This document shows positions 1 to 53,408 of a stretch of 53,408 nucleotides of DNA, piece after piece (the stretch's first letter is position 1; every line of letters starts with the position of its first letter). Made by a program: the position numbers and the translations under genes. The stretch covers positions 1-53,408 of the forward strand of contig JAQUAG010000014.1 in NCBI GenBank assembly GCA_028687375.1, in the 5' to 3' direction. The notes beneath the pieces were generated by a model that saw only the letters and a list, made by a program, of their open reading frames with translations, did not search any database and was not told the origin of the DNA. The DNA is from Arcobacteraceae bacterium (GTDB lineage: Bacteria; Campylobacterota; Campylobacteria; Campylobacterales; Arcobacteraceae).

Positions 1-158
1 CTCCAACTATTAAACCTGTTGTAGCTTCTAAACCAAAAGTATCAACACCAGTTGCTTCTGCTTCATTATCTCCTAAACCTGTAGTAAAAGCTACACCAAC
101 TGGTTCAATTAAACCAATTGTGGCATCAGCTAATGACGATGAGTGGGCGAGTTTTTAA
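1..158 (+). CDS. Methyl-accepting chemotaxis protein, C-terminal fragment
   Basis: The reading frame is open from the window edge to TAA at 156-158. The visible 51 residues form a Pro/Lys/Ala/Thr/Ser-rich flexible linker ending in ANDDEWASF. The last five residues, EWASF, fit the aromatic-x-x-aromatic pattern of the tail pentapeptide that docks CheR/CheB on chemoreceptors (NWETF in E. coli Tar). I therefore infer the end of a membrane chemoreceptor whose sensor and signalling domains lie outside the window. The linker gives no homology by itself, so the call rests on the tail pattern and on the MCP gene that follows. Confidence 0.6.
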   Translation, partial: PTIKPVVASKPKVSTPVASASLSPKPVVKATPTGSIKPIVASANDDEWASF

Positions 159-177
159 AAAACTTGCCTCTTAGTTT

Positions 178-203
178 ACAGATAAATCTAAATTTTTATC
201 TGT
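178..203 (+). terminator. AT-rich hairpin after the MCP fragment
   Basis: A perfect 9-bp inverted repeat (ACAGATAAA / TTTATCTGT) with an 8-nt loop starts 19 nt after the stop codon. It lacks a clean downstream T-run, so termination is only plausible. Confidence 0.35.
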
Positions 204-257
204 GACTCTAATTTCAAATAAAATAACTCAAAAAAATTTACAAGGGATAAAAAATAA

Positions 258-953
258 ATGTGTGGAATAACAAAATTACCAATTCAAGCTTCATTTCTTT
301 TATCAACAAATAAAACTCTTAAAGATATTAAAACAGAAATACTCCTAACATTTGTATCACAGTTATTTGATGAATACAACAAAATTAAAAATAATGATTA
401 TGATGAAAAGAAAAGTGTTATTACTGTACAAACACCAGAAAAAAATGATATTGCTATTGATACTGTCGTTTCTGAATTATCTTTATACTGTAATGAAAAT
501 GCTATCACAAAAGAACAATTATTTAAAATATTTGGTAATGCAAATTTAAATAAACAAAGTTTTATTATTGCAAAGCAATACGAACCACTCGGCGTTTACT
601 ATGAAAAATTATCTACTCTCTTAAAAAACTATATCCCTAATGGTGGATTATTTATGCCTGAATATTTAGGATTATTATTAATTCACTATTACACTGTAGA
701 AGCTGGTCAATCTTTTGGAAAGTTTCCTTTTATCAAAGATTATAATCTAAATGAGATTTTAGCTGTTTACGGGGAAGTAAATATCAATATCAAAAAAGAG
801 TTAGTAGAAAAACATCCAAGTAGTAGAATTTGGGAACACAGAACTGTGTTTGATACAATGGAAAAAGTTGCTATAAAGATTATCAAGGAGTATCATACAT
901 TCCAATACAAAGTAAATATCAATAGAGTTTCAAAAACAAGAAAGAAAAAGTAG
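258..953 (+). CDS. Hypothetical protein, 231 aa
   Basis: I do not recognise this protein. It has no signal peptide or clear membrane segment. The middle region (about residues 110-160) is aromatic- and glycine-rich (YIPNGGLFMPEYLG, then LLLIHYYTVEAGQSFGKFPF), and the C-terminus is basic (SKTRKKK), so it is probably a soluble cytoplasmic protein. An AAGGGA-like ribosome site lies about 10 nt before the ATG. It stands alone, with hairpins on both sides. Reading-frame length and codon use like its neighbours support a real gene; the function is unknown. Confidence 0.65.
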   Translation: MCGITKLPIQASFLLSTNKTLKDIKTEILLTFVSQLFDEYNKIKNNDYDEKKSVITVQTPEKNDIAIDTVVSELSLYCNENAITKEQLFKIFGNANLNKQSFIIAKQYEPLGVYYEKLSTLLKNYIPNGGLFMPEYLGLLLIHYYTVEAGQSFGKFPFIKDYNLNEILAVYGEVNINIKKELVEKHPSSRIWEHRTVFDTMEKVAIKIIKEYHTFQYKVNINRVSKTRKKK

Positions 954-963
954 CACAAAAAGT

Positions 964-991
964 ATTTTGAATAACATATATTATTCAAAAT
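964..991 (+). terminator. Perfect 11-bp hairpin
   Basis: ATTTTGAATAA (964-974) and TTATTCAAAAT (981-991) pair perfectly around a 6-nt loop, 11 nt after the stop of the hypothetical gene. The stem is AT-rich and the downstream T-run is broken. It is the likely transcription end of that gene. Confidence 0.55.
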
Positions 992-998
992 CTATATT

Positions 999-1029
999 TT
1001 GACACTTTTAGCCACTTTTCTATTATAAT
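999..1029 (+). promoter_or_regulatory. Sigma-70 type promoter for the MCP gene
   Basis: A perfect TTGACA (999-1004) is followed by a perfect TATAAT (1024-1029). The 19-nt spacer is longer than the usual 17, but the match is strong and lies 66 nt before the MCP start. Confidence 0.6.
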
Positions 1030-1094
1030 ATACCCATATTTTAGTTATCACTAATCTATTAGTAAAAATTTAATTTTCAATAAAAAGGCATTCA

Positions 1095-3017
1095 ATGATT
1101 GATTTTTTAAAAAGTAAACTGCAATATAAGATTATGTTTTTCTTATTTTTACTAATGACTGTAAGTTCACTTACAACGATTTATATGACATCATATAATA
1201 TTAAAAAAAGTAATATTGAAGAGACAAGAAGACATCTTAATATGCTGAATGAATCAATATTTCAAAGCTTACGAAACTCAATGAATACAGGTGACCCAAT
1301 ACAAATAAAACATGCCGAAGATGTAGCAAAAAAAATTGATGGGGTCAAAAAGCTTACGGTTGCAAAAGGGGAAAAACTACTAGAGTTATATTCTGGAAAT
1401 GAACCATTTTCAAATGACGAAGAGCATTTAAAGGTATTTAAAACAAAAGAAAACAGACTTATTGAATCTGATGACAATGGTCACAATATAAGAATCTTGA
1501 AACCTTTGATTGCAAGTACAGAATGTTTAGCTTGCCATGCAAATCAACAAGAGGGAGATGTTATAGGTGTTATGGACCTTACATTTTCACTTGAAAATTC
1601 AGATAATGAACTTGATGCTATTATTTTTAAAATCTTTCTTGCTTCTACATTTCTTGGATGGTCAACACTATTCATAACATTCCTCCTTTTAAAAAAATCA
1701 ACAGAACCTATTGAAACTTTAGAAAAAGGGATTAAATCTCTTTCACAAAACACAACAAATGGAGATAAAAAGATAATAGTAAACTCTTCAGATGAGATAG
1801 GAAAAGTTGCAAAATATTTTAATGAATATATCCAAACAATAGAAGATAATGTCGAACAAGATAAAAAACTCATCATAGAGGCAAAAAAAATTATTGATAA
1901 TGTAAAAAATGGAATTTATGATAATACCATTCAAGCTAATGCTTCAAATGTTCCATTAAATGAGTTTAAAGATAGTGTTAATGAGATGATTTTAGCTACA
2001 AAAGAGCATTTTATTACTATCAATTCAATGCTTCAAAAATATAGTAACTATGATTATATTGGTATAGTGAAACTTGAAAATATACAAAATGATTCTCAAT
2101 TAAGTAATCTTGCAAGAGATATCAATACCTTAAGAGATTCGATTACCCAAATGCTTGTAGAAAATAAATCAAATGGTATGACACTAGAATCAAGTAGTGA
2201 AGTTTTGCTTGGAAATGTTGGGCTTCTAAGTCATAATTCAAATCAAGCAGCCATTGCGATAGAAGAAACTTCAGCAGCACTTGAAGAGATCACAAGTAAT
2301 ATGCAACATACGACTGAAAATATTGTTCAGATGTCAAAATTAGCTTCTAATCTTACAAACTCAGCTTCAAAAGGAAAACTACTAGCAAATGAGACAACCA
2401 ATGCTATGAATCAAATTGATCAAGAAGTAATTGCTATTAGTGAAGCTATTACTATAATAGATCAAATAGCATTCCAAACAAATATTCTTTCTTTAAATGC
2501 AGCAGTAGAAGCAGCAACCGCTGGTGAAGCTGGAAAAGGATTTGCAGTTGTTGCTCAAGAGGTGCGAAACCTTGCTAATAGAAGTAGTGAGGCTGCAAAT
2601 GAGATTAAAAATCTTGTTAATAATGCCACAACAAAAGCAAATTATGGAAAGAAAATATCTAATGAAATGATAGCTGGATATGAGATGCTCAATAGTGATA
2701 TTACAAAAACAATAACACTCATTTCAGATGTAGAGATGGCAAGCAAAGAACAATCTTTAGGTATTCAGCAAATCAATGATGCTGTTGGAAATCTTGATAG
2801 ACAAACACAACAAAATGCTCAAATTGCATTAGAAACAAAAGATGTTGCTGTACAAACAGATACCATTGCAAAACTTGTTGTGACGAGTACTAATGAAAAA
2901 GAGTTTGTTGGAAAAGAGCTTTCAAAAAGAAAAGCACCTCTTGATTTATCATACAATGGGAAAGAAAGAAGAAAAAATGAGACATTGATTAGAAAGAATA
3001 TTGAAAATACTCATTAG
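1095..3017 (+). CDS. Methyl-accepting chemotaxis protein with heme-c motif in sensor domain
   Basis: Membrane chemoreceptor of 640 aa. A first transmembrane helix (about residues 13-31) leads to a periplasmic sensor region of roughly 145 residues. This ends with [20 protein letters not shown], which contains CxxCH (C144, C147, H148), the covalent heme c attachment signature. A second helix follows at about 175-198, then a HAMP-like linker and the signalling hairpin. The hairpin tip ([20 protein letters not shown], about 456-475) is the conserved CheA/CheW contact region. The C-terminus (ENTH) has no CheR-docking pentapeptide, unlike the preceding MCP fragment. The likely role is redox, oxygen or NO taxis; this is inferred from the heme motif, while the MCP assignment is firm. 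Confidence 0.93.
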
Positions 3018-3144
3018 AGTTTTTTCTCCAAACTAAAATATTTTAATAATTTCTTTTATTGATTATTTAAGTATTTTCTTTTTATCTTATATCATATTTA
3101 TAAAATGGTAGAATACAAAATTATATAAATAAGGTTATGATAAT

Positions 3145-3540
3145 ATGTACAAAGCTATTTTTCTTTCTCTTTCATTAATAGTATCTCTGTTTGCTACAGA
3201 TGATTTTTACTACAATGGTAATAAAAAAATTTCACTTATAAAAACAACTTTCGCCAATAGTAATTTACGCGAGGTATCAAATACAACCTACTATAAAACT
3301 CCAGATAATCTCATTCTTGGGGTAAATGATGAAATTATCCTTAAAATAAAAGATAAAAATATGTTGAAGTATTTAGAAACAAAGTATGGTTTTACAGTGA
3401 TTAAAGAACTTTTTTCAAATACTTACCTCATAAAAGTAACCAATAAAGAGGAAACTATCCAAAAAGCAAATGATTTGTATCTTGAAGAGACAATAGAGTA
3501 TGCCTCACCAAACTTTATAAAAACAATCAATAAACGATAA
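3145..3540 (+). CDS. Secreted stand-alone subtilisin prodomain (inhibitor I9-like)
   Basis: A 131-residue protein with an N-terminal signal peptide (MYKAIFLSLSLIVSLFA). The body reads like the propeptide of S8 proteases: a strand (DEIILKIKD), a helix with LKYLETKYGF, a strand (NTYLIKV), a second helix and the typical closing EYASPNF, which in fused enzymes comes just before the catalytic domain. Here the chain ends at that point and the protease is the next gene, 6 nt downstream. It probably acts as a folding chaperone and inhibitor in trans. The family assignment comes from pattern, not a search. Confidence 0.7.
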   Translation: MYKAIFLSLSLIVSLFATDDFYYNGNKKISLIKTTFANSNLREVSNTTYYKTPDNLILGVNDEIILKIKDKNMLKYLETKYGFTVIKELFSNTYLIKVTNKEETIQKANDLYLEETIEYASPNFIKTINKR

Positions 3541-3546
3541 CTATCG

Positions 3547-4989
3547 ATGAGATACCCTTTTTTTATTATTATTTTTATTTTATTTGGTGGATGTGGAGTT
3601 GGAACTACAACAACTTCATCATCTTCAGAAACTAATACGTCACAAACTGTAGAGGTTGTAGAAGATACAAATGTATCAGATGAAACAAACAGTTCTACAT
3701 CTGTTCCTACAAATTTTGGTGGCCTTTACAATGAACAATGGTATATGGAAAAAGATACAGAATTTTATGATTTACATGGTATCAATATTGAAGCTAATAT
3801 CCATCCAACTTCTACAACCTATCAAACATATACAGGGAAAGGGATAAAAGTTGCTATTATTGATGATGGTTTTGATATAAATCATCCTGAGATAAAAGAT
3901 AATATTATTGCAACTATTGGAGTTAGTCTATCTGGAGTTGTAAGTAGTAATGTTGCCCATACTAATAGTTCTGATTTTCACGGAACTGCTGTTGCTGGTA
4001 TTATTGCTAGTAAAGATAATACTACTGGTATTAGAGGATTAGCACCAGATAGTTCACTCATACTTATCAAAATGCCCACTCAACTTTCCGATAGTACTAT
4101 TATTAAAATGTTTGATGAAGCGATTAATGCAGGAGCTGATGTGATAAGTTGTAGTTGGGGGACAGGAACTGTATCTCAAACACTAAGAGATTATATCAAT
4201 GGAATCGCAAGAACTGCTAGAGATGGGAAAGGTGTTACTATTGTATTTGCTTCTGGAAATGATGATATTGAGATAGGAGATGATGAATCAGGGATTGAAA
4301 ATATTATTGGTGTGGGAGCTACTGATGGGGATAATTTGAGAACTTCATATAGTAACTATGGAGCACTTTTAGATATAGTTGCACCAGGTGGTAATATTCA
4401 TAGTATTGCCACAATTGATCCACTTGGCTCAAATGGTGTAACTAGTGATGAATATAATAGATACAATCAAATTCAAAATAGCCAAGCAGTTGGTTTTATA
4501 GGTACTTCTGCAGCTGCTCCTATTGTAACTGGTTCGATTGCTCTATTATTAGAGAAAGATCCAAATCTTACAGCTGAGCAAATTCAAGAAAAACTTAAAA
4601 CTGCTACTGATGCAATTGGACAAAACACACCATATATTTATGATATGGTAAGTTCAAATTCACAACATCCAACAATTAGTGGGATTTATGGTACAAGTAA
4701 ACTCTCTACATTTAGAGTCAAACTAACCCTCAAAAGTTCAAATACAACTTATGGACCATATAGTGTTGTTGATGGGACAAATAATAGTTGGGATAGTATG
4801 GTTACGAATATGTTACCAAATGGAGATTATAAAATAGAGCTTCTAGATAATGGTGGGATAACGATTTGGGCAACTGATGATAATTTTACTATCGATACAA
4901 CACTATTATCTTCAACAATAAACACTTCAATAAAGAAGAGTAATTACTATGGTTATGGTAAAATAAATCTTTCAAAACTACTACAATGA
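3547..4989 (+). CDS. Subtilisin-family (S8) serine protease, lipoprotein
   Basis: A 480-aa predicted lipoprotein: a short hydrophobic signal ends in LFGGC with lipidation Cys16. A Ser/Thr/Glu-rich spacer leads to the S8 domain. Catalytic residues are visible: Asp106 in VAIIDDGFD, His145 in DFHGTAVAGI, oxyanion Asn238 in FASGND and Ser321 in GTSAAAPIVTGS. After about residue 380 comes a beta-rich C-terminal extension of roughly 100 residues. There is no integral prodomain; that function appears to be supplied by the gene just upstream. No clear ribosome site sits before the ATG, which suggests translational coupling. The substrate is unknown; expected location is a membrane-anchored periplasmic or outer-membrane site. 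Confidence 0.92.
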   Translation: MRYPFFIIIFILFGGCGVGTTTTSSSSETNTSQTVEVVEDTNVSDETNSSTSVPTNFGGLYNEQWYMEKDTEFYDLHGINIEANIHPTSTTYQTYTGKGIKVAIIDDGFDINHPEIKDNIIATIGVSLSGVVSSNVAHTNSSDFHGTAVAGIIASKDNTTGIRGLAPDSSLILIKMPTQLSDSTIIKMFDEAINAGADVISCSWGTGTVSQTLRDYINGIARTARDGKGVTIVFASGNDDIEIGDDESGIENIIGVGATDGDNLRTSYSNYGALLDIVAPGGNIHSIATIDPLGSNGVTSDEYNRYNQIQNSQAVGFIGTSAAAPIVTGSIALLLEKDPNLTAEQIQEKLKTATDAIGQNTPYIYDMVSSNSQHPTISGIYGTSKLSTFRVKLTLKSSNTTYGPYSVVDGTNNSWDSMVTNMLPNGDYKIELLDNGGITIWATDDNFTIDTTLLSSTINTSIKKSNYYGYGKINLSKLLQ

Positions 4990-5018
4990 TAAATTTAAAA
5001 AAAGGAAACAAAAAATAG

Positions 5019-5939
5019 ATGAAGAAAATTATCTTTTTATCACTTTTCACATGTGCAACACTCTTTGCAACTGAGCCAACAATGGCTGAAATCGCTACAA
5101 AAAAAATAACAGAAGTTGTTAATAATGTCAAAAAAACAGCGTCAAATATACAAAATAAAATAGTTACAAAAACAAAAGAAGTAACTCATAAAGGGCAAAG
5201 TTTAGCAATTGATAAAACAATTATCAATGGGATGAATGCCACAATGGACAAAAAATATATTGAGATAAGATATCTTAAAAAAGATACAAAAACTAATGTT
5301 ATCACAATGGTTATGTTCCTTAATGGTGAGAAAAAATATCTGGGAATGACGTTAAAAGATTTTAAATGGGGATACTCTAAAGATGAAGAATTTATCATTT
5401 TAGAAAAAATAAATGTCTCTTTTAATATCCCTTGGATAAATTATCTTATCAATGATTCTCTTAAAAGAGATCCTTATATTGTGTTACCAAATTATTTGAG
5501 TATTGCTGATTTTTTAGAATCAATCAAACCAGCAACCAAAACAACTTTTACTAAAATAACTTCAAAACCATTTAATCCACTAGCTTACAATTTTGATAAA
5601 AAATATTTTGATATCCGAACTTTAGACCTTAAAAATAAGACAATCAAAGCAGATATAAAACTTCAAGGAAGCGACAATCTAAAATTTGAGGTGACAAAAT
5701 TTGATCTTTTCACTGCAAACAAAAGAAAGTTTATTGTACTTAAAAATATTCATCTTAAGTATGCAACTAAACCTTGGCTTTCATATATTATCAAATCTTG
5801 GGATAACTCTTTGAAATTTGATTTTGATAAAGATTTTTATGAAACACTTGCAAGTGGTCATTATGAATATAAACAACCACAGCCAATTGAAAAGAAAAAA
5901 GGGAACAAAAAAGTCAAAAAAGAGAAAAAATCAAAATAA
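5019..5939 (+). CDS. Periplasmic two-repeat protein (paralogue of the 39272-40279 gene)
   Basis: A 306-residue protein with a signal peptide (MKKIIFLSLFTCATLFA), a Lys/Thr-rich helical segment to about residue 60, and two copies of one beta-rich unit. Copy 1 carries LKDFKWGYSKDEEFIILEK and IPWINYL; copy 2 carries VTKFDLFTANKRKFIVLKN and KPWLSYI. The C-terminal 20 residues are mostly lysine. The same two-unit plan occurs in the product of 39272-40279, so this is a small family. It follows the protease lipoprotein by 29 nt and may share its transcript. I know of no function; the fold could be a lipid- or protein-binding beta domain. Confidence 0.75.
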   Translation: MKKIIFLSLFTCATLFATEPTMAEIATKKITEVVNNVKKTASNIQNKIVTKTKEVTHKGQSLAIDKTIINGMNATMDKKYIEIRYLKKDTKTNVITMVMFLNGEKKYLGMTLKDFKWGYSKDEEFIILEKINVSFNIPWINYLINDSLKRDPYIVLPNYLSIADFLESIKPATKTTFTKITSKPFNPLAYNFDKKYFDIRTLDLKNKTIKADIKLQGSDNLKFEVTKFDLFTANKRKFIVLKNIHLKYATKPWLSYIIKSWDNSLKFDFDKDFYETLASGHYEYKQPQPIEKKKGNKKVKKEKKSK

Positions 5940-5961
5940 GAAACTGAATTAAATTCATAGT

Positions 5962-5986
5962 CTAGAAAAGAGAATTTCTTTTCTAG
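5962..5986. terminator. Bidirectional terminator between convergent genes
   Basis: CTAGAAAAGA (5962-5971) and TCTTTTCTAG (5977-5986) form a perfect 10-bp stem with a 5-nt loop, exactly between two convergent stop codons. Confidence 0.65.
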
Positions 5987-5991
5987 TTTAC

Positions 5992-6591
5992 TTAATCTTC
6001 ACAAATTGCATCAAGTATAAAATCAACTAAAAAATCATTTGTAAAATCTAAAATCTCTCCACTATTTTTATTAAATTGACTCAAACCTTGAAAATCAAAC
6101 TTAGACATTTGAAAGGCATAGTAGTTATTTATAGTTCCTAAAACAAGTGATTTTAAAAGATACATATCTAAGCTTTTATAGTTCTCTTTTAAGGGGAGTT
6201 CCACTATAGCTAGTCTTAGATATTCTATCTCTTGCTCTATATAGGGAACTATTTGTTCATCAACATTTGCACCATAATTTGCCATCTCTCGAAGGCTCAA
6301 TGCTACAATTTGTGGTTTGTTTTTGATAGCTTGGATATACTCTTTGATATAAGCTTTAAATTTCTCTTTTGGTTCTAAGGATGATGATAAAACATTTTGT
6401 ATATTTTCTTGATTACTAATGATAAGATGCTTAATAACTTCTTGATATAAACTTTGTTTATCTTTGAAGTGATAGTATATTGTTGCTTTATTTACTTCTA
6501 ATTTTGCAGCTAATTTGTTCATACTCACTGCATCATACCCATAAATTGTGAACTCATTTGTTGCAACATTTAAAATATTCTCTTTTGTCAT
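5992..6591 (-). CDS. TetR/AcrR-family repressor of the adjacent efflux operon
   Basis: A 199-residue regulator. The N-terminal DNA-binding domain is typical of TetR: ILNVATNEFTIYGYDAVSMN, then AAKLEVNKATIYYHFKDKQS (about residues 6-47), where YYHFKDK marks the recognition helix end. The rest is a helical ligand-binding and dimerisation domain. It is divergently transcribed from the RND efflux operon, and a palindromic operator sits between the two starts. The expected role is repression of both its own gene and the pump until a toxic ligand binds. The ligand is unknown. Confidence 0.9.
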   Translation of the reverse strand: MTKENILNVATNEFTIYGYDAVSMNKLAAKLEVNKATIYYHFKDKQSLYQEVIKHLIISNQENIQNVLSSSLEPKEKFKAYIKEYIQAIKNKPQIVALSLREMANYGANVDEQIVPYIEQEIEYLRLAIVELPLKENYKSLDMYLLKSLVLGTINNYYAFQMSKFDFQGLSQFNKNSGEILDFTNDFLVDFILDAICED

Positions 6592-6614
6592 CTCAACCCT
6601 TATATTTTATTAAC

Positions 6615-6628
6615 TAACCGTTCGGTTA
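6615..6628. promoter_or_regulatory. TetR-family operator
   Basis: TAACCG-TT-CGGTTA is a perfect palindrome of the ACCGNNCGGT type bound by many TetR/AcrR repressors. It lies 24 nt from the repressor start. A partial second copy (TAAC...CGGTTA, 6653-6665) lies just before the efflux ribosome site, so two repressor dimers may bind. Confidence 0.75.
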
Positions 6629-6687
6629 ATAAAATTGTAATCACTTTTTCATTAACATACGGTTATAAAATATATCGGAGAATGAAG

Positions 6688-7389
6688 ATGAAAAAATTAT
6701 TTGCAGGGATGTTATTGTTAGGAATCAATCTAATAGCTGGTGAAGTCTATGCAACTTTTCAAGTGGAAGCAACCAAAAGTGCCAATTTAGCTTTTGATAG
6801 TAGTGGGATTATCAACCATATTTTTGTGGATATTGGCAGTGTTGTCAAAAAAGGTGATGTTATAGCCACTTTAGATAATAGTGACCTCCAAGCTCATTTT
6901 ACGATGGTTGAAACAAATCTCAAATATGTCAAAAAAGATTTGGATAGATATGAGATGGTCAAAGATGTTGTCGATGCTTCAAAACTTGACACCTACAAAA
7001 ACCAATATGAAATGAAAAAGTCAGAACTAGCCTATCAACAAGCTTTACTCAATAAAACCTCTCTCAAAGCTCCATTTGATGGGATTATCATCTCTAAAGA
7101 AGCTGAAGTTGGGGATGCTGTAAGTGGACAACTTTTAAAAACAATTTTTGAAATCCAAAGTAAAAGTGAGAGAAAACTTATTTTAGAGTTTGACCAAAAA
7201 TACCACAAAACAGTAAAAGTGGGGAATACTTTCAAATTCAAAATTGATGGAGATGATAAAACTTACAATGGAAAAATATCAAAAATATACCCACTTGCAA
7301 ATACAAAAACAAGAAAAATAAAAGCAGAAGTGATGGCGAAAGATATCCTTGTTGGACTTTTTGGTGATGGATATATTACTTCAAAATAG
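6688..7389 (+). CDS. RND efflux periplasmic adaptor (HlyD/AcrA-type membrane fusion protein)
   Basis: Periplasmic adaptor that joins an inner-membrane RND pump to an outer-membrane channel. After the signal peptide (MKKLFAGMLLLGINLIAG) come the first lipoyl half (GIINHIFVDIGSVVKKGDVI), a short helical hairpin, the second lipoyl half (KAPFDGIIISKEAEVGDAV) and a beta-barrel domain. At about 234 residues it is short for the family. Two ATGs are possible, at 6682 and 6688. The GGAG at 6677-6680 is 1 nt from the first and 7 nt from the second, so 6688 is preferred. It is the first gene of the operon; no TolC-like gene follows, so the channel must be encoded elsewhere. Confidence 0.88.
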   Translation: MKKLFAGMLLLGINLIAGEVYATFQVEATKSANLAFDSSGIINHIFVDIGSVVKKGDVIATLDNSDLQAHFTMVETNLKYVKKDLDRYEMVKDVVDASKLDTYKNQYEMKKSELAYQQALLNKTSLKAPFDGIIISKEAEVGDAVSGQLLKTIFEIQSKSERKLILEFDQKYHKTVKVGNTFKFKIDGDDKTYNGKISKIYPLANTKTRKIKAEVMAKDILVGLFGDGYITSK

Positions 7390-7402
7390 ATAGGTAGAAA
7401 AA

Positions 7403-8020
7403 ATGGAAAATAAAAAAATTGAAGAGATACTCTCTCAAATCAAAGTGTTAGAAAATGAATTGATTGAAGAGTTTAAGAAAAAAGAGGAGAAGTTTTTTTA
7501 TAAAATTGAAAATGAAAAAGCTAAATTTGAACAAAGAGTTATAGAGGAGGGAAAGTCAAAAATAATTAGTTCACTCAAATACATCTCCTCTTTTCCTGTA
7601 ATTGTTATCATAACTATCCCTTTTATTTGGGCTATGATTCTCCCAATCATGCTAGCTGATTTGTTTGTGACTATCTTTCAAGCTGTCTGTTTTCCAATCT
7701 ATAAAATACCAAAAGTGAAAAGAAAAGATTATGTGATAATGGATAGACATACTCTTTTTTATCTTGATAAAGTTGAGAGAATTAATTGTTGGTATTGTGA
7801 ATATTTTAATGGTGTGGTTGCATATGTTAGAGAAATTGCAGGACGAACTGAACAATTTTGGTGTCCAATTAAACACGCAACTCCACTCAAAGATAAGCAC
7901 TCAAGATATGATAATTTTTTTGATTTTGGAGATTATACAAAATATAGAGATGAGTTAAATGAGAAAAGAATGAATTTTAGTGATATAAAAGAGAAAGAAG
8001 AGGAAAAAGAAAATGTATAA
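7403..8020 (+). CDS. Conserved membrane protein with Cys-rich motif, inside efflux operon
   Basis: A 205-residue protein that I cannot name. An N-terminal charged coiled-coil (about residues 1-50, Glu/Lys-rich) leads to a hydrophobic hairpin (about 58-95, ISSFPVIVIITIPFIWAMIL onward). A cytoplasmic domain follows with NCWYCEYFNGVVAYVREIAG and RTEQFWCPIKHA. The CxxC, the third Cys and the His could bind a metal. The motif resembles hypothetical proteins I recall in other proteobacteria. It lies 13 nt after the adaptor gene and overlaps the pump gene by 8 bp, so the three are co-translated; an accessory pump role is an inference. Confidence 0.8.
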   Translation: MENKKIEEILSQIKVLENELIEEFKKKEEKFFYKIENEKAKFEQRVIEEGKSKIISSLKYISSFPVIVIITIPFIWAMILPIMLADLFVTIFQAVCFPIYKIPKVKRKDYVIMDRHTLFYLDKVERINCWYCEYFNGVVAYVREIAGRTEQFWCPIKHATPLKDKHSRYDNFFDFGDYTKYRDELNEKRMNFSDIKEKEEEKENV

Positions 8021-11000
8021 ATTTGCTATAAATAGACCAATCACAACACTTATGGGTGTTTTAGCTTTTATTGTATTTGGACTTATTTCATACAAAACAA
8101 TGCCTATTAATCTTTTTCCTAATGTTGATTTTCCTGTTGTTACTATCCAAACTGCTTACAATGGTGCAGATGCATCTACAGTTGAAACAAAAGTAACCGA
8201 TAAAATCGAAGAGGTAGTCAGTGGAATTGATGGGATTGATAAACTTTTTTCTACAAGTTATGAGGGGTTTAGTGTTGTTACTATTCAATTTAAACTTTTT
8301 AAAAATCTTGATGTTGCAACAAACGACGTACGAGATAAAATAGGAACGCTCAAACTTCCAGATGAAGTTGAAAAACCAACTGTAAAGAAACTTGGAGCTA
8401 GTGGAGCTGTTATCAACCTTTTTGTCGCTTCAAAATTAAATGACCCAATCGCTTTAATGAGACTAGCTGATGAGAAAATTAAACCAAAACTTCAAAGGAT
8501 TCAAGGGGTTGGAGAGGTAAATATTATTGGGTTTCAAGATAGAGAAATCAGAATTTTTATTAATCCATTTTTACTTAATAAATATGGTGTAACAGCTCTT
8601 GAACTGCAAAAAATCATCGCAAGTCAAAATATAAGTTTAGGTGCTGGAAAACTTATAAATAAAGATAAAGAGACCATCATCAAAGTAAAAGCAGATGCTA
8701 TTGATATCAACTCTTTAAAAAATATTTTCATCAAAGATGGGGTAAAACTTCAAGATATTGCAAAAGTGGAAGATAGCCTCAGTGACAGCAGTAGTTTTGC
8801 CTCATTTAATGGAAATCAAGGGGTGATGATAGAGGTGAAGAAAATCTCAGGGGAAAATGTCCTTAATATCATCAAAGGGGTAAAAGAGGTGATGCCTCGA
8901 CTTGAAACTATTGCAGGAAAAGATTATGAACTAAAACTTTTACAAGACCAAAGCGATAAAATTATGGTAAATATAAATAATGTTACCTTTGACCTTATTT
9001 ATGGTTCTATTTTAGCAGTTATTATTGTATTTTTTTTCTTGCGAAATTTTACAGCTACTTTAGTTTCAGCCCTTGCCATTCCAACTTCAATTATAGGAAC
9101 TTTTGCGATTATTGACTGGCTTGGATATGACCTCAATCGTCTTACACTTATCGGGCTTACTTTAGCAATTGGAATATTTATCGATGATGCGATTGTTGTT
9201 ATTGAAAATATTACTAAAAAACTTGAAAAGGGGATGAGTCCTTTTGAAGCCTCATTTGAAGGGATTAAAGAGGTTGCATTTTCTATTTTAGCAATCTCAT
9301 CTGTTTTATTGGCAGTATTTATCCCAGTTGCTTTTATGGATGGGATTGTTGGGATGTTTTTTAACTCTTTTGCTATGACAGTTGCTTCTGGAATCGTTAT
9401 CTCTTATCTTGTTGCTGTTATGTTTATCCCTACCATTGGAGCTAGAGTTTTAAAGAGTGAAGAGAGTTGGTTTTTCCATAAAACTGAACCTCTCTTTGTA
9501 GCAGTTGATAAAGCTTATGTTGCACTTTTAAGATTTTTACTTCGATTTAAAACACTTACAATCATAGCAACTGTTGGACTTTTGATAGCTTCTACAAAAC
9601 TTACAGTTGGGATGGATTTTATGCCAATGGAAGATAATAGTGAATTTCAAGTCTATATAAAAGCACCAGTTGGGACAAGTTTAGAAAATATGAAAAAACA
9701 ACTAAATCCAATAGTGGAAAAATTACAAAAAGATAAAGCTATTGAATATACAGTCGTTTCGATTGGATATAACGCTGCACGTGAGATACACAAAGCAAAA
9801 ATCTATGCAAAACTCAAACCAAAAGAGGAGAGAGTTGGAAAAAGTCAAGAGTTTATGGTAAAAAAATATACAGATGAACTCAAAAATATAAAAAATATGG
9901 TTATAACTGTTGAAGATTTACCTCCCTTTGATACAGGAAGTTCTAATGCACCAGTGCAAATAGTTATCACTGGAGATGACTTAAAAGTATTAGATGAAAC
10001 AAGTAAAAAAGTAGAAAAACTACTTACTAATATCAATGGATTAGCAAATATCGATAGAGATTATGAAAGTGGAAAACCACAAATAACAATCGATATAGAT
10101 AGACAAAATAGTGCAACAGCAGGTGTAAGTGCAAACGATATAGCTGGAATCCTATCAAGTGCTTATAGTAGTGATAGAGCAATCTCATACTATGAAGAAA
10201 ATGGGAGACAATTTGACATCACTCTTCGCTTTGATGATAAGTATAGAAGCTCAATTGAAGATATGAAAAAACTTCAAGTAAGAGCTGCAAATAACGAATT
10301 TGTATCACTTGATGGTCTTGTGAAGTTTGAACCAACAACAAGTGTAGCATCTATCAATAGATTTGATAGAGAAAGAAAAGTTTTAGTCACTGCTGGATTA
10401 TTTGGGGAAAGTTTAGACAATGTTGTTTTAAAAGTTGACAAAGAGATAAAAAGTCTTCTTCCAGCTGGGTATAACTACCGATATACTGGGGATATTGAAA
10501 ATATGAAAGATACAAATGCTGCTTTTGGTGGTGCTGTATTGTTAGCGGTTATTTTAATTTACCTTATTCTAGCGGCACTTTATGAGTCACTTTTACAACC
10601 ATTTATCATTATGGTTTCGATGCCATTATCATTTACAGGAGTTATGGTAGCACTTTATCTAAGTGGAAATAGTTTTAGTTTATTTGTTATGATTGGGATA
10701 ATACTACTTCTTGGAATGGTTGGAAAAAATGCTATTTTAGTTGTCGATTTTGCAAATAAAGCTGTAAGTGATGGAAAAAGTGTCGATGATGCACTCCTTG
10801 AAGCAGGTGAAAAAAGATTACGACCGATACTTATGACTACATTTGCGATGATAGGAGCGATGATACCTCTTGCTTTTGGAGGCGGTGCTGGAAGTGAATC
10901 AAATGCCCCAATGGCACTTGCAATCATAGGTGGACTTGTAAGTTCTACTATTTTGACACTTTTAGTAGTTCCTGCTATTTATAAATTTATCTATCCAGTT

Positions 11001-11045
11001 GATAGATGGATTAGAAAGTTTTATGAGAAAGGTGAGGTTCGTTAA
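8013..11045 (+). CDS. RND efflux pump, HAE1/AcrB-like inner-membrane transporter
   Basis: A 1010-residue proton-driven exporter. The N-terminus (YKFAINRPITTLMGVLAFIV) is the first of 12 helices, with large periplasmic loops between helices 1-2 and 7-8. Helix 4 carries IGIFIDDAIVVIENI with the paired Asp used for proton relay in this family. Internal duplication is visible in the matching second half (GIILLLGMVGKNAILVVDFA). Length and motifs are normal for HAE1 pumps. Substrates are unknown; local TetR control points to toxic hydrophobic compounds. A hairpin follows the stop codon at once. Confidence 0.95.
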   Translation: MYKFAINRPITTLMGVLAFIVFGLISYKTMPINLFPNVDFPVVTIQTAYNGADASTVETKVTDKIEEVVSGIDGIDKLFSTSYEGFSVVTIQFKLFKNLDVATNDVRDKIGTLKLPDEVEKPTVKKLGASGAVINLFVASKLNDPIALMRLADEKIKPKLQRIQGVGEVNIIGFQDREIRIFINPFLLNKYGVTALELQKIIASQNISLGAGKLINKDKETIIKVKADAIDINSLKNIFIKDGVKLQDIAKVEDSLSDSSSFASFNGNQGVMIEVKKISGENVLNIIKGVKEVMPRLETIAGKDYELKLLQDQSDKIMVNINNVTFDLIYGSILAVIIVFFFLRNFTATLVSALAIPTSIIGTFAIIDWLGYDLNRLTLIGLTLAIGIFIDDAIVVIENITKKLEKGMSPFEASFEGIKEVAFSILAISSVLLAVFIPVAFMDGIVGMFFNSFAMTVASGIVISYLVAVMFIPTIGARVLKSEESWFFHKTEPLFVAVDKAYVALLRFLLRFKTLTIIATVGLLIASTKLTVGMDFMPMEDNSEFQVYIKAPVGTSLENMKKQLNPIVEKLQKDKAIEYTVVSIGYNAAREIHKAKIYAKLKPKEERVGKSQEFMVKKYTDELKNIKNMVITVEDLPPFDTGSSNAPVQIVITGDDLKVLDETSKKVEKLLTNINGLANIDRDYESGKPQITIDIDRQNSATAGVSANDIAGILSSAYSSDRAISYYEENGRQFDITLRFDDKYRSSIEDMKKLQVRAANNEFVSLDGLVKFEPTTSVASINRFDRERKVLVTAGLFGESLDNVVLKVDKEIKSLLPAGYNYRYTGDIENMKDTNAAFGGAVLLAVILIYLILAALYESLLQPFIIMVSMPLSFTGVMVALYLSGNSFSLFVMIGIILLLGMVGKNAILVVDFANKAVSDGKSVDDALLEAGEKRLRPILMTTFAMIGAMIPLAFGGGAGSESNAPMALAIIGGLVSSTILTLLVVPAIYKFIYPVDRWIRKFYEKGEVR

Positions 11046-11046
11046 T

Positions 11047-11070
11047 AAAGAGTGAATAGTTTCACTCTTT
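11047..11070 (+). terminator. Hairpin at end of efflux operon
   Basis: AAAGAGTGAA and TTCACTCTTT pair over 10 bp around a 4-nt loop, starting 1 nt after the pump stop codon. The stem ends in TTT but has no longer U-tail. Confidence 0.6.
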
Positions 11071-11086
11071 AAGAACCGGAACCATA

Positions 11087-11115
11087 ATCGATGTGCGATT
11101 GAAAAGAGCACCGAT
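11087..11115 (+). promoter_or_regulatory. Structured leader hairpin before DUF2798 gene
   Basis: ATCG-AT-GTGC (11087-11096) can pair with GCAC-CGAT (11108-11115) with a 2-nt bulge, ending right at the GAAGGAG ribosome site. A competing shorter hairpin (AATCG-ATGTG-CGATT) shares the left arm. The stretch is GC-richer than nearby intergenic DNA. A translation-control role is an inference. Confidence 0.35.
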
Positions 11116-11130
11116 GAAGGAGATTTAAAC

Positions 11131-11355
11131 ATGATACCAAAGAGATATGAATTTGTATTATTTGCATTTTTGATGGCAGCCTTTATGGCTGGATTTATGA
11201 GTTTTATTGTAACGATTATCAATATAGGATTTGTAGATGGATTGGTTTTGTTTTGGCTTGAGGCTTATTGGAAAGCCTTTTTAGTTGCATTTCCAACTAT
11301 TATGGTGGTAGTTCCACAAGTGAGAAAGATTGTTCACAAGTTAGTTGCTAAATGA
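11131..11355 (+). CDS. DUF2798 family two-helix membrane protein
   Basis: A 74-residue membrane protein with two hydrophobic helices (about residues 8-32 and 41-60). The pattern MIPKRYEFVLFAFLMAAFMA, then WLEAYWKAFLVAFPTIMVVV and PQVRKIVHKLV, matches DUF2798, a family of unknown function. The ribosome site (GAAGGAG) is strong, 8 nt before the ATG. It follows the efflux operon terminator, so it probably has its own control or depends on read-through. Confidence 0.85.
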   Translation: MIPKRYEFVLFAFLMAAFMAGFMSFIVTIINIGFVDGLVLFWLEAYWKAFLVAFPTIMVVVPQVRKIVHKLVAK

Positions 11356-11366
11356 TTTTTAGAATT

Positions 11367-13379
11367 TTACAAATTTTTTTGGCTAATTGAGTAATATTTT
11401 TCCTTTATTACATTTGGTTTTCCAAAATAATATCCTTGTGAATAATCAACACCTATCTCATTTAAAATATTAAATATAGACTCATTTTCCACATACTCTG
11501 CAATAGTTTCAATATTTTGTTTTTTCGCAAAAAGGACAATTGTCTCAACAATATTTCGGCTAAATTGGTCGTGTGCTATATTTCTAATCAACGAACCATC
11601 AATTTTAATAATATTTGGATCAAACTCTAAAATTCTTTCAAAATTGGAATACCCTGTACCAAAATCATCTATTGCTATTTGAACCCCTTTACTTTTTACC
11701 TTAGCTATAAATTGCTTCACAATTTCAAAATCTTTTACATTTTCATCCTCTAAAAGTTCAAAAATTATCCTATGTGCATCATCTTTATATTGTTCTAGTA
11801 ATGTAAATATTTGAGTTCTTGTTTGCTCTTTTTCTATATCACTTGCTGATATATTGATAGAAAGTTTTGTGTTTATTGTATGTAAAATCTTAAAAGAATT
11901 TTGAAGTACCCTTTGTGTTATTTTACTATGATAATTCCCTTTTTTAGAGATATTTAAAAATGCAAATGGAGACAATATATTTCCATTTTCATCTATAAGT
12001 CGAACTAACGATTCATACTTCTCTATTTTTCGTGTTTTATTATTGATAATTGGTTGAAAATAGGAAACTATATTATTTTTATCTAATGCAATCTTTACAG
12101 TTTTAATCATCTCTAGATTGTCTTTTGCCTCTTTTGTAGCGATGATTGATGAATCGTTTGAAAAACTCACTTTAGTTTTTGCCTGTATAGCATTCTCTAG
12201 CCCCTCTTTTGCATCTTCATAGAGCAAATATTGACCAGCAGCATAACTAACAGTGATATGGATATCAAGTTCCATATTATCAACGATTAAATTAGAATTT
12301 TTCACATTATCTACAAAACGAGTTAGATACTCTTGGATATTGAGTTTTGTAGTTTCAAAAGTATTAAATTCTGTCAATAAAGCAAACCGTCCATTGCCCA
12401 AAGAGTAGACATTTTCAAAAGTATACTCTTTGGGAAGGTATGAAAGAAGATTGATTGCAAAGGTTTTTTCCACTTGATCTACAATAAGTGTATTGTAAAA
12501 CTTCTCTAACATATCAAACTCATCTATTTGTAACAAAACTAAAATCGAAAGACCATTTTGTTCTATTTGTTCAAAAAGATATTTTTTGTCATCGATTACT
12601 GCATTTAAGTTATCTCTAACAGCAACATACTCAACAACTTCACCTTGAGTATTTTTTATGGGGGTGATGATAGTCCTTACATAATAGGAACTTCCACTTT
12701 TAGATCTATTTTTCACCACCCCTTCCCAAGGTTCTTCTCTATTATTTATAGTATGCCACATCTGTTCATAAATCTCATTTGTATTTTCATGATGTCTGGT
12801 GATATTATGTTTTTCCCCTATAAGTTCCTCTTTTGTATAACCACTAATCTTACAAAAACTATCATTGACATAGGTGATAGTACCTTGCCTATCTGTTTTG
12901 GAGATAATACCACTTTTATCAAGAAGGGATAAATATTGTTCAAGATAATATTTATGATTTTTTGCTTCATCCTCAAATTTCAATTTTTCAACCACTTTTT
13001 CTATAGTATCAAGAAGTTTTTCAAAATCAAGTGGTTTTAGAATATACCCATCTACATTTAGCTCTATACTTTGTAAAAGGATATCTACTTCATTGTGTTG
13101 CGAAAGTATTATTATGTGGCAATTTTTATCTATAGCTTTGATCTTTTCTAACATCTCTATCCCATTTAATTTTGGCATATTAATATCTGTTATCACCATA
13201 TCTATAGTGTTATTTTGAAATTTATTCAAACCATCTTCCCCATCAATAGCAACGATTAGATTTTCAAATATAGTTCCTAAAAACTCAGCTGTATGCTCTC
13301 GTGCAATACTGTCATCTTCCACATACAATGCTTGAACCCCTTGAGTATATTTATGTAACTTTTTTATCTTCTCAAACAT
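11367..13379 (-). CDS. Response regulator with PAS, degenerate GGDEF and EAL domains
   Basis: A 670-aa c-di-GMP signalling protein. Order: REC domain (residues 15-130, phospho-acceptor Asp65 in VITDINMP, Lys in ILKPLD); PAS domain (about 155-260, ITYVNDSFCKISGYTKEEL); a GGDEF-like region in which the signature is GNGRF, so no cyclase activity is expected; and a C-terminal EAL domain. The EAL domain keeps key residues: ESL with Glu456, IDDFGTGYSNFERI, AEYVE and QGYYFGKP, so phosphodiesterase activity is likely. It overlaps the upstream sensor kinase gene by 8 bp and is probably its direct partner, turning a periplasmic ligand signal into lower c-di-GMP. Confidence 0.92.
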   Translation of the reverse strand: MFEKIKKLHKYTQGVQALYVEDDSIAREHTAEFLGTIFENLIVAIDGEDGLNKFQNNTIDMVITDINMPKLNGIEMLEKIKAIDKNCHIIILSQHNEVDILLQSIELNVDGYILKPLDFEKLLDTIEKVVEKLKFEDEAKNHKYYLEQYLSLLDKSGIISKTDRQGTITYVNDSFCKISGYTKEELIGEKHNITRHHENTNEIYEQMWHTINNREEPWEGVVKNRSKSGSSYYVRTIITPIKNTQGEVVEYVAVRDNLNAVIDDKKYLFEQIEQNGLSILVLLQIDEFDMLEKFYNTLIVDQVEKTFAINLLSYLPKEYTFENVYSLGNGRFALLTEFNTFETTKLNIQEYLTRFVDNVKNSNLIVDNMELDIHITVSYAAGQYLLYEDAKEGLENAIQAKTKVSFSNDSSIIATKEAKDNLEMIKTVKIALDKNNIVSYFQPIINNKTRKIEKYESLVRLIDENGNILSPFAFLNISKKGNYHSKITQRVLQNSFKILHTINTKLSINISASDIEKEQTRTQIFTLLEQYKDDAHRIIFELLEDENVKDFEIVKQFIAKVKSKGVQIAIDDFGTGYSNFERILEFDPNIIKIDGSLIRNIAHDQFSRNIVETIVLFAKKQNIETIAEYVENESIFNILNEIGVDYSQGYYFGKPNVIKEKYYSISQKNL

Positions 13380-15921
13380 ACTGCAACCTTATCTCAAATT
13401 TCACACCATTTGGTGTATTAAAAGCTTCTATTGAACCTTGAAAATGTTTTTCTATAATTGTTTTTATCATATACAAACCTATACCTGTCCCATTTTTTTC
13501 TGCTTTTGTTGAAAAATATGGTTCAAATATCCTCTCCATTATATCTTGAGATATTTGACTACCATTATTTTCAAATGCTATTGTATAGTTATTTTTACTT
13601 TTATTGCTACTTATTTTGATAATCTTTTCACTCTTATTTGATTCATACAAAGCATCTTTTGCATTTTGCAATATAATTAAAAAGCAGTGAGAGAGTTCAT
13701 TTGGATACCCATCAATCTCAAAGCTCCCAATAGAAGATGTTTCTATAGAGATATTCTCTTTTTTATAAGACTTTTCTATAAGTTCTACAGTTTTCAAAAG
13801 CTCCTCTTTTATGTCAAATTTAGACTTTTGCTTATTTGGCTTATAAAAATCTTTAAAATCATCTATAGTATTTGACATATAATGGATTTGTTTTAAAATA
13901 TCTGTTTTAAATTTCTCCATAATTACATCATCTATTGTCCTTTTTTGATATTTTAAAAGTACAGTTTGTACCATCACAGCTATATTATTTAAAGGTTGTC
14001 TCCATTGATGAGCTATCATACTTATCATCTCACCCATTTGAGCAAGTCTATTTTGATGTAACATTAGAAGTCGTTGTTGTTCATTTTTATCGACCTCCTC
14101 TTTCACCCTTGCTTCTAAAGTGCTATTTAAAGCGATAATCTCTTTATGGAGCTTTTTTTGTTTCAAATAAGAGATAAAAAGAATTAAAATCACCAAAAGT
14201 GCTACACTAATCACTTGTATAAATATAGTATAATCAAACTGCTTTTCTACACTAACATATAACCAACCATTTTCTATATTTTGTTTCTCTAGTTGAGGGA
14301 TATTTGTTAAAACTTTATTAAAAATATTTAACAATATAGGTTCACGATTTGTAACTCCAAAACTACCATCAAGCTTCTTCTCCCCTATTTTAGAGATAAT
14401 TTTTAATGAATTCACATACTCAGTTCCAATAAGATAAGACATCTGATAAGAAGCTCCAATTCGTCCGTAAAACTTCCCATTTTCAATATCATCCATATTA
14501 AAATTATCAACTTCTATTAAATTCATATTTGGATAAAGAGATTTGACATATTTTATAAGATTTTGCCCACCTTTTAAAATAGCAATTTTTTGAGTTGTCA
14601 ATTGATTTAAATCACTCACATAAGGTTCAGTTATTTTTGTAACTAAAACTATTGAATCAGATACTATAGGTTGAGTAGGGGTTAAAAAGTTATGTAAATT
14701 AGGTTTTGAGATAACAATGGAGCTTACATCACATATTCCATCTTGGAACATTTCTATCTCTTCTTGGATATTTTTAGCAAGAATTATTTCAAACTCCAAA
14801 TGAGATCTATTTGCGATTAATTTTAAATACTCAACAGAGATACCTGTAATATCCTTATCTTTATATACAACAAATGGATAACTATCTTTATAAGTACAAA
14901 CTTTTATAGTTTTCTTTGCTTTAATATACTCTAGCTCCTCATTTGTAAAAAGAACATCTTTCTTTTTTTCCTCTTGATTTTTAGGTTTATAGACAAATTG
15001 ATTTAAATTTTCAAAATTATTTTTCCCTTTTTTCATAAAACTAAATAGTTGTGCGATATTTTTAACTTTATCTTCATTAAGCTCCCCAAAGTTTTCACCA
15101 TATCCACTTAATGCTTTTAATGTTTGTGCTTCATAGATTAAAGCTTTTTTACTTTTGTGTAATGTGTTGTACTTTTTATCAATAATATCAACACTCTCAT
15201 CTATATGGGAAAATGCATATTCCCATCCTTTTTTACTCGCTTCATACATCTTTTCTACAATATCAGGTCTCTCTTTGAGTATCTTTTTAGAAGTAAAAAG
15301 GATATCTCCATATCCATCAAAACCATAATCTTTTGGATTAAATAAAACAACTTCTAATCCCCTTTCTTTTGCCATAAAAGGTTCATTTGAAAGATATACT
15401 GTTTGCAAATCATTTGTATGGTTTACTAATGTATCTAAAGTAAATGAAACGGGAGTTTCTATATATTTAATATTATTTGCGATGAGCATCGCATTGATAG
15501 ATATCCCATTTGAATTTTTATATAAAGCAAGTTTTTTATTGTTTAAATCTTCTATTGAATTGATATTTGATGATTTTAGCCCCATCAAAGCATAAGGTGA
15601 ATTTTGCAAAATACTTAACATTCCAACGATAGGTTCACCTTTTAAAGCATCTAAAATCAATGCTGAATCATTCACCCCAAAATCTATTTTCCCTTGTTTT
15701 AAACTCTCTACTGTGTTGATTTTTTCATCAAATTCTAACAGTTCAACATCTAAGCCTAGATCTTTATAAAATCCCTTCTCTTTTGCCATAATAAATCCAG
15801 CAAATTGAAATTGGTATTTCCACTTGAGTTGAAGGGAGACTTTTTCTATTTCAGGCCTTAAAGTTTCTTTTGAATAAAGGGAACTAACCATCAATAAAAC
15901 TATTAAACATATATTTTTCAT
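13372..15921 (-). CDS. Sensor histidine kinase with NMT1/THI5-like and SBP_bac_3-like domains
   Basis: Membrane sensor kinase. After the signal sequence (MKNICLIVLLMVSSLYS) comes an NMT1/THI5-like binding domain (about residues 30-300; LQLKWKYQFQFAGFIMAKEK and KQGKIDFGVND). A second, amino-acid-type solute-binding domain follows (about 330-560; IKVCTYKDSYPFVVYKDKDI). Then come one transmembrane helix (about 570-590), a coiled coil and the kinase core with IAHQWRQPLNN (His638) and an ATPase domain (NGTGIGLYMIKTIIEKHF). Two starts are possible: TTG at 15936, which abuts AAGG, and ATG at 15921; the ATG fits the signal peptide and is preferred. The ligand is probably a small amine, pyrimidine or amino acid. 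Confidence 0.92.
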   Translation of the reverse strand: MKNICLIVLLMVSSLYSKETLRPEIEKVSLQLKWKYQFQFAGFIMAKEKGFYKDLGLDVELLEFDEKINTVESLKQGKIDFGVNDSALILDALKGEPIVGMLSILQNSPYALMGLKSSNINSIEDLNNKKLALYKNSNGISINAMLIANNIKYIETPVSFTLDTLVNHTNDLQTVYLSNEPFMAKERGLEVVLFNPKDYGFDGYGDILFTSKKILKERPDIVEKMYEASKKGWEYAFSHIDESVDIIDKKYNTLHKSKKALIYEAQTLKALSGYGENFGELNEDKVKNIAQLFSFMKKGKNNFENLNQFVYKPKNQEEKKKDVLFTNEELEYIKAKKTIKVCTYKDSYPFVVYKDKDITGISVEYLKLIANRSHLEFEIILAKNIQEEIEMFQDGICDVSSIVISKPNLHNFLTPTQPIVSDSIVLVTKITEPYVSDLNQLTTQKIAILKGGQNLIKYVKSLYPNMNLIEVDNFNMDDIENGKFYGRIGASYQMSYLIGTEYVNSLKIISKIGEKKLDGSFGVTNREPILLNIFNKVLTNIPQLEKQNIENGWLYVSVEKQFDYTIFIQVISVALLVILILFISYLKQKKLHKEIIALNSTLEARVKEEVDKNEQQRLLMLHQNRLAQMGEMISMIAHQWRQPLNNIAVMVQTVLLKYQKRTIDDVIMEKFKTDILKQIHYMSNTIDDFKDFYKPNKQKSKFDIKEELLKTVELIEKSYKKENISIETSSIGSFEIDGYPNELSHCFLIILQNAKDALYESNKSEKIIKISSNKSKNNYTIAFENNGSQISQDIMERIFEPYFSTKAEKNGTGIGLYMIKTIIEKHFQGSIEAFNTPNGVKFEIRLQYV

Positions 15922-15977
15922 ATAAATAGTATACAACCTTTTAACGATTTTTCTTCGTTTTTTAACTAATCAAGTAA

Positions 15978-16412
15978 TTACTTACCTCTTACACATCGTA
16001 CATTATTTGGTATGATTTTATTTCGCCAAGCTTCACTTCCATTACTAAAAAAAACAGCCCAACTTGCAACTCCACCAGGTAAAACACTAGAGGACCAGTA
16101 TGGGGCTAATTGTTTATTTTTCAGTAAATCTTTTTATTTAAAGAGTGATGACAACTCATCTTTATTTGGCAAGTACCAATCACTATATCCAGCTAAAGTG
16201 AGATTATCACAATAGTCCATCGCTTTATCCCAATTTTTTCTTGTATCTTTTGCATTCATATCATCTTGCCACATCAAATTTTGTCCATTATCTACATAAA
16301 CTCCATTTTTTGAACCAACTTGTTGAGTTCCTAGAGCAAAAAGATTACTCCCCTCTACACATATCATCATTGTTGCTATTTTTAATAATCTCATTTTTGG
16401 CACTATACACAT
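15978..16412 (-). pseudogene. DUF1566 (Lcl C-terminal-like) gene broken by an in-frame TAA
   Basis: The frame starts at 16412 behind AAGGA (6-nt spacing) with a signal-peptide-like N-terminus, then LMWQDD and LAGYSDWYLPNKDELSSLFK, the DUF1566 signature. A TAA at 16134-16136 ends the 92-residue frame. The same frame then continues with KDLLKNKQLAPYWSSS, AWRNKIIPNN and VRCVRGK to TAA at 15978-15980, which is the rest of the domain. So one nonsense change splits an otherwise readable 144-codon gene. The stretch between SLFK and YWSSS is also a few residues shorter than I expect for the family. It fills most of the 612-nt gap between the kinase and regulator genes. Confidence 0.8.
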
Positions 16413-16533
16413 TTTTTATCCTTATTCTATGAAGCATATCTCTTTACTCCATAGGTATATAGTTTGGATTATATAATACAAATCTAAGTGATTTATGAGT
16501 AAAATCTTAGGATTCTGAGGTTGGTAGAAAATA

Positions 16534-17190
16534 ATGATAAAAAATAATATACTTTTAGTAGAAGATGATGCAGATATTATTATATGGATTGAGAGCTATT
16601 TAGAGGAGTTTGGGTACAAAGTAACTTCTGTAGATACAGTAACAGATGCTCTTTCTCATATCAAACAAAAAAATTATGATATTGTGATTTTAGATATAAA
16701 TCTTCCTGATTTTTTAGGATATGAGGTTCTTAAATATATCCAAGAAAATGATATTCTATTGCCTGTTATTATTATAAGTGCCTATTCTGATAAGAAAACA
16801 AAACTTCACACTTTTAAACTAGGTGCGAGTGATTATATGGTAAAACCTTTAGATTTAGAAGAACTAGAAGCAAGAATATCGGTTCACTTACGAAGGAAAG
16901 AACCAAAAAGAACCATCCCTACAACTTTTTCAATAGAAGAAAATCAAATAATATTTAAAAATCAACCTCTAAAACTTACAAAAATAGAATATCACCTTCT
17001 AAAAACTTTAATCGATAACAAAAATAATGTTATTGAAAGAGAGAAACTATGTGAATATCTATCCTCAATTAGTTCAATAAGATCACTTGACTATCATATA
17101 AGAAATATAAGAAAAAAATTAGACGATAACATCTCCCATCCACATTACCTTATCACAGAATATGGGGTTGGTTATAAGCTTATTAGTTAA
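16534..17190 (+). CDS. OmpR/PhoB-family response regulator
   Basis: A 218-aa DNA-binding regulator. The REC domain (residues 4-115) has the acidic pair in LLVEDDAD, phospho-acceptor Asp54 in VILDINLPDF and the conserved Lys in YMVKPLDLEE. The winged-helix domain (about 130-218) ends in the usual ITEYGVGYKLI. A TATAAT (16472-16477) lies 56 nt before the start. It is divergent from the sensor kinase operon, with the broken DUF1566 gene between. The partner kinase is probably the NMT1-type sensor, judged by position alone. Confidence 0.93.
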   Translation: MIKNNILLVEDDADIIIWIESYLEEFGYKVTSVDTVTDALSHIKQKNYDIVILDINLPDFLGYEVLKYIQENDILLPVIIISAYSDKKTKLHTFKLGASDYMVKPLDLEELEARISVHLRRKEPKRTIPTTFSIEENQIIFKNQPLKLTKIEYHLLKTLIDNKNNVIEREKLCEYLSSISSIRSLDYHIRNIRKKLDDNISHPHYLITEYGVGYKLIS

Positions 17191-17196
17191 ATACTT

Positions 17197-17943
17197 TTAA
17201 AAATCATATCGTTTTTGTAAATTTTTATTATCTTTTTGTGCTTTTTGGATAAAGTGACCTTGAACAAAATCCACATCATATTTTTTACAATACTTAAACT
17301 CCTCCAAGGTTTCAACACCTTTCACAATCACTTTAATATTTAAGTCATGTGCTAATGTGACAATTGACTGAAGTATAATTTGTTTCTTTTTATCACTTGA
17401 GATAGATTTAATAAAAAAATCATTTATTTTTAAAAAGGTAGGGTTGCTATCATAAAGTAATTCAATACATGAAATACCACAACCAAAATCATCTAAAGCA
17501 ATTTTAAATCCCTCATTTTTATAGTTGTCAACTACTTTAGTCAATTCTGCTGTAGTTTGAATGTTCCCCTTTTCACTTATTTCAAAACAGATGGATTTTT
17601 TCTTTAATTGCAATTTTTCTAAAATCTTTGTTGTATTCCCTTTTACATAGCTTTTGTCAAATAAAATACGATTGTCTAAATTATAAAACATAATAATATC
17701 ATCAATTTCAATATCAATAAATTTATACAAAGCTTTACTTCGTAATAATAAATCAGTATTGTAAAGTTCATTTTTCTCAAATGCTTTATTGAAAAAATCT
17801 AAAATTGTTTTAAATCCAAGTTTGTCAGTATCTCTAAGAAATGCTTCAACAGCAAAAAGTTTTCCACTTTTTGTAGCAATAATTGGTTGAAAAGCAAAAT
17901 CAAGTTTTGCAACGAGATTTAACCACTCTTTATCTATTTTCAT
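17197..17943 (-). CDS. EAL-domain protein (c-di-GMP phosphodiesterase-like)
   Basis: A stand-alone EAL domain of 248 aa with no sensor region or membrane segment. Visible motifs: EAF in place of EAL (Glu kept), CFEISE, ALDDFGCG (tandem Asp kept), KGVET (Glu kept) and FVQGHFIQKA. FYNLDNR replaces the common FINLSP, and LKINDFF replaces LKID. Most metal and catalytic residues are present, so activity is possible but not certain. It converges on the response regulator gene with only 6 nt between stops. It probably acts in the same local signalling network. Confidence 0.85.
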   Translation of the reverse strand: MKIDKEWLNLVAKLDFAFQPIIATKSGKLFAVEAFLRDTDKLGFKTILDFFNKAFEKNELYNTDLLLRSKALYKFIDIEIDDIIMFYNLDNRILFDKSYVKGNTTKILEKLQLKKKSICFEISEKGNIQTTAELTKVVDNYKNEGFKIALDDFGCGISCIELLYDSNPTFLKINDFFIKSISSDKKKQIILQSIVTLAHDLNIKVIVKGVETLEEFKYCKKYDVDFVQGHFIQKAQKDNKNLQKRYDF

Positions 17944-18041
17944 AATTTGTTTGATTCCTATCCTAATAAGCTAGAATTATTTTAATAGACAGGATATCTA
18001 ATAACTATTACACATTAATTACCAAAAACTCATTTTAAACT

Positions 18042-19556
18042 CTATCGTCTTCTATAACTCAATGCTTCTAAAATATGTGACTTTTGAATATCACAACTAT
18101 CTTCCATATCTGCAATAGTTCTTGCTACTTTTAACACTTTATTGATAGCTCTAAACGAAAGAGAAAATTGTAAGATAGCTTTATTGAGGATATTTTGAGA
18201 CTCACTATCAAGCGGACAATATCTCTTAATATCCTCTTCACTAAGTTTCCCATTGAGCTCTTTTTGACCTCTTCTTTTTTGAGCTAAAAATGTTTGAAGA
18301 ACAATTTTGTGCATCGTATGTGAATCAATATCTGGCTTATCATCAATAAAAACTTCCCCCATAGTAACCATTAAATCTATCCTATCAAGAAATGGGTCTG
18401 AAAGGCGATTTTTGTATCGATTTACTTCAAGGTCACTACATCTACACTCTTTTGTTTTGCTCAAAAGATTTCCACATGGACATGGATTCATAGCACTTAT
18501 AAAAAGAAATTTTGTATCGTACTTCACCTTTGTATTGACCCTTGAGACTAAAATAGCGTGATCTTCAAGTGGTTCACGAAGAGCTTCAATAATATCTTTT
18601 CCAAAATGAGGCAACTCATCAAAAAAAAGTATCCCATTGTTACACAAAGCTATCTCCCCTATTTTTGTTCCACCCAAAACTGAAGCTTTTGTACTTGTAT
18701 GATGTGGTGAGCTAAAAGTTCTAGTAGGTTTGAAATCAGGCTCTTTTCCACCAAGTGCGTCTATTTTAGCTTTTTCCAAAATCTCTGATAAACACATAGG
18801 TGGCATAATATACTGCATCCTTTTTGTTATCATCGATTTTCCACATCCTGGACTTCCTTCAAAAAGAATATTGTGATTTCCAGCTGTACTTATAAGTGCT
18901 GCTCTTTTAGCTATTTTTTGACCCTTCACATCAGCAAAATTTAGTTTATAATTTGTGTCAAAAAAATATTTCTCCCCATCAACTTCCACAAAATCATATT
19001 CAAAATCTTTATTTTCAACTTTGTATTTTGCTTTTATTTCAGGTATTTTTGTAGTAAAAAATTCTATCGCAACACTTAGATTTTCAGCTGCATAAATAGT
19101 GATATTTGGGATTTTAGAGATTTTTTCAATTGATTCTTTAGGGATAAGTACATTTTTGATTTTCCCTTGTTTAGCAAGAGATAAAATAAGAATAAATATC
19201 GAACTCGTATCTTTCAAAGTTCCATCAAGCCCTAATTCTCCAAAAACAAAAAAGTCATCAAAGTCCACTTTTTTATCATTTAAAGCTATCAAAAGTGCCA
19301 TAGCACAATCAAGGTGACTCCCTTTTTTTGTCACTTCACTTGGGCTTAGATTGATTGTGATTTTTTTAGGTGGAAATTTGAATTCATTAGTAAGAAGAGA
19401 TGACTTTATTCGGTCTTTTGACTCTTGAATTGCCGTATTCCCCAGTCCCACAATAGAGAAACTAGGAAGTCCGTTTGTAAAAGTGGATTCGATATCGACA
19501 ACTATCGCATCTACTCCATCGATTGTTGCACATTTGAGATTTGTCATCTTTTTCAT
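18042..19556 (-). CDS. comM: YifB/ComM-family Mg-chelatase-like AAA ATPase
   Basis: A 504-aa ATPase. The N-terminal ChlI-like domain (residues 1-170; VDIESTFTNGLPSFSIVGLG) resembles a Lon-type S5 fold. The AAA domain has Walker A GSPGCGKS and Walker B ILFFDELPHF. Next comes a Cys-rich stretch (NPCPCGNL, then CRCSD), followed by the helical lid. In transforming bacteria ComM is a branch-migration helicase that helps integrate donor DNA. The length is normal. It is read after mrp but is separated from it by a strong hairpin terminator, so it likely has its own promoter. Confidence 0.92.
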   Translation of the reverse strand: MKKMTNLKCATIDGVDAIVVDIESTFTNGLPSFSIVGLGNTAIQESKDRIKSSLLTNEFKFPPKKITINLSPSEVTKKGSHLDCAMALLIALNDKKVDFDDFFVFGELGLDGTLKDTSSIFILILSLAKQGKIKNVLIPKESIEKISKIPNITIYAAENLSVAIEFFTTKIPEIKAKYKVENKDFEYDFVEVDGEKYFFDTNYKLNFADVKGQKIAKRAALISTAGNHNILFEGSPGCGKSMITKRMQYIMPPMCLSEILEKAKIDALGGKEPDFKPTRTFSSPHHTSTKASVLGGTKIGEIALCNNGILFFDELPHFGKDIIEALREPLEDHAILVSRVNTKVKYDTKFLFISAMNPCPCGNLLSKTKECRCSDLEVNRYKNRLSDPFLDRIDLMVTMGEVFIDDKPDIDSHTMHKIVLQTFLAQKRRGQKELNGKLSEEDIKRYCPLDSESQNILNKAILQFSLSFRAINKVLKVARTIADMEDSCDIQKSHILEALSYRRR

Positions 19557-19610
19557 ACTTATCCTTAAAAAGTTTGTAAGAAATAATAACGAATTTTTGT
19601 GAGGAAGTGA

Positions 19611-19637
19611 AAAAATCTGTCAAATTGACAGATTTTT
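19611..19637 (-). terminator. Intrinsic terminator after mrp
   Basis: AAAAATCTGTC and GACAGATTTTT form an 11-bp stem around a 5-nt loop. On the minus strand it is followed by a T-run (GACAGATTTTTTC), a good intrinsic terminator 33 nt after the mrp stop codon. Confidence 0.8.
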
Positions 19638-19669
19638 TCGCATAATTTAGAATTTTTAACTTTTAATTC

Positions 19670-20878
19670 TTAAGAGTCGCAGTGTCCTCCACCACAACAT
19701 CCACTTTTTGAAGCTTTCAGAGCCTCTTTTTTAGCCTCTTGCTCTTTTTGATATGCTTGACCTTCAGCACTACAAGCACTTACACCTGCTGGAAGATTTG
19801 GTTGGATATCACTGTTTCCTATCTCACCATTTTGGTGTGATTTTTCGATACTTTCCCAAAGTTGTTGTGCTGCTTGGAGGTATTTTTTTCCTGTTTTACT
19901 ATCTGGATAAAAATACACTACAGGTTTTCCATCATCTCCACCTACTCTTATACTTGGCTCGATTGGGATATTTGCTAGAACTTTTGTATTGTACTCACGT
20001 GCCAAATCATCACAAGTTCCTTTTCCAAAAATATCACTCTCTTCACCACATTTTGGACATACAAATCCACTCATATTTTCGATAATTCCAGCGATTGGAA
20101 TATGAAGTTTTGTAAACATCTCTAAACTTCTTCTACTATCATCAAGTGCTACATGTTGCGGAGTTGTTACATTAATACCTGCAGCAACTGGCACACTTTG
20201 AGCCAATGTAAGCTGTGCATCACCAGTTCCAGGAGGCATATCTATAACTAAAACATCTAGCTCAGACCATAAAATATCTCTTAAAAGTTGTTGGATTGCT
20301 TTTTGAATCATAGCACCTCTCCAAACAAGAGCTTTCCCCTCTTCTACAAGGCTTCCCATAGACATAACTTCAACACCATATGCTTTGTATGGCATTATTT
20401 TATTTCCTATAATTTCTGGTTCATTATGTTCAAGACCCATCATACGAGGGATATTTGGTCCGTAGATATCAGCGTCTAAAAGTCCCACTTTTTTCCCTTG
20501 CATAGCAAGAGCAATAGCTATATTTACTGAAGTTGTTGATTTTCCAACTCCCCCTTTTCCGCTACTTACCATAACAAAGTTTTTCACTTGTGGAGTCATA
20601 TTGTTTCCAGTCATTGAGTTAGACATTTGCTTTGGAGCTTCTGGTTTTTTGATAGTGATATTAACATCAGAAATCCCAAGTATATTGAGCTCTTTTGTAA
20701 TATTATCTCTTATCTCTTTTTCAACTTCCTCTGCACTTGAAGTGATCTCCACAAAAATCATAGCTTTGTTATTTTCAACTGCGATATCTTTTACAAATCC
20801 AAAATCTACGATAGATTTCGTAAATCCAGGATATGCAATATTTGATAATTTTTCTTTGATATTTTCAATTGTTATCAT
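19670..20878 (-). CDS. mrp: Mrp/ApbC-type iron-sulfur cluster carrier ATPase
   Basis: A 402-aa P-loop ATPase that carries Fe-S clusters to target proteins. An N-terminal DUF59/MIP18 domain (residues 1-90) is followed by the deviant Walker A (SSGKGGVGKSTTSVN, about 106-120), DADIYGPNIPRMMG, VIDMPPGTGD and the CPKC pair expected to hold a bridging cluster. The C-terminus carries an extra Cys/Gly/His tail (SGCCGGGHCDS) that could also bind metal. It lies downstream of thiC, yeeE and the TAXI gene. ApbC is known to be needed for ThiC function in Salmonella, which fits this order. Confidence 0.94.
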   Translation of the reverse strand: MITIENIKEKLSNIAYPGFTKSIVDFGFVKDIAVENNKAMIFVEITSSAEEVEKEIRDNITKELNILGISDVNITIKKPEAPKQMSNSMTGNNMTPQVKNFVMVSSGKGGVGKSTTSVNIAIALAMQGKKVGLLDADIYGPNIPRMMGLEHNEPEIIGNKIMPYKAYGVEVMSMGSLVEEGKALVWRGAMIQKAIQQLLRDILWSELDVLVIDMPPGTGDAQLTLAQSVPVAAGINVTTPQHVALDDSRRSLEMFTKLHIPIAGIIENMSGFVCPKCGEESDIFGKGTCDDLAREYNTKVLANIPIEPSIRVGGDDGKPVVYFYPDSKTGKKYLQAAQQLWESIEKSHQNGEIGNSDIQPNLPAGVSACSAEGQAYQKEQEAKKEALKASKSGCCGGGHCDS

Positions 20879-20964
20879 AATCTTCTTCCTTTAAAATGTT
20901 TTATTTTTTCATTATTCTTTTGAATCGAGTGAATTCTAACGAAATAAGATAAATTAAGTCTTAA

Positions 20965-22242
20965 TTAGATTTTGCTTTTTTTGTCACTAAGTTTCTTCTC
21001 TAAAAGCTCTATATGAAGGAGAAGATTATAGTATTCCCCCATATAAGAAAGGGGAACTTTTGTTTTTTCTTGAAGTTCATTTTTAAGAGATATTAAACCA
21101 TTTTCAATCTCTTTAAAATCACTTCCATCACTATTTTGAATCATCGAATCAAATTTACTGAGTCTTTTATACCATCTAAAGATTTTTGATCTTATCGTAA
21201 ATACATACAATGGAACGATACTTTTTAGAAGTGGTATTAAAAGCCCTAAAATAGGAATAATTAATAACTTAAATCTATCAATATTCGTAGCAATCCAAAA
21301 AGGAAAAATCTCTTCAAGCCATGAATCTCCAACTGTAAGATAAACTTCTGCCTCTGAATTTATAGCCGTATCGAGATATTTTAAATTTGGAAAACTTTCA
21401 CCACCTTCAAAAAAATCTCTTCCACTATGAATCATCTTCACTTTTTTAAGAAAAATTCGAATCAACTCATCAGGCAACCCTTTTCGCGCAACTAAATTTT
21501 GAACTGAACTTAGATTATCTATTTTTTCACTTGGAATATTTCTATAAAGATCAATTGCACCCTCATAGATACTTAAATTTTTTAGACTATTAAACCTTTG
21601 AGAATATGCTTTTGCCCTTTTAAGACTTAAAATCTCTACATTTGGCTCATCAAAAAGAGATAAAACATCACTGCTTCTCTCACTTGTAAAAGTGATAAAC
21701 ATATCAATCTTTTTATTTTTTAATGCCTCTTTCGCTTCATTATCATACAAATAGACAAAGTTTGTTTTTTCTGGTGTCATCCCATTTGCATCTAAAATTT
21801 GTTTTGCTAACTCATAGTTTCCATCATTTGTATAACTTATCCCAATATTTTTATCAGTAGCCTCAATCAGATAGTTGTATCTGTAACCATCATTTCGATA
21901 AAAAATCCACATTGGTTGGTAATAAACACTAGCAAGAGATTCAAAATTGTATTCTGATTTATTAGGTAAAATTCCACTTTGAATAAAACCAATGTCTACT
22001 TGTTTTTGATTTAAAAATCCAATAGTATCAAGAGAGCCTTTTGTTGGTACCAAAATAAGGTCAACCCCCTCACTTAAAAGCAAAGATTGATATGAAAGTC
22101 CATAAGCATAACTATCACTTCCAATAGGTCCAGTAGCTAGTCTTAACTCTTTTTTGAGCTTTGGTTGAAAAGATATATATGCAATAATTCCAATAAAAAT
22201 TGCACCAACAACGATAAGCCAGATTTTGGTAAATCTATTCAT
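20965..22242 (-). CDS. TAXI-family TRAP solute-binding protein with C-terminal membrane anchor
   Basis: A 425-aa protein. One N-terminal helix (residues 7-25) anchors or exports a TAXI-type binding domain: ELRLATGPIGSDSYAYGLSY, PTKGSLDTIGFLNQKQVDIG and later AINSEAEVYL. A second hydrophobic stretch (about 320-350; LLIIPILGLLIPLLKSIV) then leads to a cytoplasmic helical tail rich in charged residues. No TRAP membrane subunit (DctQ/M or fused) lies nearby; instead the start is 3 nt after the YeeE/YedE transporter gene. I infer a binding partner or sensor for that transporter. Confidence 0.88.
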   Translation of the reverse strand: MNRFTKIWLIVVGAIFIGIIAYISFQPKLKKELRLATGPIGSDSYAYGLSYQSLLLSEGVDLILVPTKGSLDTIGFLNQKQVDIGFIQSGILPNKSEYNFESLASVYYQPMWIFYRNDGYRYNYLIEATDKNIGISYTNDGNYELAKQILDANGMTPEKTNFVYLYDNEAKEALKNKKIDMFITFTSERSSDVLSLFDEPNVEILSLKRAKAYSQRFNSLKNLSIYEGAIDLYRNIPSEKIDNLSSVQNLVARKGLPDELIRIFLKKVKMIHSGRDFFEGGESFPNLKYLDTAINSEAEVYLTVGDSWLEEIFPFWIATNIDRFKLLIIPILGLLIPLLKSIVPLYVFTIRSKIFRWYKRLSKFDSMIQNSDGSDFKEIENGLISLKNELQEKTKVPLSYMGEYYNLLLHIELLEKKLSDKKSKI

Positions 22243-22245
22243 ATT

Positions 22246-23319
22246 TTATTTTGTTTCCTTAAAATCAAAGAAAAAACAAGCAACTAGAGCGTTCTTTTTC
22301 TTCAAATAAAGTGCCGTTAAAAATCCTGAAATATAGATAGAACTAATAGCTACAAAAGATGCAAATGAGAGTGTTGAAAGACCACTAAGCCCTTGTCCTA
22401 CTGTACATCCAACAGCTAAAATTCCACCCATTCCCATAAATGCTCCACCTACCATTTTATGCCATAACTTTGGTGGATTTAAACCAGAAGTGTCACACAT
22501 CTGTTTTTTTGCATATTTTTTGTTGAACTTTGAAGAGATAAAAGCTCCAATGATCACACCAATCATGGTTAAAACTGGAAAAATTAAAATAGCTGACTCA
22601 AATTTTGTATAACTATACTCTACAACTTTACCAAGTGGATAAACAAAAGATAAACTTTGCAAAGATTCTTCTAAAAAGAGTTCATTGATAAAATAATACG
22701 TAGCTCCCCATCCAAAAGCAATAACCAATCCTATCAAAATCCCATCCCAAGTCTCTAATATATTTTTAAAATTCTTTACACTCATATATAAGAATAGTGC
22801 TAAAATAGGAAAAACAATATAACCGCTAAGGTTAAAAGAACTCTCTCTTTGAAAATACTCTATTAAACTAGTTTGATGAATGAGTTCATTAAACTGTCCC
22901 ATAAAAGTATAAGTCAAAAATGAAAAAATAGCCAAAGAGATAAGGACAAAAAAAGAATCTCTATCCCCTTGTGCTAATTTAATAAGATGCCTACTACTAC
23001 ATCCATCGCTTACCATCATCCCAAAACCAAACATCACTCCACCAAGTACTAAAAAAAGATAATTTACATTTGTGTAATATCTTGTGTCTAAAAACTCAAT
23101 CTCATATTTAGAAGCTAAATATTGTGTTGCAAGAATTGCTACAATCATCCCCATTATAAGAGATGCTGTTCGTTTTGTTTGTTTAAAAAGGACAAAATCT
23201 TTTATCCCCCCACTAAAACAAAATTGTTCCCTTTGCGCTATAAATCCATATAAAAATCCAATTGCTAAAGAGAGATAAAGATAAAGTTTCTCTTCCCCTA
23301 TGTCAGTTATAAAATCCAA
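22246..23319 (-). CDS. YeeE/YedE-family transporter, thiosulfate-importer-like
   Basis: A 357-aa membrane protein with about nine or more helices. It carries the family's conserved cysteines: Cys34 in EQFCFSGG, Cys107 in SDGCSSRH and Cys305 in VGCTVGQGLSG. Their spacing is close to that of TsuA, where such cysteines pass thiosulfate across the membrane. I therefore expect import of thiosulfate or a related sulfur compound. It starts 28 nt after thiC and is followed by the TAXI gene after 3 nt, so the three are almost surely one transcript. The exact substrate is not proven. Confidence 0.9.
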   Translation of the reverse strand: MDFITDIGEEKLYLYLSLAIGFLYGFIAQREQFCFSGGIKDFVLFKQTKRTASLIMGMIVAILATQYLASKYEIEFLDTRYYTNVNYLFLVLGGVMFGFGMMVSDGCSSRHLIKLAQGDRDSFFVLISLAIFSFLTYTFMGQFNELIHQTSLIEYFQRESSFNLSGYIVFPILALFLYMSVKNFKNILETWDGILIGLVIAFGWGATYYFINELFLEESLQSLSFVYPLGKVVEYSYTKFESAILIFPVLTMIGVIIGAFISSKFNKKYAKKQMCDTSGLNPPKLWHKMVGGAFMGMGGILAVGCTVGQGLSGLSTLSFASFVAISSIYISGFLTALYLKKKNALVACFFFDFKETK

Positions 23320-23347
23320 TGTTTTCTTTATCCTTATCTAAAATATT

Positions 23348-24691
23348 TTAATTTGTTTGTAAAGATGGATTGTTTGCAACAATCTCTCTTGTAATTTTGT
23401 ATGAGCAAAATTTTGGTCCACACATAGAACAAAATTCAGCATCTTTAAACACATCTTGCGGAAGTGTTTCATCGTGGAACTCTTTTGCTTTATCTGGGTC
23501 AAGTGCCAATTCAAACTGTTTATTCCAGTCAAAATTGTATCTTGCATCACTCATCGCATCATCAACATCTCTTGCACCTTTTCTTCCTCTTGCAATATCA
23601 GCTGCGTGTGCTGCTATTTTGTAAGCGATGATTCCATCTCTTACATCTTGTGAATTTGGAAGTCCTAAATGCTCTTTTGGTGTAACATAACAAAGCATAC
23701 TACATCCATGCCAACCACCAACTGCTGCACCAATTGCTGAAGTAATATGGTCATATCCAGCACCAATATCACTTACAAGTGGTCCTAAGATATAAAAAGG
23801 TGCTTCATGGCAATATTCCCGCTCTAACTTCATATTTCTCTCAATTTGATTAAGTGGAACATGTCCTGGTCCTTCTATCATAACTTGCACATTTCGTTCC
23901 CAAGCTTTAAGCGTGAGTTCCCCTAAGATTTTGAGTTCGTTTAATTGTGCTTCATCACTTGCATCTGCTAGACATCCAGGTCTTAAACTATCTCCTAAAG
24001 AAAGTGATACATCATATCTAGCACAAATATCTAAAATTGCATCATAAGCTTCATAAAATGGATTTTCTTTGTGATAATGCATCATCCAAGAAGCCATTAA
24101 ACTTCCACCTCTTGAAACGATTCCCATCTTTCTTTTTGCAATATTTGGCATATTTTCTAGTAAAAATCCAGCATGAATAGTAAAATAACTCACCCCTTGC
24201 TGTGCTTGTTTCTCTAGTGTTTTTAACATAGTTTCGATATCAAGATTATTTACATCACCACCACAATCGTGAATAATTTGATAGATAGGTACTGTTCCAA
24301 TTGGTACATAAGAGTGAGCAATAACAGCCTCTCTAATACTATCCAAATCACCACCTGTACTTAAATCCATAATCGTATCAGCCCCATATTTTAAACAAAC
24401 ATCAACTTTATCTATCTCCCCTTGTATATCTGAAGCTAGTGAAGAGCTTCCGATATTTGCATTTATTTTACATAAACTTTTTATCCCTATCGCCATTGGT
24501 TTGAGATTTGTATGATTTACATTTGCTGGAATTATCATCCTTCCACGTGCAACTTCACTTCTTATTAGTTCTACATCTACATTCTCAACTTTTGCCACAT
24601 ATTCCATGTGAGGAGTGATTACTCCTTGTTTTGCATAATACATTTGAGTTCTTATTTTATCGTTTTTATGATTTTCTAGCCATTCTTTCAT
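23348..24691 (-). CDS. thiC: Phosphomethylpyrimidine synthase ThiC
   Basis: Radical SAM enzyme that turns aminoimidazole ribotide into HMP-phosphate for thiamine. It is a 447-residue short form lacking the long N-terminal domain of E. coli ThiC. The core carries [29 protein letters not shown] and [12 protein letters not shown]. The C-terminal cluster motif CSMCGPKFC uses Cys421, Cys424 and Cys429 for the 4Fe-4S centre. An AGGAC ribosome site precedes the ATG. I looked for a TPP riboswitch in the 152 nt upstream and saw none. It is the first gene of the thiC-yeeE-TAXI-mrp run. Confidence 0.97.
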
Positions 24692-24843
24692 TATTGTGTC
24701 CTAATTAATATTTTTAAAATTTTTGGATTATATGGGATTTAACCATAAGTTTTTCTTAGTCTTTTTTTTTAGTCACTCTAAATTATCCCAAATCAAATTC
24801 AACTCAAATAATTGTATTATAAAAGATATGCTATATTTTCAAA

Positions 24844-25287
24844 ATGTACAAATATTCACTTTTAGACAATCCGATTGCTATTTTTATCTTATTACTTTTT
24901 GTTATGATTATAAATATATTTCTACCAGTCCACTTTTTATCATTACTTTTAATTGGTGTTATTTACACAGTGTTTACAAAATCACTCGAAAAAGAGTATT
25001 ATAACTCCCTTGCTTTTATGATTGTTGCTTTTTCAGTAATTGAATTAGCTCAAGGGTTAAAACTATTTAGCCTTTCATTATTGGCTTTTTTTATCCATAT
25101 TTTTATCTCGCCACTTTTAAAAAAAACACTCACCTCTGAAAAGTTAGTCTCTATTATGGTTGTTTTTCTTTTTTATCTTGGAACTATTATATTGTTTAGT
25201 TTTTTAGGTGATATATCCTATGAACTTGGAGCTATTTTACTTATCAATTATTTTATAGATATTATTATTCTAGGTATTTTACTTTGA
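24844..25287 (+). CDS. MreD-like rod-shape membrane protein
   Basis: A 147-residue, very hydrophobic protein with about five helices and few charges. The sequence itself is not distinctive. The call rests on size, topology and its position just before mrdA, where mreD normally lies. Its TGA stop overlaps the TTG start of mrdA (TTGA), so translation is coupled. The role would be in the elongasome that guides lateral cell-wall growth. The gene is divergent from thiC. Confidence 0.7.
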   Translation: MYKYSLLDNPIAIFILLLFVMIINIFLPVHFLSLLLIGVIYTVFTKSLEKEYYNSLAFMIVAFSVIELAQGLKLFSLSLLAFFIHIFISPLLKKTLTSEKLVSIMVVFLFYLGTIILFSFLGDISYELGAILLINYFIDIIILGILL

Positions 25288-27065
25288 GAGTTTTAGTTGT
25301 TATCTATTTTGCTATAGCCATTTGTATTTTGATACTTGCTAGGGTTTTTAGTTTGAGTATTGGTTCAAATGAGTATTATGAAAGATTATCAAATAAAAAT
25401 TATCTCAAAAGAGAATACACTCCACCACCAAGAGGTGCTATTTTAGATAGAAATGGGGAATATCTAGCAATTAATAATATTGGATTTAGAATCACTGTTA
25501 AACCTCATCTAAGAGATCCAAATACAATAGAGGATCTTCATAATATTTTTAAAATGATAGAGAAATACTTTCCAAAATACACCTATAAAGATTTAGAAAA
25601 AAAATATGAAAAAGAGGATGGTATCTATAATCATGAAGATATCGTACTTGTTGAACACATCCCTTACGATGATTTTTTTAAATATTACCCTATTTTTAAC
25701 TCAAATGACTATATCGATATCAAATCTTCAACAAGTAGATTTTATCCTTATGGTGTAGTTGGTGCCCATTTTCTAGGTTATACTGGAAGAGTCTCAGTTC
25801 CAGATATCGATAAAGATGAAAATCAAAAACATTTTGAAACAATTGGAAGAAGTGGAATTGAGAAGTTTTATAATTCCAAATTACAAGGAACTTTAGGGGT
25901 AAAAACTATCAAAGTGAACTCTGTGTATAAAATAGTTGGAATTGCTGGTGATACACCACCTATCGCACATGATATCCACACCACAGTTGATATAAGACTC
26001 CAACAATACATTCATGAAAGATTTGGTGATCAAGCTGGTGCTGTTATCGTTATGGACGTTCATAATGGTGAGATACTTGCAGGTGGAAGTTTTCCTGAGT
26101 TTGATAACAATATATTTGTAAATGGGGTAAGTCATGATGATTGGGAGACTATTATAAATGATTTCAATCACCCTTTTACTAATAAACTTATCAATGGGAA
26201 ATATCCCCCTGGGTCTGTGATTAAAATGGGTGTAGCGATGTCTCTTTTAGAAAATGGAATCAGCCCAGATACAAAAGTATATTGTACAGGTTCTATGCCT
26301 TTAGGAAATCGTAATTTTAGATGTTGGAAAACAGATGGGCATGGGGAAACTGGATTTGTAAAAGCAATAAGAGAGAGTTGTGATGATTTTTTTTATAAAG
26401 GGAGCTTAAAAATTGGGATAGATGCGATGCATGATACATTAGCAAAATTTGGAATTGGGGAGCAAACTGGGGTTGATCAACCAAATGAATCAAGTGGAAT
26501 CAATCCAAGTAAATCGTGGAAACTCAAAGCATATAAAGCACCTTGGTATCAAGGGGAAACAGTTGTTTCAGCCATTGGTCAAGGTTTTTTAACTGTTACC
26601 CCTATGCAAATAGTACGATACACAGGAACGCTAGCAACTGGAAAACTTGTAACTCCTCATTTTTTAAAAGATACAAAAGCAGTTCAAATTAAAGATGTCA
26701 ATATCCCTTTAAGCTATCTAGCACTTGCTAGACAAGGGATGTATGAAGTTGCAAACAGTGGTGGAGGAACTGCTGTGAATAATGTACGAAACTCTCTTTT
26801 AAAAATAGCTGCTAAAACAGGAACTGCTCAAGTTATTGGTATTCCTCAATCTGAGAAAAAAAGGATGCAAGAGCATGAGATGGAGTACTACCAAAGGTCA
26901 CACGCTTGGCTTACCTCTTTTGCCCCTTATGACAAACCTAAATATGCAGTAACTGTTTTAGTTGAACATGGTGGACATGGAGGAAGTGCTGCTGGAGAAA
27001 TAACAGGTGATATCTACAATAAACTTATAGAACTTGGGTATATTGATAACAATACCACAAAATAA
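25284..27065 (+). CDS. mrdA: Penicillin-binding protein 2 (transpeptidase of the elongasome)
   Basis: A 593-residue class B PBP that crosslinks peptidoglycan during cell elongation. An N-terminal membrane helix (residues 3-22) precedes the pedestal domain (YTPPPRGAILDRNGEYLA). The transpeptidase domain has SxxK as PPGSVIKM with catalytic Ser311, SxN as RESCDDFF (Ser-Cys-Asp) and KTGT in AAKTGTAQVIG. The start is TTG, within the stop of the mreD-like gene. The family and order relative to MreD are standard. Confidence 0.95.
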   Translation: MRVLVVIYFAIAICILILARVFSLSIGSNEYYERLSNKNYLKREYTPPPRGAILDRNGEYLAINNIGFRITVKPHLRDPNTIEDLHNIFKMIEKYFPKYTYKDLEKKYEKEDGIYNHEDIVLVEHIPYDDFFKYYPIFNSNDYIDIKSSTSRFYPYGVVGAHFLGYTGRVSVPDIDKDENQKHFETIGRSGIEKFYNSKLQGTLGVKTIKVNSVYKIVGIAGDTPPIAHDIHTTVDIRLQQYIHERFGDQAGAVIVMDVHNGEILAGGSFPEFDNNIFVNGVSHDDWETIINDFNHPFTNKLINGKYPPGSVIKMGVAMSLLENGISPDTKVYCTGSMPLGNRNFRCWKTDGHGETGFVKAIRESCDDFFYKGSLKIGIDAMHDTLAKFGIGEQTGVDQPNESSGINPSKSWKLKAYKAPWYQGETVVSAIGQGFLTVTPMQIVRYTGTLATGKLVTPHFLKDTKAVQIKDVNIPLSYLALARQGMYEVANSGGGTAVNNVRNSLLKIAAKTGTAQVIGIPQSEKKRMQEHEMEYYQRSHAWLTSFAPYDKPKYAVTVLVEHGGHGGSAAGEITGDIYNKLIELGYIDNNTTK

Positions 27066-27172
27066 AATAGATTTTTTCTTTTCTCAAATATCTTTCTTGG
27101 TACAATTATAGTAACAAAATAGTTAACTGTAAAAAAGAACAACAAGAAACGATTAAGAGAAAGGAGTTTTAT

Positions 27173-29518
27173 ATGTTAAGTTCAAAATTCAAGAAAATAT
27201 TAGCCAGTACTTTTGTAGGTGCTAGCTTACTTGCAGGATGTGGTGGTGGAAGTAGTTCTACTGATACAACATCTTCAACTACTGGTACAATTGTAGACCC
27301 TTATATAGTTGGTGCTATCCTTTGTGAAGATGTAAATAGAAGTGGCACTTGCGATAGTGAAGAGCAACTCTCAACTGCTTCAACGGTAACTGGACAATTT
27401 ACTTTTTCTTCTCCACTTACAGCTGGTAGCCATATCATAGTTAAAACTCAAGGGCTTCATAATGGAATCACTTATGATTTAAATATCTCTGGTGTTGTTG
27501 ACAGTGGAGGAGATATAGAGGTTGTTTCACCTATTACAACCCTTGAAGCAAAAGGTTTAACAAAAGCTCAAATTGTTACACTCCTTTCAAATGCTGGACT
27601 AAGTGGATTAAGTGAAACTGATATCTCTAGTGATCCAATGGCAGGACTTAGTGGACAAACGTCAGTAACAGATGCTCAACTTAAAAAACTCCAAGCTTCA
27701 CTTGCTACTTATGGACTTTTAAAGATTATAGATAGTTCAAATGAGATTAAAGCTATGAATTCATCTCAATTAGTGTCGAGTACTGCTGTACAACAAATCA
27801 CAACAGCTATGGTAACTGCGATGACAAATAATCTCAACCAAACTACTTTTACTAATATTAAAACTACCATGGATGGAGTTAGAGCAACTGCAAATAATTA
27901 TTATGCAGGAGCTGGAAGTTATATTCCAAATGTTACAACTGATGTAATTATCAAAACAGCTGTAACTGTTATGAATAGAATTGTAGAAGCTGGATATAAG
28001 AAGTGTAATGAAACAGATGGCAATGTAACACTTGCTATTGCAGAAGCAAATAGTGTAGCAGCAACAGTAGTAAGCCAAATTGATACAATTGCAAAATATT
28101 ATTATGGATTAGAAAATAAAACCAAACTATCTACTATTCCATCAAACTTTCAGAGTTTAATCCCTTCTGAAATACAAACAGGTGTTAATAACACAGCTGG
28201 AATATTTGTTTTAAATGAGGAAAATCAAATAGCAACAAAACAAACAACCAAATTAAAAAATTTATGGGATTATGTTGAATTAAATGGTGGAGATTTAGGA
28301 GATAGTATAATAACAGCTCATAAGTTAGCATCAATTGTATCCTCTTTGAAAATAACAAATGAAGCAAATGTGACTAAAACATATACTTTTCCAACGAATC
28401 AATGGGATTGTGATATAAATGTTTCATCTATAAGTGATGGAAAAAATAAATTATCTATTATTTTGTCAAATGGAGATGAAAATTATTTGTATTTTTATAA
28501 AGGTTCATATGATGCAAATGATGATAATCAATCTTTAAAAGGGGATACAAACTATTATTTTAACAACATCAAAGCTGGTGGAAATGTAGCAAATGATATG
28601 TTTGTAATGGTTGAAAATTTTAATGATGCAAATAGAAGTGATGATGATAGATGGATTTATATGCTACCAGATAATAATCAAATATCTGTTACAAATTTAA
28701 AATCTACAGGTGGATATAGAGTAACTTCTATAAATTATGAGCAATATATTGTCGCAAATACGAATGCAAATAATGCGGGGCAAGATATCACAACTACTTC
28801 TTCAATTGACGTACGAAAATTTGTAACTGGACAAAGTATCACTGGAACATTGAAAAAACTTGATGCAAATAATACAGAAGTTCCATTTACTTTATCTGAC
28901 CTAGGAACAGAATCTATTTGGCTTCATGCTCATTATGCACATCCAACTGCTACTTATACTGCAACTTGTAAAGTAGGGAGTAATCATTGTAGTGAAGATA
29001 GCTCTGGAAATGTTTGGATAGCTGCTCAAGATGTTCATTTGAGTTTAGATGAATATCAATATCAAAGTGGAAATTATAATCTGGAAACTGGAGTTTATAG
29101 TATCAATAACTTAGCTCAAAATATAGCGTATACTCTTTTAGCTTTTTGGAAAGAGAAAGATATTTTAGGATGGGAATATAATGTTGCAACACCAACAGAT
29201 AATAATATTGTATTAAGTGGTAAAACAAAAGATGTTAATGGAACTTTAATAGATTATACTCATATAAGAATTGTAAGAAAAACAACATTTTCAGGACAAC
29301 CATACTACTCTTATTCTCCTATAACAACAAAAGATAGTAATAATTTTTTCAGTATTAATTACCATTTTGATACATCAAATACTTTAAGTTATCTTATCTA
29401 TGGTAATGAAAATTCTACTTTAGATTTTGATTCTACTTGTGGAATTAATGGAAATGGGCAGTGTAGAGCAATAACAATTGATAATAATTTAGAGAATATT
29501 GTAATAAATGATCGATAA
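27173..29518 (+). CDS. Large predicted lipoprotein, 781 aa, unknown function
   Basis: The signal sequence ends in LLAGC with lipidation Cys23, then a Gly/Ser/Thr spacer. Near residues 48-60 is CEDVNRSGTCDSEE, an Asp/Asn-rich loop like the calcium-binding DxNxDG type, inside what looks like a carboxypeptidase-regulatory or surface-protein domain (VTGQFTFSSPLTAGSHIIVK). The centre is helical and Thr-rich; the C-terminal half is beta-rich with NGNGQCRAI near the end. Several Cys pairs suggest disulfides. A good AAGGAG ribosome site lies upstream and a strong terminator follows. It is likely a surface-exposed or periplasmic protein; I do not recognise a named family. Confidence 0.85.
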   Translation: MLSSKFKKILASTFVGASLLAGCGGGSSSTDTTSSTTGTIVDPYIVGAILCEDVNRSGTCDSEEQLSTASTVTGQFTFSSPLTAGSHIIVKTQGLHNGITYDLNISGVVDSGGDIEVVSPITTLEAKGLTKAQIVTLLSNAGLSGLSETDISSDPMAGLSGQTSVTDAQLKKLQASLATYGLLKIIDSSNEIKAMNSSQLVSSTAVQQITTAMVTAMTNNLNQTTFTNIKTTMDGVRATANNYYAGAGSYIPNVTTDVIIKTAVTVMNRIVEAGYKKCNETDGNVTLAIAEANSVAATVVSQIDTIAKYYYGLENKTKLSTIPSNFQSLIPSEIQTGVNNTAGIFVLNEENQIATKQTTKLKNLWDYVELNGGDLGDSIITAHKLASIVSSLKITNEANVTKTYTFPTNQWDCDINVSSISDGKNKLSIILSNGDENYLYFYKGSYDANDDNQSLKGDTNYYFNNIKAGGNVANDMFVMVENFNDANRSDDDRWIYMLPDNNQISVTNLKSTGGYRVTSINYEQYIVANTNANNAGQDITTTSSIDVRKFVTGQSITGTLKKLDANNTEVPFTLSDLGTESIWLHAHYAHPTATYTATCKVGSNHCSEDSSGNVWIAAQDVHLSLDEYQYQSGNYNLETGVYSINNLAQNIAYTLLAFWKEKDILGWEYNVATPTDNNIVLSGKTKDVNGTLIDYTHIRIVRKTTFSGQPYYSYSPITTKDSNNFFSINYHFDTSNTLSYLIYGNENSTLDFDSTCGINGNGQCRAITIDNNLENIVINDR

Positions 29519-29547
29519 GAATTAATTGTAATATGTATGAAAGCAAT

Positions 29548-29579
29548 AAAAAAGGTAGGCTTTAAAACCTACCTTTTTT
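29548..29579. terminator. Strong bidirectional intrinsic terminator
   Basis: AAAAAAGGTAGG and CCTACCTTTTTT form a 12-bp stem around an 8-nt loop with an A-run before and a T-run after. It sits between the convergent lipoprotein and pyrC genes and can serve both. Confidence 0.9.
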
Positions 29580-29595
29580 GATTTCCAAAGGAAAA

Positions 29596-30609
29596 TTAAT
29601 TTTCTAAACTCCATTTTATAGTTTCCCCACTATACATAGGAACTACAACTTCTCCAAAAGCTTCATATTGATTTGGTACTATAAAATCTTTTTTTACTAA
29701 TTTGATAGCTTTAGAAGATGGGGTAAGCCCATAAATATTAATAGCATTTTGACTTACGAATTTACTTAAATTTTCAAGCTTTCCATGTGTTTCAAACAGT
29801 TCAACTAAAACTTGTAAGGCAATTGGTGAAGTAAATACACCAGCAGCACATCCACAAGCCTCTTTTTTATGTTTAGGATGCGGTGCTGAGTCACTTCCAA
29901 ACATTATTTTCGGATTGCCACTTAGAGCAATATTTAATAAAGCCTCTTTATCTTCTGGTCGTTTTGCAATTGGTTTACAAAAAAGGTGAGGTTTGAGCAT
30001 CCCACCTGCAACATCATCTAAAGTTATTAGTAAGTGTTGTAAAGTGATAGTTGCATATAAATTATCATACTTTTGAACTAATTCAACTGCCTCTTTTGTA
30101 GTGATATGTTCCATTATGATTTTTAGCTTTGGAAAAGCAACTGCCAGTGCTTCATAGACACTCATAAACTCTTTTTCTCTATCCATCACAAAACCATTTG
30201 TTTCCCCATGAACACAAAGGGGAATATTTAGCTCCGCCATTGCATTAAGTGTAGGTGCAAGAGCCACTGTATCGATTACACTTACTCCCCCTTCACTATT
30301 TGTAGTGATTCCAGCTGGATACAATTTAATAGCACTAATCTCATCTTTAACATCTTCTAAAAACTCTTTGGTATAAGGTTTAAAAAAGAGTGTCATAAAA
30401 GGGGTAAAATCGTCACTTCCAATAGCTTCTAATATCCTATTTTTATAAGCAACTACCGCCTCTTTTGTCTCAACTGGAGGGACAAGATTTGGCATAATAA
30501 TTCCACCAGCAAAAGTATGTGAACTTAATGGTGCTACAAGTTTAAGCATATCTCCATCTCTTAAATGAATATGCATATCAAATGGCGATGTTAGTGTGAT
30601 TTTTTCCAT
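29596..30609 (-). CDS. pyrC: Dihydroorotase
   Basis: A 337-residue zinc enzyme of pyrimidine synthesis that closes carbamoyl-aspartate to dihydroorotate. The metal motif MHIHLRD carries His13 and His15, and the metal-binding loop includes VHGE and MEHITT. MFGSDSAPHPKHKKE holds the catalytic Asp. Length and motifs fit the type II (E. coli-like) class. The upstream 231 nt contain small hairpins and a palindromic element, listed separately. Confidence 0.96.
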   Translation of the reverse strand: MEKITLTSPFDMHIHLRDGDMLKLVAPLSSHTFAGGIIMPNLVPPVETKEAVVAYKNRILEAIGSDDFTPFMTLFFKPYTKEFLEDVKDEISAIKLYPAGITTNSEGGVSVIDTVALAPTLNAMAELNIPLCVHGETNGFVMDREKEFMSVYEALAVAFPKLKIIMEHITTKEAVELVQKYDNLYATITLQHLLITLDDVAGGMLKPHLFCKPIAKRPEDKEALLNIALSGNPKIMFGSDSAPHPKHKKEACGCAAGVFTSPIALQVLVELFETHGKLENLSKFVSQNAINIYGLTPSSKAIKLVKKDFIVPNQYEAFGEVVVPMYSGETIKWSLEN

Positions 30610-30647
30610 TTTTTTCCTTTACATTTTAGTTTTTTGAAATTCCGTAA

Positions 30648-30698
30648 AGCTGACTTTAGTCGGCTGATTATTCAGAAAAATAACCAGTTGAAACCGGT
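30648..30698 (-). promoter_or_regulatory. Tandem GC-rich hairpins in the pyrC leader
   Basis: Two compact hairpins, 30648-30665 (AGCTGACT / AGTCGGCT) and 30683-30698 (ACCAGTT / AACCGGT, one mismatch), lie 39-89 nt before the pyrC start. They are more GC-rich than their surroundings. A smaller CTGA/TCAG stem lies between them. They could control pyrC or belong to a repeat; no known riboswitch pattern was recognised. Confidence 0.35.
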
Positions 30699-30727
30699 GT
30701 TACAAAAATATCAGTTTTCTACAATGC

Positions 30728-30839
30728 TTCTATTTCAAACCAATAATTTTTAGTTTAGTGCTAGTACAAGGCGGTGAGTATTGAAGTTTACTCTTGTAAA
30801 TAAAATACTCACCAACGAAGTAATAGTGCTGAAATAGAA
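30728..30839. repeat. 112-bp palindromic element with 10-bp terminal inverted repeats
   Basis: TTCTATTTCA (30728-30737) and TGAAATAGAA (30830-30839) are perfect terminal inverted repeats. Inside, GGTGAGTAT pairs with ATACTCACC, and the loop holds a further TTTAC/GTAAA stem. The right end touches the tkt stop codon. No gene is inside. The layout is that of a small non-autonomous mobile element or dispersed palindromic repeat, but only one copy is in this window. Confidence 0.6.
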
Positions 30840-30840
30840 A

Positions 30841-32787
30841 TTATCCTACAAGCTTAACTATAGTTGTTTTTAACTTATCTTGCGTGAAACCGTAAAGTTC
30901 AAAAAGTTCCTCAGCTGGTCCACTTTGTCCAAATGTATTTATTCCTACAAACTCATCAGCAAATTTATACCACTCCATAGAGTTAGACATCTCAACTGCT
31001 ATTTTTTTAGTATTTGGCAAAATAATACTATCGATATACTCTTTTGGTTGCTCACATAAAAGGTCAAAACAAGGGACACTTACAATATTACAAACGATTC
31101 CAAATTCACTTTCAAGATGACATGCTGTTTGTAAACAAAGCATCACTTCACTTCCACTTGCCATCAAAGTTACAGTTGCATTTTCTCTTGCTTTTAAAAG
31201 ATATCCACCATTTTCAACATCTCCTATTTCTCTTTTGTTTTTAAGAGTTTGGAGTTTTTGTCTAGTAAGGACAAATCCAGTTGGAGCATTCATAGTGAGT
31301 GCTTTTTCCCAACATTTGATATTTTCACTTGCATCTGCTGGTCTAAATGTATAAAAGTTTGGCATCGCTCTAAATTGGCTTAGTTGCTCGATTGGTTGGT
31401 GTGTTGCTCCATCTTCCCCAACACCTATACTATCATGTGTCCAGATGAAATGTTGTGGGATATGACTAAGAGCTGCCACCCTTGCAGCTGGTTTTAGATA
31501 ATCACTAAAGATAAAGAAAGTCGCACTGTAAACCCTAAAAAGCCCATAGATATTCATAGCATTACAGATTGCTGCCATTGAATGCTCTTTGATACCAAAA
31601 TGGATGTTTCTTCCTTTTGGAAAATCTCCAAGCCCCATAAGTTCAGTTTTATTTGATGGAGCAAGGTCTGCACTTCCACCTAAAAATGAAGGAACTGCTT
31701 TAGCGATAGCATTTAAGATTTTATGGTTACTATCTCTTGTAGCAATTTGCTCATCCTCTTTAAATTCTGGATAAACAACTTTGCTATAATCAGGGTTTAA
31801 AAGTGCTTGTAAAGTTACATTTTGTTCAACTTCTGGTAAATCTTTCGCCACCATTTTATCCCAAGCTTTGCTTAATAATTCTCCAGATTCTGTTTTATCA
31901 AATGCTTTTTTAACATCTTCAGGTACTACAAAAGTTGCTTCTGGGTCAAATCCAGCTTTGATTTTAGAAGCCTTTATTTCATCACTTCCAAGTGGAGCTC
32001 CGTGTGTATGATGACTCCCCTCTAAAGTTGCAGCTCCACGACCTATTTTTGTTTTAGCAATGATTATTGTTGGTTTATCACTATTTCTTGAAGTCGTTAA
32101 AGCATTTTCAATCTCTTCAAAATTGTGACCATCAATTTTTATCACATCAAAGCCAACTGCTTGAAATCGTAAAGCAACATCTTCACTCCAAGCGATACTA
32201 ATATCACCTTCGATTGAGATATCATTGCTATCATAGATAAGTGTAAAATTTGAAACTTTTTGATGTCCTAAAGTTGCAATTGCTTCGTAAGAGATACCTT
32301 CTTGTAAATCTCCATCACCACATAAACAATAAACATGATGGTCAATCACTTTTGCCATTGGAGTATTTAAACAATGTTTAGCATACTCACTCGCAAGTGC
32401 AAATCCAACAGCGTTTGCTATCCCCTGCCCTAGTGGTCCAGTTGTTATTTCAACTCCGTGAGTATGTTTGTATTCAGGATGTCCTGGCGTCTTGCTACCT
32501 ACTTGTCTAAAAGCTTTTAAATCGTCTAAAGTTACATCAAATCCCCAAAGGTGTAATAATGAATAGACTAAAGAACTTGCATGTCCTCCACTAAAAACCA
32601 ATCTATCTCTATTTAACCAAGTAGAATCTTTTGGATTAATTTTAAGATGTTTGCTTAAAACTGTTGCTATGTCAGCCAGTCCCATTGGAGCACCTGGGTG
32701 TCCACTATTTGCTCTTTGCACCATATCAGCTGCTAAAAATCTAATCGTATCTGCTTGTTTTTTTAAGATGTTGTTTGACAATTTCAT
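30841..32787 (-). CDS. tkt: Transketolase
   Basis: A 648-residue thiamine-diphosphate enzyme of the non-oxidative pentose phosphate pathway; it moves two-carbon units between sugar phosphates. The N-terminal domain starts with DTIRFLAADMVQRANSGHPG and holds the cofactor motif GDGDLQEGISYEA. The middle domain has GIKEHSMAAICNAM and THDSIGVGEDGATHQPIEQ with the catalytic His region. Length is normal. It needs TPP, which links it loosely to the thiC locus. The palindromic element begins right after its stop. Confidence 0.97.
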   Translation of the reverse strand: MKLSNNILKKQADTIRFLAADMVQRANSGHPGAPMGLADIATVLSKHLKINPKDSTWLNRDRLVFSGGHASSLVYSLLHLWGFDVTLDDLKAFRQVGSKTPGHPEYKHTHGVEITTGPLGQGIANAVGFALASEYAKHCLNTPMAKVIDHHVYCLCGDGDLQEGISYEAIATLGHQKVSNFTLIYDSNDISIEGDISIAWSEDVALRFQAVGFDVIKIDGHNFEEIENALTTSRNSDKPTIIIAKTKIGRGAATLEGSHHTHGAPLGSDEIKASKIKAGFDPEATFVVPEDVKKAFDKTESGELLSKAWDKMVAKDLPEVEQNVTLQALLNPDYSKVVYPEFKEDEQIATRDSNHKILNAIAKAVPSFLGGSADLAPSNKTELMGLGDFPKGRNIHFGIKEHSMAAICNAMNIYGLFRVYSATFFIFSDYLKPAARVAALSHIPQHFIWTHDSIGVGEDGATHQPIEQLSQFRAMPNFYTFRPADASENIKCWEKALTMNAPTGFVLTRQKLQTLKNKREIGDVENGGYLLKARENATVTLMASGSEVMLCLQTACHLESEFGIVCNIVSVPCFDLLCEQPKEYIDSIILPNTKKIAVEMSNSMEWYKFADEFVGINTFGQSGPAEELFELYGFTQDKLKTTIVKLVG

Positions 32788-32848
32788 ATCCTAGTTTTGA
32801 ATTTTAATTTGTAAGTTTTGGGGATTATATCTTAGTTTTAGATAATCT

Positions 32849-34336
32849 TTAATTAAGGGGTATCTTTATAATAAAATTAGCCCCTCGATAGATTACATCT
32901 TCATAGGAATAATTTTCATTTACACAAAAAATCTCTCCTTCATGATGTTTTTCAATTATCTCTTTACTCATATAAAGTCCAATTCCCGTCCCCTCATCTT
33001 CTGATTTTGTTGTGAAATGTGAATCAAATACTTTTTCAATAATATCTTCAGGAATTCCCCCTGCATTATCTTTAATTGAAATATAAACAAAATTATCTTG
33101 CAAATATGTTGTAATAAAAATATATTTCTTTTCTATTTGTTTTCGTCCAAATTCGTCCCTTGCATTATTTAAAATATTAATAAACACTTGTAATAATTCT
33201 ATGTCAAAACCATATACTTTGATATCTTCAAAATTAGTAATAGTAGCTATTCCTCTATTATGAAACTTGGATTCTGTTAATTGAAAAGCTTTCATAAATA
33301 ATTCACTCAAATCAAAGGTAGTTTTAAAACTATTTTTTTTGTAAAAGTTTCTAAACATCGTCATTGTTTCACTAAGATGTAAAGCAGATTGAATAATTTG
33401 TTCTAGATTTTTTTCTAGATATTCTGTGGTTAATTGATTGAATTCTTGCTTCATCAAAGTTCCACTAGCGAGTGAAGTTATCAATGAAAGTGGCTGTTTT
33501 GATTGATGGATAATATTTTCAAGCATCTCACCCATAGTTGCCATTTTTGATTGTTGAGAGAGTAAAAGGTCTTTTTGTTCTATCTCTTCATAATGTTTTT
33601 TTCTATAATCTGTCCATAAATCAACTTTAAGAGCAAATTCTTCCACAATAAAAGGTTTTCTTATAAAATCACTTCCACCTTTTTTATAAATCTTTCTAAT
33701 CAAATCACTATCGTTAGTTCCTGAGATAACTATAACAGGTAAATCGATAAATTCTTTGTGAGATTTTATCTCTTCTAATACATCACTCCCATGTATATCA
33801 GGAAGTTCCATATCTAATGTGACAAGGTCAAACCTTCCATTTACAAGTTTTTCAAGCCCATCTTTTCCAGTTTTTGCGATAGTAACTTTATAATTTCTAG
33901 GGAGTAAAATACTTTCAATTTGTTTACAAATAAAAGTCGAATCATCAATTACTAAAATATTATGTGTTTTAACATCCTCAATATGAGCTAAAATCTTATG
34001 TAACTCTTGTATAGCATAAGAAAGGTTTTTATCTTTAATTATATAATCTAAAATACCATGATGGAACAACTCTTCTCGTAATTGTTTCTCAGTATTTCCT
34101 GTGAGGATAACAACTTTTGTATCAGATAAGCTTTGTATATTGTGGATAAGTTCGTACCCTTCACCATCAGGTAGATGTAAATCTAATATGATTAAATCAT
34201 ATTTATTTTTATTCAATATTTCAACTGCACTTATAAAATTATAAACTTGAGTACAACTATAACCCAACAATTTCAATTCATTTGCAACAATATTATTAAC
34301 AACTTTTGAATCTTCTACAATTAATATTTTTTTCAT
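32849..34336 (-). CDS. Histidine kinase with two N-terminal REC domains
   Basis: A 495-residue soluble protein. REC1 (residues 3-118) has Asp52 in LIILDLHLPDGEG; its usual Lys position reads IIKDKN, so Lys is kept. REC2 (125-240) has Asp175 in LVTLDMELPD and FIRKPFIVEE. A coiled coil leads to the kinase core: IIHQSKQPLSL with His277, then an ATPase domain with NAGGIPEDI and GTGIGLYMSKEIIEKH. There is no membrane segment, so input must come from other kinases or partners. It is transcribed alone or with the RodZ-like gene upstream. Confidence 0.92.
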   Translation of the reverse strand: MKKILIVEDSKVVNNIVANELKLLGYSCTQVYNFISAVEILNKNKYDLIILDLHLPDGEGYELIHNIQSLSDTKVVILTGNTEKQLREELFHHGILDYIIKDKNLSYAIQELHKILAHIEDVKTHNILVIDDSTFICKQIESILLPRNYKVTIAKTGKDGLEKLVNGRFDLVTLDMELPDIHGSDVLEEIKSHKEFIDLPVIVISGTNDSDLIRKIYKKGGSDFIRKPFIVEEFALKVDLWTDYRKKHYEEIEQKDLLLSQQSKMATMGEMLENIIHQSKQPLSLITSLASGTLMKQEFNQLTTEYLEKNLEQIIQSALHLSETMTMFRNFYKKNSFKTTFDLSELFMKAFQLTESKFHNRGIATITNFEDIKVYGFDIELLQVFINILNNARDEFGRKQIEKKYIFITTYLQDNFVYISIKDNAGGIPEDIIEKVFDSHFTTKSEDEGTGIGLYMSKEIIEKHHEGEIFCVNENYSYEDVIYRGANFIIKIPLN

Positions 34337-34396
34337 GGAAAGGATTATAGGAGTTGATTACTTTATAAATACTTACTTGTAATCTTTTAGTAACTT

Positions 34397-34427
34397 TTAT
34401 ATTAAGTGACAAACTCACCTAATATAA
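34397..34427 (-). terminator. Hairpin after the RodZ-like gene
   Basis: TTATATTAAGTG (34397-34408) and CACCTAATATAA (34416-34427) form a 12-bp stem with one wobble or mismatch and a 7-nt loop, 26 nt past the stop of the minus-strand gene. Confidence 0.55.
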
Positions 34428-34452
34428 GTTTATTTTATACAGTTAGACTATT

Positions 34453-35274
34453 TTAATTCCAAGCTTTTCCACCGTTTAGTGCTTTGAAATTTGTATAGCT
34501 CGTCTCTTCAATTTTCCCATCTTTACAGATAAATCTTACTCTACCCTCGTAGTTGTATTTTGTTTCATTATCTCCAACCATTAAAGATAAATAAGCCCCA
34601 TTTATTACGATGATTTGATTTTTTGTTTTATCTATCACTAACTCATCTTGCGTTGTGTAGTCTTTTTTCTTTTTTGTATCAAGATCAATTATCCCTATCC
34701 AGATTTTTCTAGTTGGGACAATTTTTATCTCTCCATCATTTTTTGAAGCAATAACAGCTGGCGTTGTTGTAGTTGGAACTGTAATGTTTTCTTCTGTTTT
34801 ATTTGTCTCCAAAGAAGTTGTATTTGAATCTTTTATGATTAGGTTTACTGGTGGTAACTCCTCAACTTTGCTTGGTGGCGAAACTTCCACCTCTGTTAAA
34901 TCATTCTTAGTGTTTAAATCGATAATAAAATTTATAAAAAAAGCCAATAATATTACAACTAAACTAGCTCCAATAGCAATGACTACTTTTTTATCTAAAG
35001 ATTTTGTCTCTTTGACTGGTTCTTCTACAACTTCCACAACAGGCTCAAGTGAATCAAAATACACAATAGCTTCAGCTCTAAATTCACTCAAATCAAGATT
35101 AAGTCTTTTTGATAATATATCGATAAAACCCATCAATTTGAATCGAGTAAAAGCTTGAAAATTTTTCTTTTTAATAGCCTCTAAATTTTCTAATGTTATA
35201 AATGTTTTGTTATAAAGCTCTTCATTGTCTATATTTTTTAAGATGTCAAAACTATTGTCCACCAAATTCTCCAT
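34453..35274 (-). CDS. Single-pass membrane protein with RodZ-like layout
   Basis: A 273-residue protein with a helical cytoplasmic N-terminus (residues 1-90; FTRFKLMGFIDILSKRLNLD looks HTH-like), one membrane helix (about 97-118), a Pro/Thr/Glu-rich periplasmic linker and a C-terminal beta domain (KIWIGIIDLDTKKKKDYTTQ onward, about 190-273). This resembles RodZ in order and size, but no diagnostic RodZ residue is visible, so the name is not given. It is divergent from topA. It may link a cytoplasmic partner to the cell envelope. Confidence 0.75.
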   Translation of the reverse strand: MENLVDNSFDILKNIDNEELYNKTFITLENLEAIKKKNFQAFTRFKLMGFIDILSKRLNLDLSEFRAEAIVYFDSLEPVVEVVEEPVKETKSLDKKVVIAIGASLVVILLAFFINFIIDLNTKNDLTEVEVSPPSKVEELPPVNLIIKDSNTTSLETNKTEENITVPTTTTPAVIASKNDGEIKIVPTRKIWIGIIDLDTKKKKDYTTQDELVIDKTKNQIIVINGAYLSLMVGDNETKYNYEGRVRFICKDGKIEETSYTNFKALNGGKAWN

Positions 35275-35432
35275 TTTTAATTGAAATAATTTAATATTTT
35301 ATCAATTATATTATTAAAAATAAGTCCGTATAAGTAAAAAATATAAATTACGGGAAAAAGGTTATCTCTAATTGAAATTAAATTTTTTTATGATACCATT
35401 TCGCTTTATTTTAAATCCACAAGGTCATCTGT

Positions 35433-37868
35433 ATGAAAAACTTAGTCATCGTCGAATCTCCAGCAAAAGCTCGAACCATATCAAAATTTTTAGGTTCAGA
35501 CTATACTGTGATGGCTTCTATGGGACATGTACGGGATTTACCAAAGTCAACACTTGGTTTTGACCCAGAAAATGACTTTAAACCTGACTATCAAGTGACA
35601 AAAGATAAAACAAAGGTTATAAGCGACCTTAAAAAAAATATCAAAAAAGATACTATTATCTATCTAGCAGCCGATGAGGATAGAGAGGGAGAAGCGATTG
35701 CTTGGCATCTTATCCCTGCCCTTAAAATCGAAAAAAATCCCCTTAAAAGGATAGTATTTCACGAAATTACTAAAGGTGCTATTTTAGAAGCACTTAAAAA
35801 TCCAAGAGATGTTGATCAAAATTTAGTGGATGCACAACAAGCAAGAAGACTTTTAGATAGAGCTGTTGGATATAAACTCTCTCCACTTTTATGGAAAAAA
35901 GTAAAATATGGTCTCAGTGCTGGAAGAGTTCAAAGTGTAGCTGTAAGAATTATAGTTGATAAAGAGAGAGAAATTCGAGCTTTTATAAGTGAAGAGTTTT
36001 GGAAAATCAAACTAGATTTTAAAAATCCATCTTTAAAAGCAGAGTTAGCAAAAGTAGATGGAAAAACTGCAAAAATCAAAAATGAAAAAGAAGCATTTGC
36101 TATAAAAGATAATTGTGAAAAAGGAGATTACCTTTTAGCTGATATTGAAGAGAAAGAGAGTAAAAGAAATCCTGCACCTCCATTTACAACTTCAACATTG
36201 CAACAAGAAGCTAGTAGAAAAGCTGGTTTTAGTGTAAAACAAACAATGATAGTTGCTCAACAACTTTATGAAGGTGGGATAAATATTCCAAATCATACAG
36301 GTGGTTTAATCACTTATATGAGAACAGATAGCGTTAATCTTTCTGTAACTGCAACATCTATGGCTAAAGAGGTTATCGAAAGTGAGTATGGGGCTGATTA
36401 TGCTTTAAAAACTCCTCGAAAATATGCAACAAAAGCAAAAGGTGCTCAAGAAGCTCATGAAGCAATTCGACCTGTAAATATGCATCTTAAACCAAGTGAC
36501 ATTAAACAATATCTTGATAATTCACAATACAAACTTTACAGCCTTATTTGGAAAAGAACACTAGCTTGTCAAATGGCAAATGCTGTGATTGCAAATACAA
36601 CTTATAGTATCCTAGCTGGAACTTCTAAACAATATGAGTTCCAATCAAAAGGGACAAGAATAGTATTTGCTGGATTTATGAAAGCTTACACAGAGGGGAG
36701 TGATGATCCTGAAGCTGCACTTGATAGTACAGAAAAAATACTTCCAACTATTAAAAAAGGGACAATATTAGACCTTGAAGCGATTATTCCTGAGCAAAAT
36801 TTTACAAAACCACCTGCAAGATATACGGAAGCGTCGCTGGTAAAAAAACTAGAAGCGGAAGGGATTGGAAGACCTTCAACATATGCTCCAACAATTTCAA
36901 CAATCCAAGCAAGAGAATATGTAGTTGTAACAGAAGATAAAAAACTAGCCCCTGCTCCTATTGGTGAAGTTGTAAATGACTTTTTAGTGGAACATTTTCC
37001 AAAAATCGTTGACCTTGGATTTACTGCAACTATCGAAGAGGAATTTGATGAGATAGCTGAGGGTAAAATTGCTTGGACAAAAGTTATGCACGATTTTTAT
37101 GATGACTTTATCAAAAATGTTGATGATAAAGAGAAAAATGCACCAAGAGCAAAATTTGCAGAAGCTAGAGTTTTAGGGGATGACCCAAAAACAGGTAAAC
37201 CAATAAGTGCAAGTATGGGGCAATATGGAGCTTTTGTACAACTTGGGGCTAAAGAAGATGAGGAAAAACCAAGATTTGCTTCAATCCCTAAAAATTTCAA
37301 TATGGACACCATCACATTAGATGAAGCACTTACCCTTTTAACTCTCCCTAAAACTTTAGGAAAAGATGAAAATGGAAATGATGTAAAGGTAAATATTGGA
37401 AGATTTGGACCTTATGTTCAAATAAAAAGTGAATATTTTAGTTTAAAAACAGATAGCCCTTATGAGATAAATTTAGAGAGAGCTTTAGAGGTAGTTGCCG
37501 AACTTAAACTTGCAAAAGAGAAAGCGCTTATCAAAGATTTTCCAGATGCAAAAATACAAATTTTAAATGGAAGATTTGGAGCATATATCAAAGAGGGAAA
37601 AAGTAACTATAAACTTCCTAAAACCCTTGATGAACAAGATATAAAAGCGCTCTCTTTAGCAGAAGTTCAAGAGATTATAAAAAATCAACCAACAACTGGA
37701 AAACGAAAAGCACCTGCTAAAAAAGTGGTTGAAAAAGAGGAAAAAGCTCCAAAAAAAGTGGTAAAAAAAGCACCTGCTAAAAAAACAACAGCAACACTAA
37801 AAAAAACAACCACTACAACTAAAAAAGTTGTCAAAAAAGCTACGCCAAAAGTAACAAAAGAAAAGTAA
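35433..37868 (+). CDS. topA: DNA topoisomerase I
   Basis: An 811-residue type IA topoisomerase that relaxes negative supercoils. The Toprim domain opens at ESPAKARTI and holds ADEDREGEAIAWH. The active tyrosine is Tyr295 in GGLITYMRTDSVN. After the core come repeats of the topoisomerase C-terminal type (NIGRFGPYVQIK, LNGRFGAYIKEG) and a 50-residue tail that is nearly half Lys. No Cys4 zinc finger is present. A TATGAT (35389-35394) is a likely -10 box. The tail is typical of species that replace zinc fingers with a basic, DNA-binding end. Confidence 0.97.
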   Translation: MKNLVIVESPAKARTISKFLGSDYTVMASMGHVRDLPKSTLGFDPENDFKPDYQVTKDKTKVISDLKKNIKKDTIIYLAADEDREGEAIAWHLIPALKIEKNPLKRIVFHEITKGAILEALKNPRDVDQNLVDAQQARRLLDRAVGYKLSPLLWKKVKYGLSAGRVQSVAVRIIVDKEREIRAFISEEFWKIKLDFKNPSLKAELAKVDGKTAKIKNEKEAFAIKDNCEKGDYLLADIEEKESKRNPAPPFTTSTLQQEASRKAGFSVKQTMIVAQQLYEGGINIPNHTGGLITYMRTDSVNLSVTATSMAKEVIESEYGADYALKTPRKYATKAKGAQEAHEAIRPVNMHLKPSDIKQYLDNSQYKLYSLIWKRTLACQMANAVIANTTYSILAGTSKQYEFQSKGTRIVFAGFMKAYTEGSDDPEAALDSTEKILPTIKKGTILDLEAIIPEQNFTKPPARYTEASLVKKLEAEGIGRPSTYAPTISTIQAREYVVVTEDKKLAPAPIGEVVNDFLVEHFPKIVDLGFTATIEEEFDEIAEGKIAWTKVMHDFYDDFIKNVDDKEKNAPRAKFAEARVLGDDPKTGKPISASMGQYGAFVQLGAKEDEEKPRFASIPKNFNMDTITLDEALTLLTLPKTLGKDENGNDVKVNIGRFGPYVQIKSEYFSLKTDSPYEINLERALEVVAELKLAKEKALIKDFPDAKIQILNGRFGAYIKEGKSNYKLPKTLDEQDIKALSLAEVQEIIKNQPTTGKRKAPAKKVVEKEEKAPKKVVKKAPAKKTTATLKKTTTTTKKVVKKATPKVTKEK

Positions 37869-38381
37869 GTGAAGATAGGGATACTTTCAGATAGCCACAG
37901 AAAAACGGCTCTTTTAAGTGAAACTATTGAGTATTTAAAATCGCTTGGTTGTGAAATACTTATTCATGCTGGGGATTTGGAGGTGGAGGAATCACTCCAA
38001 ATCCTTAAAAATTCTGGACTTATTTATACAAGTGTTTTTGGAAACAATGACTTCAACCTTGTACAATTTCAAAATGACTATAAAATCCACAAAGAACCTT
38101 ATTATTTTAAAATAAAAGAGACAAAATTTAAGCTTATGCACCAACCATATTTTATGAATAATGACACTGATATTATTATTTTTGGACATACTCATCAATT
38201 TGAAACAAAATATGAAAATAAAACATTGTATATCAACCCAGGGGAAATTTGCGCTAGAAATAAACCATTGAGTGAATGTGCAACTTTAGAAATATTTGAA
38301 AAACAATATAAAATAACATACAATTTTAGAAACCCAAATGAAAAAGTTTGGCAACAAAAGGAGATAATCTATGATAGATAA
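37869..38381 (+). CDS. YfcE/MJ0936-type metallophosphoesterase
   Basis: A 170-residue metal-dependent phosphodiesterase. Motifs in order: SDSHRKT (Asp8, His10), HAGDLE, GNNDF, MHQPYF and FGHTHQF, the full calcineurin-like metal set. The substrate in the cell is unknown for this family. It starts with GTG directly after the topA stop, so it relies on coupled translation. Its end overlaps the bioB start by 11 bp. Confidence 0.9.
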   Translation: MKIGILSDSHRKTALLSETIEYLKSLGCEILIHAGDLEVEESLQILKNSGLIYTSVFGNNDFNLVQFQNDYKIHKEPYYFKIKETKFKLMHQPYFMNNDTDIIIFGHTHQFETKYENKTLYINPGEICARNKPLSECATLEIFEKQYKITYNFRNPNEKVWQQKEIIYDR

Positions 38382-39216
38382 AGTATATCTTTGTGCGATA
38401 TCAAATATCGAAAGTGGCACTTGCAACGAAGACTGCAAGTTTTGTACACAAAGTGTTAAATATAAAGCTGATATTGTAAGATATAGAAGAAAAACAATTG
38501 AAGATATCGTTGAAGAAGCGAAAAAAGCAAGAGCAAATAAAGCGATAGGCTTTTGTCTTGTAACGGCTGGAAAAGGGCTTGATGCTGATAGATTGGCTTA
38601 TGTTGTAAGTGCTGCAAAAGCAGTTAAAGAACTTGACCTTGGGCTTAAAATCATCGCTTGCAATGGAACAGCAACTTATGAGCAACTTTGTGAACTCAAA
38701 GCTGCAGGAGTTGATAACTATAACCATAATCTTGAAACATCAAGGGAGTTTTATAAAGAAATTTGTACAACTCACGATTGGGATGAGAGATATCAAACTT
38801 GTCTTGATGCTAAAAAAGCTGGGTTAAATCTTGTTTGCGGTGGAATCTTTGGACTTGGAGAGACACACGAAGATAGAATCTCAATGATTCAATCAATTGC
38901 TTCTCTAGAACCAACTAATGTTCCAATCAACTTTTTTCATCCAAATGAGGCACTTCCATTAGTGAAAAATTCTATCTCTAAAGAGGAGGCTTTTAAACTG
39001 ATAAGCCTTGTAAAAGAAATGGTACCAAATGCTCATAAAATTATGGTTGCAGGTGGAAGAGAGCTTATGTTTGGTGAAGACCAATATGAAGTTTTTAACC
39101 ATGGAGCAAATGCAATTGTTATTGGTGATTATCTTACAACAAAAGGGAATAGTGCTTCAAAAGATATTGAAGCTTTAGAAAAACTGGGATTTCAAATAGC
39201 CCCAAAATGTAATTAA
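38371..39216 (+). CDS. bioB: Biotin synthase
   Basis: A 281-residue radical SAM enzyme that inserts sulfur into dethiobiotin. The N-terminal cluster motif is CNEDCKFC with Cys18, Cys22 and Cys25. NYNHNLETS and the following residues match the BioB substrate site. It is shorter than the E. coli enzyme (about 346), as is common in Campylobacterota. It overlaps the phosphoesterase gene by 11 bp, and the topA-phosphoesterase-bioB order forms one unit. Confidence 0.95.
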   Translation: MIDKVYLCAISNIESGTCNEDCKFCTQSVKYKADIVRYRRKTIEDIVEEAKKARANKAIGFCLVTAGKGLDADRLAYVVSAAKAVKELDLGLKIIACNGTATYEQLCELKAAGVDNYNHNLETSREFYKEICTTHDWDERYQTCLDAKKAGLNLVCGGIFGLGETHEDRISMIQSIASLEPTNVPINFFHPNEALPLVKNSISKEEAFKLISLVKEMVPNAHKIMVAGGRELMFGEDQYEVFNHGANAIVIGDYLTTKGNSASKDIEALEKLGFQIAPKCN

Positions 39217-39271
39217 TCAAAGATAAAAGGAGATTGTTTCTTACATCTTCTTCTATCTAAAATCTCATCAA

Positions 39272-40279
39272 CTATTGTTCAGTTGTTTCAATATTTTCAA
39301 TACTACCTTGTGTTTTTGATTTAATTTTTGAAAGGATTAAACTCAAGATATCGTTATAATTAAAAATAACTTGCTCGTGATGTTTTTCAAGTAAGCTAGC
39401 TATCCAGGGCTTCGTACAATCTTTAAATTTGACATTTCCCAATACTATAAGTTTTTTATCATTAGCAGTTGCCCAATCGAAATGTGTGATAGTTATCTTC
39501 AAATCATCTTTGCTTCCAAGCAGTGAAAATTTAGCTTCCAATCCAATCTCTGTTTGATTGATAAAATTTGTTTTAATGTAGGTTTCATCATAAAACTCTT
39601 GAAAAATATTAACCAATTTATCTTCATTATTTGAAGCTAAAATATCTTTTATTTTTTGAAGTTTTTCTTGATTTTCTCCCTTAGATATCTCTTTAAATTG
39701 AGTTGTTTCCACATAAGTTGTTTTTTTATTTTCTTTCAAAGATTTCAAAAAAGTTTCCTTTGCTAGTGAATAAGGAACTTTTACATAGCCATTGTTTCGT
39801 TTAAGATATTTGTGAAAGAGATAATCAAGCCAAGGGATATCAAGAGAAACATCAAGATTTTCTAAAACAATAAACTTTTTATCACCCATCACATCCCAAT
39901 CGAAATATTTCACATCAACAAAAAGCTCCTTATCTTCCCCATTAAGTTGCACCAAAAGTGATAATGTACCATTTATATCATCTATTGAAAGTTCATTTAC
40001 TATGATAGTGTTATTGTAGTCAAGTCCCAAATTGATAGAAGTTAGAAGTGTTTTTTCAAGAAAAACTTTTTTCCCCTTTGAAAACATACTTTTAGTTACA
40101 TTTACACTACTTGATGTAACATTCTTTGCACCTTCAACTGTATTTGCTGTGAGTTGCTTTGTTTTATTCCATAAAAAATCTGTTTGTTCAACTGCTTTAT
40201 TCCAATATGAGTTATTCTCGTTCTCATTTGCATAAAGGTTAAGATTTAAAATCAATAAAAAATATACTATATATTTCAT
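39272..40279 (-). CDS. Periplasmic two-repeat protein (paralogue of the 5019-5939 gene)
   Basis: A 335-residue secreted protein (signal MKYIVYFLLILNLNLYA). A helical, Thr/Ser-rich segment to about residue 75 precedes two copies of a beta-rich unit. Copy 1: VKYFDWDVMGDKKFIVLEN and IPWLDYLFHKYLKR. Copy 2: ITHFDWATANDKKLIVLGN and KPWIASLLEKH. These align unit by unit with the product of 5019-5939. It begins 22 nt after the CsgG-like lipoprotein gene, so the two are probably co-expressed. The function is not known. Confidence 0.75.
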   Translation of the reverse strand: MKYIVYFLLILNLNLYANENENNSYWNKAVEQTDFLWNKTKQLTANTVEGAKNVTSSSVNVTKSMFSKGKKVFLEKTLLTSINLGLDYNNTIIVNELSIDDINGTLSLLVQLNGEDKELFVDVKYFDWDVMGDKKFIVLENLDVSLDIPWLDYLFHKYLKRNNGYVKVPYSLAKETFLKSLKENKKTTYVETTQFKEISKGENQEKLQKIKDILASNNEDKLVNIFQEFYDETYIKTNFINQTEIGLEAKFSLLGSKDDLKITITHFDWATANDKKLIVLGNVKFKDCTKPWIASLLEKHHEQVIFNYNDILSLILSKIKSKTQGSIENIETTEQ

Positions 40280-40301
40280 AAGTAGCCTTTTTAAAATTTA
40301 T

Positions 40302-41564
40302 TTAGTATAAAGATATCTCATCAATCCATACACTATTTATATTATTCACACCATTCTCTTTTGCTCTTATTTCTATCATTATTTTTACAATATTATCTAA
40401 ATCCAAATTACCATCACCACCTTGATTTTGTGCAGCATATTTTGTACCAATTGCTAATCCATCAAATGGTATCTCATATTTTTTCCAATTTAATCCAACA
40501 TTTACAGGAGTTATCCATTTGTTTTCATGAACATCATTGAAATTTTTATCTTTTACACAAGCTCGTATTGTTGTAGTTTTATCTGCTTTTGCATAAAAAG
40601 TGATTCCCCGATAAGCAGAAACATCTCGTAATCTTTTATTTTGGAATTCCAAAGCACCATTGTTGTTATTAAATTGATAATCAATTCTATATGATCTAGA
40701 TGTCCCATTTGCACCTGTAGTATTATCTATTTCACCACTACTAGTTGAGCCTTTGTCATTAGCTATATTTATATTCCATCCAAGATTAAGTTCGTTATCT
40801 TCAAAATCTTCATTCATATTAGAGATATCTTTATCCTGCTCCCATCTAAACTCTTTTCCACTTATACTTTCATTGATAGCTACTAAAATAATCCCTGTTT
40901 TTACATCAATTAGTCTTAGATTTACAATCCAGTTTCCACCTCTTTTTGAAAATGTTCCAGTTAAAATAATATCAGCAGAGACTAATTTTCCTAGTTGTGA
41001 TGATGATTTTTCATCAAGCAATCCAGAGTCAGCTAATTTATGTTCCTCTAAGATTGCATTTAATTTTGTTCTTTCAACCACTATATATTGACCACTTTGA
41101 ACCAATTTAGTTGTCATATCCTCCATAGCAAACTTATCTAAAGTTTTATTATCGATTCCAATGAGAGAAAAATCAACAACTGCAATAGTCTTTTTTGGGA
41201 TATAAATTTTTACGATTTGGTCATTTTGGAGTTTTGTTTCATTAAATGTAAAAGTGAGTTCTTTTCCCCTAATATCACTAATTTTCCCTTGTTCATTATC
41301 AATAGTTGTTTCCATACCTATCACAAACAAAGAATTTTTCATAATTGCATTTGCTAACTTATCGATATAAGAATTTCCAGCAACTATATCTTTATCTATA
41401 ATTTCAACAACAACTTTGTTACCAATCTTTGCTATCACTTTAGCGTCAATAAAAGAGAAACCATACACACTAGAATTTACCTTCTGCGGTTGCGATGTTT
41501 GAGTGCAACCTCCAAAGAAGAACAATCCTAAAATCGTTACAAAAGATATCAAAAACTTTTTCAT
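40302..41564 (-). CDS. CsgG-like lipoprotein fused to a CBM11/CIA30-like domain
   Basis: A 420-aa predicted lipoprotein (FFFGGC, lipidation Cys20). Residues about 120-250 resemble the CsgG/FlgO fold: KTIAVVDFSLIGIDNKTLDK, YIVVERTKLNAILEEHKL and LVSADIILTGTFSKRGGNWI. A C-terminal beta-sandwich (about 255-420) has FEDNELNLGWNINI, YRGITFYAKADKTTTIRACV and a final DEISLY, like CBM11/CIA30 domains. So it may join secretion-pore-like and sugar-binding parts. It is the first gene of a pair with the two-repeat protein. Assignments are by pattern. Confidence 0.75.
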   Translation of the reverse strand: MKKFLISFVTILGLFFFGGCTQTSQPQKVNSSVYGFSFIDAKVIAKIGNKVVVEIIDKDIVAGNSYIDKLANAIMKNSLFVIGMETTIDNEQGKISDIRGKELTFTFNETKLQNDQIVKIYIPKKTIAVVDFSLIGIDNKTLDKFAMEDMTTKLVQSGQYIVVERTKLNAILEEHKLADSGLLDEKSSSQLGKLVSADIILTGTFSKRGGNWIVNLRLIDVKTGIILVAINESISGKEFRWEQDKDISNMNEDFEDNELNLGWNINIANDKGSTSSGEIDNTTGANGTSRSYRIDYQFNNNNGALEFQNKRLRDVSAYRGITFYAKADKTTTIRACVKDKNFNDVHENKWITPVNVGLNWKKYEIPFDGLAIGTKYAAQNQGGDGNLDLDNIVKIMIEIRAKENGVNNINSVWIDEISLY

Positions 41565-41655
41565 AAAATCCCCCTCTTTCTTACTAGGCTATTTTAAAAT
41601 CGTATCATAGAAAAGATGAGAAGATAAAAAGATTTTCAAAAATAATTAAACTAAT

Positions 41656-42465
41656 TTACTTTCTAATAATCGTCCCAATATTATTTTTTATCATCACCTT
41701 ATAGTGTTTAACACTATCTTTCACAGGGATAACAACTCTAAAATATCCCTCTTCTGGATGATTTCCAACCGTATATGATTGGTAATATTTAGAATTAAAA
41801 TCTTCTCTTGCTGTTGGTACTCCAATATTTGCTTCGAAATCAAATACAAATTTATTTTCATTTTTTTCTTCATAGTATCGAATCAATTTATTGTTACTTG
41901 TCGTTCTAATAGTAAGGTTGTCCCCAACTATATCTATTGTAACAAGTGGCAAAATATTATATCTTTGTGAAGTTATTTTCGTATTAGTTACCCTCTTAGC
42001 CACTACTTTCTTTGTTGATTTTTTTGATTTTGAAACTTTTGTTTTTTTATATTTTGTTTTTTTAGAAGATACTTTTTTGATTTGACTAGTTACTTCTTTT
42101 GGTTCCTCTTTTCCTACTGTTTCATTTGTATTATTTTTGACAGTTGCATCATCTACTTTTTTACTAATTTGTGTTGGCTCTAAAGTTTTTGGAGAGACTA
42201 CTTTTGGTTCGTTATCACTCTTTTTCATCTCTGTTGCTAACTTTGTATTTGATTCTTTTTTTGTAGTTTTTTTAGGTTCTTGTTTATTTTCATTTTTTTT
42301 CTCAGTTACTATTTTAACAGTTCTATTTCCATCATCTTTTGTATTTAAATTTGTAACTTGTCTTGGTTCCTTTGTGTCTTCTATCCCATCAACAGGCTCA
42401 AAAGGATTCAGTCTAGCCAAAAGACTAGCAGATAGAAAAAATAAAATAAATAAAAATCTAATCAT
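41656..42465 (-). CDS. AMIN-domain-like secreted protein
   Basis: A 269-residue protein with a signal peptide (MIRFLFILFFLSASLLA), a long Lys/Thr/Glu-rich low-complexity linker (about residues 30-160), and a C-terminal beta domain (about 168-269). That domain has LTIRTTSNNKLIRYYEEKNE, FVFDFEANIG and YFRVVIPVKDSVKHYKVMIK, resembling the AMIN domain, which targets proteins to the periplasm or septum. It overlaps the FtsB-like gene by 4 bp (ATGA), and so belongs to the eno operon. The division-site role is inferred. Confidence 0.7.
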   Translation of the reverse strand: MIRFLFILFFLSASLLARLNPFEPVDGIEDTKEPRQVTNLNTKDDGNRTVKIVTEKKNENKQEPKKTTKKESNTKLATEMKKSDNEPKVVSPKTLEPTQISKKVDDATVKNNTNETVGKEEPKEVTSQIKKVSSKKTKYKKTKVSKSKKSTKKVVAKRVTNTKITSQRYNILPLVTIDIVGDNLTIRTTSNNKLIRYYEEKNENKFVFDFEANIGVPTAREDFNSKYYQSYTVGNHPEEGYFRVVIPVKDSVKHYKVMIKNNIGTIIRK

Positions 42466-42703
42466 TGTTCAGGCTCCAAATTTTTTAATTCAAAATAATC
42501 TTTTTGCAAAGAGGCATTTTCAGACTGAAGTCTTTTTATCTCCTCTTCTAATTGCACTTTTTTTGTTTTGAGATCATTATAAGTATCAAGGGAATTTTTA
42601 CCAGAAAATAGCAAACTAGCAATATAGTTTGCAAAAAATACTGTAATAATTATTGAAGCTACCACACTAGGTGTAAATTTGATTCCCCTGATTTTTTCTC
42701 TCA

Positions 42704-42704
<1 letters not shown>
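42462..42704 (-). CDS. FtsB/DivIC-like septum formation initiator
   Basis: An 80-residue bitopic protein with one membrane helix (about residues 13-33) and a coiled coil of Leu/Glu/Lys heptads (about 40-72, VQLEEEIKRLQSENASLQKD). This is the size and shape of FtsB/DivIC, which builds the divisome with FtsL and FtsQ. It follows eno by a 1-bp overlap (TAATG) and overlaps the AMIN gene by 4 bp; eno-ftsB adjacency is common. The call is by topology and position. Confidence 0.8.
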
Positions 42705-44026
<1,322 letters not shown>

Positions 44027-44154
44027 TTACTTTAGCTTTTAAAAAAATGACATTATTGAGAATTTACCTTTAAAGTTTAAATCCTAAATGTAATAATGTA
44101 AAATTTTCCAATAAAAAATTTCTCCTTTATAAAAAGAAACTTTTAAAACTCATC

Positions 44155-45753
44155 TCAAATAAACAATTCCTCTATCAATTTTTCAGAACTCACTTCATTT
44201 TCTACGATAATATTTTTAATCCCCAATTCTTCAATTAAATCTTTTTCAAATCTATTATGCACTTTTACAAAAATCTTATTATTTGGGATAAAAGATTGTA
44301 AAGTATGACATACAGCATAGAGCTTTTTAGGGTTGTTAATTGTAACTATTATACCATTTGCTTTTGCAACACCAATATGTTTTAAAATATCTTTTTTCAC
44401 ACCATTTGCAAAAATCAATGATTTATGTTTCTCTTTTGCTTTGTGGTAGATATCAATATTATTTTCAATAGCAACATAGGGGATAGAGTTTTCTAAAAGA
44501 TGGTTTGCGATATTTTGTCCAAACTCCCCAAATCCAATTAAAACCATATGATTTTCATATTCATTTTCAAAATCAATGGAAGAGTCAACATTTAAAGTAT
44601 CTTTAAAAATAAAATCGCTTATAGTTGAAAGATTTTTCAAAATCAATGGGGTAAGAATCATTGAGATAACAATCGTTACAATCATCACTTGCCCATAAAG
44701 AGGCTCAATTAAATCGTATGTTCGAGCTAATTCTAAAAGTGCGAGAGAAAACTCACCTACTTGAACCAAAGAAAGTGCTGTTTTTAAAGATGTTTTATTA
44801 TTTTCATCTAACCTTATGATAAGAAAAATAATAATAAATTTTAAAATTATAAGTCCAATAAGAAGAGCTGCAATAACCCCTAAATAATCAAAAATAACAC
44901 TAAAATTAATCTGCATCCCAACGGTTATAAAAAATATCCCAAGTAAAATATCTCTAAAAGGGACAAGGTCCGCTTCTACTTGATGTTTGTATTTTGTTTC
45001 AGCTATTAACATACCTGCTATAAATGCCCCAAGAGAGTATGAAAACCCAAGATTATGTGCTAATAAAGAGGAACCTATCGCTAAAAAGAGGATAGTTCCT
45101 ATAAAAAGTTCATCTGAATCTGTTTTTACTATAGCATTGAAAAAAGGTTCTAAAAGATATTTTCCAATAGCAAAAAGTATCGCTAACAAAACAAGTGCAC
45201 TTAGAAACATCTCTAAAACAACTGTCGATATCGTATCTCCTCCTTGATTACTCATAAATCCAATAATAAGTAAAATAGGTATCACAGCAATATCTTGCAT
45301 AATCAATATCCCAAGAGCCCTTTGTCCAAATCGCTTATTGATTTCTCCCGATTCATTAAATGTTTTTAATACTATTGCAGTTGAGGAGAGTGCTATTGCT
45401 AAACCTATAATAAAAGAGGTTTGTTCCTCCAAACCAACAATATAAAATGCTATAAAATAAACACTTAAGGCACTTATAACTATTTGGATTGTCCCTGCAA
45501 CAAAAACCTCATATTTCATCCTTTTAAGATGTTCAACTGAAAACTCCAATCCAATTGTAAACATCAAAAAAACAACTCCAAACTCTGCAAGCTCTTTTAA
45601 AGTGTGATTATTTACAGCTTCGTGCAATCCAAAACTATAAGCTATAATCGTCCCTGTAAATATATACCCTATAATTGTAGGTAATTGCAATTTTTTAAGA
45701 AAGATATTAAGCACTAGAGAGATAAAAATCGTTGAAACTATTATTGTAAGCAT
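44155..45753 (-). CDS. Kef-type CPA2 cation/proton antiporter with RCK domain
   Basis: A 532-residue membrane protein: about 12 helices of a CPA2 exchanger (residues 1-380; LPTIIGYIFTGTIIAYSFG, ALSSTAIVLKTFNESGEINK), then a TrkA-N/RCK domain (about 400-520; HMVLIGFGEFGQNIANHLLE), which binds a nucleotide and gates transport. The likely role is K+ or Na+/H+ exchange and stress response. It is 9 nt downstream of the exonuclease gene, in the same run. No KefF/G ancillary gene is seen, so the glutathione-gated type is not implied. Confidence 0.92.
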   Translation of the reverse strand: MLTIIVSTIFISLVLNIFLKKLQLPTIIGYIFTGTIIAYSFGLHEAVNNHTLKELAEFGVVFLMFTIGLEFSVEHLKRMKYEVFVAGTIQIVISALSVYFIAFYIVGLEEQTSFIIGLAIALSSTAIVLKTFNESGEINKRFGQRALGILIMQDIAVIPILLIIGFMSNQGGDTISTVVLEMFLSALVLLAILFAIGKYLLEPFFNAIVKTDSDELFIGTILFLAIGSSLLAHNLGFSYSLGAFIAGMLIAETKYKHQVEADLVPFRDILLGIFFITVGMQINFSVIFDYLGVIAALLIGLIILKFIIIFLIIRLDENNKTSLKTALSLVQVGEFSLALLELARTYDLIEPLYGQVMIVTIVISMILTPLILKNLSTISDFIFKDTLNVDSSIDFENEYENHMVLIGFGEFGQNIANHLLENSIPYVAIENNIDIYHKAKEKHKSLIFANGVKKDILKHIGVAKANGIIVTINNPKKLYAVCHTLQSFIPNNKIFVKVHNRFEKDLIEELGIKNIIVENEVSSEKLIEELFI

Positions 45754-45762
45754 ATTGTTTCC

Positions 45763-46509
45763 CTAATTATTATTGAGATAAAAGTCAAGAGTATATCTCA
45801 TATCGTCATCTAAATCTTTCATATTATCTCTCATCCATATCAAATAGCCACTATCTTTTTTAGCCACCTCAGAAACATCACTCCCTTTATATTTACCAAA
45901 TTTAAAAGTTTTTATTAAAACTGGTGTTTTTGTAAGTTCAGCTAGTTTTACCATTGGATTTATTGTGGGATATATAACTTGTACTTTTTGAACCAATTTA
46001 CTTAAAAAAAGTTTCATCACCAAAACATCTCCAATTGCATCGTGAGCTTTTATAGTGATACCCAAATCATTTGCCTCTTTTTCCTCTATTTTATAAAGAT
46101 CAAGGGCATATCTTAGATATTGGAGTCGATGGTATGGCATATCATCAAAAAGATGTTTTGCACATCTTAAAGTATCAATTAATGTAAAATTATTTTCAAA
46201 TCCCTCTTTTACAAGCATTCCAAGGTCAAAGCTAATATTGTGAGCTATAAGATAATTTTCACTATCGTTGTATCTCAGGAGGTTTGCGTAACTCTTCGTT
46301 TCTCCAAAAGTCCCTTTTCCTTCTAACATTTGAGGTACAATATTGTGTACCTCCATTGCTTCAATTTTGATAGGAATCTCTGTATTACAAAGCTCATCAA
46401 AAATCTCTATCTCATTTTTACTATGAACTATCATCATCCCTATTTGGATAATTCTATCTTCTTCATTAGCCCCAGTAGTTTCTGTATCAAAGAGTATATA
46501 TTTAGCCAT
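45763..46509 (-). CDS. DnaQ/ExoX-like 3'-5' exonuclease
   Basis: A 248-residue DEDDh-type exonuclease. Exo I: LFDTETTG (Asp8, Glu10); Exo II: HNISFDLGML; Exo III: HDAIGDVLVM with the catalytic His. The C-terminal part (KFGKYKGSDVSEVAKKDSGY, then LIWMRDN) is the DUF3820-like module also found in ExoX-type enzymes. It overlaps the PAS-protein gene by 8 bp, so the two are translationally coupled. It probably takes part in repair or recombination. Confidence 0.92.
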   Translation of the reverse strand: MAKYILFDTETTGANEEDRIIQIGMMIVHSKNEIEIFDELCNTEIPIKIEAMEVHNIVPQMLEGKGTFGETKSYANLLRYNDSENYLIAHNISFDLGMLVKEGFENNFTLIDTLRCAKHLFDDMPYHRLQYLRYALDLYKIEEKEANDLGITIKAHDAIGDVLVMKLFLSKLVQKVQVIYPTINPMVKLAELTKTPVLIKTFKFGKYKGSDVSEVAKKDSGYLIWMRDNMKDLDDDMRYTLDFYLNNN

Positions 46510-47557
46510 TGTTCTCTAAATCCTTTTTAATTTTAAGATGTTCATTGTGGTCTTTCATACATCTGTAAGTAATTTGCTCAACTGAATCGTGCTTATAAAA
46601 AAATGACATTCCAGCTGTAAATTGAAGTTGCATCCCATCAAGCAATGCTTTTGATTTTGAAAGATTTTCACTTAATAGTGTTACATTGAGGTTTGGAGTA
46701 TTTATCACAATAATATAAAACATCCCGTCATTGACATATTGTATCACATCAAAATTTCTAAGCATCGTTTTTAAATACCTAGTTGTTGCAGTTATAATTG
46801 TATCCATTTTACTTTTATGTTCAAAAGTATTAAGTAACTCTACAAAATTATCAATAGTCACAAGAATCAGTGAAAATCTCTCCCCTGTCATCTTTGCCTT
46901 ATTGATTTGAAGTTCTAATAAATCTTTAAATGAGAAAGCATCTTTTTGAACTTTTACTATCTCAGCTCTTAGCTCTTCATTCATCTTGTCAAGTTTAATA
47001 ACTTTCGTTTTAAGATTGAAAATAATCTTTTCAAAATCTTTATTTTGTTTTGCATAATGTTCCAAATCCAAAGAATATTTATGCAACTCTTCATTTTGTT
47101 TTGCTTTGAGATCATTTGTATCTTGAGCATTTTTAGAGACTTTTGTTATGATGTGATTTTTAAGATTTTTGAGTTGTTCTTTTGTATTAGCTAATAGCTT
47201 CTCTTCTGTCTCTTTTAAACTTGTCACATCTAAAATTGTTGATATTCTATATGCTTCCTCTCCAATTACAATATTTCTTCCACTTACGATTGCAGTGAAA
47301 GTTTCACCATTTTTTCGTCTTAGAACAATTTCATAATATTCACTATCAGCTCTTTCTCTTGCATTTTCTAGCTTCCAAAGCTCTGTTTTTGGGATGAAAT
47401 CCAAAATATTACTTTGGTTTTCATCACTTTTATCAAGTTTTAGTTTTTCAATCGTTGCTTTATTTATAAGAACCATCTTCCCCATAATATCAGAAACAAC
47501 AACTGCTTCACTTATACAATCTAAAGCTTCTTTTAAATCTTCAAGTTTTAATGCCAT
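46502..47557 (-). CDS. PAS / coiled-coil / degenerate GGDEF protein
   Basis: A 351-residue cytoplasmic protein. A PAS domain (about residues 5-115; VVVSDIMGKMVLINKATIEK) leads to a long coiled coil (115-210, rich in Lys/Glu/Gln), then a GGDEF-like domain. In it the signature is NDGMF in place of GGDEF and the RxxD pattern is not evident, so it should not make c-di-GMP. It may still bind nucleotide or act as a scaffold. It is the first gene of the PAS-exonuclease-Kef run. Confidence 0.8.
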   Translation of the reverse strand: MALKLEDLKEALDCISEAVVVSDIMGKMVLINKATIEKLKLDKSDENQSNILDFIPKTELWKLENARERADSEYYEIVLRRKNGETFTAIVSGRNIVIGEEAYRISTILDVTSLKETEEKLLANTKEQLKNLKNHIITKVSKNAQDTNDLKAKQNEELHKYSLDLEHYAKQNKDFEKIIFNLKTKVIKLDKMNEELRAEIVKVQKDAFSFKDLLELQINKAKMTGERFSLILVTIDNFVELLNTFEHKSKMDTIITATTRYLKTMLRNFDVIQYVNDGMFYIIVINTPNLNVTLLSENLSKSKALLDGMQLQFTAGMSFFYKHDSVEQITYRCMKDHNEHLKIKKDLENNG

Positions 47558-47629
47558 TTTTAGCCTTTATATCTTTAATATAAATATTGTGCCATTTTTC
47601 TACTTATGAAGTTGGCATTAAAGCCATTA

Positions 47630-48949
47630 TTATTCTTCAAACTCCATAAGTTCAAATAACATCCCAGCATTCAGCCTTGAAATCAATTCAAAAGCTTCTA
47701 AATCTTCAAAAGGAGATTGGTCAACCAAATAAGCTTTCTCTTGCCCTTCTCCAGATGCTATCACTTCACCTACTTTTTCCCTTAGATAAACTAAATAATC
47801 TTTTGTATGTTTTCTTACATGATTCATATCAGTTACATCTCCATGACCTGGGATGACTATTTTTGCTTCCATTTTTTCCATCTCTTCCCAAATTTTAAGC
47901 CAATTTTTCGTGTAAGTTATTTTAAAAATAGGAAGCATTCTTTGATAAAATGCTAAATCACCAGCAAACATTATCTTCTCTTTTGGCAACCAAATCATAA
48001 TATCATCTAACTCATGAGCATATCCAAAATATTTTGCTTCCACTACTCTATTTCCTAAATTCATAGAGTAATTATCTTTAAATACAATATCAGGCATCAC
48101 CACTTTTGTCCCTAAATATTTATCTTTGAGTCTTCTTTTCGCATCATCTTCTATTGAAGCACCTAGTTCAATAAGTTCTTTTTTTGTAATCTCTTGTGCA
48201 ACTATCAAAGCACCTTGCTCTTTCCAATAACTAGCACCTAATGAACCATGACCTTGTGAGTTTTCTAAAACTACATATTTTACGGGTTTTGAAGTGATTT
48301 TTTTAATCTCTTCGTGTAAAGCTTTTGCTAAAAGATAACTTCCCCCACCATTCCACACAAGGACACTCTCATCCCCTATCACAAACCCTAGATTATTGTT
48401 ATGCCCACTATTTTCATAAGTTCCAGGGCCAAGTTCTCCAATAGAAGTATAAACTCCATCCGCTACTTTTTCCACTGGTCTATAAAGCATAGAATCTGGA
48501 AAATCATCAGGTGACCTAGTAGCAAGTCCTGCTTCTTTCCACCCTTTAAAACTATCTTTGTACCAAAGCACATTTTTATATCCCATCGCTTGAAGTTGTT
48601 TTACCGCCAAAAGTGAGATATTTCCAGTGTAACAATGCACCACAAAAGTTTCTTCAGGATTTACTTTTTCAGCTATCGTAAATTCTAATTTATCTCGTGA
48701 AATATTTATAAATTTATTTGCTTGAATTCTTCCACCTTGAGCGATAATATCTCCTCTTGGACGAACATCTACTATTTTCATATTTGGATTAACTTTTAGA
48801 AGATTTTGCAACTCTTTTGTGTCTATTGATTTCACCTCTTTTTGTGCAACTGCCATAAGTGCATCACTACTAAGAACTTTTGTTTGTACTTCTCCAGCTT
48901 GAAGTAAAGAGCCACAAAGTGCCATTGAAAGAACTATTTTTTTAACCAT
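47630..48949 (-). CDS. Secreted rhodanese plus metallo-beta-lactamase-fold protein
   Basis: A 439-residue periplasmic protein (signal MVKKIVLSMALCGSLLQAGE). The rhodanese domain (about residues 40-145) has Cys106 in VVHCYTGNIS, a normal sulfur-carrying site. The MBL-fold domain (about 160-400) keeps later ligands (His312 in AHELDD, Asp331 in FAGDLAF, His369 in IPGHGD). The main metal motif HxHxDH is instead QGHGSL (Gln232, His234, Ser236, Leu237). I confirmed this at codon level. The enzyme would thus lose at least one full metal site. It is probably linked to sulfur chemistry in the envelope. Confidence 0.88.
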   Translation of the reverse strand: MVKKIVLSMALCGSLLQAGEVQTKVLSSDALMAVAQKEVKSIDTKELQNLLKVNPNMKIVDVRPRGDIIAQGGRIQANKFINISRDKLEFTIAEKVNPEETFVVHCYTGNISLLAVKQLQAMGYKNVLWYKDSFKGWKEAGLATRSPDDFPDSMLYRPVEKVADGVYTSIGELGPGTYENSGHNNNLGFVIGDESVLVWNGGGSYLLAKALHEEIKKITSKPVKYVVLENSQGHGSLGASYWKEQGALIVAQEITKKELIELGASIEDDAKRRLKDKYLGTKVVMPDIVFKDNYSMNLGNRVVEAKYFGYAHELDDIMIWLPKEKIMFAGDLAFYQRMLPIFKITYTKNWLKIWEEMEKMEAKIVIPGHGDVTDMNHVRKHTKDYLVYLREKVGEVIASGEGQEKAYLVDQSPFEDLEAFELISRLNAGMLFELMEFEE

Positions 48950-48994
48950 TTTGATTTCCTTGAAATAAGATTTTGTAATTCTATAGAAAAAGGT

Positions 48995-49330
48995 TTATGT
49001 GAATATAAATTGGAAATGGTAGTTTCCTTTCAAAGTATTATTTTTTTGAAATTTTTTTATTGGTTTCCAAATACCTTCAGTATTTGCACAGTTCATTTTT
49101 TGGATTCCACCTGTAGTTTTAATACCAAGGGGGGTGACAATTTGTCCCCACCCTTTTGATAGTTCTACATCTCTTTTTTTCATTTTTTTTATGTAATCGA
49201 TTGGATTAACTGTATCAGTCAATATTTCCACAACATCTACGACACTAAACCACCATTCATCATTGTGCAATGTTTTTCTTATCTCTTTCCCTTTAAAGAT
49301 AGAGAGTTTTTGCTCACTATTTTGCAACAT
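48995..49330 (-). pseudogene. Truncated BRO-N / antirepressor-like gene
   Basis: A 111-residue frame. Residues 8-85 are a BRO-N type domain (EWWFSVVDVVEILTDTVNPI, TTGGIQKMNCANTEGI), as in phage antirepressors and DinD-like proteins. Right after EGI the usual continuation (F-R-I-I-Q-S-like) is replaced by WKPIKKFQKNNTLKGNYHFQ, and the frame ends. The C-terminal half of the family is missing, which suggests a deletion. It sits next to dinD and McrBC, and is probably a remnant of a mobile region. Confidence 0.7.
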
Positions 49331-49364
49331 AATCCACTCCTACTATTTTATTTTAAGTATCTTA

Positions 49365-50231
49365 TCATCTTTTAGAAATCTTCTTCTTTTTAGGTAAAGC
49401 ACTTTGTTTTATCATCTTTTTTTCATCTGATTTTACTTTTCTCTCCAACTTTTTCAAATCCTCTGCTGGTGGCAATTCTTCTGGTTTGATACCTCGTTCA
49501 GTTAAAAGTCCCCTTACGCTTTCATTATTTTGGATGTGTTCATTTGTTATATTGTTTTCACCGTAAAGATTTTTTTGTTTTACATTGTGGTTTGTAATTT
49601 CTGTTGCTAGATTTTTGGCAGTAATTGTAATAGTTGGCAAAAAATCAGCCAATGGACGGCTAATTGGTACACCTAATTTATCTTTCATATTTTGTGTAGT
49701 ATTTCCACCAAAAAGTGCTGTGTCTCCTTTTGACCTTATTCGACCAAATCCACTATCATCTATTCCTCTTTCATAGATATTTTTTGAAAGTTCTGTTTCT
49801 GATTCTCTTAGTTTTGCCCTTGCTTGAAGCCTATCCTCTAGCTCCAATCTTTGCTCAATTAATTCTTGTTTTCGTGTTTGTATTGCAAAATAGGTTTGAG
49901 CAAAAGCAATTTGCTCTTTTTTACTATCACCATTTTGAGCGATAAGATAACAAGCATATCTTGTAAGTATAATATCTTCTATTTCTCGCATAGCTTCAGA
50001 GCCTATTTGTACCATTTTTCCCACTTGGCGAAAATGGTCGCTTACTTCTACACCACTGTTTTCGCAAGCTATTTTTGCTTTTGTGATAACATTTTGAAAT
50101 TTATCCCAACTGTTATAACCCAATACTTTTTGCAAATCTCTAGCATACCAGTATTCTATCAAGCTATCTTCAAGTGTGTTGGATAGTTGATTGAACTCAT
50201 TTTGAAGTGTTGTTATCGATTCTTTGTCCAT
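49365..50231 (-). CDS. dinD: DNA-damage-inducible protein D
   Basis: A 288-residue DinD homologue. The N-terminus (LIEYWYARDLQKVLGYNSWD) matches the BRO-N-like domain of DinD, and the centre (RYACYLIAQNGDSKKEQIAF, FAQTYFAIQTRKQELIE) is the conserved DinD helix region. E. coli DinD (SOS-induced) is reported to inhibit RecA activity. A second ATG at 50246 adds five residues, but GGAG lies 9 nt before 50231, so that start is preferred. The last 40 residues are Lys-rich. No LexA box was evident. It neighbours McrBC. Confidence 0.9.
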   Translation of the reverse strand: MDKESITTLQNEFNQLSNTLEDSLIEYWYARDLQKVLGYNSWDKFQNVITKAKIACENSGVEVSDHFRQVGKMVQIGSEAMREIEDIILTRYACYLIAQNGDSKKEQIAFAQTYFAIQTRKQELIEQRLELEDRLQARAKLRESETELSKNIYERGIDDSGFGRIRSKGDTALFGGNTTQNMKDKLGVPISRPLADFLPTITITAKNLATEITNHNVKQKNLYGENNITNEHIQNNESVRGLLTERGIKPEELPPAEDLKKLERKVKSDEKKMIKQSALPKKKKISKR

Positions 50232-50311
50232 TTTGTATCGCTCCATTTTTTCATTTTTGTTATCCTATCATCTTTTGGAAATTTTCTTTAAAAATATTAC
50301 AATTTGACAGA

Positions 50312-51559
50312 TTATATTGTTTTATTTAAAAAATTATCATCCTGAAATTTTGAATTTAAAATATCAAAAAATTGTACTTCTAGCTGTAAATCTTTTTTTA
50401 TGTTAGTACTCGTATCGTCCTTAAAATAGTTATATATACTAGTAGTCATCATCCTATCATATGGGTACACTAAATACATTTTTTTGCATTTTCCATATTT
50501 TGTACCATAGGCATAAAGTTGATACATATCACTTTGCGAAATCCCTTGATTACTTTTATCTACACTTAAAATCTTCCATTTAGTATCTATTATAATTTCT
50601 CCACCATCTATCACAATATCAGGTTTGAGGGAAAACTTTCCACTTCCATTTTCATAGGCTAAATGGTGTTTTTTATCTTGATTTTTAATACTCGTAAAAT
50701 CTCCATTTTTTCTTAGATAGTCATATACATAGCTTTCAAAAAGTAAATTCATATCAAATAAAAGTGCAAAGGCAATCGTATCTCCTTTATAAGGTGAAAA
50801 AGAGTTTTCAAGCAAAAATGTTTTGCACCATAAAAGGACTTGTTCATAATCTCTCATTTGGCGGTTAAGGCTCACTTTTTCAAAATCGCTTTTAATAGTG
50901 TGTGAAACTTCTATCTCATCAAAAACAAACAAAAATTCTCTTATTCGTTGTTGGTTTTTATTTGATTTGGATTTTTTGTAAAGATATTGCAAAGTAATTT
51001 TAATAAGCCTATTTTCTATCCTATCGCTACTAAATTCTTGGAACTGCACAAAAAATCGCTCTTTATGGATACTGTTTTGTTTGATTTGCTCTGAGATTTT
51101 GAGTTTGCCTTTTAGGAATTTTAGATTTTCTTCTTTTGAAATATAATCACTTTTTATCCCTTTTTGGATGAGTTTTGATAGCTCTTCTAAAAACATAGAG
51201 ATAAAAATCTCCAAAAGTGGCAATTTTGAAGCTTTCAAATTAGCAGTATTAAAATGCTTAAATGGAGAATTTTTAAGAGTTTTTAACATCTTGATTAAAA
51301 TCTCTTTTGATTTTTCTTCATCTACATTTTGGATTTTTGGCAAAATTTCAATAGTTGTTCCATCTTTTGTTTGGATAACTCCTACATAGTTTTGAGCTTG
51401 CAGTACTTTGCCAAATCCTTTTTTTGTAGTGATTTTGAGATATTGCATCGTTTCATTTTCAAGTATAAATTTCTCTAAAGTTTCAAAAGTATCTGGTTTA
51501 ATATAGTTTTTATCCTCTTCAATTTTACATTGAAGAAACTCAAACTCTTTTAAAATCAT
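50312..51559 (-). CDS. mcrC: McrC-family restriction endonuclease subunit
   Basis: A 415-residue nuclease subunit of the modification-dependent McrBC system. The PD-(D/E)xK core is visible: KPDIVIDGGEIIIDTKWKIL, with Asp314, Asp325 and Lys327. The N-terminal region (about residues 1-170) is the McrB-contact part. Its ATG overlaps the last base of mcrB, so the two are made together. The complex cuts DNA that carries modified bases; which modification is read depends on McrB's N-terminal domain. Confidence 0.92.
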   Translation of the reverse strand: MILKEFEFLQCKIEEDKNYIKPDTFETLEKFILENETMQYLKITTKKGFGKVLQAQNYVGVIQTKDGTTIEILPKIQNVDEEKSKEILIKMLKTLKNSPFKHFNTANLKASKLPLLEIFISMFLEELSKLIQKGIKSDYISKEENLKFLKGKLKISEQIKQNSIHKERFFVQFQEFSSDRIENRLIKITLQYLYKKSKSNKNQQRIREFLFVFDEIEVSHTIKSDFEKVSLNRQMRDYEQVLLWCKTFLLENSFSPYKGDTIAFALLFDMNLLFESYVYDYLRKNGDFTSIKNQDKKHHLAYENGSGKFSLKPDIVIDGGEIIIDTKWKILSVDKSNQGISQSDMYQLYAYGTKYGKCKKMYLVYPYDRMMTTSIYNYFKDDTSTNIKKDLQLEVQFFDILNSKFQDDNFLNKTI

Positions 51560-53274
51560 TATCTAAAACTACTAAAATCAAATTTGTTTTTTATTGTGTA
51601 AATAGATTTTTCCTCTTCTAAATAATCATCCACTTGATATTCAAAAATATCATCTTGGATAATCTCTTTTTGGATAAATCCATCTCCTATAACCATCAAA
51701 ATCTTTTCCCAATCATCGTAAAAATATTCAGATAAGAGTGGGATAATTTTGTTTTTAAAGATATTTTCTAGTTCATCTAAAGTTGGATTATCTTTCAAGC
51801 TCATAAAATAAGCATGACCAATAGTATGGTCTCTATCATAGAGATACTCTACTCTTTTGTTTATCTTTTCAAGCATAAGTTTAATATTTATATTTTCAAC
51901 TTCAAAATCAAGAAGCTCTGGCTTTGGCAACATCTCTACAAACTCAAATCTTCTACGAAGTGCTGTATCCATCAATGCGATACTTCTATCAGCTGTATTC
52001 ATAGTGCCTATAATGTAAAGGTTTTGTGGCACTCCAAAATCATCATTTGAATATGGCAACTTCACTTTTATCTCTTCATCAGCCCCTATCCTTTTTGATG
52101 GCTCAATAAGTGTGATAAGCTCTCCAAAGATTTTTGAGATATTTCCTCTGTTAATTTCATCAATAATTAGAATATAGTTTTGAGATGGTTTTTCATCATT
52201 AGTAGTAAATAAATTATTTTCATCAATTACTTCTTTCCAATCAATTAAACCATTGGACATTCTACCAAGTATCACAGATGATGCAGCACTTAAACTTTGA
52301 AAAGTAAAATCGTCTTCTAAAATATAAAATTCACTTTCTTCTTTTAGTTTTGCTTCACTTAAAACAGTTTTTTTTAAATCACTATAATTATAATTTTTAA
52401 ATGACTCGGCTTCACCTTTTCGTATTTTTGAACCTTTCAAAACTTTATATGTATTTTCATCTTCTTGTATAAGTTCAGCTTGAATATTTAAAGATTTTGC
52501 ATTTAAAACGAATCTTTTTTTGTAATTAATTGTTTTTTTCACTTTTGTAATAAAGTTCTTAAATGCATTATCTGATATTTTTTTAAATAAACCATCAACA
52601 ACATCATAAATCATTTCAGTCCCATTTTCATTGCCATCTTTACCAGCTGGAATTGCTTTTATCCCCTCAACAAATTCTTCATATCCATAACTTTGATGAA
52701 ATGTTACAAACTCAATTTGCCCAGCTTTTTTGTACTCTTCAAATTTTGCTTTGAGTTCTTCTCTGTTTTCATCATCCAAAACTTTTCTATTTTCTATAAT
52801 CTCAATAGCTTTATTGATAGTATTGTAAGTTTTCCCAGTCCCTGGAGGTCCATATAGAATTTGGTTGAGTGATTGGTTCAGATTATTATTTTTGGGCATA
52901 CTTTCCTCTTTTAAAACTGATAATATATATTCATAAAGTTCTACATTATTGTTAAGTATATAATTAACTGTCGCAGGTTTTAATCCATGTTTTAATAAAT
53001 TATCATAACTTAAAAGTTTGGCTATATTTTCATCAAACTTTTCTATAAGTTCTAAATCAATGGTATTTTCATTTATTTTAACTACCCTCATCAAATATTC
53101 AATTCTAAAGACAGTTTTTGATATATATATTAAAACAAATTGCCCTATTTCAACATTTATACTTTTATTCCACTTTTTATAACCTTTTTCCAGTTCAATA
53201 ATCGGTCGAACATCACCCCAATCTCCCTTAGGGTTATGAGTTAAAACAACAATTTTCTCATTTAATAAATTCAT
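51559..53274 (-). CDS. mcrB: McrB-family AAA+ subunit with EVE-like N-terminus and DUF4357-like insert
   Basis: A 571-residue NTP-driven motor of a type IV restriction system. Residues 1-115 look like an EVE/PUA-type domain (IELEKGYKKWNKSINVEIGQ, FVLIYISKTVFRIEYLMRVV) instead of the DUF3578 domain of E. coli McrB. Walker A is GPPGTGKT (142-149) and Walker B is LIIDEINRG (Asp372-Glu373); the McrB signature MNTADRSIALMD follows. About 230 residues separate Walker A and B, far more than usual. The extra part (about 250-348; KVLKGSKIRKGEAESFKNYN, SAASSVILGRMSNGLIDW) matches DUF4357. GAGGAAA precedes the ATG. The 134 nt upstream to the window end show no other gene. Confidence 0.88.
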   Translation of the reverse strand: MNLLNEKIVVLTHNPKGDWGDVRPIIELEKGYKKWNKSINVEIGQFVLIYISKTVFRIEYLMRVVKINENTIDLELIEKFDENIAKLLSYDNLLKHGLKPATVNYILNNNVELYEYILSVLKEESMPKNNNLNQSLNQILYGPPGTGKTYNTINKAIEIIENRKVLDDENREELKAKFEEYKKAGQIEFVTFHQSYGYEEFVEGIKAIPAGKDGNENGTEMIYDVVDGLFKKISDNAFKNFITKVKKTINYKKRFVLNAKSLNIQAELIQEDENTYKVLKGSKIRKGEAESFKNYNYSDLKKTVLSEAKLKEESEFYILEDDFTFQSLSAASSVILGRMSNGLIDWKEVIDENNLFTTNDEKPSQNYILIIDEINRGNISKIFGELITLIEPSKRIGADEEIKVKLPYSNDDFGVPQNLYIIGTMNTADRSIALMDTALRRRFEFVEMLPKPELLDFEVENINIKLMLEKINKRVEYLYDRDHTIGHAYFMSLKDNPTLDELENIFKNKIIPLLSEYFYDDWEKILMVIGDGFIQKEIIQDDIFEYQVDDYLEEEKSIYTIKNKFDFSSFR

Positions 53275-53408
53275 ATAAATTTCCTCATATAATACATTAC
53301 ACCAAATTTTTACACTACAAAATAGGTAAAAATTAAATTTAGTAGTAAACTAAAGTGTTATTACTAGGTTATCGGCATTACAGTCTAATCAAATGAAATG
53401 ACTAACAA

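Follow-up and report, generated by a model that had tools for sequence, protein, structure and literature searches.

We suggest that the McrB protein encoded by this Arcobacteraceae genome probably carries two DNA-recognition modules per subunit, an N-terminal EVE-type domain and a DUF4357 module set inside the AAA+ motor, which are exchanged independently of each other in a type IV-like McrBC system and would each have a role in specificity. More tentatively, and with slightly less than even confidence, we propose that McrB motors of this lineage have an internal cassette slot, at the helix 2/Walker B junction, that acts as a second position for target recognition. Its cassettes, of which the DUF4357 module would be one, would pass between lineages by recombination without regard to the N-terminal reader, which would make a combinatorial motor with twelve recognition domains per ring. 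The features of the locus within the window (the whole stretch of DNA analysed, 53,408 nucleotides) are collected in Table 1.

The mcrC start overlaps the final base of mcrB, and the PD...DTKW residues of a PD-(D/E)xK nuclease can be read off the McrC sequence. In McrB the MNxxDRS motif, as defined previously (PMC7680126), is accompanied by ALRRRF, likewise conserved among the 63 homologues, and the McrB of Thermococcus gammatolerans (TgMcrB) was matched at E 1e-61 in a PDB sequence search. Judged by its motifs the motor looks complete, and the combination of McrB-type AAA+ motor motifs with an adjacent McrC carrying nuclease residues identifies the locus as a putative type IV-like (modification-dependent) McrBC system, presumably active in restriction. 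Membership of the CoCoNuT branch of McrB proteins was considered and rejected, as the NxD signature, the criterion given in main-text passages of PMC11090510, is absent and NTAD (NxxD) is found in its place.

Table 1. Features of the mcrBC locus, with positions in the window and the evidence for each
Feature	Position	Strand	Evidence
mcrB gene, 571 aa	51559..53274	-	ORF; Pfam AAA_5, AAA, DUF4357; PDB McrB chains E 1e-61
N-terminal EVE-fold domain, aa 1-122, putative modified-base reader	52909..53274	-	AlphaFold, structure matches and profile link
Walker A GPPGTGKT, aa 142-149	52828..52851	-	motif scan; positions 142, 144-149 invariant in 63 homologues
IYDVVDGLFK, aa 222-231, putative beta-hairpin segment of helix 2, immediately before the slot	52582..52611	-	conserved DGIFK motif
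Inserted module, aa 240-362, between helix 2 and Walker B strand	52189..52557	-	L114/L116 pair; GIY-YIG C-terminus profile matches
DUF4357 (PF14267), aa 302-348	52231..52371	-	42.3 bits, curated cut-off 38.4, E 7e-11
Walker B ILIIDEINR, aa 368-376	52147..52173	-	motif scan; D372, E373, N375, R376 invariant in 63 homologues
MNTADRS, aa 425-431, McrB MNxxDRS signature, NxxD branch	51982..52002	-	M425, N426, D429-S431 invariant
mcrC gene, 415 aa	50312..51559	-	PF10117 McrBC, 350 bits

A first-pass annotation, made from the sequence alone, had placed Walker A at residues 142-149 and Walker B at 372-373, about 230 residues apart, with a DUF4357-like domain inside the AAA+ core. Both motifs lie where it put them (the spacing is 226 by motif starts) and the domain is confirmed by a PF14267 match above the curated cut-off; the extra stretch, which it had drawn at about 250-348, is present but starts slightly earlier, with the insert spanning ~240-362 and the homologous module ~240-349. 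In a genome-wide search DUF4357 scored 46.2 bits and occurred as a single copy in the Arcobacteraceae genome and in none of 14 control genomes. With a profile built from the insert, residues ~240-349 proved homologous, nearly end to end, to the module at the C-terminus of GIY-YIG nuclease-type proteins. The PADLOC PDC-S14 models also link the insert to the C-termini of GIY-YIG proteins, tblastn against plasmids returned matches over insert residues 1-110, mostly in annotated GIY-YIG nucleases, and one Campylobacterota relative carries a GIY-YIG domain (20.7 bits, slightly below cut-off) followed by DUF4357. The presence of a homologous module at the end of GIY-YIG nuclease proteins implies that the DUF4357 module may have a DNA-directed role.

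An AlphaFold model of the insert from six sequences reached a pLDDT of only 45.5 and gave no usable fold, and when the DUF4357 module was compared by sequence with the PDB, no solved relative came up. The weak inositol phosphatase matches from that search were taken as chance, and a single-sequence match to I-TevI (E 0.23) was gone once a profile was used. Phage records held no match to the insert, and viral contigs no relative of either the insert or the N-terminus. In some GIY-YIG relatives the Pfam RAMA profile (PF18755) overlaps the DUF4357 match (best E 6e-5, at most 23.4 bits against a cut-off of 35.2). The McrB insert itself was not matched by PF18755, alignment of the DUF4357 module with RAMA domains of local methylase-type proteins (hhalign) was not significant, and a search of the genome itself for RAMA with E up to 10 found none; a kinship of the module with RAMA is therefore kept as a lead only.

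The N-terminal 122 residues gave no direct match in a Pfam search, EVE (PF01878) included, and their profile found nothing useful among PDB sequences. An AlphaFold model from four sequences (pLDDT 85.5, pTM 0.80) was compared with known structures, and the top five VIA-align rows were all EVE-type, with Z scores of 9.7-10.3 over 106-112 aligned residues (1zce, Z 10.3; THYN1 with 5mC DNA, 5j3e, 10.0; 2gbs, 9.9; 2eve, 9.7). ASCH structures followed at 9.4 and below and YTH structures at 8.5 and below; Foldseek alone placed ASCH proteins at the top, then 2gbs and 1zce. The modelled fold assigns the N-terminus firmly to the EVE/ASCH/YTH group, and the firm call stops there because the margins between subfamilies are about 1 Z unit; within the group it is most likely EVE. 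Further to that, among distant McrB N-termini one (L013) matched Pfam EVE above cut-off at 23.7 bits and two (L015, L118) below it, and a seven-sequence profile of the N-terminal family reached these last two at E ~1e-5 in a small local set. The resemblance of the N-terminus to EVE/PUA readers, proposed earlier from sequence, is thus borne out by the model, with EVE structures as its best matches. The profile search of residues 1-115 suggested at the same time came out divided, no Pfam profile matching the protein directly and distant relatives matching Pfam EVE. The domain would, by its kind, read a modified base.

Where the DUF4357 module sits becomes clear from McrB homologues, whose Walker A to Walker B distance is either ~75-151 residues or 180-285, with 24 of 90 rows below 140. 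The usual insertion site follows the end of helix 2, past the conserved DGIFK hairpin, and precedes the strand bearing Walker B, and the close pair L114 (filled, with a different insert) and L116 (empty) gives the slot clean edges. In the sampled homologues, which were gathered by similarity to the Arcobacteraceae McrB so that frequencies are biased to its own lineage, the slot is usually filled, mostly not by DUF4357. Automatic clustering joined 36 of the other inserts by single linkage, a grouping that is probably too coarse for family counts, and several of the homologue loci are short metagenome contigs.

Further observations concern individual homologues. In L061, L062, L066, L068, L069, L070, L081 and L090 there is a second insertion site, between Walker A and TFHQSY, with its own insert family. 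In L072, L073, L075, L077, L082, L089 and L091, from several Bacillota and other phyla, the usual slot is filled by a module of 174-194 residues (FFKMSLG...IALGWG...GDIVVISHGN) that resembles EVE/PUA domains on visual inspection; L075, the member put to a Pfam search, had no match. L031 is a Campylobacterota-like McrB on a contig filed under Anaeromyxobacter, probably a misbinned metagenome contig.

Exchange of the modules was followed by dividing each protein into four parts (N-terminus, P-loop part, insert, C-part) and comparing close relatives by identity. The Arcobacteraceae McrB and L036 are 50, 71, 21 and 69% identical in these four parts, with N-terminus and motor related and the insert not; L002 and L039 are 31, 78, 25 and 94% identical, and the Arcobacteraceae McrB and L038 are 25, 65, 20 and 84% identical. 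Across these pairs motor identity is 65-94% over inserts that are unrelated (20-25%). With L032 the values are 23, 80, 59 and 90%, the insert class being the same and the N-terminus unrelated. The same N-terminal domain also occurs in McrBs that carry unlike inserts or lack one altogether. In a tree built from the motor sequence only, where some inner branches are weak, the nine DUF4357 proteins require six changes; branches with strong support force at least three of these, and a single clade of DUF4357 McrBs is rejected (AU p 0.005).

Synonymous divergence agrees with this picture. The inserts of L018 and L036 are 91% identical, with a dS of 0.20, whereas the motor on either side has 0.99 and 1.20, and these sequences indicate that the slot module was transferred recently and by itself. 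The Arcobacteraceae McrB and L005 show the same tendency (insert dS 0.79 against 1.2 and 2.2); the dS figures are rough, many other values being saturated. Co-adaptation of the insert with McrC was rejected, as the McrC proteins of L002 and L039 are 92% identical although their inserts are unrelated. We conclude from these comparisons that exchange of the N-terminal domain is independent of exchange of the slot module, while motor and McrC are kept. In the L002 mcrB homologue the N-terminal part is interrupted by an in-frame stop, and that copy may be inactive.

Specificity positions would be expected to show this pattern, exchange at two sites while motor and nuclease stay constant, and swapping both domains looks like a way to change which foreign DNA is attacked. 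The slot module might also only add affinity, because RAMA structures show contacts to the DNA backbone, none of them base-specific, and no clear base specificity or 6mA dependence (PMC9963953). As a general element for DNA affinity, processivity or ring assembly it would leave the EVE domain alone to pick targets, a reading that we hold to be unlikely, though insert-free McrBs exist and look complete. Unrelated inserts substitute for one another in near-identical motors, which would be needless for a generic element, and DUF4357-class inserts diverge faster than the motor: their dN/dS is ~0.16-0.39 in unsaturated pairs, against 0.06-0.19 in the C-terminal part of the motor. These ratios place the DUF4357 insert under purifying constraint, though less than that on the C-terminal motor part.

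The rapid swapping of a surface-type module would also fit an arms race in which the slot module senses or evades phage-encoded McrBC inhibitors, or recruits a host protein, and is replaced as inhibitors change. We regard this as improbable: DUF4357 is otherwise found in DNA-acting proteins, at GIY-YIG nuclease C-termini and in GmrSD homologues, which points to a nucleic acid partner. It is very improbable that the insert is a normal McrB subdomain, as the first-pass annotation had itself allowed, or a passive, functionless remnant of gene fusion, since a middle segment of variable length in McrBs is all that speaks for it, whereas the spacing is not the McrB default and similar motors lack the insert (excluding the subdomain), the insert holds a separate known domain scoring above cut-off, and it shows purifying selection and residues invariant across genera.

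The preferred reading, that of two DNA-recognition modules per subunit, can be laid out on the known McrBC machine, in which McrB forms a hexameric GTPase ring, McrC enters the pore and stimulates hydrolysis, and a hairpin lies within helix 2 (PMC7680126, PMC6624300). The hexamer ring would bind McrC and power its cleavage of DNA, and the EVE domain would inspect a modified base that it has flipped out. The DUF4357 module being plugged in directly after helix 2 and before the Walker B strand, one ring would display six domains of each kind, EVE and DUF4357. The module in the slot would most likely contact DNA and add to target choice, through a second base, sequence or modification. Type I HsdS subunits exchange their target-recognition domains, and in this lineage the N-terminal domain and slot module of McrB would be replaced independently by recombination in much the same manner, with motor and McrC retained. 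As to the earlier proposal of two reader modules in one McrB, the identities of both modules held up; reading of modified bases may reasonably be supposed, least so for DUF4357.

The architecture is not new in kind. Among the EVE architectures of defence systems, EVE-McrB is the most frequent (Bell et al. 2020, PMC7641849), and in main-text passages of Bell et al. 2024 McrB GTPase domains are said frequently to carry inserts "likely encoding specificity domains", with DUF4357 listed among McrB-fused domains and used as a marker of McrB genes (PMC11090510). DUF4357 was noted in GmrSD homologues and with GIY-YIG proteins in 2015 (PMC4619093). The "new specificity design" claimed by the first-pass annotation was therefore overstated, both the common EVE-McrB (PMC7641849) and, in those same passages, GTPase-domain inserts and DUF4357 fusion (PMC11090510) having been described. 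What is added here is evidence for an exchangeable slot: the main-text passages of PMC11090510, supplementary files aside, describe no DUF4357 position, slot or lineage exchange, and the precise arrangement, slot position and exchange evidence were not found in the published main-text passages, supplementary tables aside.

The Arcobacteraceae protein resembles EVE-McrB/McrC (PMC7641849) in having an EVE-type N-terminus on an McrB GTPase and an McrC partner, extra domains often being present there, but its N-terminal family escapes the Pfam EVE profile and its DUF4357 lies inside the motor. With the insert-bearing McrBs of the PMC11090510 passages it shares a GTPase-domain insert predicted to be a specificity domain, DUF4357 being among those listed. 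The McrBC of Thermococcus gammatolerans, which acts on m6A DNA, has the same motor layout and an N-terminal reader of the EVE/YTH superfamily, but that reader is YTH, whereas the best structural match in the Arcobacteraceae McrB is EVE; in phmmer TgMcrB aligns to the motor on either side of the insert and not to the insert. GIY-YIG proteins with C-terminal DUF4357 (PADLOC PDC-S14) share a module homologous over ~100 residues, but there it is terminal and nuclease-attached, not inside an AAA+ motor. The RAMA domain (PF18755) overlaps DUF4357 only in the GIY-YIG relatives.

Should the slot prove to be a second position for specificity, McrBC would be combinatorial in the way of type I restriction subunits, and surveys that type McrB by its N-terminal domain alone would miss half of the target determinants. 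The natural swaps, in which the same reader occurs with a different slot module or a near-same motor with a different slot module, make this idea directly testable, and offer a route to what DUF4357, common to GIY-YIG nucleases and GmrSD homologues, recognises.

The contig ends only 134 bases upstream of mcrB (53275..53408), and any upstream genes or regulators fall outside it. Directly downstream of mcrC, on the same strand (48995..50246), lies a DinD-like gene that scores 366 bits with NCBIfam PRK11525, along with a short Bro-N protein, and each of the two matches the PADLOC candidate PDC-S13; together with mcrBC these neighbours may form a small defence cluster.
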